Source of the DNA: Desulfonauticus submarinus
GTDB taxonomy: Bacteria > Desulfobacterota > Desulfovibrionia > Desulfovibrionales > Desulfonatronovibrionaceae
Direction of reading: 5' to 3'
NCBI RefSeq assembly: GCF_900104045.1
Contig: NZ_FNIN01000013.1
Span: 1 to 51,443 of the forward strand
Length of the DNA stretch: 51,443 bases
Positions 1-51,443 of the stretch are shown here, piece by piece. Numbering within the stretch: the first letter of the stretch is position 1; each line of letters begins with the position of its first letter. The notes beneath the pieces are model-generated. The model saw only the letters and a list, made by a program, of their open reading frames with translations, had not been told where the DNA came from and did no database searches. Both the position numbers and the translations under genes were made by a program.

Positions 1-2
1 TA

Positions 3-317
3 AGAAAATGCATTGAAAAGGTAGAGGCTAAAAAAGCAAAAGATATTATGATTACTGAGTTTGTTTATTTAAAACCTACTGATCATGTTATGGAAGCTGA
101 GGCCTTGATTGTAGAAAGAGGAATTAATTCTTTGCCAGTTTTAGATGAAAACAAAAGACTGGTGGGCGAGGTCAATCGCAGAGATATTTTAGCCTACTTT
201 TCTAGTATCTGCGAGTACTGTGCCTTAAAAAATTTCCAAGCTGTGGATGTTAGTACCATTGATTGTCCTGAAAAAATTCAAGAGTGCTATGCCAAGCTAA
301 TTGCAGAAGAACAATAA
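3..317 (+). CDS. CBS-domain protein, C-terminal part (5' end outside window)
   Basis: The reading frame is open from base 3, so the gene begins upstream of the window; the ATG at 48 lies inside the domain (the preceding residues KKAKDI lead into MITEFVYL) and is not the start. The visible part is one CBS motif: a beta strand with TDHVMEAEALIVERGI, then SLPVLDENKRLVGEVNRRDIL, the usual CBS ending. CBS domains usually occur in pairs and bind adenine nucleotides, so the first copy is probably just off the edge. The stop is followed by AGGAGG, the ribosome site of the next gene, an anion permease 12 bases on; the two are probably co-transcribed, with the CBS protein possibly gating or sensing for the permease (inference). 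Confidence 0.8.
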   Translation, partial: RKCIEKVEAKKAKDIMITEFVYLKPTDHVMEAEALIVERGINSLPVLDENKRLVGEVNRRDILAYFSSICEYCALKNFQAVDVSTIDCPEKIQECYAKLIAEEQ

Positions 318-329
318 AGGAGGACTTTA

Positions 330-1664
330 ATGTTTTGGACAGCTACACTCATTTTTATCATTGCTTATGCAGTGATTGTCTCGGAAAAGATACATAAAAC
401 AAAGGTGGCTCTTTTTGGCGCAGCCTTAATGTTAATCTTTAAAATCCTACTACAACATGAAGCCTTTCATGACATTGAACTAGGCGTGGATTGGAATGTT
501 ATCTTTTTACTTATTTCGATGATGATTATTATTAATGTCATGACTAAAACTGGCGTCTTTCAATATGTAGCTATTAAATCTGCTAAATTTGCCAAAGGAG
601 AACCCTTTAAAATTATGGCTATTTTCGCCATTATTACTGCCATTGGCTCGGCCTTTTTAGATAATGTCACTACTGTCTTACTCCTAGCTCCGGTTACTTT
701 ACTTATTGCTGAACAATTAGAGGTTGATCCTGTTCCTTATCTTATCACTGAGGCATTAGCATCTAATATTGGAGGTACTGCAACACTTATCGGAGATCCT
801 CCTAATATCATGATCGCATCTAAAGCAGGGCTCAATTTTATGGATTTTATTATCCATCTTACTCCTGCAATTATTATCATCTTTACTGCTTGGTTAATTG
901 TTTGGAAGTTTATCTTTGCCAAAAGACTGCATGTAAAAGAAGAAAATAAAAAGAAAATTATGGCTATGAATGAAAACGAACTTATCACTGATCCTCTTCT
1001 GCTCAAAAAATCTCTCGCAATCCTAGGTTTAACCATTGTAGGCTTTATCTTGCATGGCTTCTTTCACTATGAACCAGCTACTGTAGCCCTTATGGGTGCA
1101 GCTACTTTACTCCTCATCTCTGGAGAAAATCCACATGATATTCTCGCTGAAGTAGAATGGCCTACTATCTTCTTCTTTATCGGCCTTTTTATTATCATTG
1201 GCGGTATCGTAAAAGTAGGTCTTGTAGAACTCATGTCTAAAAAAATGATCGACTTAACTAACCCTCAACCCAATAATATGCTCACACTCTCTATGGTTAT
1301 GGTCTGGTTCTCTGGAATTGCCTCTGCCATTGTAGATAATATCCCCTTTGTCGCTACCATGAACCCTCTTCTCATTGACATGGTCCACCAAGTATATGGA
1401 TTAACCTCCCAAGCTACCATGGAACATATCCAACATGCCGCCATGATGCCTGTCTGGTGGTCTCTAGCTCTTGGCGCTTGCCTCGGCGGTAACGGCTCGC
1501 CTATCGGCGCTTCCGCTAACGTCATCGTCGTCGGAATGAGCGAAAAAGCAGGTCACCCCATCTCCTTCATCAGATTCCTTAAATATGGAGTGCCTGTTAC
1601 CATTATAACTTTAGCTCTAGCTATGGGATATATTTATTTAAGATATTATCTATTAAACTTGTAA
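330..1664 (+). CDS. ArsB/NhaD-type (ion transporter superfamily) permease
   Basis: A 444-residue polytopic inner-membrane protein with about 11-12 hydrophobic segments. Diagnostic motifs of the ArsB/NhaD/P-protein group are SNIGGTATLIGDPPNIMI near residue 148, DNVTTVLLLAP near 112, DNIPFVATMNPLL near 337 and the mirrored GGNGSPIGASANVI near 388, showing the two inverted halves of the fold. The family includes Na+/H+ antiporters and arsenite or organic-anion carriers; sequence alone does not fix the substrate. A strong AGGAGG precedes the ATG. It follows a CBS-domain gene and precedes a regulator gene. The last third (about 1130-1590) is noticeably richer in G+C and C-ending codons than the rest, which may be a recombinant patch. 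Confidence 0.85.
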   Translation: MFWTATLIFIIAYAVIVSEKIHKTKVALFGAALMLIFKILLQHEAFHDIELGVDWNVIFLLISMMIIINVMTKTGVFQYVAIKSAKFAKGEPFKIMAIFAIITAIGSAFLDNVTTVLLLAPVTLLIAEQLEVDPVPYLITEALASNIGGTATLIGDPPNIMIASKAGLNFMDFIIHLTPAIIIIFTAWLIVWKFIFAKRLHVKEENKKKIMAMNENELITDPLLLKKSLAILGLTIVGFILHGFFHYEPATVALMGAATLLLISGENPHDILAEVEWPTIFFFIGLFIIIGGIVKVGLVELMSKKMIDLTNPQPNNMLTLSMVMVWFSGIASAIVDNIPFVATMNPLLIDMVHQVYGLTSQATMEHIQHAAMMPVWWSLALGACLGGNGSPIGASANVIVVGMSEKAGHPISFIRFLKYGVPVTIITLALAMGYIYLRYYLLNL

Positions 1665-1707
1665 AAATAACATATCTCTATCTTCTTTCCTTAAATCACA
1701 TAATTAC

Positions 1708-1745
1708 ACATATAGGCAGATTTTTTTAAAAATCTGCCTATATGT
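1708..1745 (+). terminator. Perfect 18-bp hairpin after the permease gene
   Basis: Two complementary 18-base arms (1708-1725 and 1728-1745) separated by two bases, beginning 44 bases after the permease stop codon. The following sequence is only moderately T-rich, so it is either a terminator of the CBS-permease operon or a structured element in the leader of the regulator gene at 1817. Confidence 0.5.
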
Positions 1746-1748
1746 TGT

Positions 1749-1760
1749 ATTGTTCAACAC
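1749..1760. promoter_or_regulatory. Possible operator, ATTGTTCAACAC
   Basis: A near-palindromic TTGTTCAA core 57 bases before the NtrC-like regulator gene. A near-identical word (ATTGTGCAACAC, 5069-5080) lies just before the divergently placed TSUP exporter gene. A TTGCCT / TAAATT sigma-70-like pair with a 17-base spacer follows at 1767-1795. The shared word suggests a common regulator; this is inference from two sites. Confidence 0.3.
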
Positions 1761-1816
1761 TATTCCTTGCCTTTTCTACACTCTTACATTAAATTTTAGA
1801 AAAAAAGGATAAAATT

Positions 1817-3133
1817 ATGATAAATTCTCCATACGTTCTTATAGTTGATGATGAACCAGATTTTCTCCATACCTTAGGGAAAAGGCTAAGTCTTAGGAAT
1901 TTCCGTCCATTACTAGCATCTTCTGCTGCAGAAGCTATTGAAATTGCCAAACATCATCCTCTTAATATGGCCATAGTAGATTATAGTCTAACAGATCTAA
2001 ATGGCGTTGAATTAGCTGTTAAATTAAAAAAACTTAAACCAAATTTACAAGTTACCCTGGTTACTGGATATGCAAAAGAAGCATCTCAAAAAAACGAAAC
2101 CATACCTATAATAGACAAATCAAATCTAGACGAATTATGGAATATCATTGGACACTTTACTCCAGAAAACAAAATTTCTCCTAAATCTAATCCTACAGCT
2201 TCTAGGATCCCATGGATTATAGGAGAAACCCAAAAAATTCAAAAACTAAAAAAGAATTTAAATAAAATAGCAATTTTAGATTGCCCTATTCTTATAGTAG
2301 GAGAAACAGGAACAGGTAAAGAACTAATAGCAAGAACTTTGCACAGTCTTAGTTTTAGAAAACAAAATAAATTTATAGCAATTCATTGTAGTACATTTAA
2401 TCCAGAAATTCTTTTAAAAGAAATTTTTGGAGAAGAACATGAAGATTTAGAAGGAACCACCAGAAAGAGAATAGGACTTTTAGAGGTAGCAGAAGGAGGT
2501 ACTCTTTTTTTAGATGAAATAGAAAATGCTCCTTTAATGATTCAAAGCATGATTTTAAAGTTTATAGAAAAAAAGAGTTTTATCCCTTACGGAGGGAACA
2601 GAGAAGTTAAAGTTGATGTAAGAATAATTGCGGCAACTAATGGAAATTTAATTCAAAAAGTAAAAGAAGGACAATTTAGGGAAGATTTATACTTTCGTCT
2701 CAATGCTGTTTCACTGGAGTTACCTCCTCTACGAGAAAGAAAAGATGATATTCCTTTATTAGCCTACTATTTTTTAAACAAATATGCTCAAGAATTTGGT
2801 AAAAATGTAAATAAAATTTCTGAGGAAGTGTTAAACACTTTTAAAAACTATGATTTCCCAGGAAATGTAAGAGAGTTAGAGTACGCAATTGAACGGGCTG
2901 TAATCTTGGCTGAAAATGAAGAAATTACGTTAACCTGCCTACCATCTAGATTTAAAAATCCTTCTTCACCAATAAAAAACCATAATCTAAAAACATTAGA
3001 TGAAATAGAAAAAGAATATATTCTAAAAGTTCTTAAATTTACAAAGGGAAGTAAAAATGAAGCAGCAAAAATTTTAGGAATTAGTAGAACATCTCTTTGG
3101 AGAAAATTAAAACTTTATAACTTAGACCAATAA
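1817..3133 (+). CDS. NtrC-family response regulator with degenerate GAFTGA motif
   Basis: A 438-residue protein. Receiver domain, residues 5-112: acidic pair D11-D12, phospho-acceptor D55, T83 and K101 all present. AAA+ domain about 133-370: Walker A GETGTGKE at 162-169, Walker B LFLDEIE near 230-236, and RLNAVSLELPPLRERKDDI with the arginine finger region. Fis-type helix-turn-helix in the last 40 residues (GSKNEAAKILGISRTSLWRKL). The loop that contacts sigma-54, normally GAFTGA, reads EDLEGT at 209-214 with no length change, so the essential Phe and Thr are lost. The protein may therefore act with sigma-70, as a repressor, or as a partner in a mixed oligomer. AAAGGAT precedes the ATG. It is convergent with the receiver gene of the TSUP operon. 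Confidence 0.92.
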   Translation: MINSPYVLIVDDEPDFLHTLGKRLSLRNFRPLLASSAAEAIEIAKHHPLNMAIVDYSLTDLNGVELAVKLKKLKPNLQVTLVTGYAKEASQKNETIPIIDKSNLDELWNIIGHFTPENKISPKSNPTASRIPWIIGETQKIQKLKKNLNKIAILDCPILIVGETGTGKELIARTLHSLSFRKQNKFIAIHCSTFNPEILLKEIFGEEHEDLEGTTRKRIGLLEVAEGGTLFLDEIENAPLMIQSMILKFIEKKSFIPYGGNREVKVDVRIIAATNGNLIQKVKEGQFREDLYFRLNAVSLELPPLRERKDDIPLLAYYFLNKYAQEFGKNVNKISEEVLNTFKNYDFPGNVRELEYAIERAVILAENEEITLTCLPSRFKNPSSPIKNHNLKTLDEIEKEYILKVLKFTKGSKNEAAKILGISRTSLWRKLKLYNLDQ

Positions 3134-3137
3134 AAAC

Positions 3138-3163
3138 AAGAGGGGAAAAACCTTTCCCCTCTT
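3138..3163. terminator. Bidirectional terminator between convergent genes
   Basis: An 11-bp GC-containing stem (AAGAGGGGAAA with TTTCCCCTCTT), loop of four, with T-rich sequence after it on the plus strand and GTTTTTA after it on the minus strand. It sits between the stop codons of the NtrC-like gene and the receiver gene. Confidence 0.85.
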
Positions 3164-3170
3164 TATTTTA

Positions 3171-3620
3171 TTATTCTTCACCTTTTTCTATCTTTTGAGC
3201 ATCTTCTAAATCGCCATGAGTAGCTAAACCAGCAGCAGCCATAGTATCTTCTACCCTATGGGCCAATCTCTTTAAATAATCCCAAAAACTAGGCATATCA
3301 GCTTTATCAAAATATTCTGATTCTAAAGCCAAAGTAGCTTCTTTTACTTTCTCATCTCCATATCCAGTAAGCAAAATGGTGTGAAGTTTGGGATTTTGTT
3401 CTCTAAGTTTTTTAATTGTCTCTAATCCATCCAGACCTGGCATTTTTAAATCTATAACTGCAGCATAGAAAGTTTCTTTTTTAACTAATTCTAAGGCTTC
3501 CTCTCCTGAGGTAGCAGTAACAGCCTCAAAGCCTCGTAAATTAATTCTTTCTGCAATTGAGTTTAAAAACTCTATTTCATCATCAACTAATAAAATCTTA
3601 ATCTTCTTTTTTGGAGACAT
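3171..3620 (-). CDS. Stand-alone receiver-domain response regulator
   Basis: 149 residues. The receiver fold covers residues 7-120 with D13-D14, phospho-acceptor D57, T85 and K106. The last 30 residues are hydrophilic and alanine/glutamate rich, with no DNA-binding domain, so it signals through protein contacts or passes phosphate on. The end of the receiver (YFDKADMPSFWDYL) resembles that of the NtrC-like neighbour (IIDKSNLDELWNII) more than the plus-strand receivers, which have KPVD or KPAE at this point. It is the third gene of the minus operon TSUP exporter - membrane protein - receiver, 22 bases after the membrane-protein gene, with a GAGGTG ribosome site. Confidence 0.9.
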   Translation of the reverse strand: MSPKKKIKILLVDDEIEFLNSIAERINLRGFEAVTATSGEEALELVKKETFYAAVIDLKMPGLDGLETIKKLREQNPKLHTILLTGYGDEKVKEATLALESEYFDKADMPSFWDYLKRLAHRVEDTMAAAGLATHGDLEDAQKIEKGEE

Positions 3621-3642
3621 ATTTCACCTCTTTTTAAATAGT

Positions 3643-4071
3643 TTAATGTCCTCCAGACCCTAAAATACCTGAAGCAGCTAAAGTTAAAACCAGTACCTCT
3701 AAAAAAGCAATGGTTGCATATACTTTATCTTTCACTTTTAAATATCCAACAATAAGTACGAGATAACAAACTATCGTCAAAAGAGCTAACATTGCTATTC
3801 CTAAAAAATTAATAAAGTCTCCTCTATGGAGTAAAAACAACCATCCCCACCCATGAGGAGAATTAGTGATATGCATATATTCTTGAACACCTTTATCCCA
3901 ATTTTGCACAACTAAGTTTACATCTACATGTGGAGGTAAAATATGAAATACATATAAAATATAAGTTAAAGTCATTAAAGCAATACCTCCCCATGCTCCC
4001 CAAAACAAAATATTAGAATAAGTAATTTGCTGGGGTAATGGCTTTGTTAAATCTATATTATCTTTATTCAT
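3643..4071 (-). CDS. Small three-helix membrane protein of the TSUP operon, function unknown
   Basis: 142 residues, family not recognised. Hydrophobic segments at about 20-43, 87-111 and 118-137. Between the first two is a polar loop with several His and Trp residues (LPPHVDVN, EYMHITNSPHGWGW, LLHRGDF) that could bind metal or heme, but no CxxC or CxxCH is present. It begins 17 bases after the TSUP exporter stop with a strong AGGGGGAG ribosome site, so the two are co-translated and may form one transport unit. The receiver protein follows it. An accessory subunit or sensor for the exporter is the simplest guess. Confidence 0.8.
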   Translation of the reverse strand: MNKDNIDLTKPLPQQITYSNILFWGAWGGIALMTLTYILYVFHILPPHVDVNLVVQNWDKGVQEYMHITNSPHGWGWLFLLHRGDFINFLGIAMLALLTIVCYLVLIVGYLKVKDKVYATIAFLEVLVLTLAASGILGSGGH

Positions 4072-4088
4072 AATACTCCCCCTTTATT

Positions 4089-5048
4089 TTATCCGATTAT
4101 ATTCCATCCCATGCCTTTATCTATAGCCTTAAAACCTGCAAAGAAAAGAACCCCTATAACTATATATCTAATAACTTTTGGTTTGGTTATAGCTAGAACT
4201 TTAACTCCAATAAAAGAACCTAACATCAAACCTATAATTGAAGGAATAGCCATAAGAGGAATAACACATCCTTTATTTAAATAAATCCAAGCTGCAGAGG
4301 TATCTGTAATTGAAAGTAAAAATTTACTTGTTGCCACAGATATCTTAAGAGGAACTCCCATCACCAAATTTAACACAGGCACATTAGCCCAACCAGCACC
4401 TAACCCAAACATCCCAGCCAACACTCCAATAACAATAAATAATAACAAACCTGTTAAAGTACGATGGGTTTTCCACTCCACGATCTCTCCAGTACCTTCT
4501 TCTACATAAGCACCTTGTAACCCCAAAGCTAAACCAATAGCATCTTGCTTTGTAACCACAGGGCGTTCTGTATTTTTAGAACAAAGAAGAAGGATAGCTA
4601 TTCCCATAATAGTAATACCAAGAGCTGTCTGAACATAACCAGGATTTAAGCCAGAAAGATACAGTCCTAAAAATGCACCTGCAATTGAACAGGCAGATGC
4701 AATCAAAGCAATAGGCAAAGTCAAACGCAAACTCGCTAAGTTACGCCTTAGAAGACCAGGACCTGCAGCTAAGGCACCTGCCAATGCAACCATCAGCCCT
4801 GCACCCCTTACAAAATCAATATGAAAAGGGAAAAATCCACTTACTAAAGGAACATACAATACTCCTCCTCCTACACCAGCAAGAACAGCAATAACTCCCA
4901 AACCTAAACAAAAGAAAAATAAAATAAGAGGCCAAAACCACCAAGGCTTAACACCAGTAGAAACACCCTCTGCAGCGAAAGCAATCCAAGGACTAGCCAA
5001 AATAATAAAAAAAGCTGTCATCAGTCTTTGCCACATTTTTTTAACCAT
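4089..5048 (-). CDS. TauE/SafE (TSUP) family anion exporter
   Basis: 319 residues. A signal-like N-terminus (residues 8-25 ending in FAAEG) is followed by about eight transmembrane helices in two related halves: GVIAVLAGVGGGVLYVPL in the first and GVLAGMFGLGAGWANVPVL in the second, the glycine-rich TSUP signature. A soluble insert at about 165-195 (EGTGEIVEWKTH) separates the halves. The family exports sulfite, sulfoacetate, thiosulfate and related organosulfur anions; in a sulfur-metabolising anaerobe a sulfur oxyanion is a reasonable guess. It heads a three-gene minus operon and starts from an ATG with AGGAGAG upstream. It is divergent from the receiver-kinase operon at 5331, across 282 bases of AT-rich sequence that holds the promoter and operator candidates. 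Confidence 0.9.
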   Translation of the reverse strand: MVKKMWQRLMTAFFIILASPWIAFAAEGVSTGVKPWWFWPLILFFFCLGLGVIAVLAGVGGGVLYVPLVSGFFPFHIDFVRGAGLMVALAGALAAGPGLLRRNLASLRLTLPIALIASACSIAGAFLGLYLSGLNPGYVQTALGITIMGIAILLLCSKNTERPVVTKQDAIGLALGLQGAYVEEGTGEIVEWKTHRTLTGLLLFIVIGVLAGMFGLGAGWANVPVLNLVMGVPLKISVATSKFLLSITDTSAAWIYLNKGCVIPLMAIPSIIGLMLGSFIGVKVLAITKPKVIRYIVIGVLFFAGFKAIDKGMGWNIIG

Positions 5049-5068
5049 ACCCTCTCTCCTAATGTTAA

Positions 5069-5080
5069 ATTGTGCAACAC
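5069..5080. promoter_or_regulatory. Possible operator, ATTGTGCAACAC
   Basis: Matches the word before the NtrC-like gene (1749-1760) at 11 of 12 positions, with a palindromic TTGNNCAA core. It would overlap the transcription start predicted from the promoter at 5088-5116. Related pieces CAACAC and TGTTCAA recur at 5131-5147. Confidence 0.3.
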
Positions 5081-5087
5081 CTGTTTT

Positions 5088-5116
5088 GGTTTATTGCCTT
5101 GTGAATTTTGTGTCAA
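5088..5116 (-). promoter_or_regulatory. Sigma-70-like promoter for the TSUP operon
   Basis: On the minus strand a perfect TTGACA (5111-5116) is followed after 17 bases by a weak TAAACC. The start would fall near 5081, giving a leader of about 33 bases. The weak -10 suggests need for an activator. Confidence 0.4.
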
Positions 5117-5330
5117 CCATTTTTTCTAAACAACACCCTATGTTCAATAAATTTATTTTTTATAATTTCTGCGTTTCATTTTTAAACTTAAAGCAAAAAA
5201 CTGTTTAAAAAATAAACTTTCTAAGAATTATTTTTTCTGCTTGCCTTAAAGATAAAAAATGTTTTAAAGTAGAATATAAAATACTCTTTCACAAAACTGG
5301 ATTGACTTTGTTAACTTTAGGGATAATTTT

Positions 5331-5690
5331 ATGATTATATCCACAATTCTTATTGTAGACGATGAAAAAGATTATTTAAGTGCCTTGGCAGAGAGATTAG
5401 AGCTAAGAGGATATTTATGTCTAAAATCCATAAATGGTGAACAAGCTATCAAAATAATCAAAGAGAAAAAACCTGATCTTGTCTTATTAGATTTAAAAAT
5501 GCCAGGAATAAGTGGGATAGAAGTTTTAAAATGGATTTATGAAAATCATCCTAATTTACCCGTTTTTATTATAACAGGTCATGGATCTACAAAAGAAAAA
5601 GAATTGTGTTTAGAACTAGGGGCCAAGGAATATTTAAACAAACCTGTCGACTTTCAAAAATTACTGCAAAAAATAAGAGAATTAGAATGA
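5331..5690 (+). CDS. Single-domain receiver response regulator
   Basis: 119 residues and nothing but the receiver: D10-D11, phospho-acceptor D54, T82, K104 followed by PVDF. There is no output domain. AGGG lies about 8 bases before the ATG. The stop overlaps the start of the kinase gene (ATGA), so the two are translationally coupled and this is probably the kinase's direct partner. It shares the DDExxYLxxLAERLxLRG pattern with the other receivers in the block, which suggests tandem duplication. Confidence 0.92.
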   Translation: MIISTILIVDDEKDYLSALAERLELRGYLCLKSINGEQAIKIIKEKKPDLVLLDLKMPGISGIEVLKWIYENHPNLPVFIITGHGSTKEKELCLELGAKEYLNKPVDFQKLLQKIRELE

Positions 5691-7414
5691 TAAAGTCTAT
5701 TAAAAATATAAATTTTTTTAAACCACCTTTTTGGGAAGACCGAGACCCTAATCTAGAACAAAAAGAATCTCTTTTTGATTATCGCAAATTATGGATAGGT
5801 GTAATTGCTATTATTTCTTTAGTTGCAAGTGTTCCCTTATTTGTGCTTACTTTTCTAAATTTAAGTATTTATGAGAAAGCAATTCAAGCAGAAGTAGAAT
5901 ATCCTTTAATACGTTTAATCTCAAATACTAAAAATAGCATTAGTTTCTTTTTAGAGGAAAGAAAATGTGCTCTTAAGTTCATTGTAGAAAACAATTCCTT
6001 TGCAAAACTTTCTAAACAAGATGAACTTGGGAAAATATATACAGATTTCCAAAAAGCGTTTGGAGGGATTGTAGATCTTGGTATAATAAATTCCAAAGGT
6101 ACCCAAACCGTATATGTCGGACCATATAACTTAAAAGGCAAAAACTATGAAAATCAAGAATGGTATAAGGAAGTTATTTTAAAAGAATATTACGTTAGTG
6201 ATATTTTCTTAGGCTATAGAAACATGCCTCATTTTATTATTGCTATAAAAAAAATGCTTCCAAATGGAGATTTTTTCATTCTTAGGTCAACAATAGATAC
6301 CAATAAGTTTAATCAAATAATATCTGGTTTAGAAACAGATTCTACTAGTGACGCTTTTATTTTAAATGAAAAGAACATCCTACAGACAGACTCTAAATTT
6401 TTTGGGAAAGTCTTATCTTCATTTCCAATTGAGTTACCCAAGTGTAAAGCGGTAAAGAGAATATGTGAAATAACAGATCACAATGGCTTAAAGTGGTTAC
6501 TCGGTTATACTCGTATTCCGAATTCACCTTTTATTTTTGCCTTAGTAAAAAAACCTCTTGTATTGAGAAGCGGATTAAATTCCTTAAAAAAGGAAACTTT
6601 TTACGTCTTGGGTTTTAGTTTAATAATAGTGTTAGGAGTAGTAATATTTATTTCTACATCTCTAGTAACTAAAATTTATTATGCAGATATGAGAAGGCTA
6701 GCTCTCCTTCACAAGGCCGAACATTCTAACAAACTAGCATCTATAGGTAGGCTTGCAGCAGGAGTTGCCCATGAAATCAACAACCCTCTAGCTATTATAA
6801 ATGAAAAAGCAGGTCTTATGAAAGACCTTTTTATTTACTCTAAAAAATATCAACATGACAAAAAATTATTAGACTTAGTTGAATCCATATTAAAACAAGT
6901 AGAACGATGTAGAGAAATAACCCATAGACTACTTGGCTTTGCTCGTCACGTAGATGTAAAGATGGAAGAGGTAGATTTAGAATCTCTGATTAAAGAAGTC
7001 TTGAGTTTCTTACATAAAGAAGCTGAATACAGAGGCATAGATGTTAAAATTATCAAAAAACATACAATTCCTCTTATAAAAAGCGATAGAGGTAAGCTAC
7101 AACAAATTTTTTTAAACATAATTAACAATGCTTTTGCTGCTGTTTCTAAAGGTGGACATATTATTATCGCTCTAGAATCTCCAAAACAAAATATTGTGAG
7201 AATAAGTATCACAGATGACGGTATAGGCATTCCAAAGGAAAATCTAAAAAAAATCTTTGAGCCATTTTTTTCTACTAAACAAGATAAAGGCGGAACAGGG
7301 CTTGGACTATCTATTACTTATGGATTAGTAAAAAAATTAAAAGGAGATATATCTGTTAAAAGCGAAGTTGGTAAAGGTACAACTTTTACTATTAGTTTGC
7401 CAGTAAATCCTTAA
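5687..7414 (+). CDS. Membrane sensor histidine kinase with dCache-like extracytoplasmic domain
   Basis: 575 residues from the ATG at 5687, which overlaps the preceding stop as ATGA; an upstream in-frame ATG at 5606 lies wholly inside the receiver gene and is unlikely. Transmembrane helix about 36-58, extracytoplasmic region about 60-300 with the dCache pattern NQEWYKEV...YYVSDIFLG...PHFIIAIKK, second helix about 305-328, then HisKA (KLASIGRLAAGVAHEINNPL, phospho-His H362) and a complete HATPase domain: N box NIINNAF, G1 DDGIGIP, F box FEPFFSTK, G2 GGTGLGLSI. It belongs to the NtrB-like class. The ligand is unknown; small organic or inorganic anions are typical for this sensor type. Confidence 0.92.
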   Translation: MIKSIKNINFFKPPFWEDRDPNLEQKESLFDYRKLWIGVIAIISLVASVPLFVLTFLNLSIYEKAIQAEVEYPLIRLISNTKNSISFFLEERKCALKFIVENNSFAKLSKQDELGKIYTDFQKAFGGIVDLGIINSKGTQTVYVGPYNLKGKNYENQEWYKEVILKEYYVSDIFLGYRNMPHFIIAIKKMLPNGDFFILRSTIDTNKFNQIISGLETDSTSDAFILNEKNILQTDSKFFGKVLSSFPIELPKCKAVKRICEITDHNGLKWLLGYTRIPNSPFIFALVKKPLVLRSGLNSLKKETFYVLGFSLIIVLGVVIFISTSLVTKIYYADMRRLALLHKAEHSNKLASIGRLAAGVAHEINNPLAIINEKAGLMKDLFIYSKKYQHDKKLLDLVESILKQVERCREITHRLLGFARHVDVKMEEVDLESLIKEVLSFLHKEAEYRGIDVKIIKKHTIPLIKSDRGKLQQIFLNIINNAFAAVSKGGHIIIALESPKQNIVRISITDDGIGIPKENLKKIFEPFFSTKQDKGGTGLGLSITYGLVKKLKGDISVKSEVGKGTTFTISLPVNP

Positions 7415-7430
7415 AAGTGGGAGGTTAAAA

Positions 7431-7796
7431 TTGAAAATACTATTAGTAGACGATGAGGAAGAATTAGTTGCAACTCTTGCTGAACGCCTTTCTTTTCGAG
7501 GTATTGAGGCAGACTTTGCCACCACAGGAGAAGAAGCACTCAGCCTTGCTGAAAAACATACTTATGACCTAGCTATCTTAGATATGAAAATGCCTAAATT
7601 AAGTGGACTTGAGTTAATGGATAAACTCAAACAAATCCAACCAAATCTAAAATTTGGATTCTTAACTGGACATGGTTCAGAACAAGATTTTCACGCTACC
7701 TGTGACAAAGGAAGTTGCTTTTATCTAGTAAAACCTGTTGATTTTGAAGATTTTTTACACAAATTAAACGAAATAGGAGCTACAACTCATGAATAA
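7431..7796 (+). CDS. Single-domain receiver response regulator (TTG start)
   Basis: 121 residues: D7-D8, phospho-acceptor D51, T79, K101 followed by PVDF. It starts with TTG, supported by GGGAGGT seven bases upstream. The final 8 bases overlap the next gene. A short cysteine-containing stretch (ATCDKGSCFYLV) precedes the conserved lysine where the other receivers of the block have a plain LGA sequence; two cysteines four residues apart could be redox-sensitive, but that is speculation. It lies between a complete kinase and a degenerate kinase, consistent with a relay. Confidence 0.9.
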   Translation: MKILLVDDEEELVATLAERLSFRGIEADFATTGEEALSLAEKHTYDLAILDMKMPKLSGLELMDKLKQIQPNLKFGFLTGHGSEQDFHATCDKGSCFYLVKPVDFEDFLHKLNEIGATTHE

Positions 7797-8391
7797 TCTT
7801 ACACATCCTTTATGGTTTAATATTAAACTCTCAGGCCAAATAACAGCTAGCATTTCCCATGAAATAAAAAATTGTCTGGCTATTATCCAAGAACAAAGTG
7901 GTCTCTTAGAAGACCTCTTATTTTTACAAAAAGAAGGTAAACCCCTATCTATTGAAAAAATTGAAGAAATTATAAACTCAATTAGCAGACAAGCCAGGCG
8001 AGCAAACCTTATTGTCCAAAATCTTAATATGTTAGCTCATATGCCAGACCAAGAACAGTCTTCTATTAACCTTAACAAGTTATTAAACTTGGTTATAAGT
8101 ACTTATAATAGAATCTCTAAAATGAAGAATGTGGACTTACAACTAAAAACTCAATCTGATAAGACCATTATTACTCAACCTCTTATCCTATTTAATCTAA
8201 TTGTTTCTATTTTAAATGACATTATAGCTAAAGACCCTCCTAAAACTATTTATATCTCAACCAATGAACACAAAATAAACATAAGTCCGTGTTATTATAT
8301 TAGTAATAATACTAAAGAAATTTTAAAATTTTTAAAGTTGGACTATACATTGGATAAAGAAAAACAAACTATCTTTATAACTCTAACCTAA
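7789..8391 (+). CDS. Degenerate histidine kinase: phospho-His helix kept, ATP site lost
   Basis: 200 residues, no membrane helix. Residues 14-80 are a HisKA-like dimerisation helix with ITASISHEIKNCLAIIQEQSG and phospho-acceptor H24. The remaining 110 residues occupy the place of a HATPase domain, but its boxes are absent: no N box (LIVSILNDII at that point), no DxGxG, no GxGLG. It therefore probably cannot autophosphorylate and more likely acts as a phosphotransfer protein, a phosphatase, or a dimer partner of the complete kinase. It overlaps the preceding receiver by 8 bases and precedes another receiver by 10 bases. A diverged active kinase is unlikely. Confidence 0.8.
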   Translation: MNNLTHPLWFNIKLSGQITASISHEIKNCLAIIQEQSGLLEDLLFLQKEGKPLSIEKIEEIINSISRQARRANLIVQNLNMLAHMPDQEQSSINLNKLLNLVISTYNRISKMKNVDLQLKTQSDKTIITQPLILFNLIVSILNDIIAKDPPKTIYISTNEHKINISPCYYISNNTKEILKFLKLDYTLDKEKQTIFITLT

Positions 8392-8401
8392 GGAGTGAAA
8401 T

Positions 8402-8833
8402 ATGGAAAATACAAAGGTATTAATTGTAGATGACGAACAAGAATTTTGCAATTCTCTAGCAGAACGAATGAAGACAAGAGGTTTGGAAGTAGCAACTGCT
8501 TCTTCAGGTGCAGAGGCAATACAAAAACTAAAAAAAGATAATTTTGATACTATAATATTAGATCTAGTTATGCCTGGTATGGATGGTATAGAAACCTTAA
8601 AAAAAATAAAGCAAGAAATGCCAGAAGTTCAAATAATCCTTTTAACAGGTCAGGCCAGTGTACAAAAAAGTGTTGAGGCAATGAAACTGGGGGCCTTTGA
8701 CTTTGTAGAAAAGCCAGCTGAAATTAAAGAACTTTTAAAAAAAATCCAAGAGGCTAAAAACCAAAAGATGATTTTGATTCAAAAAAAACACGAAGAAAAA
8801 ATAAAACACATATTAGAAGAAAAAGGTTGGTAA
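8402..8833 (+). CDS. Receiver response regulator with C-terminal helix
   Basis: 143 residues. Receiver residues 5-120: D10-D11, phospho-acceptor D54, T82, K104 followed by PAE. The last 25 residues form a charged helix (Lys/Glu-rich, coiled-coil prone) and no DNA-binding domain. LGAFDFVEKPA is the form commonly found in NtrC-type receivers, so it may have lost an output domain. It is the last gene of the receiver-kinase operon; AAGGAG precedes the ATG and a terminator follows. Confidence 0.9.
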   Translation: MENTKVLIVDDEQEFCNSLAERMKTRGLEVATASSGAEAIQKLKKDNFDTIILDLVMPGMDGIETLKKIKQEMPEVQIILLTGQASVQKSVEAMKLGAFDFVEKPAEIKELLKKIQEAKNQKMILIQKKHEEKIKHILEEKGW

Positions 8834-8856
8834 AAAACAAATAATAATATTAACTC

Positions 8857-8898
8857 TTTTAGGTAAGGGTTTTTTCCCTTACCTAAAATAAATTTTTT
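8857..8898 (+). terminator. Intrinsic terminator of the receiver-kinase operon
   Basis: A 13-bp stem (TTTTAGGTAAGGG at 8857-8869 with its complement at 8876-8888), a six-T loop, then TAAATTTTTT. It ends transcription before the chemoreceptor gene. Confidence 0.85.
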
Positions 8899-9066
8899 CT
8901 TATCCTCTCATATATTTTTCCTTTTATTCCCATATTCGCAAAAATATGAACAATTAATCTCCCAGACAAAAACTGTTGCCAAAAAGATAAACTTGGATTA
9001 GGTTGATTCTATTTACAAAATACGAATTAACTAATTAAACTTTTTAATAAAAGTGAGGCTAAGCCT

Positions 9067-10728
9067 ATGACTCCAATATGTAAATCATTGGGAACAAAGA
9101 TAAGTCTTATTGTGGGAAGTATTCTTATTATAGTATTTGCAGTTCTATTTATTACCAATAATATAAGGCAAAAAGATGCTTTTTTTAAAGTATTTAAAGT
9201 TTCAGGAGCGAGAACTTCAGAACTTCTTTTATCCTCTATAGAAGAACCCATGGTTACTGGAGATGATGAAGGCACCGCTAATCAATTTAAAAAATTAGCT
9301 AAAAAACATAAAGATATTAATGTTTACTTAACTGACTTTAAAGGAATTATAAGTTACTCCACCCAAAAACAACACCTAAATAAAGACTTTTTTTCTTTAA
9401 CTGAGGACAAAAAATTAACTAAAATTGTTAAAAAAAGTCTAAAAGAAGGCGGAACATATGATCTTATAATAAATACAGATAGTAATCCTTATTTTACTAG
9501 TATTACAGCTATCCCAAATGCTCCAGACTGTCATCACTGTCATGGAGCTAGTAAGCCTATCTTAGGCACTCTGATTGTAGAACAAAGCATTGCTAAAGAA
9601 ATGGCAACCCTTAGAAACAATCAATTAATTTCAGGGCTTATAATGCTGGGCGGATTTATTCTTTTAGTAATTTTTATTAATTTCTTTATCTGTAAAGTAA
9701 TTGTATCTAAAATAATTGAGTCTTCTGAAGTCGCCAAAAAAGTAAGCGATGGAGATTTAACAGCTACAATTACAACTCATCATGAAGATGAACTTGGTCT
9801 TTTATCCAAATCTATCAATACTATGACTCAAAATATGCGTAACCTAATAGGAGAAGTAGTTAAAGGAATAAATATTTTAGCAAACTCTAGCATAAACTTG
9901 AATAAAGTTTCTGATAAATTAGTTGAAATAGCAGAAGAAAATTCCCAAAAATCAAATTTAGTAGCAACCGCAGCAGAAGAAATGAGTGTGAATATGAACA
10001 ATATTGCAGATGCTTCAAAAAATACCACTGAAAATGTAAATACAGTAGCAACCGCAGCAGAAGAAATGAGTGCGACAATTGGAGAAATAGCAACTAATAC
10101 AAGTAAAGCTAAAGAAATAAGTAACTATGCTGTGGAAATAGCACAAGAAACTTCAAATGAAGTCAATGAACTTGGCATAGTAACTCAAGAAATTACTACT
10201 GTATTAGAAACTATTAAAGCCATTTCCTCGCAAACCAATTTGCTGGCTCTAAACGCTACAATAGAAGCTGCCAGAGCAGGTGAGGCAGGGAAAGGCTTTG
10301 CAGTGGTTGCAAATGAAATTAAAGAACTTGCAGGCCAAACATCTCAAGCAACTGAAGAGATAAAAAATAAAATAGATGGGATTAAAGGCGCCACTGACAA
10401 AACTGTTAAACAAATAGGAAAAATTTTAGAAGTTATCCAAGAAATAGATGAAATAGTCACCACCATTGCTGCAGCCATTGAAGAACAATCTGTCACTACA
10501 AGAGACATAGCTGAAAATATTGGTACTGCATCAAATGCTCTAGAAGAGATAAACAACAACGTTACAGAGGCATCTACTGTAGCTAAACAAACTGCCCAAG
10601 ACATTATCACTATTAATGAGTCCGTATCTCAAATGAAAGATAACAGCACTACTGTAGCCGAAAGCACTAGACAATTACAGGAACTTGCAACTAAATTAAA
10701 AGAAATTGTTTCTAAGTTTAAAGTATAA
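9067..10728 (+). CDS. Methyl-accepting chemotaxis protein with periplasmic c-type heme motif
   Basis: 553 residues. Helix 1 about 12-32; periplasmic domain about 33-185 ending with CHHCH at residues 155-159, a CxxCH heme c site, in the position seen in c-heme chemoreceptors such as DcrA of Desulfovibrio and Geobacter PAS-heme sensors. Helix 2 about 186-209, HAMP, then a full MCP signalling domain with tip [37 protein letters not shown] redox or gas sensor steering motility is likely. Within the adaptation region VATAAEEMS recurs 28 residues apart, encoded by an identical 28-29-base DNA repeat. GAGG precedes the ATG; the stop shares an A with the arsC start (TAATG). Confidence 0.93.
9961..10072 (+). 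repeat. Exact direct repeat inside the chemoreceptor gene
   Basis: Bases 9961-9988 and 10045-10072 are identical (28 bases, 29 counting the preceding A), offset by 84 bases, i.e. exactly 28 codons or four heptads of the coiled coil. Synonymous sites agree too, so a recent in-frame duplication or gene conversion is more likely than convergence. Confidence 0.85.
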
Positions 10729-11165
10729 TGCGACCTAAATTAAAAGTATTGTTTCTTTGTACAGGAAATTCATGTAGAAGTCAGATGGCAGAAGGATTTG
10801 CAAGACATTTACTAAATAAATGTATAGAACCATATTCAGCAGGAGTTCTAAAACATGTTGTAGATCCTTTTGCTATAAAAGTAATGCAAGAAGAAGGAAT
10901 TGATATATCAAATCACTTTTCAAAAACTATTGATGAATTAAAAAATAAAAAATTCGACTATATTATAACGCTCTGTGATCATGCAAAAGAAACTTGTCCT
11001 TATTTTCCTGGCAAAACTATACACTATAGTTTCCCCGACCCTCCTAGTCTTAGTGCACAAACTCAAAATATAGAAGAAGCTCTAACTATTTACAGAGATG
11101 TAAGAGATAGAATAAAGCTCTTTGTGCTTTCTCTCCCAAATATTTTATTAAAAGCAGAATCCTAA
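10728..11165 (+). CDS. arsC: Thioredoxin-type arsenate reductase (low-Mr phosphatase fold)
   Basis: 145 residues. N-terminal P-loop CTGNSCRSQ gives nucleophile C11, then C83 and C90 in LCDHAKETCPYFPG, the relay pair of thioredoxin-coupled ArsC enzymes (CDxAxExCPxFPG), and DPPS as the acid loop. This three-Cys arrangement distinguishes it from plain tyrosine phosphatases. The reaction is reduction of arsenate to arsenite. It has no own ribosome site of note: its ATG overlaps the chemoreceptor stop in TAATG, so its translation depends on that gene. No arsR or acr3 is nearby; the ArsB/NhaD-type permease lies 9 kb away on the same strand. Its stop codon directly abuts the stop codon of the convergent glutamate synthase operon. 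Confidence 0.9.
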   Translation: MRPKLKVLFLCTGNSCRSQMAEGFARHLLNKCIEPYSAGVLKHVVDPFAIKVMQEEGIDISNHFSKTIDELKNKKFDYIITLCDHAKETCPYFPGKTIHYSFPDPPSLSAQTQNIEEALTIYRDVRDRIKLFVLSLPNILLKAES

Positions 11166-11918
11166 TTAATTTGGTACATATAAATTTCCATACGGACGAT
11201 GTGATTTTGGTCGAATTCGAATAAATTTTTCCTTCAATAACAAATCTGCATCTGCATCTAATTCTTCAGCAAAATTTTTAACTTGTATTTTAATAAGTTC
11301 CATATCTTTTTCATCAACTTCTTCTACTAGTAAATTAGATGCTAATTGATATTTTGGAACTTCTCCCCTAATATAAATAACCCCACCATGAATACCTGTA
11401 CCCAAACTTCTTCCTGTAATAGGGGCATTGGGATGTTGGCTAAATACTCCTAACACAATTAAAACTCCACCTGCCATATATTCTCCTAAAAAATCTCCTG
11501 CTTTCCCGCCAATTACTATTACAGGGAGCTTTTCCTTATAAGCCTTCATATGAATACCAACACGATATCCTACATCACCCTTTATATATATCTCTCCACC
11601 TCGCATAGCATATCCCAACACATCACCAGCCATACCAGTTACTACTACTCTTCCATCATCCATTGTATTTCCTAAACCATCTTGAGCATTGCCTTCTATC
11701 CTTAAATATGGACCTCGCATAAAAGCAGCAGTATCCTGACCAGCAACTCCTTTAATTAAAAAATTATATTTGCCATCTAAACCTGTAGCTAAATACCTTT
11801 GACCACTCACATTTACTAACTCAAAATCTTGATAACCTTGTCTTATTAATTCCCTAATCTTTTGATTTAAGTCTTTATAATAAATACCTTTGGCATCAAT
11901 TATTATATTCTTAGCCAT
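11166..11918 (-). CDS. Glutamate synthase GXGXG-domain subunit
   Basis: 250 residues forming the right-handed beta-helix that closes classical GltB, here as a separate protein. Repeats with the GXXGXXXG pattern run from about 55 to 190 (GVAGQDTAAFMRG, GNAQDGLGNTMDDG, GMAGDVLGYAMRGG, GKAGDFLGEYMAGG). It is structural, holding the amidotransferase and FMN parts together so ammonia can be channelled. It is the last gene of the five-gene glutamate synthase operon, 16 bases after the amidotransferase gene. There is no spacer between its stop and the convergent arsC stop and no hairpin, so transcripts probably run into each other. Confidence 0.9.
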   Translation of the reverse strand: MAKNIIIDAKGIYYKDLNQKIRELIRQGYQDFELVNVSGQRYLATGLDGKYNFLIKGVAGQDTAAFMRGPYLRIEGNAQDGLGNTMDDGRVVVTGMAGDVLGYAMRGGEIYIKGDVGYRVGIHMKAYKEKLPVIVIGGKAGDFLGEYMAGGVLIVLGVFSQHPNAPITGRSLGTGIHGGVIYIRGEVPKYQLASNLLVEEVDEKDMELIKIQVKNFAEELDADADLLLKEKFIRIRPKSHRPYGNLYVPN

Positions 11919-11934
11919 ATTCTAACATCCCTTT

Positions 11935-13071
11935 TTAGTTTTCAAGTTCCACTATTACTGGTTCACCAGCCTTTGGAGCCCAAAGTTTATCAGGATTTGG
12001 GCAAACACTTCTAATAGAACAGTCCTCACTGGCCATAAAAACTTCATCTCCTTTTTCTGCCACAATTAAAGGACGAAGTTTTATTCTGTCATTTAAGCCA
12101 ACCAAACCTTCATGATTGGCAAATAAAATTGCAAAAGGACCATTTAATAGTCCAGAACCATAAACCATTCTAAGAGCTGTATATGCTCTTTGCTCTTCTT
12201 CTTCCATTCTATCTATTTCATCCCAAAAAGGTGGGGCAAAAATTCTACAAGCCATTTTTTTACTAAGACCATGTTTTCGAATAAATAAATCTAAAAGATA
12301 AGCTACTACTTCTGTATCAGTCATTAAAGTACATTCATATTTATGTTCAGCTAAATACCTTTTATTTATGCCATAAGAAGATATTTCTCCGTTATGAACT
12401 ATAGACCAATCTAAAATAGTAAAAGGATGGGCTCCACCCCACCAACCAGGAGTATTGGTTGGAAATCTATTGTGGGCTGTCCAGATATACCCCTTATATT
12501 CATCTAATCTATAAAACTCACCTATATCTTCTGGGAACCCAACTCCTTTAAAGGCTCCCATATTTCTGCCACTAGAAAAAATATAAGCCCCTTTAATTTG
12601 CTTATTAACCTGCATTACCACAGCCACCACATAATCATCTTCATTTAAAGTAATCCATGCAGGCCTATCCTCTTTTACACTAACAAAAACACGCCAAAGT
12701 ACGGGAGATTCTACTATATTTAATGTTCTTTTAGTAGGTATAGGTTCTGAAAGATGAATATCAAAGTATCTTCTAATTAATTCTTCTGCACAACTTAAAG
12801 CGTCCTTATCATCACACATTAAGTGTAGAGCATATTTATCTTCCATCTCAGGGTAAATACCATATGCAGCAAATCCACCTCCAAGTCCATTTCCTCTATC
12901 ATGTTGAACAGCAATGGCTTCAACAGGTATACTCCCTGAAATCAAATTTTTCTTACGATTTATCACTCCAAAAAGACCACAACCTGAAATATCTTTTTCT
13001 CTCATATACTCTTTTTGAGAAAACACCTTATGTTTATACTCTTTAATAGAATAAACTCTCTCTTTTAACAT
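11935..13071 (-). CDS. Glutamate synthase glutaminase (class II amidotransferase) subunit
   Basis: 378 residues. Class II amidotransferase signatures: CGLFGVI, then HNRFPTNTPGWWGGAHPF and IVHNGEISSY. It hydrolyses glutamine and passes ammonia to the FMN subunit. The catalytic Cys must be the first residue of the mature enzyme, yet here it is residue 31, after a charged leader ending DISG; cleavage between Gly30 and Cys31 is implied, as for propeptide-bearing GltB and PurF. The internal Met23 would still leave eight residues to remove. It lies 11 bases after the FAD oxidoreductase gene in the same operon. Confidence 0.9.
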   Translation of the reverse strand: MLKERVYSIKEYKHKVFSQKEYMREKDISGCGLFGVINRKKNLISGSIPVEAIAVQHDRGNGLGGGFAAYGIYPEMEDKYALHLMCDDKDALSCAEELIRRYFDIHLSEPIPTKRTLNIVESPVLWRVFVSVKEDRPAWITLNEDDYVVAVVMQVNKQIKGAYIFSSGRNMGAFKGVGFPEDIGEFYRLDEYKGYIWTAHNRFPTNTPGWWGGAHPFTILDWSIVHNGEISSYGINKRYLAEHKYECTLMTDTEVVAYLLDLFIRKHGLSKKMACRIFAPPFWDEIDRMEEEEQRAYTALRMVYGSGLLNGPFAILFANHEGLVGLNDRIKLRPLIVAEKGDEVFMASEDCSIRSVCPNPDKLWAPKAGEPVIVELEN

Positions 13072-13082
13072 GGATTTCCCCT

Positions 13083-14366
13083 TTATCTTATTCTCGCATC
13101 TTTATTCCAACGAGCTTGAAAAATCTCTTCAGGCCACTGTAAGTAAGTAGGCTTATTATTTTTTAAATTAAACTTAACTTCCTCTTCTTTTACTGGGACT
13201 TGAAAACGAATATAACCAGCATATCTTCCTGCCATATCTATATCACCTACTAATACACATCCGACTAAGAAATCACCTTTAAAGACTAATTTTCTATAAA
13301 TTTCTTTTTCTTCATCAACAAATACTTCTATTTCAAAATCTTGATCTTTAGGTGGATTTACTATTCCAATAGATATAGTAGGCAATCCATAAAATCCAAT
13401 AGAGTTCATAGGAATACCACCCTCATATTCAACCTTTGCATCTGCCATATTCTGGCCAGCAAAATAACCTTGGGAATAAGCATTTGGCCAGATTGGGACT
13501 ACTCTCGGCTCATCTACTAACATATCCCATGCTTCAGCAACATCTCCGGCAGCAAAAATATTCGTATCACTAGTGGTTAAAAACTTATCTACAATAATTC
13601 CTCTATTAATTTTTAAACCTGCATCTTTAGCCAAAGAAATATTAGGAACCACTCCTATTGCAATTACTACAGCGTCTGCCTCTAAAAACTTCCCATTTTG
13701 CAATAATACTCCCTTTATATTCCCAGCTTTATCACGTTTTATTTCTTGCGCTGTAGTTTTACAAAAAATAGAAATACCTACTTCTTCTAATCTATTAGCT
13801 ACTATCTTACCTGCAATATCATCAAAAGCAGCACTCAAAACTCTAGGAGCTAACTCTACAATGCTTACTTTTACTCCTCTGTCAAACAAACTTTCTGCTG
13901 CTTTAAGACCTATCAAACCTCCGCCAATAACCACTACTTTTTTTAGTTTATCAACAACTTGAGCTAATTTTTTAGCATGTGCAAGAGTAGTAAAAAAATA
14001 AACTCCCTCTCCGTCACTACCCTTTAAAGGTGGACAAAAGGGCGTCCCTCCTGTGGCTAATAATAGCCTATCATATTCTACTTCCTCGCCTCCCCGAAGG
14101 ATCACCCTCTTATCCGCACAATTAATTTTAATCACCTCACATCCTAGTTTTACCTCTACTCTATTTTTCTCATAAAAATCTTCTGGACGTAAAGCTAACT
14201 TATCATCACCTACCTTGCCCGCCAAATAATAAGAAATAAGAGGTCGTCCGTAAGTTAAAAAATTTTCTTCTGTAAGAACAGTTATTTGTCCGTTACCATC
14301 TCTCTTTCTAATACCTTCAATTGCCCCTATAGAACTAACTCCATTTCCAATAATTACATATTTCAT
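13083..14366 (-). CDS. FAD-dependent pyridine nucleotide oxidoreductase of the glutamate synthase operon
   Basis: 427 residues. FAD-binding GNGVSSIGAIEGI at residues 7-19, NAD(P)-binding VVVIGGGLIGLKAAESL near 143-159, and TSDTNIFAAGDVAE for the flavin ribityl chain. No redox-active CxxC is seen, so it belongs to the NADH-rubredoxin reductase / NirB-like group. In this operon it probably delivers electrons from NAD(P)H, through the ferredoxin-like protein, to the FMN subunit, replacing GltD. It lies 18 bases after the ferredoxin gene. An alternative is reduction of a separate rubredoxin, but the context favours glutamate synthase. Confidence 0.88.
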   Translation of the reverse strand: MKYVIIGNGVSSIGAIEGIRKRDGNGQITVLTEENFLTYGRPLISYYLAGKVGDDKLALRPEDFYEKNRVEVKLGCEVIKINCADKRVILRGGEEVEYDRLLLATGGTPFCPPLKGSDGEGVYFFTTLAHAKKLAQVVDKLKKVVVIGGGLIGLKAAESLFDRGVKVSIVELAPRVLSAAFDDIAGKIVANRLEEVGISIFCKTTAQEIKRDKAGNIKGVLLQNGKFLEADAVVIAIGVVPNISLAKDAGLKINRGIIVDKFLTTSDTNIFAAGDVAEAWDMLVDEPRVVPIWPNAYSQGYFAGQNMADAKVEYEGGIPMNSIGFYGLPTISIGIVNPPKDQDFEIEVFVDEEKEIYRKLVFKGDFLVGCVLVGDIDMAGRYAGYIRFQVPVKEEEVKFNLKNNKPTYLQWPEEIFQARWNKDARIR

Positions 14367-14384
14367 GGCTTATCCTCAAAAATT

Positions 14385-14825
14385 TTATTTTTCCTCAAAG
14401 GTTAACGCCTGATTAGGACAGGCACTTACACAAGCTGGAATATCTCTCTCAGGACACAAATCACACTTCACAATCTTTTCTTTAATAGGATGCCTTTTAA
14501 TTGCTCCAAAAGGACAGGCCATTAAACATGACCAGCATCCAACACATTGCTTCTCATTGTAAACCACGCGGCCACTTTCTTTGTCTTTTTGTAAAGCACC
14601 TGAAATACAAGCTTGAACACAATAAGGTTCCTCGCAATGTCTACAGTTTAAAGAAGCTGTAATCCAGCCCGACTCTTCTACCGTATTCCTTGGCAAAAGT
14701 CCTTGCTGACGTTCTTGAGTATAAGCTAAAATCAAATCTTTACTTTCTGAATGCTCTGTTAAACAAGCTAACTCACAGAGCTTGCACCCTATACAAACCT
14801 CTGGATTAACATAAACTCTCTTCAT
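14385..14825 (-). CDS. Four-cluster [4Fe-4S] ferredoxin-type electron carrier
   Basis: 146 residues with sixteen cluster-type cysteines: CIGCKLCELAC at 11-21, CRHCEEPYCVQAC near 61, CVGCWSCLMACPFGA near 93 and CDLCPERDIPACVSACPNQA near 121. This is the HycB/CooF layout that carries electrons between an oxidoreductase and a catalytic subunit. It stands between the FMN and FAD subunits of the glutamate synthase operon (7 and 18 bases of spacing) and probably links them. It is soluble, with no signal peptide. Confidence 0.88.
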   Translation of the reverse strand: MKRVYVNPEVCIGCKLCELACLTEHSESKDLILAYTQERQQGLLPRNTVEESGWITASLNCRHCEEPYCVQACISGALQKDKESGRVVYNEKQCVGCWSCLMACPFGAIKRHPIKEKIVKCDLCPERDIPACVSACPNQALTFEEK

Positions 14826-14832
14826 CTTATTT

Positions 14833-16356
14833 TTACCTTCCTGCAGGTTTTACTCTAAAAATATCTAATTCCACTTCATTTAAGCCAACAGCTCTTAATT
14901 TTTCTCTATTACCTCTAAGGCTCTCAATAGAATTCAATCCCATACCACCCAGCATCTCTTCTATTTCATGGGCCCATCCCTTTACAAGATTTACTAACCT
15001 TTTCTTAGCAATTTCTGGGTTTTGTCTTCTTGCTAAAGAAGGAACATTAGTAGCAATACCCCAAGGACATTTTCCTGTATAACAGCGCTGACACATTGTA
15101 CAACCTACTGCAACTAATGCTGCTGAACCAATATAGACAGCATCAGCACCCAAGGCTATTGCCTTCACTACATCTGCACTACACCGTATTCCACCAGCAA
15201 TTACTATAGAAGCTCTATTCCTAATACCCTCATCTCTTAATCTTTGATCAATTGCAGCTAAAGCAAGCTCTGCAGGTATTCCTACATTATCTCGAATCAT
15301 AGTTGGCGCAGCTCCAGTCCCTCCCTTAAAACCATCTACCGCCACAATATCTGCCCCAGCTCTAACTATACCAGAGGCAATTGCTGCTGCATTATGCACT
15401 GCTGCTATTTTTACAGAAACAGGGACTCTATACTCTGTAGCTTCTTTTAAGGCATAAATAAGTTGTCGTAAGTCTTCTATCGAATAAATATCATGATGAG
15501 GTGCAGGAGACAATGCATCCGAACCCACAGGAATCATTCTAGTCAAGGACACTCCTGCATCTACTTTTTCTCCTGGCAAGTGTCCACCTATACCAGGCTT
15601 AGCTCCTTGTCCTATCTTAATTTCTATACCACATCCAGCATTTAAATAATCTCTATGTACGCCAAATCGACCAGAAGCTACTTGAACAATAGTATTAGGA
15701 CCATATTTATAAAGGTCAGGGTGTAAACCTCCTTCTCCAGTATTATAAACAATACCCAACTCTGTAGCAGCTTTGGCCATTGCAATATGTAAATTAAAAT
15801 TAATAGAGCCATAAGACATGGCTGAAAACATTATAGGATAGTTTAATTTTATTTGAGGACTTAATTCTGTTTTTAAACTAACCTTTTCTTCTTTTTCTTC
15901 AAATTGCAAAACATCTGGTTTTGATCCCAAGTACGTCCTTAACTCCATGGGTTCTCGTAAAGGATCAATAGAAGGATTAGTTACCTGACTAGCATCCAAA
16001 AGCAAATGATCCCAATAAACAGGATAAGGCTGAGGGTTTCCCATACCGCTTAACAATACACCACCCTTCTCTGCCTGTTTATAAACATTTTTCAAAAACC
16101 AAGGCTTCCAATGAGAATTTTCTCTAAACTGAGAAGGATTACGCTTAATAACTATAGCTCCTGTAGGACACATAGCTTCACACCTATGACACCCCACACA
16201 CTTGGAACTGTCATGCATGACCCTCTGCCTATTCTCATCCCAATAATGTACAAGGTAAGAACACTGCCTTTCACAAACTCGACAGTTAATACATAAATCT
16301 CTATCTCGCTCTACAATAAAATCATGATAGTTCTGAATAATTGGTTGATACAGCAA
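14833..16356 (-). CDS. Glutamate synthase FMN subunit with N-terminal ferredoxin domain
   Basis: 507 residues, archaeal-type central GltB unit. Residues 17-75 carry two [4Fe-4S] motifs (CINCRVCERQC, CVGCHRCEAMCPTGA). The rest is the FMN-binding TIM barrel: PIMFSAMSYGSI, GEGGLHP, GGHLPGEKV, VDGFKGGTGAAP, and CTMCQRCYTGKCPWG binding a 3Fe-4S cluster. It converts 2-oxoglutarate plus ammonia to glutamate. It is first in the operon, starting with TTG behind GAGGAG; a TTGACA promoter lies about 100 bases upstream. The operon order is FMN, ferredoxin, FAD, glutaminase, GXGXG. Confidence 0.92.
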   Translation of the reverse strand: MLYQPIIQNYHDFIVERDRDLCINCRVCERQCSYLVHYWDENRQRVMHDSSKCVGCHRCEAMCPTGAIVIKRNPSQFRENSHWKPWFLKNVYKQAEKGGVLLSGMGNPQPYPVYWDHLLLDASQVTNPSIDPLREPMELRTYLGSKPDVLQFEEKEEKVSLKTELSPQIKLNYPIMFSAMSYGSINFNLHIAMAKAATELGIVYNTGEGGLHPDLYKYGPNTIVQVASGRFGVHRDYLNAGCGIEIKIGQGAKPGIGGHLPGEKVDAGVSLTRMIPVGSDALSPAPHHDIYSIEDLRQLIYALKEATEYRVPVSVKIAAVHNAAAIASGIVRAGADIVAVDGFKGGTGAAPTMIRDNVGIPAELALAAIDQRLRDEGIRNRASIVIAGGIRCSADVVKAIALGADAVYIGSAALVAVGCTMCQRCYTGKCPWGIATNVPSLARRQNPEIAKKRLVNLVKGWAHEIEEMLGGMGLNSIESLRGNREKLRAVGLNEVELDIFRVKPAGR

Positions 16357-16457
16357 GGCTTACTCTCCTCTTTTTTTATAAAGAAAGACCATTTACTTTC
16401 TTCTAAAACTCCTCTAATTAAACTTCTTACAATTTAATTTTTAATTATCGTTAAGCT

Positions 16458-16486
16458 ACGCTAGAAACCACTAGCAAAATTGTCAA
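16458..16486 (-). promoter_or_regulatory. Promoter of the glutamate synthase operon, with inverted repeat
   Basis: On the minus strand, TTGACA (16481-16486), 17-base spacer, TAGCGT (16458-16463). The spacer contains the inverted repeat GCTAG-AAACCA-CTAGC (16460-16475), a possible operator. Leader of about 95 bases. Confidence 0.45.
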
Positions 16487-16516
16487 GACAAAATAAAATA
16501 ATTTTACAAAAATGTA

Positions 16517-17782
16517 ATGTTTAAAACAATACAAGAAGTTAATAAATATTTAAGCCAACTTGGCCTATTTAAAATGAAATTAGGTCTAGATCGAGTACAA
16601 GCTGGTTTAAAAAAAATTAACTTAAATCCAGATTTTTGTCCTATTGTTCACATAGTAGGCACAAACGGAAAAGGCTCTACCGCCCATTTTTTAGAAAGCC
16701 TCTCACGTAGTCATGGCTTAAAAACAGGCCTTTTTACTTCTCCTCACTTAATTAGTGTCAAAGAGCGGATTAAAATAAACAACACCACCCTATCCAATGA
16801 AGAATGGATAGAATCTGCCAACTACATTTTACAAAATTGTAAATCACTAAAACTAACTTATTTTGAATTTATCTTTTTATTAGCATGTTTTATCTTTAAA
16901 GAGCACAAAGTAGATATTGCTTTTTTTGAAGCAGGACTAGGAGGAAAGTTTGACGCAACAAATGTCTTATATCCTTTTATTACTCTATTTACACCTATTA
17001 GCTTAGATCACACCCAAATTCTTGGCTCTAATATATCTCAAATTGCTCAAGACAAAGCAGGTGTTATAAAAAAATCTCTGGTAGTAAGCGCTAAGCAAAC
17101 TTCTACAGCTAAATCTATTCTTATAGAAACAGCAAAAAACAAAAATGTTTTATTTAAATATGCTCCTGACTATTCTATAGTTACAGATAACTGCTTAATA
17201 TACTATCCCTGGGAAATGAATCTACCTATTTCTCCTTATCTTTTGGACTTCCAAAAAGAAAATTTGCAGTTAGTGTTTTCAGCCTGGGATGCTATTGTTT
17301 CTTTTTTTCAGCTCAAAACTTCTTCCCAATTAATCCTAGAAGCTATTAACAATACTTTTATTATGGGAAGACTACAACAGGTCTCTAAAGACCCTGATAT
17401 ATATCTAGATGTAGCTCATAATCCTGCTGCTCTATCTTTACTTAAAAAAACTCTTTCAAAGTTAAAAATTTTTCCCCAAACGGTTGTTTTTAGCTGTTTA
17501 AAAGATAAAGATATTCAAACCATGTTAAAAATTCTAAAAGAAATTTCTCCTAATATTTATTTTTGTCAAATTCCTTCTAACTCAAGAAGTCTTCTAGCCC
17601 AAGACATTAGTAGTAAATTTAACTTACCTTTCTTCTCATCTATCAAACAATCTTTAAATTATTCATCTCAACAAAAAAGTGTATTATTTTGTGGCTCTTT
17701 TTATCTATTATCTGAAATTTTCAAACTAAAACCTAGGTGGCAAAATATCAATTTTTTACTTAAAAAAAATAAAAATTTTTAA
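16517..17782 (+). CDS. folC: Folylpolyglutamate synthase / dihydrofolate synthase
   Basis: 421 residues, the usual FolC length. Mur-ligase P-loop VGTNGKGSTAHFLESL near residue 48, LFTSPHLISVKERI, FEAGLGGKFDATN and LDHTQILGSNISQIAQDKAGVIK with the carbamylated-Lys region, then a C-terminal domain with DVAHNPAAL. It adds glutamate tails to folates, needed by metF and the glycine cleavage genes in this window. No clear Shine-Dalgarno is seen before the ATG; an overlapping upstream ATG at 16512 is in another frame. It is divergent from the glutamate synthase operon. Confidence 0.93.
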   Translation: MFKTIQEVNKYLSQLGLFKMKLGLDRVQAGLKKINLNPDFCPIVHIVGTNGKGSTAHFLESLSRSHGLKTGLFTSPHLISVKERIKINNTTLSNEEWIESANYILQNCKSLKLTYFEFIFLLACFIFKEHKVDIAFFEAGLGGKFDATNVLYPFITLFTPISLDHTQILGSNISQIAQDKAGVIKKSLVVSAKQTSTAKSILIETAKNKNVLFKYAPDYSIVTDNCLIYYPWEMNLPISPYLLDFQKENLQLVFSAWDAIVSFFQLKTSSQLILEAINNTFIMGRLQQVSKDPDIYLDVAHNPAALSLLKKTLSKLKIFPQTVVFSCLKDKDIQTMLKILKEISPNIYFCQIPSNSRSLLAQDISSKFNLPFFSSIKQSLNYSSQQKSVLFCGSFYLLSEIFKLKPRWQNINFLLKKNKNF

Positions 17783-17892
17783 AAAAATACACAAAAAATT
17801 ACCGAATAATTGAACACTTTTTTTTAAACAGTGAAACATCCAAATACTAATTAAGAAATAACATATCAACTTAACAATACAATTAATATTTT

Positions 17893-18186
17893 TTAAAAAT
17901 TTATCAATAAAATATAACAAAAACTACCTACAAATACAGACAATAAAAATTGTCTAAAAAATAGATGCAAAATACTAGTTACAATTATTCCTATAAGCCT
18001 GAATTTTAATTCATTTAAATTTACTTCTCCAGTTGGAAAAATTGTATATAGAGTTAAAATAGTAAGTAAAACAACTGGCAATTCATCTTTTAAAAATAAA
18101 AATTTCTTAGAGTATCTTTTTAAGAAGATAAAAGGTAAAAATCTAGTTAATAAATTTGCTATTGCGCCAATAATTATTTCAAGCAT
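17893..18186 (-). CDS. azlD: Branched-chain amino acid exporter small subunit
   Basis: 97 residues with about four hydrophobic segments and the AzlD opening pattern (IGAIANLLTRFLPFIFL, then FLKDELPVVLLTILTLYTI). It forms the two-part AzlCD permease for branched-chain amino acids or analogues. Its ATG lies inside the end of azlC (8-base overlap), so the two are coupled. Typical family length. Confidence 0.88.
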   Translation of the reverse strand: MLEIIIGAIANLLTRFLPFIFLKRYSKKFLFLKDELPVVLLTILTLYTIFPTGEVNLNELKFRLIGIIVTSILHLFFRQFLLSVFVGSFCYILLINF

Positions 18187-18811
18187 GTCTACGCCTTAAA
18201 TAAATTATGAAGAATGAACAAACAATTGAAAAAATTAAAATATTTTTTATTTCTAATAAATAAAATATAAAAAAAACTATACTGCCTAATAAAACTGGAA
18301 AAATGTTCCTTGTTTTTAAAATATTTTCAATTAAAATAACCACAAATAAACTAACCAAAATAAAATCTAATCCTTTTAATTCGAAATTAACAAGTTGCGC
18401 AAAAATAATTCCACATATGGTTCCAAAAACCCAATAAAAGTGATTAAAGATAGATACATACAAATCATATTTTGGGTTTTCTTTTTGATGAATTAAAATA
18501 GCAAAAGTTTCATCTGTAAGAGTAAAAATTTTATAAAAATGGTTCTTATATCTGTCTAAAAAACTTAAAGAATAGAAAAATTGTCTAAAATTTAACAGAA
18601 ATGAAGTGATAAAGATATCTAATAATGTTAACTTATTATATATCATTAGAAGTAAAAACTGTAAGGACCCAGAATATATAAATATAGACATTGAAATAGC
18701 AACATATGGATTTATTCCTCTCTTTACAGCTAATATTCCAAAAGAAAAACTCAAAGCAAAATAACTTATAAAAATAGGAAGAGTATCTTTAAATACTTTT
18801 AAAAATTTCAT
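18179..18811 (-). CDS. azlC: Branched-chain amino acid exporter large subunit
   Basis: 210 residues, polytopic. AzlC signatures: LPIFISYFALSFSFGILAVKRGI, SIFIYSGSLQFLLL, LLNFRQFFYSLSF and the TDETFAIL segment. AAGGGAAC precedes the ATG. First gene of a two-gene operon with azlD and the only clear amino acid exporter in the window. No Lrp-type regulator is adjacent. A+T content is even higher than in the neighbouring genes. Confidence 0.9.
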   Translation of the reverse strand: MKFLKVFKDTLPIFISYFALSFSFGILAVKRGINPYVAISMSIFIYSGSLQFLLLMIYNKLTLLDIFITSFLLNFRQFFYSLSFLDRYKNHFYKIFTLTDETFAILIHQKENPKYDLYVSIFNHFYWVFGTICGIIFAQLVNFELKGLDFILVSLFVVILIENILKTRNIFPVLLGSIVFFIFYLLEIKNILIFSIVCSFFIIYLRRRHA

Positions 18812-19330
18812 TCTAGTTCCCTTTAAAAAATTAATCTAATTAGTTCCATTCTTAAATCTAGATTAAAAATTTAGAGATAAAGCTTTCTCTACATGATTTT
18901 TTGAACAATATATATAAAATACTCAAAATAAATTTCATATTTTTCACAATTAAGTCTACCAATTGACACATCCAATTCTAAAATCCAAATTAATATGCTA
19001 TCTAATTATTGTCAATTTAGAAATATATAAATGTTATCATTTTTTGATCTTTTTAGCCCAACTTGTATAGAAACCTAATACCCTAGTAATACTTTAACAT
19101 TAATTTACCTTATATTAATATCATAATTTTTGAAACATCTAAATCATTAAATATACTCAACCAATATATCTCCATATTACTAATATTTCTTTAATCCAAA
19201 TACTCCATTCTCTAATATAGAAACATTAACATCTATTGAAAACAATAGCAGAAAATTTTCTCTCTTGCTTTTAATAGAAACATGATTTAACCAAATTTTC
19301 AAAGTAATTTTTCTTTAAAAGGAGGCTAAT
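18812..19330. other. 519-base gene-free AT-rich stretch
   Basis: No reading frame of note, RNA gene or clear promoter was seen between azlC and selA. The only structure is a small inverted repeat, CTATTG-AAAA-CAATAG, at 19233-19248. The end carries AAAAGGAGG, the ribosome site of selA. The sequence looks like decayed DNA or a long leader; I cannot tell which. Confidence 0.5.
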
Positions 19331-20731
19331 TTGTCTAACAACTTATATGCCAAGTTGCCCTCAACAGAACGATTAATCCAAGTTATGCAGCAACATTTTT
19401 ACGACACTCCCAATCTACTTCTTAAAACTAAAATAAACGAATATCTTGAAAATTTACGCCAACAGATAAAAAAGGGAAATATATCAAAAATAGATTTAGA
19501 AGAAAAAACTCTTATAAAAAATCTTCTCTCTTTTTTAAATTTTGAATTAAAACCACACTTTAGAGAGGTTATAAACGGTACAGGCGTAGTAGTACACACT
19601 AATTTAGGACGTTCTCTCTTGTCTAAAAAAGCCTTGGATGCTGTTTGCCAAGCTTGTTCTCACTATTCTAATCTAGAATTCAATCTAAACACAGGTAAAA
19701 GAGGGAGTAGGTATTCTCATGTAGAAGAAATATTATGTCTACTTACAGGAGCAGAATCAGCATTAGTAGTAAATAATAATGCAGCAGCAGTTTTAATAAT
19801 GTTAGACACATTAGCCAAAGAAAAAGAAGTTATTGTTTCTAGGGGAGAGTTAGTTGAAATAGGTGGATCTTTTCGTATCCCTGATGTCATGCAAAAAAGT
19901 GGAGCTATCTTAAAAGAAGTAGGCACTACTAATCGCACACATTTAAAAGATTATGAACAAGCAATAAATGAAAACACTGCTTGTATAATGAAAGTTCATA
20001 CTTCTAATTATAGAATTATTGGTTTCCATAAATCTGTTTCTCTAGAAGAATTGGTGAAATTAGGTGCAAAATATCATCTTCCAATAATAGAAGATATGGG
20101 TAGTGGAAATTTCATCTCTTTTTCCAAATATGGGTTTTCTCAACTAAATGAACCCACTGTACAAGAATCCATAAAAGTTGGACTTGATTTAGTATCATTT
20201 AGTGGAGACAAACTATTAGGAGGACCGCAAGCAGGAATCATTGTAGGTAAAAAAGATATTGTAGATAAAATAAAACAAAATCCATTAAATAGAGCCCTTA
20301 GGATAGATAAAATGACATTATCTGCCTTAGAAGCTACTCTACGACTTTATCTAGATGAAGCAACAGCTTTAAAAGAAATTCCCACTTTAAATCTCATCTT
20401 CACTCCTCTTACTACTTTAAAAAATAGAGCAAGACGTTTAAAAAATCTTTTAAGTAAAATACATGAACTTGAGGTCAAAACAGTAAAATCTACCTCTAGA
20501 GTTGGTGGGGGGTCTTTACCAGAAAAAGATATCTCTACTTATGTGGTACAAATTAAAATGAAAAATTTAAGTGCTGAAAAGCTTCGTCAAAAATTACTTA
20601 AAACTACACCTCCTTTAATAGGAAGAATAGAAGATGATATCTTTTGCCTTGACGTAAGAACAATTTTATCTAAAGAAATAAATCTTATATATCAAATTTT
20701 TAGCCAACAAATAGGATCTGGTAATGCATAA
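19331..20731 (+). CDS. selA: L-seryl-tRNA(Sec) selenium transferase
   Basis: 466 residues. PLP-dependent SelA fold: [48 protein letters not shown] and the PLP lysine in [17 protein letters not shown]294, matching the family position. It converts seryl-tRNA(Sec) to selenocysteyl-tRNA(Sec) using selenophosphate. Starts with TTG supported by AAAGGAGG. The next gene begins inside its end (8-base overlap). selB, selD and selC are not in the window, whereas selB commonly follows selA. The organism therefore makes selenoproteins. Confidence 0.95.
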
Positions 20732-21710
20732 AGGAGAATTTAAACATCTTACTACTAAAAAAATCCTAATCACAGGTGGTTCTGGTTTTATTGGCTCTCA
20801 TCTCTGTGAACAACTCTTATCTCAGGGATATGAGATAATTTGTTGTGACAACTTTTATACAGGTCAAAAACAAAATATTTACCACTTATTAAATAATCCT
20901 AAATTTGAACTTTTAAGACATGATATAACTTTCCCTTTATATTTAGAAGTAGATGAAATATACAATCTAGCTTGTCCTGCCTCACCAATTCATTATCAAT
21001 TTGATCCAGTCCAGACCTTAAAAACCTGTGTGCACGGCAGTATAAATATGCTTGGTTTAGCGAAAAGAGTTAAGGCGAAAATCTTCCAGGCCTCGACTTC
21101 AGAAGTATATGGAGATCCAGAAATACACCCCCAACCAGAAACTTACTGGGGCAAAGTAAACCCAATTGGACCACGCTCATGCTATGATGAAGGAAAAAGA
21201 TGTGCTGAAACTCTATTTTTTGACTATCACAGACAGCATAAACTAGAAATAAAAGTTGGAAGAATTTTTAACACTTACGGTCCTCGTATGCACCCTAATG
21301 ACGGACGAGTAGTGAGTAATTTTATTTTGCAAGCACTTCAAAATAAGCCACTTACAGTATATGGTAAGGGCGAACAAACCAGATCATTTTGTTATGTAGA
21401 TGACTTAGTAAAAGCGATCATAAAGTTCATGAACACCCCTTCGGATATTACAGGGCCAATTAACTTAGGAAATCCTGCTGAAATTTCTATCCTAGAATTA
21501 GCTGAAACTATTATAACCTTAACAAATTCTAGATCAAAAATAGAATTCAAGCCATTGCCTGAAAATGACCCAACTAGACGAAAACCAGACATAAGTTTGG
21601 CCCAAAAAATATTAAATTGGCAACCTACTACATCTTTAGAAAAGGGGTTAATGCAGACCATTGAATATTTTGAAGATTACTTAAAAAAAGTTGCTCAAAA
21701 AATTAATTAA
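20724..21710 (+). CDS. UDP-glucuronate decarboxylase-like sugar epimerase/dehydratase
   Basis: 328 residues, extended short-chain dehydrogenase. NAD-binding [10 protein letters not shown] at residues 19-28, catalytic TSEVYG and YDEGK (Tyr-x3-Lys), and the UXS-type run [12 protein letters not shown] and [16 protein letters not shown] with [23 protein letters not shown]. It likely converts UDP-glucuronate to UDP-xylose for cell-surface polysaccharide. The ATG overlaps selA by 8 bases, with AGGAT upstream. Co-transcription with selA looks like operon packing rather than shared function. Confidence 0.88.
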
Positions 21711-21755
21711 ATTATGTTGTGATAAAATCAACCAACCCAATTAAACTAGTTAAGT

Positions 21756-22655
21756 ATGAAAGAAAATTTAAAAAAAAATATTTTAAATTCTATACTAGGG
21801 ATACTAATAGCGACTCTTTTATTCTTACTAAACGGAACCAAAATTCCTTATCTAGATAAACACGCGGACACCTATTTTCAACAAGCTATTACCAAAGCAA
21901 GCATCGCTTATGCTACATGTAGATTTATTAATGGAGCAGTTTCTATTCTAAAAGAATCCGATCTTCAGCTAGAACCAGCTGGCGTAGGAATTTCTTTAGC
22001 AATAGGACAAATTTTAGATCCTATTGACGATATGACTGAAAGAACTTCTACTATTTTAGTAACATCTATTGTATCTTTAGGAGTCCAAAAAATAATATAC
22101 GAACTCAGTATATCTTTTGTGTTTCCTGTTTTAATAGGTTGTATCTTAATCTTATCCTTATTAACATGGTTTAAAAATATTCCTAAAATTCAAAAAATAC
22201 ACTCTACCCTCTTAAAAGTTTCAATTATATTAATAGCAGGGAGATTATTTCTTCCAATAGCCTCCTCGGCAAATGAAAGCATTTATCGATTATATTTTGC
22301 TCCAAAAATAACAGAAAAAATGAATAATTTGAAAATAAATATGACTGAATTTAATAAACTCAAAGAACTTTCCATACCTGAAAGTGATAATATATTAGAA
22401 TCATTAAAAAATAAATCTAACTTTATAAAAGATAAAACCATTGCCTTTAAAAAAGCTGCCCTTCAAATTATCAAAAAAACAAAAAGTATAATAACAAATC
22501 TTTTAGCATTAGGATTTCTATTTGTTGGCTATTTTATTATCCAGGTTATTGTAATTCCTTTATCATCATTTTGGTTATTATTAAAAATTATCAATGCACT
22601 ATTATTTTATCCAGATAATGCTTATCTTTATAACATTCTCCCAGAAAAAGTTTAA
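21756..22655 (+). CDS. Inner-membrane protein of unknown function
   Basis: 299 residues; I do not recognise the family. Hydrophobic helices at about 10-27, 118-138, 152-172 and 247-280. Residues 40-117 form a well-ordered segment (AITKASIAYATCRFINGAVSIL, then PAGVGISLAIGQILDPIDDMTER) that reads like a conserved domain. Residues 185-245 are a charged, lysine-rich probable coiled coil. No convincing Shine-Dalgarno before the ATG. It lies 45 bases after the sugar-nucleotide enzyme and 30 before the aminopeptidase gene on the same strand. Confidence 0.75.
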   Translation: MKENLKKNILNSILGILIATLLFLLNGTKIPYLDKHADTYFQQAITKASIAYATCRFINGAVSILKESDLQLEPAGVGISLAIGQILDPIDDMTERTSTILVTSIVSLGVQKIIYELSISFVFPVLIGCILILSLLTWFKNIPKIQKIHSTLLKVSIILIAGRLFLPIASSANESIYRLYFAPKITEKMNNLKINMTEFNKLKELSIPESDNILESLKNKSNFIKDKTIAFKKAALQIIKKTKSIITNLLALGFLFVGYFIIQVIVIPLSSFWLLLKIINALLFYPDNAYLYNILPEKV

Positions 22656-22685
22656 TATTTACAAATAATTCAAGGAGAGTCTCAT

Positions 22686-24053
22686 ATGGAATTAGAAGTA
22701 AAAGCTAAAAATTGTTGGAATAAGTATGAAGGAGATCCAAAATTAAAAAAACTATCAGAATTGTATGTAGAATTCTTATCCTCAAACAAAACAGAAAGAG
22801 AAACCATTTCTTGGGTAAAACAACAGTTAAAACAACATGGCTTTAGCCAGGATTTTTCTCAAGAAAAAGTTTTTCGAATTCTACATAATAAAACAATTTT
22901 TATAGCTAGAAAGGGAAAAATACCTTTAGCAGGAGGAACACGTCTTATTGGAGCACATGCAGATACTCCTCATTTAGATCTAAAACAACATCCTTTTTAT
23001 GAAGAATGTGAAGTAGTACTCGCCAAAACCCACTACTATGGAGGGATCAGAAAACACCAATGGTTAGCCAGGCCTCTTGCCCTTCATGGAGTAATAGTAA
23101 AAGAAGATGGAAGACAGATTGAGATCAAAATAGGTGAAGATGAAAGTGATCCTGTATTTACCATAGCAGACTTACTGCCCCACCTTGCATATAAACAAAT
23201 AGAAAAAAAACTTAAAGATGCCTTTGAAGCAGAAAAATTAAATGTAATCTTAGGACATATACCGCTAAAAGAAAAAGATGCTAAAACAAATAAAGAAAAA
23301 GCAAGTCTAAAAAAACATCTCCTCATGCTTCTTTTTGAAAAATATGGAGTAAGAGAAGAAGACTTTTACAGTGCAGAGATACAAATAGTCCCTGCTGGTA
23401 AAGCTAGATTCATAGGGTTAGATAAAGGCCTAATCGGAGGTTATGGCCAAGACGATAGGGCTTGTGTGTTTTTATCTTTAATGGCATTTTTAGAACAACA
23501 AGAACAACCTACACATACCCAAATTCTTATTTTTTGGGACAAAGAAGAAATTGGATCTGATGGGTCTACTGGGGCAAAATCTTGGTTTTTAACTTATTGC
23601 TTAGAAGACCTTTTAGAGGGGTGGCAACAAAAAGGTAAACTTTCTCAAGTTTTTTTAAATATGAAAGCTCTTTCAGCAGATGTTCACGCGCCTATAGATC
23701 CAGATTATCAAGAAGTACATGAAAAATTAAATGCATCTTACTTAGGACATGGTCCTGTATTTTGTAAATTTACAGGTCACAGGGGAAAATATGGGGCTAA
23801 TGATGCCCATGCAGAGTACATAGCGTGGCTAAGACAAATTTTAAATCAAAACAACATTCCTTGGCAAATGGCAGAATTAGGAAAAGTAGACCTTGGAGGT
23901 GGTGGCACAGTAGCAAAATTTTTGGCTATGTATGGAAGCAATGTAATAGACTTTGGTCCTGGAGTTTTAAGTATGCACAGCCCGTTTGAAATTAGTAGCG
24001 TAGCAGATCTATATGCTACTTATCTTGCCTATAAAACCTTTTTAAAAGCTTAA
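22686..24053 (+). CDS. M18-family zinc aminopeptidase
   Basis: 455 residues, usual length for the family. Metal-binding pattern LIGAHADTPHLDL, GYGQDDRACVFLSL, FWDKEEIGSDGSTGA, then SADVHAPIDPDY and a C-terminal LSMHSPFEISSVADL. M18 enzymes are cytoplasmic, oligomeric and remove N-terminal, often acidic, residues from peptides. AAGGAGAG precedes the ATG. The last four bases overlap the end of the convergent glycosyltransferase gene; no terminator is seen between them. Confidence 0.92.
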   Translation: MELEVKAKNCWNKYEGDPKLKKLSELYVEFLSSNKTERETISWVKQQLKQHGFSQDFSQEKVFRILHNKTIFIARKGKIPLAGGTRLIGAHADTPHLDLKQHPFYEECEVVLAKTHYYGGIRKHQWLARPLALHGVIVKEDGRQIEIKIGEDESDPVFTIADLLPHLAYKQIEKKLKDAFEAEKLNVILGHIPLKEKDAKTNKEKASLKKHLLMLLFEKYGVREEDFYSAEIQIVPAGKARFIGLDKGLIGGYGQDDRACVFLSLMAFLEQQEQPTHTQILIFWDKEEIGSDGSTGAKSWFLTYCLEDLLEGWQQKGKLSQVFLNMKALSADVHAPIDPDYQEVHEKLNASYLGHGPVFCKFTGHRGKYGANDAHAEYIAWLRQILNQNNIPWQMAELGKVDLGGGGTVAKFLAMYGSNVIDFGPGVLSMHSPFEISSVADLYATYLAYKTFLKA

Positions 24054-25105
24054 ATATTTTTATTATAAATTTTCCAGTACGCCTGCTCCATAGCAACAGG
24101 GCTATATTGATTTACCTCTTGAAGCCCTGTTGCTTTTAATTTCTCGTATAGCTCACTATTATTAAGCAACTTCTTTATTAACTCAAGCAAAGAAGAAGGA
24201 TCTTTACGTTTAAAAATAAGACCATTTATATTAGGTTTAATAAGTTCAAGATTAGCTTCTAAATCAGATGCAATTACTGGAACTCCACTCGCCCACCCTT
24301 CTTTAATTGTAGCGCTACTCCCCTCTCCATCTACTGAAGGAACAATTAAAATATCTAACTGGGATAAAACTTTATTACTCTCAACAAATCCTAAAAATTT
24401 TACTTTATTAGTTAATTGTAAAGAATGCACCAAATTCTGTAAAAACCTTTCTAATTTCCCACTACCAATAATCCACAATTCAAAATCCAAGTTTAATTTA
24501 ACTAAAGTACGCAATAATAATTCATGACCTTTTTGCGGGCTTAAGGCTCCAATAACTCCTAACCTTAGAGGATTATGCCATCTATTATCTTTTTTTACTA
24601 CATATCTCTGTTTTTTGATTGAACTTGGAATATAGACTATTTTTCCATTTAACCCTTCCAGCTTCAATGCTGTACAAATATCTTTACTCACACCTACTAT
24701 TAAATCAGCGCTGTAATATTTTCTTTTTGCCCATATTTTTTTTATCTTATAAGAAACTCTCCTAGTGTGAATTAATTTTATATGTGGAAATATTTTTTTC
24801 AATATGTATCCAAGACCTGCCCCTTTGGCATCATGAGTATGCAAAATAATATTAAAGTCTTTTTTATTTAAATAGGAATATAGCTTAAAAATATTTCTCA
24901 AATCAAATTCAAAAGAAGAATATAAGCCTATAGTTTTTACATTAGTAAAATTTTGTTTTACTTTGGTTAATAAAGGAGTATTATACGGCGAAGCAAGATA
25001 TATCTGTAATCCTGTTCGTTTGATTTGTTCTTCTATAAGATAATAAACCTGTCTCTGGCCACCACGCCATTCTTTACCTAAATCTATATGAACTACAATC
25101 GTCAT
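24050..25105 (-). CDS. GT4-type glycosyltransferase
   Basis: 351 residues from the ATG at 25105; the frame extends four codons upstream to a TTG, but the ATG fits the family start (TIVVHIDLGKEWRGGQRQVYYL). GT-B fold: N-terminal donor-independent domain, then RLGVIGALSPQKGHELLLRTL and VPSVDGEGSSATIKEGWASGVPVIASD, the C-terminal nucleotide-sugar site with the E-x7-E type pattern. It probably adds a sugar to lipid A core or another surface glycan. The ATG is three bases beyond the stop of the aminotransferase gene, so it is expressed with it. Confidence 0.88.
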   Translation of the reverse strand: MTIVVHIDLGKEWRGGQRQVYYLIEEQIKRTGLQIYLASPYNTPLLTKVKQNFTNVKTIGLYSSFEFDLRNIFKLYSYLNKKDFNIILHTHDAKGAGLGYILKKIFPHIKLIHTRRVSYKIKKIWAKRKYYSADLIVGVSKDICTALKLEGLNGKIVYIPSSIKKQRYVVKKDNRWHNPLRLGVIGALSPQKGHELLLRTLVKLNLDFELWIIGSGKLERFLQNLVHSLQLTNKVKFLGFVESNKVLSQLDILIVPSVDGEGSSATIKEGWASGVPVIASDLEANLELIKPNINGLIFKRKDPSSLLELIKKLLNNSELYEKLKATGLQEVNQYSPVAMEQAYWKIYNKNI

Positions 25106-25107
25106 TC

Positions 25108-26049
25108 TTAAAAACAAACCCCATTTTCTTTTTGATCTTGTAATAAAAGGGTCCTAATTGTTTTGCTTACAGGCCCTGGACGGACATCATGAATAGGCTT
25201 ATCATTATATCGGACAACACTAACAGCATCTATAGTAGTTCCCAATAAAATAACCTCTTTAGCTTCATATATTTCTTCTTCTCGAATAGGACGGAATAAA
25301 AAAGTAAATTTATCTTTAATCAATTCTAATGCTCGCATTAAAGTAGTTCCACTAAGAGCATTTTTGAGTTCTGGAACAATAACTCGTCCTTGCTGATCAA
25401 CAATAATCACATTTTCAGTAGAGCCTTCTGCCAAAAATCCATGTTCATCAAAGCAAAGAGGATAATCATATCCTTTTAAAATTGCTTCTCTTTTCATTAA
25501 AACATTGGGTAAATAATCTACGGTTTTTACTTTTGCCAAATAAGACTGTTTAGCAGGAATATCACATTTAAAAGCAGTAACTCCTTTTTCCCAAAAACTT
25601 TCTTTCTTATAAGGATATTTACGTACAACAATATAAAAACTAGAATAAGGACACTCTCTAAAATCTGTGGTAAAACCACCTGGCCCTCTACCTAGATAAA
25701 GCGAAATTAGGGCATCATCTGTTTCTGATGCTTTACACACTTCTAAAATAATTCGTTCAACATCTTCCCATGAACAAGGTGGATCTAAATATATAGATTT
25801 TGCTGACCTTTTAAGTCGCTCAAGATGCTCTTTTAATAAATAAATCTTACGTTTTTTAAATTTCATTGTTTCAAATACACCATCACCCCTATGTACTAAA
25901 TGATCATCTATGGGGATTAGAAATAACCTAGGATTTTTACAAGCAACTCCGAGCCTATGATCATAAAAAACAAGATAATCTTTTTCATTAGGTCTAGATT
26001 TTGTTAAAATTTCTTTAACATAATTATCAGTATCTAATACTTTAATCAT
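25108..26049 (-). CDS. Class IV PLP aminotransferase (branched-chain aminotransferase / ADC-lyase family)
   Basis: 313 residues from the ATG at 26049, chosen because GGGAG lies five bases upstream; the frame runs ten codons further. Family features: VHRGDGVFETMKF, the PLP-lysine region YLAKVKTVDYLPNVLMKREAILKGYDYPL, EGSTENVIIV and SGTTLMRALEL. GVFET is frequent in aminodeoxychorismate lyases and D-amino acid aminotransferases, while YLPN and EGSTEN are branched-chain type, so the substrate is uncertain. An asd terminator lies just upstream, so this gene needs its own promoter or read-through. Confidence 0.85.
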   Translation of the reverse strand: MIKVLDTDNYVKEILTKSRPNEKDYLVFYDHRLGVACKNPRLFLIPIDDHLVHRGDGVFETMKFKKRKIYLLKEHLERLKRSAKSIYLDPPCSWEDVERIILEVCKASETDDALISLYLGRGPGGFTTDFRECPYSSFYIVVRKYPYKKESFWEKGVTAFKCDIPAKQSYLAKVKTVDYLPNVLMKREAILKGYDYPLCFDEHGFLAEGSTENVIIVDQQGRVIVPELKNALSGTTLMRALELIKDKFTFLFRPIREEEIYEAKEVILLGTTIDAVSVVRYNDKPIHDVRPGPVSKTIRTLLLQDQKENGVCF

Positions 26050-26074
26050 TTCTCCCTCTCTTAATAAGTTTTCA

Positions 26075-26125
26075 AACACTAAAAAAACAAAATTTTGGCT
26101 GCAAAAGAAAATCTTTTGCAGCCAA
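26075..26125 (-). terminator. Intrinsic terminator after asd
   Basis: A perfect 14-bp stem (26095-26108 with 26112-26125, core GGCTGC/GCAGCC), three-base loop, and on the minus strand a run AATTTTGTTTTTTTAG. It separates asd from the aminotransferase gene downstream. Confidence 0.9.
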
Positions 26126-26175
26126 TTAATTTAATAAAGAAATAATCTTTAATCTTACTAAACTTTATTTAACGT

Positions 26176-27195
26176 TTATCTTAGCAACTCTCGTATAATA
26201 AGATGTTCAGCTATTTGAACAGCATTTAGGGCTGCACCCTTACGTAAATTATCTGCAACAATCCATAAATTAAGTCCATTATCTACAGTATCATCTTCTC
26301 TAATCCTTCCTACAAAGGTATCATCTTCTCCTGCGGCATAGATTGCTAAAGGATAGATACTTTCTTTTGGATTATCCAAAACCTTTACCCCAGGAGCTTG
26401 ACTTAAAATAGCTCTGGCCTCTTTTGCAGAGATGCTATTATAAAACTCAATATTAACCGATTCACTATGTCCATAAAAAACTGGTACTCTCACAGTTGTA
26501 GCAGTGACTTTAATTTCAGGAGCGTGCATAATTTTTTTTGTCTCATTAACCATTTTCATTTCTTCTTTAGTATAATCATTATCTAAAAACACATCTATAT
26601 GAGGCAAACAATTAAAGGCTATCTGATGAGGATATACTTTGCACTCTACCTCTTTCATATTAAAAATCTGCCTTACTTGATTTTCAAGCTCTTGAATTGC
26701 CTTTTGTCCAGTCCCAGAAACTGCCTGATAAGTGGACACAACAACCCTTTTGATTTTTGCTACATCATGTAACGGTTTTAAAACTACTACCATCTGAATA
26801 GTAGAACAATTTGGATTGGCAATAATTCCTTTATGCCAGTCAAGGTCTTCTGGATTTACTTCAGGAACCACTAAAGGCACATTATCATCCATACGCCAAG
26901 CACTAGAATTATCTACTACTACACAACCATCTTCTGCTGCAATAGGAGCAAATTTTTTAGAAACTCCTCCACCAGCAGAAAACAAAGCCAGGTCTATTCC
27001 CTTAAATGAATCTTCTGTTAATTCTTCTACAATTATCTCTCCTCCCTTAAAGGGAAGCTTAACTCCTTTAGAACGAGCAGAAGCAAAAGCTCTCACATCT
27101 TTTGCAGGAAAATCTCGTTGCTCTAAGACTTTTAACATCTCTCTTCCTACAGCTCCAGTGGCTCCTACCACAGCAACTACTGGATTTTTTTTCAT
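26176..27195 (-). CDS. asd: Aspartate-semialdehyde dehydrogenase
   Basis: 339 residues. NADP-binding GATGAVGREML, VVDNSSAWRM, catalytic Cys in IIANPNCSTIQM, YQAVSGTGQKAI, and the H-containing VPVFYGHSESVNIEF. It makes aspartate semialdehyde for lysine/diaminopimelate, threonine and methionine. GGAGGGGAG precedes the ATG. Same strand as metF, 98 bases upstream, which would link methionine carbon and methyl supply. Confidence 0.95.
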   Translation of the reverse strand: MKKNPVVAVVGATGAVGREMLKVLEQRDFPAKDVRAFASARSKGVKLPFKGGEIIVEELTEDSFKGIDLALFSAGGGVSKKFAPIAAEDGCVVVDNSSAWRMDDNVPLVVPEVNPEDLDWHKGIIANPNCSTIQMVVVLKPLHDVAKIKRVVVSTYQAVSGTGQKAIQELENQVRQIFNMKEVECKVYPHQIAFNCLPHIDVFLDNDYTKEEMKMVNETKKIMHAPEIKVTATTVRVPVFYGHSESVNIEFYNSISAKEARAILSQAPGVKVLDNPKESIYPLAIYAAGEDDTFVGRIREDDTVDNGLNLWIVADNLRKGAALNAVQIAEHLIIRELLR

Positions 27196-27293
27196 CGTCT
27201 CCCCTCCATAAATAAAGTAACACTTCTTATTTTAATTAGAGTCCCCCAAAAGTAAAAACTTTTTAAGTAGAATTTTTGTTTTTTGATAAAAAA

Positions 27294-28163
27294 CTATACA
27301 ATGCCATCTAATATCTTTAAACAAGCATATGATTTATTTAAAGTATAAAAGTGTACTCCACATACTCCTTTTTCTTTCAATTCAATAAACTGCTTTCTGG
27401 CATGTTCAATTCCAACTTCTATTACCCCTTCTCCTCCCTTTTTTGCTTCTGCATATTCTAATTTCTCTAATAATTCTTCTGGAATTGTCGCTCCGCACAA
27501 TTGCGTAATTCTCTTGATTCCTTTAAGATTCATGATAGGCAATATTCCTGGAATAATAGGTTTTTTAATCCCAAGAGAACGAGCTCTATTTACAAAATCA
27601 AAGTACAAATTATTATCAAAAAAAAGCTGAGTAATAACAAAATCTCCACCTAAATCGAGCTTTAACTTTAAAAATTCCAAATCACTTTCTAAGCTCAAAG
27701 CTTCAATATGACCTTCAGGATAACCAGCAACACCAAGAGAAAAGTCTTTTCCATATTTCTCTCTAATAAAAGAGACCAAGTCTGATGCGTGTTTAAACCT
27801 ATCACTATCAGGAACAAAAGATTTTTCTCCTTTTGGTGGATCTCCTCTAAGAGCTAAGATATTTTTTACTTTAATTTTTTGTAAAGAGTCTAAAAAAGAA
27901 CAAATATTTTGTTCAGAAGCACCCACACAAGTTAAATGCGCCATCGGTTCCAAAGATAAATCTTGTTTTAATATTTTTACTATCTCAAGGGTATAATCTC
28001 TAGTGCTTCCTCCTGCGCCATAAGTGACCGAGACAAATAATGGATTAATTTTTTTTAATAATTCAACTTCCCTAAAAAATGATGGCCATTTTTCTCTATC
28101 TTTTGGAGGAAAAAATTCTAGTGAAATAAAAAAATCTGTTTTATTAAGAAGTTCTGCTATCAA
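27294..28163 (-). CDS. metF: 5,10-Methylenetetrahydrofolate reductase
   Basis: 289 residues. FAD TIM barrel with SLEFFPPKD, FVSVTYGAGGSTRDYTLEIV, MAHLTCVGAS, ILALRGDPPKGE, FVITQLFFDN and GVHFYTLNKS. It reduces methylene-THF to methyl-THF; in anaerobes with a Wood-Ljungdahl or C1 pathway it can also serve carbon flux. Starts with TTG, supported by GGGGAG six bases upstream. Upstream on the same strand is the pilC/gspF-like gene, separated by a terminator. Confidence 0.95.
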   Translation of the reverse strand: MIAELLNKTDFFISLEFFPPKDREKWPSFFREVELLKKINPLFVSVTYGAGGSTRDYTLEIVKILKQDLSLEPMAHLTCVGASEQNICSFLDSLQKIKVKNILALRGDPPKGEKSFVPDSDRFKHASDLVSFIREKYGKDFSLGVAGYPEGHIEALSLESDLEFLKLKLDLGGDFVITQLFFDNNLYFDFVNRARSLGIKKPIIPGILPIMNLKGIKRITQLCGATIPEELLEKLEYAEAKKGGEGVIEVGIEHARKQFIELKEKGVCGVHFYTLNKSYACLKILDGIV

Positions 28164-28193
28164 GCTAGTCTCCCCTCTAGAATAAATTTCATC

Positions 28194-28215
28194 AAAAAAC
28201 TAACAAGAGTTAGCT
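28194..28215 (-). terminator. Probable terminator after the pilC/gspF-like gene
   Basis: On the minus strand AGCTAAC-TCTT-GTTAGTT followed directly by a T run: a seven-pair stem with one wobble. It lies about 45 bases after the stop codon and before metF. Confidence 0.55.
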
Positions 28216-28258
28216 CTTCTAAACCTTTCCCCCACACAGTGCAAGTCTATTCTTAAGA

Positions 28259-29461
28259 CTATATTGTCTCACCAATCTTAAATATAGGCAGATACATACT
28301 TACAACCAAACCACCTACTACAACTCCTAAAAACACTATCATAATAGGTTCAAGCAAAGAAGTTAAGGTATCAACTGCTACATCAACTTCGTCATCATAA
28401 AAATCTGCAATCTTTTCCAACATAGTATCTAAAGACCCTGTAGATTCACCCACTGAAATCATATGAATAACCATTGAAGGGAAAACTCCTGTTTCATCTA
28501 AAGGCTCAGCAATAGTATTACCCTCGGAAATACTAGACCTAGCCTTTAATACTCCTTGCTCTATTACTTTATTGCCACTAGTTTTTGCTACTATCTCAAG
28601 AGCTTCCAAAATGGGAACACCACTGGCCATCATTGTACTAAGCGTTCTACTAAATTTTGCTACAGCAACTTTTCTTAAGATGTCACCCATTACAGGTAAA
28701 TTTAAAAACAATTGGTCAAAAAATAAACGCCCCTTTTCAGTCTTATAGATTAACTTATAAATAATACCAGCAATAATAACACCACCTACCATATAAAGAA
28801 AATTTGATTTAACAAACCTACTTAAATTAATAACAATCTGGGTAGGAAGAGGAAGGGCTCCACCAAAATCAGCAAACATCTTTTCGAATGTGGGAATAAC
28901 ATACAATAAGATAATAATAACAACTATTACAGCTACACTTACAACAACTGCAGGATACATCATCGCGCTTTTAACTTTTGCCTTTAATTTGGCTGCTTTT
29001 TCCATATATTCTGCTAACCTAAGCAAAACTACATCGAGTACACCACCTGCTTCTCCAGCCTGGACCATGTTTAGATACAAATCATCAAAAATATCTTTAT
29101 GCTTTGATAAAGCAGCATACAAAGAAGAGCCAGCTTCTACATCATTTTTTACTTGATAAAGTTTTCTTCTAAGCTTCCCATTCTGTGTCTGGTCACACAT
29201 AACTTGCAAGGCTTGCAAAATAGGTACGCCAGCATTTATAAGAGTAGCAAACTGCCTACTAAATATAACCATATCTCTAGGAGTTACTGATCCTTCTAAG
29301 AAAGTCCCCTCAAAGATATCCTTGGGCTTGGGTTTAATTTTAATGTCTGAGAACCCTCTATTTTTTAACATACTTTTAGCAAGCTCTATGGTAGGTGCAT
29401 CTACATCACCTTTTACTTTTTTGCCTGCTCTATTTTTAGCTTTGTAAATAAAAATAGGCAT
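28259..29461 (-). CDS. Type IV pilus / type II secretion inner-membrane platform protein (PilC/GspF)
   Basis: 400 residues. Two repeated GspF domains: FSRQFATLINAGVPILQALQVM near residue 67 and FSRTLSTMMASGVPILEALEIV near 270, each followed by a long membrane helix (VVVSVAVIVVIIILLYVIP; IMIVFLGVVVGGLVVSMYLPIF). N-terminal YKAKNRAGKKVKGDVDA is the standard start. AAGGAG precedes the ATG. It forms the membrane platform on which the assembly ATPase works. No pilB, pilT, pilD or pilin gene is in the window, so it stands alone. Confidence 0.93.
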   Translation of the reverse strand: MPIFIYKAKNRAGKKVKGDVDAPTIELAKSMLKNRGFSDIKIKPKPKDIFEGTFLEGSVTPRDMVIFSRQFATLINAGVPILQALQVMCDQTQNGKLRRKLYQVKNDVEAGSSLYAALSKHKDIFDDLYLNMVQAGEAGGVLDVVLLRLAEYMEKAAKLKAKVKSAMMYPAVVVSVAVIVVIIILLYVIPTFEKMFADFGGALPLPTQIVINLSRFVKSNFLYMVGGVIIAGIIYKLIYKTEKGRLFFDQLFLNLPVMGDILRKVAVAKFSRTLSTMMASGVPILEALEIVAKTSGNKVIEQGVLKARSSISEGNTIAEPLDETGVFPSMVIHMISVGESTGSLDTMLEKIADFYDDEVDVAVDTLTSLLEPIMIVFLGVVVGGLVVSMYLPIFKIGETI

Positions 29462-29677
29462 ACCACTTCTCCTTAGATTAAATTACAAATTGACGAACTA
29501 GATATTACAATATACAAGCTCTCACTTTCCTTAAACTTTAATTCTAACATGTTCAAGCCATTCTTACAATTTTCCATAATTGGACAATAAATTATCATTC
29601 CTTAATAAAATCAATTAAAATTAAATAAAGTTTACATATATTATCTTTTAATTAAAAATTAATCTAAAGTAAATATA

Positions 29678-29712
29678 GCTGTTTTTTTAAAAACAGCCTT
29701 GAATTTTTTTAA
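29678..29712 (+). terminator. Terminator-like hairpin upstream of the GGDEF-EAL gene
   Basis: GCTGTTTTT, two T, then its complement AAAAACAGC (29678-29697), followed by CTTGAATTTTTTT. It is oriented for plus-strand transcripts, yet no plus-strand gene ends before it for more than 5 kb. It may end a short unannotated transcript or attenuate the GGDEF-EAL leader. Confidence 0.45.
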
Positions 29713-29758
29713 AAATATACCTAAGAATACAAAGACATTTTAAAAACCACTCGATATC

Positions 29759-31957
29759 ATGAGCGTATTAGACAGTAATTACTTTTTAAAAAACAAATTT
29801 GAAGATTTTTTTGAAATAAAAAAAGAGATAAATAATCTAATTCTATCCTCATATGATGAATATTCTATACTAAAAAGTATATGTAAAATACTTTTTAAAC
29901 AATTTTCATTATACAGCGTATGGATTGGAAAACTATCAAAAAAACAAATTAACAAATTATGCTCTATTGGAAAAGATAAAGATTACTTTCAAAAGATACC
30001 TGAATTCTATATTCAAAAAGAAAATAGACATATTCTCTCAAAATTATTGGAAGGAAAAATAATTATTCATAATGATATAAGAATATCTAATCTTTCGCAA
30101 GATATAAAAAAATTTTTTATATCAAGAAAAATATTTTCTAATTCAATAATACCGATTATATCTAGAGATAATGAGGTTTATTTACTTGAACTAACATCAT
30201 TAAAAGAAAATTTTTTTACTTTAAATGCATCTAAAGAAATTTTAGAGGAAATAAAAAAAGATATTATATTTGCCATATCCTATCTACAAGACAAAAAAAA
30301 CTATACTATTATAGCCCAGGCACTAGAAAATAGCTTAGATTGGGTTATAATAACAAATTTAAAAGGAGAAATTATATATGTTAACAAAACGGTTACAGAA
30401 GTAACTGGTTATAGAAAAGAGGAATTACTGGGCCAAAATCCCAGAGTTCTAAAATCTGGTTACCATGATCAAAATTTTTATAAACAGTTATGGGAGACGA
30501 TTACTTCTGGACATATCTTTGAAGCTCTTTTTATCGATAAAAAAAAGGATGGGACTATTTTTTATAGTAAGAAGAAAATAGTTCCTGTAGAAATAGAAGG
30601 GAAAATAGAATATTTCGTAGCATTTGGTAAAGATGTTACTAATGAACAAAATTTAAAAGATGAAGTAGAAAAAAATAAATATATTGACCAACTTACCAAA
30701 GTATACAACTTCTTTGGATTTAAAATAAAAGCAATTCAAGCTCTAGATGACTTAATTAAAAAAGATGATAAAACAATCTCTGCCATAATTATATTTGATA
30801 TATATGATTTTACCACAATCAATAATATTTATGGGACTAAAAAAGGAGATCTAATTTTAAAAGTAATAGCTAATAGGTTACGTCATCATCTTCAAGAGAA
30901 AGACATTATTTGCAGAGTTGGTGGAGACAGCTTTGCAACTTTTATTTATAGTATACCAGACAAAAAAAGCATCATCTCTTTCATAAACAATTTAATTAAA
31001 ATTTTAGAAGAACCAATCACCATACACTTAGAAAAAATTAACCTAACATTTAATGCTGGTGCGTCTATCTTTCCAGATGATGCGACAAACTTTGCCAAAT
31101 TGTATGAAAATGCATCTTTGTCTTTATCTCAAGCTAGAAAACAAGGAGAAGGAATATATAAAATTTTTGATCTTAATATGGATATTTTAGCTAAAAAAAG
31201 GATTAAAGCAGAAAAAATTATAAAACAAGCTATTATTGAGGAAACATTCTGTTTTCATTTTCAACCTTATTTTACTACAACAGACCTAAAAGTTGCAGGT
31301 TATGAAGCACTACTTAGAATTAAAAAAAATAACTCTATTATCTATCCAAATGATTTTATAGAAGTTTTAGAGGAAAAAAAATATTTAAAATATTTTGAAG
31401 AATGGTCTTTAAAATATTTTCAAAATTTATTTGAAAAATTAAAAAAAACCAATATGAATTGTCGAATCTCTTATAATATTTCTGCTAATAGTTTTAAAAA
31501 CAACTTATTTTTAAAAAAATTACTTAAATTCTGTAAAAAATATGGAAATAACTTTACGATAGAAATTACAGAAAGGGTTTTACTGGAAGATATAGAAAAA
31601 ACTATACAAGTCTTAACAAAATTTAAAAAACATACTGCGACACTCATTGCAATTGACGACTTTGGAACAGGTTATTCTTCTTTATCCTATCTCATTCACT
31701 TGCCTATAGATATAGTTAAATTAGATGTATCTTTTATTAAAAATATGACCCAAAATTCTAAAAACGCCTCTCTGGTCGAAGCAATTATTTACTTAGGAAA
31801 AAAAATAGGCCTTAAAACTATTGCGGAAGGTGTAGAAAATAAAAAACAATTAGAATTACTTAAATCTTTTGGCTGTGATTTTATCCAAGGATACTTACTA
31901 TCCAAGCCTATACTTCTAGAAAATACCAAATTTTTTTCTCATTTTGTCAATAAATGA
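29759..31957 (+). CDS. GAF-like/PAS/GGDEF/EAL cyclic-di-GMP signalling protein
   Basis: 732 residues, no membrane helix. Residues about 20-180 look GAF-like, 185-300 a PAS domain (NSLDWVIITNLKGEIIYVN...GYRKEELLGQNPRVLKSG), then GGDEF about 310-470 and EAL about 485-730. The signature GGDEF reads GGDSF (388-392), losing the catalytic Glu, so cyclase activity is doubtful. The EAL domain keeps EALLR (516-520), NISAN, EITER, DDFGTGYSS, KLD, AEGVE and QGY, so it should degrade c-di-GMP, perhaps regulated by the PAS or by GTP on the dead GGDEF. No clear Shine-Dalgarno. It stands alone between pilC and gcvH. Confidence 0.92.
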   Translation: MSVLDSNYFLKNKFEDFFEIKKEINNLILSSYDEYSILKSICKILFKQFSLYSVWIGKLSKKQINKLCSIGKDKDYFQKIPEFYIQKENRHILSKLLEGKIIIHNDIRISNLSQDIKKFFISRKIFSNSIIPIISRDNEVYLLELTSLKENFFTLNASKEILEEIKKDIIFAISYLQDKKNYTIIAQALENSLDWVIITNLKGEIIYVNKTVTEVTGYRKEELLGQNPRVLKSGYHDQNFYKQLWETITSGHIFEALFIDKKKDGTIFYSKKKIVPVEIEGKIEYFVAFGKDVTNEQNLKDEVEKNKYIDQLTKVYNFFGFKIKAIQALDDLIKKDDKTISAIIIFDIYDFTTINNIYGTKKGDLILKVIANRLRHHLQEKDIICRVGGDSFATFIYSIPDKKSIISFINNLIKILEEPITIHLEKINLTFNAGASIFPDDATNFAKLYENASLSLSQARKQGEGIYKIFDLNMDILAKKRIKAEKIIKQAIIEETFCFHFQPYFTTTDLKVAGYEALLRIKKNNSIIYPNDFIEVLEEKKYLKYFEEWSLKYFQNLFEKLKKTNMNCRISYNISANSFKNNLFLKKLLKFCKKYGNNFTIEITERVLLEDIEKTIQVLTKFKKHTATLIAIDDFGTGYSSLSYLIHLPIDIVKLDVSFIKNMTQNSKNASLVEAIIYLGKKIGLKTIAEGVENKKQLELLKSFGCDFIQGYLLSKPILLENTKFFSHFVNK

Positions 31958-32069
31958 TTATATATACCTGTTATTTTTTCAGGAGTGATTCTCAATTGCT
32001 CTTTTTTAAAAAAAATAATAATAAAAACTTTTCATGTTTGAGATTACTAATACTTAAGGAGGAAAAATC

Positions 32070-32450
32070 ATGATACCAGAAAATTTACTCTATGCTAAAA
32101 GCCATGAATGGGCTAAAATAGAAGAAGACACAGCAACTATAGGTATTACTCACTTTGCACAGGAACAATTAGGAGATATTACTTTTATTGAGCTTCCAGA
32201 AATTGGTTCCACCTTAAATCAAGGAGATGAAATAGGAAGTATAGAATCAGTAAAAGCTGCAAGTGAAATTTACTCACCTGTAAGTGGCGAAGTAGTAGAA
32301 GTAAATACTCTTTTAGAAGAAGCTCCTGAAAAAATAAACGAAGATCCTTATGGAGAAGGATGGATTTGCAAAATAAAACTTTCCTCTCAACCAGAAGGAC
32401 TTCTTACTGCTGATGAATATGCAAAATTGTTGGAAGAAGAAGAGCATTAA
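32070..32450 (+). CDS. gcvH: Glycine cleavage system H protein
   Basis: 126 residues. [39 protein letters not shown] followed by [17 protein letters not shown], with lipoylated lysine K62. It carries the aminomethyl group between P, T and L proteins. A strong AAGGAGG precedes the ATG. First gene of gcvH-gcvPA-gcvPB-lpd. The 112-base stretch upstream has no glycine-riboswitch pattern. Confidence 0.96.
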
Positions 32451-32528
32451 TCCAAATAGCTTTAATTATAGGCAAAAATAATAAAAAAAAACAGATAAAA
32501 ATAACACTCTAAAACAGAGGCCAAGAAT

Positions 32529-33872
32529 ATGCCATATATTCCACATACCCCTAAACAAGTTGAAGAGATGCTTGCCACTATTGGAGTAAAAAGCATCGAT
32601 GATCTATTTGAAGTCATTCCACAAAATTTAAGGTGTAAAACCTTTAATCTCCCAAAAGGCAAATCAGAGCAGGAAGTATGCCGTTGTATTAAAGAGTTAG
32701 CATCAAAAAATAAACACAACTTAACTACCTTTTTAGGAGCAGGTTTCTATGATCACTATATCCCTGCAGCAGTAAAGCACATTTTAAGCCGATCTGAATT
32801 TTACACAGCTTATACTCCTTATCAGCCTGAGGCATCCCAAGGAGTCCTGCAAGCTATTTTTGAATATCAAACAGCAGTAGCAAGATTAATGGATATGGAT
32901 TTTGCCAATGCTTCTCTTTATGACGGCGGGACTGCTATTTATGAAGCCATTATGATGGCAATAAGAATTACTAAACGAAAAAAAATAATTATTTGTGAGA
33001 CAGTAAATCCCATTTATCGACAAATGCTAAAGTGCTATACTATAAACCTCCATCTAGAAATGATTACTATCCCGCACAAAAAAGGCAGTCCTGACTTTGA
33101 AAACCTCTCCAAAAACATTGACCAGAATACTGCTTGCGTCATTGTCCAAAATCCAAATTTCTTTGGAGAAATAAATGATTTTACAGAATTATTTCAAATA
33201 GCTCACAAACAAGGGGCATTAGGCATTATCTCTGTATATGCTCTTATGCAAAGCATCCTCAAAACGCCCGGAGAAATGGGAGCAGATATTGCTGTAGCAG
33301 AAGGACAATCTTTAGGTTTACCTTTGAACTTTGGAGGTCCTTATTTAGGTATAATGACCACCCAAAAAAAACATATTCGTCAAATGCCTGGTCGAATAGT
33401 GGGAAAAACTGTAGACAGAGAAGGGAAAACAGGTTTTGTTTTAACGCTTCAAGCCAGAGAACAACATATTAGACGAGAAAAAGCCACCTCTAATATCTGT
33501 TCGAATCAAGCATTATGTGCGTTTCAGGCTCTTTTATATATCTCATTACTAGGACCAGAAGGACTGAAGCGGGTAGCTGAATTATCTATAGAAAGAGCTC
33601 ATTATGCTGCAAAAAGACTTACCGAGATTGATGGAATTACTCTTTTAAATAACAATCATTTTGCTAATGAATTTACTTTAACACTTCCTATACCTGCTTT
33701 TGAACTTATTAACTATCTTGCAGAAAAAAATTATGTACCAGGTTTCCCAATAGGAAGATATTATAAAAACATGGAAAACTGTCTTCTTTTAGCTTGTACA
33801 GAAAAAACTAGTGAAGAATCTATAGGTATATTGACTGAAATGATTAAAGCTTATTTAAAAAAACATAGTTAA
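32529..33872 (+). CDS. gcvPA: Glycine dehydrogenase (decarboxylating) subunit 1
   Basis: 447 residues, the N-terminal half of P protein as a separate subunit. It begins with MPYIPHTPKQVEEMLATIGV and contains FLGAGFYDHYIPAAVKHIL, YTPYQPEASQGVLQAIFEYQ and FGGPYLGIMTT. Together with subunit 2 it decarboxylates glycine with PLP and loads aminomethyl on GcvH. It lies 78 bases after gcvH and 34 before gcvPB. The two-subunit form is usual in Gram-positive bacteria, archaea and many anaerobes. Confidence 0.95.
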   Translation: MPYIPHTPKQVEEMLATIGVKSIDDLFEVIPQNLRCKTFNLPKGKSEQEVCRCIKELASKNKHNLTTFLGAGFYDHYIPAAVKHILSRSEFYTAYTPYQPEASQGVLQAIFEYQTAVARLMDMDFANASLYDGGTAIYEAIMMAIRITKRKKIIICETVNPIYRQMLKCYTINLHLEMITIPHKKGSPDFENLSKNIDQNTACVIVQNPNFFGEINDFTELFQIAHKQGALGIISVYALMQSILKTPGEMGADIAVAEGQSLGLPLNFGGPYLGIMTTQKKHIRQMPGRIVGKTVDREGKTGFVLTLQAREQHIRREKATSNICSNQALCAFQALLYISLLGPEGLKRVAELSIERAHYAAKRLTEIDGITLLNNNHFANEFTLTLPIPAFELINYLAEKNYVPGFPIGRYYKNMENCLLLACTEKTSEESIGILTEMIKAYLKKHS

Positions 33873-33906
33873 TGCTTAAAATAAATTTATTTTCTAGGAG
33901 CTAAAA

Positions 33907-35358
33907 ATGCAAACTATATTTGACAAATCCATTTCAGGTAGAAAAGGAGTTTGGCCAGATAAACCCAAAACAAGTGTTACAGACCATATCTCTTCTACTC
34001 TTTTAAGAAAACAAAAACCTCTTTTACCTGAAGTAAGTGAATTGGATGTTATAAGGCACTATACCTTGCTTTCTAGAAAAAATTTTGGAGTAGATAGCAA
34101 CTTTTATCCTCTGGGTTCTTGTACAATGAAATATAATCCTAAATTTATGGAAGAAATTGCCAATTTACCTGGATTTACAGATTTACACCCTTTAATTCCT
34201 CAACTCAAAACCGCAGGACTTTATACCCAAGGAGCATTAGAAGTACTTTATGAAACAGAGCAACTTTTATGTGAAATTACAGGAATGGATGCATTTACCT
34301 TACAACCTCTTGCAGGAGCCCACGGAGAACTTACTGGTGTAATGTTAATTGCCGCCTATCACAAACACAAAGGAAATAAGAAAACAAAAATAATTGTTCC
34401 AGATTCTGCCCATGGTACAAACCCAGCCTCAGCAGCAATTGCAGGATATAAGGTAGTGAGTATAAAATCTAAAAATGGCATCATTGATCCTAAAGCACTT
34501 AAAGAGGTCTTAGATGAAGAAGTGGCAGGCATTATGATGACCTGCCCAAATACTTTAGGGCTTTTCGAGACACATTTAGCTGAAATTGTCGAATTAATTC
34601 ACTCTGTAGATGGACTACTTTACTATGATGGCGCTAACCTAAACGCTATTATGGGCAAAATGAAAGTAGGAGAAGTTGGTTTTGATGTTGTTCATCTCAA
34701 CCTACACAAAACCTTTGCTACCCCTCATGGAGGAGGAGGACCTGGCTCAGGTCCTGTAGGAGTTAATAAAAAACTAGAACCTTTTTTGCCTATTTCCAGG
34801 GTTGTGAAACTAGAAGATGGACAATTTTATTTAAAATATGACTATCCTCTTTCTATAGGCTATGTGGCTCCTTTTTATGGTAATTTTGGAGTAATCTTAA
34901 AAGCATATGCCTATATTTTACGTTTAGGTAGAGAAGGACTTACTAGAGTATCTGAACATGCAGTTTTAGCAGCAAATTATTTACGCAAAAAATTAGAAAA
35001 CTATCTAGAAATCCCCTACAATCGCACCTGTATGCATGAATTTGTTGCTTCAGCAGTAAAACAAGCCAAAAAAGGTGTCCGAGCTTTAGATATTGCTAAG
35101 GCTCTTTTGGATAAAGGACATCATGCACCAACTATTTATTTCCCCCTAATAGTAAAAGAATGTCTTATGATAGAGCCAACAGAAACAGAGAGCAAAGAAA
35201 CACTAGATAAATTTGTAGATGACTTAATAGAAATTTTAGAAACCGCAGATCAACGGCCAGAATTATTACTTCAAGCGCCTAGTTATACTCCTGTTAACCG
35301 TTTAGATGAAGTTAAAGCCGCAAGACAAATGGAGTTAGTAGAACCATGTACGATGTAG
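33907..35358 (+). CDS. gcvPB: Glycine dehydrogenase (decarboxylating) subunit 2
   Basis: 483 residues, C-terminal half of P protein, carrying the cofactor: VVHLNLHKTFATPHGGGGPGSGPVGV holds the PLP lysine, with LGSCTMKYNPKF and LQPLAGAHGELTGVMLI as substrate-side motifs. TAGGAG precedes the ATG. Its last 13 bases overlap the lpd start, so the two are translationally coupled. Confidence 0.95.
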   Translation: MQTIFDKSISGRKGVWPDKPKTSVTDHISSTLLRKQKPLLPEVSELDVIRHYTLLSRKNFGVDSNFYPLGSCTMKYNPKFMEEIANLPGFTDLHPLIPQLKTAGLYTQGALEVLYETEQLLCEITGMDAFTLQPLAGAHGELTGVMLIAAYHKHKGNKKTKIIVPDSAHGTNPASAAIAGYKVVSIKSKNGIIDPKALKEVLDEEVAGIMMTCPNTLGLFETHLAEIVELIHSVDGLLYYDGANLNAIMGKMKVGEVGFDVVHLNLHKTFATPHGGGGPGSGPVGVNKKLEPFLPISRVVKLEDGQFYLKYDYPLSIGYVAPFYGNFGVILKAYAYILRLGREGLTRVSEHAVLAANYLRKKLENYLEIPYNRTCMHEFVASAVKQAKKGVRALDIAKALLDKGHHAPTIYFPLIVKECLMIEPTETESKETLDKFVDDLIEILETADQRPELLLQAPSYTPVNRLDEVKAARQMELVEPCTM

Positions 35359-36671
35359 TAATTATAGGAGCAGGTCCAGGAGGCTATCAAGCAGCCTTAG
35401 AGGCAGGAAAACAAGATTTAAAAACCGCTCTTATTGAAGAAAAAAAATTAGGCGGAACATGTTTAAATGTTGGCTGTATTCCTACTAAGTTATTTTTAGG
35501 TGCAACAGAGCCTATAGAAGAAATAAAATCCTTAACTCGTATTCGTTTGGGAAAAGGACATTTTGATTTATCCGTATCTGCTCTTTTAAAGCGAAAAAAA
35601 AATCTTATCTCTGCTACTCAAAAAGCTATTGCCCAAACTTTAAAAAAATTTAATATAGATATTTTTCAAGATAAAGGTATCTTTGAGAACAAAACAACTT
35701 TAAAACTACAAAAACAAAATATATCTCTCTCTTTTAAAAATGCCATTATTGCTACTGGAACATCAGAAAGAGTTATTCCTGGACTAGAGTTTGACGGTAA
35801 TCTAATCTTATCTTCTTCCCAGATCTTAGAGTTAGAAGACATTCCTCCAACTCTGGCTATTATTGGCAGTGGACCAATTGGATTAGAACTTGGACAATAT
35901 TTTAGTCGTCTTGGTTCAAAGATAATGCTTATAGAAGCCTTAGATAGACCAGCTCCTTTAGAAGATCCAGATATAAGTAAAGAAATTTTTAAACATTTAA
36001 AAAAAGAAAAATGGGAGTTATATTTTAAAAGTAAAGTAAAAAAAATTACTATTAAAGATAAAAGAGTATTTATACATTTAGAAAATGAAATTATTGAAGC
36101 TGATAAATGCCTTGTAGCCATTGGAAGACTTCCTAACACAAAAAACATTGGACTAGAAAAAATAGACATTGCTACTAATAAAGGCTTTATTCCTGTGGAT
36201 AATTACTTAAAAGCAAGTAAGAATATTTTTGCTATTGGAGATGTAAATGGTAAGGCTATGCTTGCCCATGCAGCTGCAGACCAAGGAGAATATGTAATAA
36301 GGCTCATTGCAAACAAGGAAAACTCTCCTTACTTTCCCAAAACAATTCCCAGTTGCATTTATGGCTTTCCAGAAGTGATAAGTGTGGGTAAAAAAGAACT
36401 AGACCTTAAGGGACAAGAATATAATATAACTAAAGTTCCTCTTATTTCTAATCCTATTGCCCAGGCACATGGTTTAGGAAATGGTTTTATTAAAGTTATT
36501 TGGCAAAAAAAACAAGTGGTAGGCATAAGCGCAGTAGGATTTAGAGTATCTCATTTAATTACTTTGGCCACAATTATAGTAAACCAAAAATGGACTAAAG
36601 CCCAAGTAAGAGAGCATATTTTTGCTCATCCAACACTAGATGAAAGTCTAAAAGAAGCACTTTTACAATGA
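35346..36671 (+). CDS. lpd: Dihydrolipoamide dehydrogenase
   Basis: 441 residues. FAD site GAGPGGYQAALEAG, redox disulfide GGTCLNVGC (C39 and C44), NAD site IGSGPIGLELGQYFSRLGS, KNIFAIGDV and the C-terminal HPTLDE with the active His-Glu pair. It reoxidises the lipoyl arm of GcvH. A little shorter than typical Lpd (about 460-475). The start overlaps gcvPB. No gcvT follows, so the T protein must lie elsewhere. Confidence 0.94.
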   Translation: MYDVVIIGAGPGGYQAALEAGKQDLKTALIEEKKLGGTCLNVGCIPTKLFLGATEPIEEIKSLTRIRLGKGHFDLSVSALLKRKKNLISATQKAIAQTLKKFNIDIFQDKGIFENKTTLKLQKQNISLSFKNAIIATGTSERVIPGLEFDGNLILSSSQILELEDIPPTLAIIGSGPIGLELGQYFSRLGSKIMLIEALDRPAPLEDPDISKEIFKHLKKEKWELYFKSKVKKITIKDKRVFIHLENEIIEADKCLVAIGRLPNTKNIGLEKIDIATNKGFIPVDNYLKASKNIFAIGDVNGKAMLAHAAADQGEYVIRLIANKENSPYFPKTIPSCIYGFPEVISVGKKELDLKGQEYNITKVPLISNPIAQAHGLGNGFIKVIWQKKQVVGISAVGFRVSHLITLATIIVNQKWTKAQVREHIFAHPTLDESLKEALLQ

Positions 36672-36682
36672 TAAAAGGTAAT

Positions 36683-36713
36683 TAGACAAAATCATAAATT
36701 CATGAAATATAAT
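36683..36713 (+). promoter_or_regulatory. Candidate promoter of maf
   Basis: A perfect TATAAT (36708-36713) with TAGACA 19 bases before it. The start would fall near 36720, leaving a leader of about 20 bases with no strong ribosome site. Confidence 0.4.
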
Positions 36714-36739
36714 CTAGATAAAACAAAAGTATTGTTGCA

Positions 36740-37339
36740 ATGAAAAGAGGACCTTTTAGAAACAAAAAGGATATTGTTTTAGCTTCTAAATCTCCAAGAC
36801 GCCAAGAGCTTTTATCTCTTTTGGGAATTTGTTTTTATGTCCACCCTAGTAAGTTTAAGGAACCTAAACCTTTTAACATCTCTCCAAGTGATTACGCTCT
36901 CCTTTTGGCGAAAAAAAAAGCTGAAGAGGTTGCCCATACATTTCCACAAGCAGCAGTGCTAGGGGCAGATACCATTGTAGTAATAGGAGATAAAATTTTA
37001 GGTAAACCCAAAAATCAATCACAAGCCTTAGAATACCTTACCCTCTTACGAGGAAAAATTCATACAGTAATCACAGCAGTAGCCTTAATAGAAAAAAATA
37101 CAGCTCATACTTTTTTTGTTCAAAGCAAAGTTAAAATAGCTAACTTTTCTTCATCTGTCTTAAAAAATTATATTGCAACACAAGAACCTTTGGACAAGGC
37201 AGGAGCTTATGCTGTTCAAGGTATAGGAGGTTTTTTAGTAGAAGAAATACAAGGCTCTTATACCAATGTAATTGGACTTCCTCTTACTGAAACAACAAAA
37301 TTGTTAATAGAAAAACAAATTATTGTTCTCAACCAATAA
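36740..37339 (+). CDS. maf: Maf-family nucleoside triphosphate pyrophosphatase
   Basis: 199 residues. IVLASKSPRRQELLSLLG near the N-terminus, AAVLGADTIVV with the catalytic Asp, GKPKNQSQALEYLTLLRGKIHTVITAV, and DKAGAYAVQGIGG. It hydrolyses non-standard or methylated nucleotides (dTTP/UTP or modified), keeping them out of nucleic acids. No good Shine-Dalgarno before the ATG. It stands alone between lpd and the convergent higBA pair. Confidence 0.93.
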   Translation: MKRGPFRNKKDIVLASKSPRRQELLSLLGICFYVHPSKFKEPKPFNISPSDYALLLAKKKAEEVAHTFPQAAVLGADTIVVIGDKILGKPKNQSQALEYLTLLRGKIHTVITAVALIEKNTAHTFFVQSKVKIANFSSSVLKNYIATQEPLDKAGAYAVQGIGGFLVEEIQGSYTNVIGLPLTETTKLLIEKQIIVLNQ

Positions 37340-37453
37340 TACTTAAAAAATTCTATCATTTAAAAGATAAATACACCAATTTGCGAAATTTTTTCACTGA
37401 TATATTCTGATATATTTTCATTAGATATAATAGACTATTTATTAAACCTTTTT

Positions 37454-37777
37454 TTAAATCTCTGCTATTTCATGTGTTAACTTCAATGGCTTAATCTCTT
37501 TTAATACACTTCTTTCTTTCTTTATTGCTCGGTAAAGATCCCATCTAAGCTGTAAGTTAAGCCAAAAATCTTCAGATGTACCCAAAAATTTAGCCAATCT
37601 TAGAGCAGTACTAGGTGTAATACCTCTTTTTCCATTTATAATTTCATTTATCCTTTGATATGGCACTTTTATGCCTTTAGAAAGCTCTTTTTGAGTTATA
37701 CCCATAGGCTTCAAAAACTCTTCCAAAAGCATCTCTCCTGGATGAGTAGGTTCCCTATGCGTTGGTATTCTTACCAT
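37454..37777 (-). CDS. higA: HigA-type antitoxin
   Basis: 107 residues. PTHPGEMLLEEFLKPMGITQKELSKGIKVPYQRINEIINGKRGITPSTALRLAKFLGTSEDFWLNLQ is the XRE helix-turn-helix of the HigA/VapI group. It neutralises the upstream toxin and represses the operon. AAGGGG precedes the ATG, three bases after the toxin stop. Toxin-first order is the HigBA norm. Confidence 0.93.
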   Translation of the reverse strand: MVRIPTHREPTHPGEMLLEEFLKPMGITQKELSKGIKVPYQRINEIINGKRGITPSTALRLAKFLGTSEDFWLNLQLRWDLYRAIKKERSVLKEIKPLKLTHEIAEI

Positions 37778-37780
37778 TTT

Positions 37781-38080
37781 TTACCCCTTGTGATAATCTA
37801 TTATTTCTACTTCTGATGGCCCTTTGTCCTCCCATACAAAACAAATACGATATTGTTCGTTTATTCTAATGCTGTACTGTCCTCTTCTATTTCCTCTTAA
37901 GGCTTCTAGCTTGTTACCAGGAGGAATCAACAAATCTTCTATTGTTGCTACCGAATCAAGTTGATCTAATTTTCTTCTTGCTATTTTCCAAAGCTGTTCA
38001 GGACAAATTTTTCTAGCCTTTTTAGTGTCTTTTCCATTAAAAATATCTTCTGTGCCAATATTTTTAAACGACAATATCAT
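37781..38080 (-). CDS. higB: HigB-type mRNA interferase toxin
   Basis: 99 residues of RelE/ParE fold: KKARKICPEQLWKIARRKLDQLDSVATIEDLLIPPGNKLEALRGNRRGQYSIRINEQYRICFVW is the complete HigB pattern, ending with EVEIIDYHKG. It cleaves mRNA at the ribosome when free. All usual regions are present, so the toxin is probably active. Ribosome site weak. A TTGAAA / TATTGA pair (38087-38115, minus) with a 17-base spacer is the likely promoter. Confidence 0.93.
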   Translation of the reverse strand: MILSFKNIGTEDIFNGKDTKKARKICPEQLWKIARRKLDQLDSVATIEDLLIPPGNKLEALRGNRRGQYSIRINEQYRICFVWEDKGPSEVEIIDYHKG

Positions 38081-38246
38081 ATAAACTCAATATCACGGAA
38101 TCCATGCTATTTCAAGTCTAGCTTCTGGTCATCCTTTGGCAGGCAATAAACAAACAAATACGAAAATCTTATATTTTTTCAGCTAAGTTGCGTACCATGG
38201 CTGATATTAAAATATCTCCTTAGTACGAGATGTTCTAAAAACGGTT

Positions 38247-38288
38247 GTGGGAAAGGGAAAGAAAAATATTTTTCTTTCCCTTTCCCAC
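38247..38288 (-). terminator. 42-base perfect palindrome, probable terminator of amtB-glnB
   Basis: Two 21-base arms with no spacer, one strand all purine apart from two T's near the ends (GGGAAAGGGAAAG core). On the minus strand it is followed by GTTTTTAG and lies 76 bases after glnB, consistent with termination. It is unusually long and strand-asymmetric for a terminator. Confidence 0.6.
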
Positions 38289-38363
38289 GAACTAGCAGCT
38301 ATAAAATTACTTACTCTAAACAATGATCTATCAGATTACACTACTGTTTCTCTCTTTTACACA

Positions 38364-38711
<348 letters not shown>

Positions 38712-38725
38712 TTAATTGTTATAAT

Positions 38726-39943
38726 CTACTCATATGCTCGTTCACTATGCTCACTAATGTCAAGGCCCATAACTTCTTGCTCTTCTCCTAATCTCATTGG
38801 CATGATAGCATCTATAACTTTAAATAATATCCAACTTATTCCAAAAGCATAAAGACCTACTGCTAAAACAGCCAAACATTGGGTTCCTAGTAATGAAGCA
38901 TTACCATACAATAACCCATTTGCTCCACTGGGATTTATTTTTGTAGTAGCAAAAATTCCAACACACAAAGTCCCAATAAGACCACCTAAACCGTGAATAC
39001 CCACAACATCTAAGCTATCATCATATCCAAATTTAGACTTAGCTAAAACTCCTAAATAGCAAATCGCTCCAGCTAAAATCCCAATTAAAATAGCACTATT
39101 CGGGCTAACAAAACCTGCACCTGGAGTAATAGTGGCTAAACCTGCAATTGCTCCTGAAGCAGCCCCCAATGTGGTGGGTTTTCCTGTATGTAACCACTCA
39201 ATCAATATCCACATAGCCATACCTGCCATTCCTCCCAAATGAGTAGCTACAAAAGCACTAGCAGCTACTCCATTGGCAGCCAAAGCACTTCCAGCATTAA
39301 ATCCAAACCATCCAAACCAAAGCAAACCTGTACCTAAAAGGGTCATAGGAAGGTTATGAGGAATAAAATTCTCTTTACCAAATCCTTTTCTAGGACCAAG
39401 CACCATCACCGCAGCTAAAGCAGCAGCCCCACAAGTAAGATGAACTACAAGCCCTCCTGCAAAGTCAAGAACTCCTTTAGCCTTTAACCATCCACCTGCT
39501 CCCCAAACCCAATGACAAACAGGATTGTAAACCAAAATAGCCCAAAGTAAACTAAAAATAAGAAATGGAGCAAAACGAACTCTTTCAGCAAAAGCACCAG
39601 TAATAAGAGCAGGAGTGATAATAGCAAACATACATTGATAAATCATAAATACTATCTGAGGGATTGTACTTGCATAATCTGGACTTGGAGACAATCCTAC
39701 TCCTTTTAATCCAAACCAGGCCAAAGAACCTACAATCCCTTTAATATCTGGGCCAAAAGACATACTATATCCTAAATAAACCCATTCAAAACTAATTAAG
39801 GCAATAAGGATAAAACTCTGTAAAATCGTACCCAAAACATTCTTTTTTCTAACCATTCCACCATAAAACAAAGCCAATCCAGGGGTCATTAATAACACTA
39901 ACCCAGCAGAAATTAAAATAAAGGCAGTGTCTGCACTGTTCAT
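38726..39943 (-). CDS. amtB: Ammonium transporter
   Basis: 405 residues, 11 predicted helices. MTPGLALFYGGMVRKKNVL, ERVRFAPFLIF, WVWGAGGWL, DFAGGLVVHLTCG with the first pore His, and DSLDVVGIHGLGGLIGT with the second. The C-terminal tail (MGLDISEHSERAYE) is the PII-interacting form. Strong AAGGAGG. Transcribed first in amtB-glnB; a sigma-54-like element lies upstream. Confidence 0.96.
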   Translation of the reverse strand: MNSADTAFILISAGLVLLMTPGLALFYGGMVRKKNVLGTILQSFILIALISFEWVYLGYSMSFGPDIKGIVGSLAWFGLKGVGLSPSPDYASTIPQIVFMIYQCMFAIITPALITGAFAERVRFAPFLIFSLLWAILVYNPVCHWVWGAGGWLKAKGVLDFAGGLVVHLTCGAAALAAVMVLGPRKGFGKENFIPHNLPMTLLGTGLLWFGWFGFNAGSALAANGVAASAFVATHLGGMAGMAMWILIEWLHTGKPTTLGAASGAIAGLATITPGAGFVSPNSAILIGILAGAICYLGVLAKSKFGYDDSLDVVGIHGLGGLIGTLCVGIFATTKINPSGANGLLYGNASLLGTQCLAVLAVGLYAFGISWILFKVIDAIMPMRLGEEQEVMGLDISEHSERAYE

Positions 39944-39997
39944 AGTTCCTCCTTAATTTTTTTAATTTCAATTGATTATCTTTAATCAATTCTTCCT

Positions 39998-40012
39998 ACA
40001 ACAAATATGCCT
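39998..40012 (-). promoter_or_regulatory. Candidate sigma-54 promoter of amtB-glnB
   Basis: Minus strand AGGCATATTTGTTGT: a -24 GGC and a -12 TTG with GG and the -12 G separated by exactly ten bases. The -12 C is replaced by T, so it is imperfect. It would start transcription about 45 bases before amtB, fitting nitrogen control. Confidence 0.35.
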
Positions 40013-40100
40013 ATTCTTATTTATTTGAAAAAATTATTTAATTACAATCAGTTATAATTAAAATTTTCTCTGAAAAATGTTGTTATTTGAATCTAAAAAC

Positions 40101-40143
40101 TTACAATTTTGTAAATTTTAAATATTTTTTTACAAAATTGTAA
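40101..40143. promoter_or_regulatory. Paired palindromes TTACAANNTTGTAA upstream of pgpA
   Basis: TTACAATTTTGTAA (40101-40114) and TTACAAAATTGTAA (40130-40143), each a complete dyad, centres 29 bases apart, 50-92 bases before the pgpA start. The layout resembles a double operator for a dimeric regulator. Confidence 0.4.
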
Positions 40144-40192
40144 AATTTAATAGCTTGCCCCTTTGCCAGAAAAAAAATACAGAGATTGAATT

Positions 40193-40642
40193 ATGTTTAG
40201 AATTTACTATTATTTTTCTTCAGCAGGGCCATTAGGTTTTTCGCCCATTGCTCCAGGCACTGTAGGTTCTTTATTAAGTATTTTTTTTCTCTTTTTATTC
40301 CCAAACTTAACAATGGGCATTAAGCTTATAATATCGACCATTATTTTTGTATTAGGAGCAAAGGCAGCCTCAGAAGTAGAAAAAAAATTAAAAAAGCAAG
40401 ACCCTTCTTTAGTGGTAATTGATGAAATTGGAGGACAATTATTAACTTTTCTTTTTATAACTAAACTAAACATATTAACTCTAGCAGAAGGATTTTTCAT
40501 TTTTAGAGCCTTAGATATTTTAAAACCATGGCCAATTTCTTGGGCAGAGAAGCTCCCTGCTGGCATAGGTATTATGGCTGATGATTATGTAGCAGGACTT
40601 ATAGGAAGCATTATTTTATTTGGTATGTATAATTTACTTTAA
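40193..40642 (+). CDS. pgpA: Phosphatidylglycerophosphatase A
   Basis: 149 residues, with about four hydrophobic segments. GFSPIAPGTVGSLLSI, the VVIDEIGGQL acidic motif, FRALDILKPWPISWAEKLPAGIGIMADDYVAGL: all PgpA hallmarks. It dephosphorylates phosphatidylglycerophosphate to phosphatidylglycerol. AGAGA precedes the ATG weakly. The next gene starts directly after its stop (TAAATG). Confidence 0.94.
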   Translation: MFRIYYYFSSAGPLGFSPIAPGTVGSLLSIFFLFLFPNLTMGIKLIISTIIFVLGAKAASEVEKKLKKQDPSLVVIDEIGGQLLTFLFITKLNILTLAEGFFIFRALDILKPWPISWAEKLPAGIGIMADDYVAGLIGSIILFGMYNLL

Positions 40643-41380
40643 ATGACTACTATATATTTTTTATCTATAATATTTGGTGCAGGATTTGTGCAAGGACTCA
40701 CAGGCTTTGGTTCTGTGCTTATTTCTCTTCCTCTTCTTTCCTTTTTTTATCCTTTAAAAACCTTAATCCCTTTAATAAGTTTATTTGCTCTTATAATAAA
40801 TTCAATGCTAATGTGGGATTTACGCAAAGTATTTTCCTTAAAAACAATCTTACCTCTATTTATACCTACATTAATAGGCTTACCTATTGGGGTATATCTT
40901 TTAAAAAATATCTCATCTTTTTATTTAGAGCTATCTCTTGGCATAATTTTATTTACTTATGCCCTCTATGGACTATTTATTAAACTTCCTCAAGTTAATT
41001 TACCTTCTTGGTGTAGTTGTATAGCAGGATTTTTAGCTGGGATATTAGGTGGAAGTCTAGGAACAAATGGACCACCTATTATAGTTTATACATCTCTTTT
41101 ACCTCTAGATAAATCTAAATTAAAATTTGCTCTAACCGGATACTTTTTTTTTGCTGGATTGGGAATAAGTTCAATACATGCCTATTTTGGACTAATTACA
41201 AAAGACGTAATAAAACTTTTTAGTATTGGCATAATTCCTCTTATCCTAGGAGTAATATCTGGCATTTACTTTTATAAACGCTTATCAACTAAAAAATATA
41301 AACAGCTTGTATTTGTACTTTTATTAATAATAAGCATTGTTTTCAATTATAAAGGAATCAAGTATATCTTATTCAAGTAA
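40643..41380 (+). CDS. TauE/SafE (TSUP) family transporter, second copy
   Basis: 245 residues, about eight helices, single-unit TSUP: GAGFVQGLTGFGSVLISLPLLSFFYP and the second half CIAGFLAGILGGSLGTNGPPIIVYTSLLP. It is shorter than the TSUP at 4089-5048 and lacks the signal-like N-terminus and soluble insert, so it is not a recent duplicate. The ATG follows the pgpA stop with no gap, so it is coupled to pgpA. Substrate unknown, probably a small sulfur or carboxylate anion. Confidence 0.88.
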   Translation: MTTIYFLSIIFGAGFVQGLTGFGSVLISLPLLSFFYPLKTLIPLISLFALIINSMLMWDLRKVFSLKTILPLFIPTLIGLPIGVYLLKNISSFYLELSLGIILFTYALYGLFIKLPQVNLPSWCSCIAGFLAGILGGSLGTNGPPIIVYTSLLPLDKSKLKFALTGYFFFAGLGISSIHAYFGLITKDVIKLFSIGIIPLILGVISGIYFYKRLSTKKYKQLVFVLLLIISIVFNYKGIKYILFK

Positions 41381-41455
41381 AAATTTAAATAATTAAATTC
41401 TTTTGGGTTGATCTCAATAAAAATAAATATTTTTATTTAAACAAAAGGAGAAAAT

Positions 41456-42316
41456 ATGCCTCTTTTTGGTGCCCATATGTCTATTAGCGGAGGGCTGGAA
41501 TACAGTATAAAAAGAATAAAGCAGGTTAAAGGAGAGGCTTTACAATTTTTTTCTAAAAATCAAAGACAATGGAAAATTCCTAAATTTACTTCTAAAGAAA
41601 TAGAACTTTTTTTAAATGAATATACTAAATGGGGTAATTATCCTCTTATTATTCATACATCCTATCTGTTAAACTTAGCTAGCCCAGATAAAGACCTTTA
41701 TCAAAAATCTATCCAAAATTTAATAGCAGAATTTAAGATAGCAACTCTATTAAATGTCTCTTATATTGTAACCCATCCAGGTAGTCATAGAGGAAAAGGG
41801 ATAAAATTAGGGATTTCTCTATTGGCAAATGCCATTATTGAGGCATTTGAAAAAGTGCCAGAATTCAAAGGTATTTTACTTGTAGAAAACACATGTGGAG
41901 CTGGGAATTTATTAGGAGGCAATTTAGAGGAATTTGCACTTTTAAAAGAAAAACTTTTAGACATAAAAATAGGCTTTTGTTTAGATACAGCTCACCTCTT
42001 TGGCTTTGGATATGATTTTAGAACATCTCTTACATATCAAAAGTTAAAACAAAAAATTAAAAACTATTTAGATTTATCAAATGTTAAACTATGGCACCTC
42101 AATGACTCACTCTGCGATCTTGGAAGTAAAAAAGATAAACATTTTCATATTGGTCAAGGGACAATAGGGCTCAAGGCCTTTTCTTTTATTGTTCAGGATA
42201 AAGACTTTCAAAATCTTCCCATGATCATTGAAACCCCTAAAGACAAAACTTTATCTTCAGATAAAAAAAACTTACAAACCCTAAAACAACTAGCAAAACA
42301 AGTAAGGTCTAAATAA
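41456..42316 (+). CDS. nfo: Endonuclease IV (AP endonuclease)
   Basis: 286 residues. GAHMSISGGLEYSI, ALQFFSKNQRQW, IIHTSYLLNLASPD, VTHPGSHRGKG, LLVENTCGAGN, GFCLDTAHLFGFGYD, LWHLNDS and HFHIGQGTIG supply the His, Asp and Glu residues of the three-zinc site. It cleaves DNA at abasic sites. AAAGGAG precedes the ATG. It is 75 bases after the TSUP gene and convergent with cbiB. Confidence 0.95.
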   Translation: MPLFGAHMSISGGLEYSIKRIKQVKGEALQFFSKNQRQWKIPKFTSKEIELFLNEYTKWGNYPLIIHTSYLLNLASPDKDLYQKSIQNLIAEFKIATLLNVSYIVTHPGSHRGKGIKLGISLLANAIIEAFEKVPEFKGILLVENTCGAGNLLGGNLEEFALLKEKLLDIKIGFCLDTAHLFGFGYDFRTSLTYQKLKQKIKNYLDLSNVKLWHLNDSLCDLGSKKDKHFHIGQGTIGLKAFSFIVQDKDFQNLPMIIETPKDKTLSSDKKNLQTLKQLAKQVRSK

Positions 42317-42349
42317 CAAATTTATAAAAAATTGAATTAAACTAAAGAA

Positions 42350-43294
42350 TTAGCAATAATGAAAAATTAGTATTACACTGCTTAAAATCAACAGACTAAA
42401 TACAATAGTAATGCCCCAAGCAAAATTTAAAAAAGCAAACATTCTCTCTAAATGAATATTTTGAGGATAAACACCTTTTACTCCCAAAAGGGGCTTGTTT
42501 ACAATTTTGTCAAAATAAATATTTTTACCTCCTAATTCTATTCCTAAAAGATAAGCCATGGCACTCATAGGCCAACCTGCATTAGGGCTTTGAAGTTGAC
42601 TGGCTTCTTTTTGAACAACCTTAAGAGAAAAATAGTTTTCATTTATAATACCTACTAACCAAAAAACAAAAGCACTAAAACGGGCAGGAAAATATGCTAA
42701 ACAATCATCTAGTTTTGCAGCAAAGAATCCAAGTTTATGATAATGTTTTACTTTATATCCCCACATAGAATCAAAAGTAGATACAACTTTATATACCCAT
42801 AACCAGCTTGGACCTCCGATTAAAAAATAAAACCAAGGAGCTAAAAAACCATCATTAAAATTTTCTGACATAGTTTCAATCAGAGCTTTTTTTACTTCTA
42901 AAAAATCCATTTTAGAGGTATCTCTACTAACTAAATACCCAAGTTTTTCTCTAGCATCTTCCAAGTCTTCTCTTAAAATAGCATTAAAAACCTTTTTACC
43001 CTCTCTTAAAAGAGAGCCAAAAGCTAAACCAGCAAATCCCAAATAAATAAAAAATATCCATCCTACTCTTGGAATAGAAATTAAAAACTTTACCCCATAG
43101 TAAATCAAGACACTTAAACTAATCACTGAACTAAAACCCAAAAAATATGGATATTTATTAAATTTTAAAAAAAAACCTTCTAACCACCCAATTATCTTGC
43201 CAATTCCAACCACAGGATGAGGCCAACAGACAGGATCTTTTAAAAACAAGTCTAAAATACAAGCAATTATAACATAAGTCATATATTCTAACAT
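42350..43294 (-). CDS. cbiB: Adenosylcobinamide-phosphate synthase
   Basis: 314 residues, polytopic. DPVCWPHPVVGIGKIIGWLE at the N-terminus, YLVSRDTSKMD, ETMSENFNDGFLAPWFYFLIGGP, VSTFDSMWGYK, PNAGWPMSAMAYLLGIELGG: the CbiB/CobD signature set. It joins the aminopropanol arm to cobyric acid in B12 synthesis. No other cobalamin gene is in the window and no cobalamin riboswitch is seen in the short stretch upstream. Confidence 0.94.
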   Translation of the reverse strand: MLEYMTYVIIACILDLFLKDPVCWPHPVVGIGKIIGWLEGFFLKFNKYPYFLGFSSVISLSVLIYYGVKFLISIPRVGWIFFIYLGFAGLAFGSLLREGKKVFNAILREDLEDAREKLGYLVSRDTSKMDFLEVKKALIETMSENFNDGFLAPWFYFLIGGPSWLWVYKVVSTFDSMWGYKVKHYHKLGFFAAKLDDCLAYFPARFSAFVFWLVGIINENYFSLKVVQKEASQLQSPNAGWPMSAMAYLLGIELGGKNIYFDKIVNKPLLGVKGVYPQNIHLERMFAFLNFAWGITIVFSLLILSSVILIFHYC

Positions 43295-43351
43295 ATTATT
43301 TTAACTTTAGTTTAAAAAACTATATTTTAAAGATTAAATGTCAATACAATT

Positions 43352-44407
43352 TCATAATTTCTCATAAAAACAATGCACATCTTTTGCTCTAAAACCAATT
43401 TTTATTTTGTCTCCTTCTTTAACTATCATTTCTATTAAATCCTTTTTAGTCAAAAAAGATTTAAATTCTACTGAATCAACCTCTATAATAAATTCAAAAT
43501 AAAAACCTTTTCTAAAAATTTTCTTAACTATTCCAGTAAAACAATTTTCTAAATGATTATTATTTCTATTATTTAACAAAAAAATAGCTTCTGGACGAAT
43601 TGCAATATAATTCAAAAACTTTTGTTTTTGAATAGGTATCTTTATTTTTAAAGTATTATTTATAATAGCAACATCTTTTTTTATCTGAGCAGAAAAAATA
43701 TTTTTTACTCCTACAAAATCTGCTACAAAACTAGAGTTCGGATGATTAAAAATTTGAGAAATAGTTCCTATTTGTTCTATTTGACCATTCCGAATAATAG
43801 CTCCTCTTTCAGCTAAATAAAGAACTTCAGAAAAATTATGAGAAACCATAATAAAAGTAATATTCAAATCTTTATGCAAATTTTTGAGAAGCTCTCTAAT
43901 TTCTTCTTGAAAGTTAGGATCCAAGGCAGATAGAGGTTCATCTAATAAAATAGCCTTAGGGCGTAGAACCAATGCTCTAGCTAAAGCAACTCTTTGTCGT
44001 TCTCCACCACTTAACGTATTAGGAAAACGATTCAAAAGATGAGCTATGCCCAACTTTTGAATCAAAAAATCAAGTTCTTTAAGATTTTTCTTTTGTTTTT
44101 TATATCTAAAGCCAAACAAAATATTTTCTTTTACTGTTAAGTGAGGAAATAAGGCCGCATGTTGATAGACAATTCCAAGACCTCTTTTTTCTGGTGGCAA
44201 ATAGGTGATATTTTTTTTATTTAAAAAGATATTTCCTTTGAATTGACAATTACTAGGAAAAACCCCCATTAAAGATTCTAAAAGAAGAGTTTTACCTGAA
44301 CCAGTAGGACCAATAAGCGCAAAAAACTCTCCCTCTTGAACTTCTAAATTAATATTTTGAAGTAAAAAGTTAGAAAGAGTCAAAGAAAATTCAACGACTT
44401 TTAACAT
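43352..44407 (-). CDS. wtpC: Tungstate/molybdate ABC transporter ATP-binding protein
   Basis: 352 residues from the ATG at 44407; the frame extends 32 codons further into the permease gene, but the ABC domain begins at LKVVEFSLTLSNFLLQNINLEVQEGEFF, so the downstream ATG is preferred. Walker A GPTGSGKT, Q-loop VYQHAALFPHLTVKENI, signature LSGGERQRVALARAL, Walker B AILLDEPLSALD, switch His in VSHNFSEV. A C-terminal TOBE-like domain (IRPEAIFL...) resembles that of ModC/WtpC. Last gene of wtpABC, 23 bases after the permease stop. Confidence 0.9.
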   Translation of the reverse strand: MLKVVEFSLTLSNFLLQNINLEVQEGEFFALIGPTGSGKTLLLESLMGVFPSNCQFKGNIFLNKKNITYLPPEKRGLGIVYQHAALFPHLTVKENILFGFRYKKQKKNLKELDFLIQKLGIAHLLNRFPNTLSGGERQRVALARALVLRPKAILLDEPLSALDPNFQEEIRELLKNLHKDLNITFIMVSHNFSEVLYLAERGAIIRNGQIEQIGTISQIFNHPNSSFVADFVGVKNIFSAQIKKDVAIINNTLKIKIPIQKQKFLNYIAIRPEAIFLLNNRNNNHLENCFTGIVKKIFRKGFYFEFIIEVDSVEFKSFLTKKDLIEMIVKEGDKIKIGFRAKDVHCFYEKL

Positions 44408-44430
44408 ATCAAAGACACCAATGAATCTAT

Positions 44431-45219
44431 TTATGATTCCCTTGTTTTTGGACTTAAAAAACGCATACTCACAAACAAAACTAAAGAAATAAAAATCAGC
44501 CAAACTGCCACAGGCTGAGAGTATTTAAGCCCATAAGCAGTAAACCTTTCATAAATCAAAACAGGGGCGGTCATAGGATGATAGGCTACTATAATCACGG
44601 CTCCAAACTCACTAATAGCCCTAGCCAAACACATTATCATGCCTGAAATAATATTTCTCCAAGCCAAAGGAAAAGTAATTCTAAAAAAAGCAGACCATGG
44701 CCCTGCTCCTAAACTTCTTGCCACATACTCTAATCTAGGAGATACAGATTCAAATCCATCTCTAGCGGTGTTTATATAAAAAGGTAAGCCAACAAAAGTA
44801 AGTACAGTAATAATGCCAGTATAAGTTCCCATTATTTGAATACCTAAAGACTGAAAAATTTGACCTAGCACTGTATTTCGAGAAGCCAATCCTAAAATAG
44901 CAATACCTATAACAGGATGAGGAATCATAATAGGAAGGTCTATAATACCTTGAACAATCTTTTTTCCCTTAAACTCTTTTCTAGCTAATAAATAGGCTAA
45001 AGGAGTTCCCAAAACAAAGGCTATCAAAGTCGCACTTAAAGAAGTCAAAATACTTCTCAAAAGAGCATTTAAAACTTCCTTATCTTGAATAGTTAAGGCC
45101 AGGTCTTTTAAACCTGGCCCTGTCAACATTTTACCTAAAGGTAAAACAATTAATAAAATCAAAGGGAAAGATAATAAAAACAAAAAATTATAAAAAAATT
45201 TATTTTTATATTGGTTCAT
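44431..45219 (-). CDS. wtpB: Tungstate/molybdate ABC transporter permease
   Basis: 262 residues, about six helices. ModB/WtpB pattern: SILTSLSATLIAFVLGTPLAYLLARKEFKGK, DLPIMIPHPVIGIAILGL, and the coupling loop EYVARSLGAGPWSAFFRITFPLAWRNIISGMIMCLARAISEFGAVIIV. It forms the channel of the transporter. It lies 54 bases after wtpA, with no strong ribosome site visible. Confidence 0.92.
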   Translation of the reverse strand: MNQYKNKFFYNFLFLLSFPLILLIVLPLGKMLTGPGLKDLALTIQDKEVLNALLRSILTSLSATLIAFVLGTPLAYLLARKEFKGKKIVQGIIDLPIMIPHPVIGIAILGLASRNTVLGQIFQSLGIQIMGTYTGIITVLTFVGLPFYINTARDGFESVSPRLEYVARSLGAGPWSAFFRITFPLAWRNIISGMIMCLARAISEFGAVIIVAYHPMTAPVLIYERFTAYGLKYSQPVAVWLIFISLVLFVSMRFLSPKTRES

Positions 45220-45273
45220 TTTTTTAAATATTAAATAAAAAACAACTTCACTCTTTAAATAGAAAGTTATTAA

Positions 45274-46248
45274 CTAATTTTTAACTTCAACCAACTTCTG
45301 CAACTTTTTAGGCAAATTATTTTTCATTTCCTCAGACGCTACTCTACATGGGATAAAAGGAGGTTGTCCCATTTCTTTTAAAATTTTAAGCCCACCTTTT
45401 GGATCGAGCATATAAGCTAAAAAAGCCTCTGCAGCTTCTTTGTTAGCAGCATTTTTCAAAATAGTAATTCCATAAGTACAAGATTTTCCTCTTTTAACCT
45501 TCCATGTGCCAGGTTTTTTACCTGTAACTTTAACTTCAGCCTGTTTATAAAATGAATCATATTTATAATTACCAAGATTTATATGGTCATCTAATTTTAT
45601 ATATTTTAAATTATGTTGAACCGCAACAGATAAATATTCCCAAGCATAATCCATATTTCCTGTATTTAACAGAGAAATAAGCTCTACAGATTTTGGACGA
45701 ACATTTTCTATTGGTCTATTACCTAACAAACGTTGATACAAACCTGGTTTATTGTAAAATTTTTCTGCCAATTGCATAACCATAAGGGCTCTATAGCCGC
45801 ATGGATCTAAATTTGGATCTGAATGCCCCCAAACAACTCCTTTTCTACATAAAATTTCATACCAATTCTTAGAATTAATTTCGTCTGCATATTTACTATG
45901 TTTTGTATAGCATAATACCAATTGATTAGATGCAAATCTAATATTCCAAGTGGCAAAATCTGGAACTAAAATATTATCAATTACTTTATAATCTGCAGAA
46001 GCCATAATATCCGCAGGTTTTCCTACATCTGCAATAAGACGAGCCATTTTTGTGCTTCCCCCAGCTTCTCTTAAAACATCTACATTAGGATACATCTTTT
46101 CAAATTCTTGTTCCATTTTGGCAAAAGGTACACTCAAACTCCCAGCATGAAAAATAATCAACTTCCCTCTAGGCTCTGCTTTGCTCACACTAGACACAAA
46201 TATCAAAGCAAACCCTAAAATTACTCCTAAAAGTTTATCCATTGTCAT
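45274..46248 (-). CDS. wtpA: Tungstate/molybdate substrate-binding protein
   Basis: 324 residues from the ATG at 46248, chosen because GGAGGT lies six bases upstream; an in-frame TTG 15 bases before overlaps that site. Signal peptide [21 protein letters not shown], then [22 protein letters not shown] and [28 protein letters not shown], the WtpA/ModA ligand-binding pattern. This subfamily often prefers tungstate. W or Mo supports formate dehydrogenases and aldehyde oxidoreductases. Divergent from the gene at 46396. Confidence 0.92.
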
Positions 46249-46395
46249 TCCAACACCTCCCAAATTTTATGTCTTTTTAGATATATGCCGTTTTAGGCAA
46301 ACAAGTCAACTAGGTTTCAATAAAGCAAAAAAATAAAAAACAAAGCTAATACTCATATTGACATTGGTTATACTTTAAAGCTAAATAAAATAGAT

Positions 46396-46872
46396 ATGGA
46401 TATTCATATTATAGAACCAGATATCGCCTTACCCACTCTAAGGGCATTTATGGTAAAAATGACACTTTTTTCTTTTAAAGGACGAAAAGGAGTAGAGGTG
46501 CATCTTTATCGTTCTTTTTGGCCAAAAGAAGAAGAAAAAGACTTTTTATGGGAAAATATTTTAGAAGATACAGACTTACCTAAACCTAAATTACAAGATG
46601 CCAAAGATATTGTTTTAGAATCTTTTTTGCCTGAAGAAAGAGATATGCTAATAGATTATCTCAAATCTCGTTATGAATCTCGAATAAAAGAAATTATAAG
46701 CGCTCCTCTAGAGTTCCCCATTCCTTCTGGTCTTGTGCCTTTATGGAAAATGCCAGAGGATGAAAATTTTGGCCGTATTTACCTTGATAGAGCTCCTAAT
46801 TACAGCTTACCTTTTAAGGTTAGAGGATTTTACGATTTAAATAGTGCTCCACCTTTAATGGATGAAAAATAG
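46396..46872 (+). CDS. Conserved-looking hypothetical protein
   Basis: 158 residues, not recognised. It is soluble, acidic-plus-aromatic, with no signal peptide or cysteine. Two parts: a helical first half (LLWEN, KPKLQDAKDIVLESFLPEERDMLIDYLKSRYESRIKEI) and a proline-rich tail (FPIPSGLVPLWKMPED, APNYSLPFKVRGFYDL). No Shine-Dalgarno before the ATG; TTGACA at 46358 may be a -35. An internal ATG at 46450, behind AAGG, is an alternative start. It overlaps the family 9 glycosyltransferase gene by 11 bases, so they are co-translated. Confidence 0.75.
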   Translation: MDIHIIEPDIALPTLRAFMVKMTLFSFKGRKGVEVHLYRSFWPKEEEKDFLWENILEDTDLPKPKLQDAKDIVLESFLPEERDMLIDYLKSRYESRIKEIISAPLEFPIPSGLVPLWKMPEDENFGRIYLDRAPNYSLPFKVRGFYDLNSAPPLMDEK

Positions 46873-47911
46873 TTCTCTCCAAAATTTTTCTCCCCAAAAG
46901 ATCCTTATTTGTCAGCTAAGGCAAATAGGTGATGTTTTACTCGCAACACCTGCAATAAAATTACTTGCTCAAAAATTCCCTCAAGCCAAAATATATTTTT
47001 ATACAGAAAAAAAATGTGCACCTCTTCTGGAAAACAATCCCTACCTATATAAAATCATTTCTTTAGATAGAAAACAATTAAAAAATTTTTTAACTGAGCT
47101 TAAATTTTACCGTCAAATTGCCAAGCAAAACTTTGACCTAATTGTCGATTTTCAACAACTTCCTAGAATTAGATGGGTTATATTCTTTTCTAAGGCAAAA
47201 ATAAAATTAACTTATACTCCGCCTTGGTACAATAAAATTCTTTATTCCCAGTGGGTAAATTCCTTACCAGGATATGCTGCTTATTGTAAGCTAAGTATTC
47301 TTCGCGCCTTAGATATTGATCCTCAGATAATTCCTCCCCAGGTTTATCTAAGAGAAAACGAAATATTGTCTGCCCAAAATTATTTAAAAAAATTAAAAGT
47401 GAAACCAGATAATCTCTTTTTAACTTTTGATCCAACTCATAGACGCAAAACTAGATGTTGGCCTAGTTCGCACTATATCCAACTAGGCCAACTAATAAAA
47501 AAACATCATCCTCAAACTAAAATTCTTTTACTCTATGGTCCAAAAGAAAGGAATTTTGTAGAACCAATTTATAAAAGTGATAAAAATCTTTTTATTCTAC
47601 CAGACAAAGTACTTTCTTTAAGAGAAATGGCAGCAATAATCTCTTTGGCTAAAATGCATATAGGCAATTGCTCTGCTCCTAGACATATCGCCGTAGCTGT
47701 AAATACGCCGAGTTTTACTATTCTTGGAGCTACTAGTTCTGCATGGACATACCCTAAAGGCTATCATTATGACATAAAGTTAGGGCTTAAATGCCAACCC
47801 TGTAATAAAAATCACTGCGAACATATAAATTGTTTGGTGAATTTATCTCCTCAAACAGTTTGGAATGCCCTACAGCCCAAGCTCGACGCTCTTATTTTGC
47901 CAACAAAATAG
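46862..47911 (+). CDS. Family 9 glycosyltransferase (heptosyltransferase-like)
   Basis: 349 residues. KILICQLRQIGDVLLATPAIKLLAQKFPQAKIYFYTE is the family 9 start, with FDPTHRRKTRCWPSSHYIQLGQLI and HIGNCSAPRHIAVAVNTPSFTILGATSSAW in the donor domain, and the cysteine-containing CQPCNKNHCEHINC near the end. It probably adds a heptose or related sugar to the lipopolysaccharide core. It starts inside the previous gene. Its last 42 bases overlap the convergent aat gene, an unusually long coding overlap. Confidence 0.9.
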   Translation: MKNSSLQNFSPQKILICQLRQIGDVLLATPAIKLLAQKFPQAKIYFYTEKKCAPLLENNPYLYKIISLDRKQLKNFLTELKFYRQIAKQNFDLIVDFQQLPRIRWVIFFSKAKIKLTYTPPWYNKILYSQWVNSLPGYAAYCKLSILRALDIDPQIIPPQVYLRENEILSAQNYLKKLKVKPDNLFLTFDPTHRRKTRCWPSSHYIQLGQLIKKHHPQTKILLLYGPKERNFVEPIYKSDKNLFILPDKVLSLREMAAIISLAKMHIGNCSAPRHIAVAVNTPSFTILGATSSAWTYPKGYHYDIKLGLKCQPCNKNHCEHINCLVNLSPQTVWNALQPKLDALILPTK

Positions 47912-48556
47912 CGTAGGATAAGACAAAGCGTGTTTTAATAATTTCTTATATTCATCCCGCCCTATTTCTTTAGCTCCAAAACGCAATACATGAGGAGAAG
48001 ATTGCTGACAATCTAAAAAAATAAAGTCATTTTTTTGTAAAAATTTTAAAAGTCCCCACAAACCAACTTTAGAAGCATTATCTACTAAATGAAACATAGA
48101 TTCCCCAAAAAAAGCCCTTCCTATAGATACACCGTATAATCCTCCAACCAATTTTCCATCTTTCCATACTTCCACAGAGTGGGCATATCCTAATTTATGA
48201 AGATTAGAGTAAGCTTCTATCATTTCTGGAACTAACCATGTTCCTTGCTCTTTTCTAAGCTCTGCACAACTAAAAATAACTTCAAAAAAATTTGCATCAA
48301 AGGAAATAGAAAAAATATTTTTTTTTAAAATTTTTTTAAGACTTTTAGAAATATGAAACTCAGATGGAAAAATAACAGGACGGGGAAAAGGAGCCCACCA
48401 AAGAATTGGAGTATCCTTTTCATACCACGGGAAAATACCCATAGAATAAGCTGAAATGAGTCTCTCTGGAGATAAATCTCCACCTATAGCTAGAAGACCA
48501 TCTTTATCTGCAAATTCAATAGGTGGAAAAATAGGTTTTGAATTTAGATAAAACAT
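47870..48556 (-). CDS. aat: Leucyl/phenylalanyl-tRNA-protein transferase
   Basis: 228 residues. FPPIEFADKDGLLAIGGDLSPERLISAYSMGIFPWYE, ILWWAPFPRPVIFPSEFH, GTWLVPEMIEAYSNLHKLGYAHSVEVWKDGKLVGGLYGVSIGRAFFGESMFH and FLDCQQSSPHVLRFGA cover the whole enzyme. It attaches Leu or Phe to proteins with N-terminal Lys or Arg, marking them for ClpS-ClpAP. It lies 135 bases after clpA on the same strand, making clpS-clpA-aat a complete N-degron set. The C-terminus is encoded within the end of the glycosyltransferase gene. Confidence 0.95.
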   Translation of the reverse strand: MFYLNSKPIFPPIEFADKDGLLAIGGDLSPERLISAYSMGIFPWYEKDTPILWWAPFPRPVIFPSEFHISKSLKKILKKNIFSISFDANFFEVIFSCAELRKEQGTWLVPEMIEAYSNLHKLGYAHSVEVWKDGKLVGGLYGVSIGRAFFGESMFHLVDNASKVGLWGLLKFLQKNDFIFLDCQQSSPHVLRFGAKEIGRDEYKKLLKHALSYPTLFCWQNKSVELGL

Positions 48557-48691
48557 ATTTCATAGTTATTCCATTTTCCTTCTTGTAATCTTTTTTTACC
48601 CAATCCTTTTACACCACTCTCTTTACTACATCTTTTACAAGCTAATTTAATATATTTACTTTTTTTGATCTAAATTTAGTTTATCACTATC

Positions 48692-50953
48692 TCAATAAGC
48701 TACTTTCTCTTCTATTTTAAAGCGCAATTTTTTCCTTTTACTATTTAATGTTACAAAAACTTTTGTTCCTTTTTCTATTTCTTTGGTAAGTAATTTTTCT
48801 GCTAAAACATCTTTTAATTCTTGTTCAATAACCCTAGCTAAAGGTCTTGCACCAAAATTAGGATCATAACCTTTTTTCGCTAACCAAGATCTTGCACCTG
48901 AACTTAAAGTCAATTCTACTTGCTGAGATTTTAACTGTTGATTTAGTTCTTTTATATATTTCTCTACAATTTTCTCCATAATATCTTGAGAAAGACCATT
49001 AAAAGCAACTATAGCATCTAATCTGTTTCTAAACTCAGGACTAAACAAAGTTTCTATTTCCTTTAATCCTTTTTTAGCTTTATCCATTACCTTTTCAGGA
49101 GCAAAACCAATAGATCTAGCACTCATCTCTCTTGCTCCTGCGTTAGAGGTCATAAGTAAGATAACATGTCTAAAATCAGCTTCTCTTCCTGTATTATCTG
49201 TAAGCGTTGCATGATCCATAATTTGAAGTAAGATATTAAATATATCTGGATGCGCCTTCTCAATCTCATCTAGCAACAGCACACAGTGAGGATTTTTTCG
49301 TACTGCTTCTGTCAAAAGACCGCCTTGATCAAACCCTACATATCCAGGTGGAGCGCCAATAAGACGAGAAACCGCATGCTTTTCCATGTACTCACTCATA
49401 TCAAAACGCAAAAATTTTATCCCTAACGTCAGTGCTAACTGACGGGCTAATTCAGTTTTTCCAACTCCTGTAGGGCCAATTAATAAAAAAGAACCTACAG
49501 GCTTTTGAGGATCTCTAAGCCCTGCCCTAGCTCTTCTAATAGCTTTGGCTAAAGTATATATAGCCTCATCTTGCCCAAAAATTACTGTTTTTAGTTCTTG
49601 TTCCAAACTAAGCAGTTTTTCTCTATCACTAACTGTTACTTGTTTAGAAGGAATTTTAGCAATACTTGCTACTACCTTTTCTATATCCTTTGGAGTAACT
49701 GTCTTTTTCCCTTTAGGAGCTCCTTCTAAAACAAATACAGCCCCTGCTTCATCAATCACATCAATAGCTTTATCAGGCAAATATCTATCCCGTATATATC
49801 TAGCAGAAAGTTCTACTGCTGTTAGAAGGGCCTTGGTTTGATATTTTACTCGATGATACTTCTCATAATACGGCTTTAAACCTTTCAATATCTTCACTGT
49901 ATCTTCGATACTAGGCTCACTTAATTCTATTTTTTGAAAACGACGAGAAAGGGCTCTATCCTTTTCAAAATAATTTTTATACTCCTCATACGTAGTAGAC
50001 CCAATACATCTAATCTCTCCCGAAGCTAATACAGGCTTTAAGATATTAGAAGCATCTAAAGAACCACCACTAGTTGCACCTGCTCCTACTACTGTATGGA
50101 TCTCATCAATAAATAAAATAGCATTATCCATTGCCTTTAATTCTTTTATTACTCCTTTTAATCTTGCTTCAAAGTCACCTCTAAATTTTGTTCCAGCTAC
50201 TAATGCTCCCATATCTAAAGCATAAAGCTTAGTATTTCTAAATTGTGCTGGTATATCTCCATTAGCTATCTTTAAAGCTAAGCCTTCGGCCATTGCTGTT
50301 TTCCCAACTCCAGGCTCTCCAACAAAAATAGGATTATTTTTTCTTCTCCTGAGTAAAACTTGAATAGTACGTCTTAGTTCTTTCTCCCGACCAATTAAAG
50401 GATCTATTTTCCCTTGTCTTGCCTTTTCTACTAAATCAATAGTGAACTTTTCTACAAAACCTTGTTTTTTTTGTTCCTGTTTACCCCCCCGCGAGCATTC
50501 AGGACAACTATTTCCAGGGCTATCTTTTTCCATTTCATGAGAAATATAGTCTAGTAAATCTAACCGAGTTATTCCTTGAGTTCTTAAAAAATAAGTAGCA
50601 TGGGCTTCAGGTTCCTCAAAAAAGGCAACTAACAAGTCTCCTGCTTGGACCATATTCTTACCAGCAGATTGAGCATGCATAATAGCCCTTTGAATAACAC
50701 GCTGCACTCCTATTGTCTGAATAATCTCCCGCTCCCAGCTACTTGGCAAAACATCTAAATTTTCCACAAAATATTCTTCCAACAATCGTCTCAATTCCTT
50801 TATATCAGCTCCCATATCTTCTAAAATTTGACGTCCTTTTTTATCAATTGTATAAGCAAATAAAATATGTTCCAAGGTCAAAAATTCATGTTGTCTTCTT
50901 TTGACCTCTTGTACTGCAATTGCAATAATTCTTTCAAGCTCTCTACTTAACAC
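48692..50953 (-). CDS. clpA: ClpA ATPase of the ClpAP protease
   Basis: 753 residues, near the E. coli length. Clp N-domain 1-140, linker 140-165, D1 with GEPGVGKT and [15 protein letters not shown]2 with GPTGVGKT and [12 protein letters not shown], and SIGFAP as the ClpP-binding loop. It unfolds substrates delivered by ClpS. The linker holds an odd SCPECSRGG encoded by a GC-rich patch with seven consecutive G (plus-strand C at 50484-50490). One base separates it from the clpS stop. Confidence 0.96.
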
Positions 50954-50954
50954 T

Positions 50955-51266
50955 TTACACCTCTTCTAAAGTACATTTTAAGGGAAATCCCCTGGACCTT
51001 GCCATTTGCTTAACTAAAAACACCTTTGTTTCTGCTATTTCCAGCGGATATATGCCACAAACACCTATCCCTTCTGTGTGAACTTTCATCATAATAGCAT
51101 AAGCCTCTGCCTTATCTTTATGAAAAATCTTTTGTAAAACTTCAACTACAAAGTCCATAGTGGTATAATCATCATTATGAAGTAATACCTTATAATACTT
51201 AGGTTCTTCTATATTATCTTCAACCAAATCTGCTAATTCAAAATCAGAAGAAAATTTCTCACTCAT
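50955..51266 (-). CDS. clpS: ClpS N-degron adaptor
   Basis: 103 residues from the ATG at 51266; the frame runs upstream to a TTG at 51335, but 103 residues is the normal ClpS size. EPKYYKVLLHNDDYTTMDFVVEVLQKIFHKDKAEAYAIMMKVHTEGIGVCGIYPLEIAETKV holds the Asn, two Asp and His that form the N-degron pocket. It delivers Leu/Phe/Tyr/Trp-ended proteins to ClpA, the next gene. Weak ribosome site. Confidence 0.94.
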   Translation of the reverse strand: MSEKFSSDFELADLVEDNIEEPKYYKVLLHNDDYTTMDFVVEVLQKIFHKDKAEAYAIMMKVHTEGIGVCGIYPLEIAETKVFLVKQMARSRGFPLKCTLEEV

Positions 51267-51273
51267 GTAAAAA

Positions 51274-51301
51274 ATGTTAACCTTTTGTTTTAAAAAGTCA
51301 A
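51274..51301 (-). promoter_or_regulatory. Candidate promoter of clpS-clpA
   Basis: Minus strand TTGACT (51296-51301), 16-base spacer, TAACAT (51274-51279). The start would fall almost at the clpS ATG, giving a very short leader. Confidence 0.3.
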
Positions 51302-51351
51302 TGTGAAGAAGCCTGTAATTAAAACTCTCTTTCAAAACATAACTTCACATA

Positions 51352-51380
51352 TTGACCTTTACTAAATAAACACCTAACTT
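51352..51380 (+). promoter_or_regulatory. Candidate promoter of the gene at the right edge
   Basis: TTGACC (51352-51357), 17-base spacer, TAACTT. Leader of about 25 bases to the ATG at 51412. Confidence 0.3.
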
Positions 51381-51411
51381 TTACCTAGAATCAATACCAA
51401 AGGACAAAACC

Positions 51412-51443
51412 ATGCAAAAACTTCCCATTGGTGAAAGCGATTT
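51412..51443 (+). CDS. Start of a probable AAA-ATPase-like / PD-(D/E)XK protein (cut by window end)
   Basis: Only eleven residues are visible, MQKLPIGESDF, read from an ATG with AAAGGA 8-10 bases upstream. LPIG-x-SDF is the usual opening of the AAA-ATPase-like family that carries a C-terminal PD-(D/E)XK nuclease-like domain, often present in several copies in anaerobes. The identification rests on this short match alone. Confidence 0.5.
   Translation, partial: MQKLPIGESD

Follow-up and report, generated by a model that had tools for sequence, protein, structure and literature searches.

The window, the whole stretch of 51,443 nucleotides from Desulfonauticus submarinus that was analysed, contains an open reading frame for a 438-amino-acid REC–AAA+–Fis protein, an NtrC-family response regulator (below, the regulator). 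This frame and an operon encoding a TauE/SafE-family transporter are convergent, and a signalling operon with a sensor kinase and several stand-alone receivers diverges from the latter. The features discussed here are listed below; G014 and G015 are two other Desulfonauticus species.

1708..1745 (+), terminator-like hairpin that follows the CitMHS/ArsB-like transporter gene and immediately precedes the candidate operator of the regulator
1743..1760 (+), candidate operator upstream of the regulator (autoregulation), TGTTGTATTGTTCAACAC
1817..3133 (+), regulator gene; domains approximately REC 5–115, AAA+ 134–385, Fis HTH 393–433
2441..2458 (+), EDLEGT replacing GAFTGA at the L1 tip, residues 209–214, GAAGATTTAGAAGGAACC
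3171..3620 (-), stand-alone receiver REC1, closing the TauE operon and convergent with the regulator gene
3643..4071 (-), DUF1634-like membrane protein of the TauE operon, just below the Pfam cut-off
4089..5048 (-), TauE/SafE-family transporter (PF01925, 2.8e-33), presumed target operon
5063..5080 (+), candidate operator immediately past the predicted promoter of TauE, TGTTAAATTGTGCAACAC, conserved in G014 and G015
5088..5116 (-), predicted sigma70-type TauE promoter (TTGACA 5116–5111, 17 bp, weak -10 TAAACC 5093–5088)
5331..5690 (+), stand-alone receiver REC2, first in the divergent signalling operon
5606..7414 (+), dCache sensor histidine kinase
7431..7796 (+), stand-alone receiver REC3
7789..8391 (+), HisKA-only protein, ATPase domain not detectable
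8402..8833 (+), stand-alone receiver REC4

The HisKA-only protein (200 amino acids, HATPase undetected) lies between stand-alone receivers and has a 47% identical counterpart in G014; it may be a histidine phosphotransferase like ChpT or Spo0B. Upstream of the regulator, 48–1664 (+) encodes a CBS-domain protein and the CitMHS/ArsB-like transporter. In G016 an 87% identical transporter and a CBS protein lie no more than about 4 kb from another bEBP, L161, whose GAFTGA is intact. G015 (L154) keeps the genes for the regulator, TauE and DUF1634, and REC1 and the kinase operon are missing from that neighbourhood. Of the 348 genomes of the order, 131 have TauE relatives. Scanning the window for Rfam families and tRNAs gave no matches.

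The sigma-54 contact loop and its relatives

The regulator has a PF00158 AAA+ domain with Walker A (GETGTGKE, residues 162–169), Walker B (GTLFLDE, 228–234) and an arginine-finger region (FREDLYFR, 287–294), as well as NVREL at residues 350–354 and a Fis-type HTH (PF02954, 2.8e-14). Its closest PDB relative by sequence is NtrC1 (4l4u, 3.5e-76). With a mean pLDDT of 87, the AF2 model shows the usual AAA+ fold and matches NtrC1 1ny6, among the nearest AAA+ folds, with Z 29.8 and rmsd 1.9 over 245 residues. Among the NCBIfam equivalogs listed (NtrC, NtrX, TyrR and other bEBP models), the regulator falls far below every cut-off, scoring 289.8 against 558.6 for ntrC and 226.2 against 576 for TyrR.

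The preliminary description of this DNA had placed EDLEGT at residues 209–214, aligned without gaps to GAFTGA, and both the translation and the PDB alignments (NtrC1 4l4u/1ny5, ZraR 1ojl) bear this out. Where a GAFTGA loop requires an aromatic residue and a Thr or Ser, the window protein has EDLEGT. An L1-type hairpin nevertheless persists in the AF2 model (strands 206–209 and 215–218). That the contact loop is lost while the remaining AAA+ domain and the HTH are kept, as also proposed there, is supported. An alignment artefact was rejected because three species, the PDB alignments and MAFFT all agree without gaps.

Aligning orthologues, the check put forward with that proposal, showed that the loss extends beyond one strain. 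Those found in the two other Desulfonauticus species searched are about 60% identical and share the TauE/DUF1634 neighbourhood, and their loops read QYSNQQ (G014) and EDIGTN (G015). A strain-specific mutation is thus refuted, as both congeners are also loop-less. Walker B, which had been described as intact, is so in the window gene but not in these orthologues, in which its Asp has become His (G014) or Glu (G015). In another family, G079 and G085 have syntenic orthologues in which Phe and Thr are deleted (EA--GG, in FGQEPEA--GGGRG), so that both residues are absent from five of five loop-less members (window, G014, G015, G079 and G085). These five form one clade (support 97/98, in a tree from which the loop and Walker B columns had been left out) with three more distant sisters, G201, G218 and G230, in which EAFTGA is intact; the loop loss is therefore derived. 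The regulator is syntenic with TauE/DUF1634 in the window genome, G014, G015, G079, G085, G201 and G218; in G230 the regulator and TauE genes are on separate contigs. Two losses of the loop are most parsimonious and fit the sequences best, with one loss in none of the bootstrap trees; the AU test does not reject a single loss (p = 0.278). Elsewhere in the D. submarinus genome, 13 other bEBPs have an intact or near-intact loop. A second one with an atypical loop, GVATGV, is L010 (G000:C1:149740-150660), the others having GAFTGA or accepted variants; GVATGV also occurs in DVUA0100 of D. vulgaris, where it is thought to be functional (PMC4641369).

The protein is still under purifying selection, strongly so in the AAA+ domain and the HTH. 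Within the genus these are 71–76% and 76–78% identical, dN is 0.15–0.21 against a near-saturated dS of at least 1.4, and there is no change in Walker A, the arginine fingers, the NVREL motif or the recognition helix. The receiver domain drifts (21–32% identity), and in G015 its acidic pocket and phosphosite are gone. Across 97 relatives with intact GAFTGA, 64 columns are conserved to 90% or more; all three species of the genus deviate at only eight of these, and four of the eight belong to the motif, which has five such columns (hypergeometric p = 5e-4). The pre-sensor-I region reads PYGG instead of RVGG in all three species, and the AAA+ Asn usual at residue 190 is His in the window protein and G014; aligned by position, this Asn would correspond to N64 of the PspF 'glutamate switch' (PMC7057263). 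Conserved AAA+ and HTH domains with deviating coupling residues indicate that the sigma-54 coupling path, not the whole protein, has been selectively eroded. The loss of the Walker B Asp and the lost or altered receiver phosphosites in the sisters make a working ATPase motor less likely and favour a DNA-binding regulator, which would need nucleotide binding at most.

Many Desulfovibrionaceae have a rearranged module, with a divergent GAFTGA-intact bEBP and a PAS–AAA+ protein within the TauE operon. In all 17 of these PAS–AAA+ proteins the loop is wrecked and Ser, Ala, Pro or Thr stands in place of the Walker B Asp; the 17 form a clade separate from the regulator (support 100). Judged by their gene arrangement and by the GAFPGA loop that one member has, these modules appear to correspond to DVU2956 and DVU2960 of D. 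vulgaris. Among the DVU2960-type sequences (L275, L276, L279, L281, L282, L286–L291, L293, L295–L299), HTH_8 was undetected in three of the four scanned.

Candidate operator and TauE promoter

The palindrome TGTTN9AACA has only two sites in the 51 kb, upstream of the regulator (1743–1759) and upstream of TauE (5063–5079); this count is not above chance, and it is the positions that carry the weight. The 18-mers at the two genes agree at 15 of 18 positions, and the next best elsewhere in the window at 13 of 18. The TauE site adjoins a predicted promoter with a TTGACA box conserved in three species. At a spacing of 17 bp its -10 is weak (TAAACC in the window, TAAAGT and TAAAAG in the sisters), so the sigma-70 promoter of TauE is only predicted; the scan of the window that found the hairpin did not list it. 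The three congeners share TTGACANAAAATTCACAA upstream of TauE, with the palindrome 33–36 bases from its start. This nearly invariant block (5099–5116, (-)) may be more than a -35 box, being loosely a CRP/FNR-like inverted repeat.

Just past the TauE TTGAC box, GTT-N9-AAC is found in six of the eight modules with the regulator (window, G014, G015, G201, G218 and G230), and at that place in none of 38 TauE loci without it, one of which has a match farther upstream. For 6/8 against 1/38 the hypergeometric p is ~2e-5, to be read with the loci being related and the motif having been chosen after viewing the window; the palindrome was spotted by inspection and the counts are partly post hoc. The site after the TTGAC box is absent at TauE of G079 and G085. 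The recognition helix is ISRTSLWRKLK, or a close variant, in the site-bearing species and ISRAGLWRKLK in these two site-less ones. At the regulator's own promoter in G014 and G015, GTT-N9-AAC was not found. The same palindrome occurs in relatives whose EAFTGA is intact, so its presence does not strictly go with loss of the loop.

No GG-N10-GC pair lies within 420 bp upstream of TauE; sigma-54 targets farther away may exist. A sigma-54 promoter scan of 46 TauE loci, meant to compare loop loss with promoter class, was a weak test: it missed many expected sites, and strong ones (scores of at least 19) were confined to three DVU2956-type modules. Searching the whole genome for a motif fitted to the palindrome sites showed no enrichment over control at two mismatches, and so we do not claim a wider regulon. 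In G201 the strict palindrome occurs three times genome-wide, once at TauE and twice ahead of a second TauE-type operon. The latter two (G201:C29; L300, 2741 and 2976) are perfect GTTTCA-N3-TGAAAC palindromes upstream of a USP and second TauE-type transporter operon, and adjoin a GAFTGA-intact bEBP and a histidine kinase; another bEBP may therefore read the palindrome.

A proposed DNA-binding regulator and the alternatives

We propose, with a probability of about 0.6, that the protein is an NtrC-type regulator uncoupled from sigma-54 and working through DNA binding, most likely as an autoregulated repressor (or repressor/anti-repressor) of the TauE–DUF1634–REC1 operon. Productive contact with sigma-54 would have been lost and the protein retained to bind TGTT-N9-AACA palindromes in two places, its own promoter and the stretch immediately past TauE's TTGACA-type promoter. 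At TauE it would occupy the start region of the promoter, a typical repressor position, and sigma-54 would be unnecessary. The AAA+ domain would probably serve oligomerisation, perhaps in an ATP-bound state, and not remodelling; nucleotide-dependent oligomerisation may remain, as in NtrC of Rhodobacter capsulatus. We infer palindrome binding, repression, the sigma-70 class of the promoter and the dispensability of hydrolysis from the patterns described above.

Each of the other readings is less likely. The regulator could still be a sigma-54 activator, either through an unusual loop or by forming mixed rings with a partner that has GAFTGA: rpoN is present in the D. submarinus genome beside the 13 other bEBPs, the model retains the L1 hairpin, and a GAFTGA-less NtrC mutant has sigma-54-linked effects (PMC12421884). 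This is unlikely given that Phe and Thr are missing from all five loop-less members, that the replacement varies between congeners, that two species have lost the Walker B Asp and that no -24/-12-like site was found upstream of the linked genes. It is rather improbable that the protein is an anti-activator, occupying palindromes read by a sigma-54 bEBP or poisoning its rings. Half-sites of TGT/ACA 9, 11 or 12 bp apart do recur as a motif type among Desulfovibrio bEBPs (PMC4641369), and the G201 palindromes adjoin a GAFTGA-intact bEBP and a second TauE-type operon, but the linked operon in the window has no recognisable sigma-54 promoter and the divergent GAFTGA bEBP of the DVU2956-type modules is absent.

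The preliminary description had suggested a different use of the AAA+ ring, and the window protein does retain its ATP-site residues. EDLEGT, QYSNQQ and EDIGTN, however, share little and no new loop sequence is common to them, so the loop resembles relaxed constraint more than a new contact surface; with the Walker B Asp missing from the sisters as well, a new client is just as improbable as an anti-activator. Relaxation of the whole gene, in the form of functionless decay, would account for the fast divergence of REC, the vanished phosphosite pocket of G015 and the lost Walker B Asp of two species, yet it is very unlikely for a frame that is open in three species at about 60% identity and is under strong purifying selection in its AAA+ and HTH domains, with their key motifs invariant. 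The regulator is thus probably a sigma-54-independent controller of the adjoining sulfur-type transporter.

Comparison with known systems

Like DVU2960 (D. vulgaris, GAFPGA) and its clade, the regulator is an NtrC-like protein with a wrecked loop in a TauE–DUF1634–HK module. It is not a member of that clade: DVU2960-type proteins have a PAS N terminus, have lost the Walker B Asp and are encoded between DUF1634 and the kinase, whereas the regulator has a REC N terminus, keeps LFLDE, is encoded by a convergent gene and belongs to a separate clade. In D. vulgaris it was DVU2956, not DVU2960, that bound the promoter of the TauE operon (PMC4641369). We suggest tentatively, as possible and somewhat short of probable, that uncoupling from sigma-54 was repeated in one transporter–signalling module of sulfate reducers (in Desulfonauticus, the G079/G085 genus and the DVU2960-type clade). 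The series would record a change from activator to repressor at a housekeeping promoter, followed by loss of the sigma-54 contact, the ATPase and the phosphorylation sites. This order is proposed because loop-intact sisters already have the palindrome after the TTGACA box; as they share the candidate site, a change of job before loop loss is probable.

The main interest of the locus lies in this graded series of relatives. With loop-bearing and loop-less close relatives at one locus and a shared candidate operator, the step from activator to independent regulator is directly testable. The family is annotated as sigma-54-dependent, which the window protein and its loop-less relatives probably are not, and a widespread TauE-type transporter of sulfate reducers gains a candidate regulator and a candidate site.

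Sigma-54-independent NtrC relatives are already well known (PMC3162934, PMC10274813), and the regulator joins that functional kind. Precedents include NtrC of Caulobacter and R. capsulatus and VpsR (PMC10274813), and TyrR, DhaR and HupR (PMC3162934). VpsR (Vibrio cholerae), TyrR and DhaR (E. coli) and HupR (R. capsulatus) are likewise sigma-54-independent bEBP descendants; as far as compared, the regulator is not orthologous to TyrR (226 bits against 576 for the model) or to VpsR, which is among the more distant PDB bEBP matches. NtrC1 of Aquifex aeolicus has GAFTGA where the regulator has EDLEGT. The sigma-70-acting NtrC proteins of Caulobacter and R. capsulatus resemble it in their REC–AAA+–Fis architecture, the missing L1 motif and the absence of sigma-54 contact, which for the regulator is predicted. 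In R. capsulatus NtrC, ATP binding matters and hydrolysis does not (PMC10274813); in Caulobacter NtrC, which is without GAFTGA, an HTH mutation was linked to sigma-54 genes (PMC12421884). Unlike these two proteins, in which GAFTGA is deleted and the linkage is to nitrogen genes, the regulator has the motif substituted at full length, is linked to TauE and signalling genes, and has sister species in which the receiver and Walker B have drifted.
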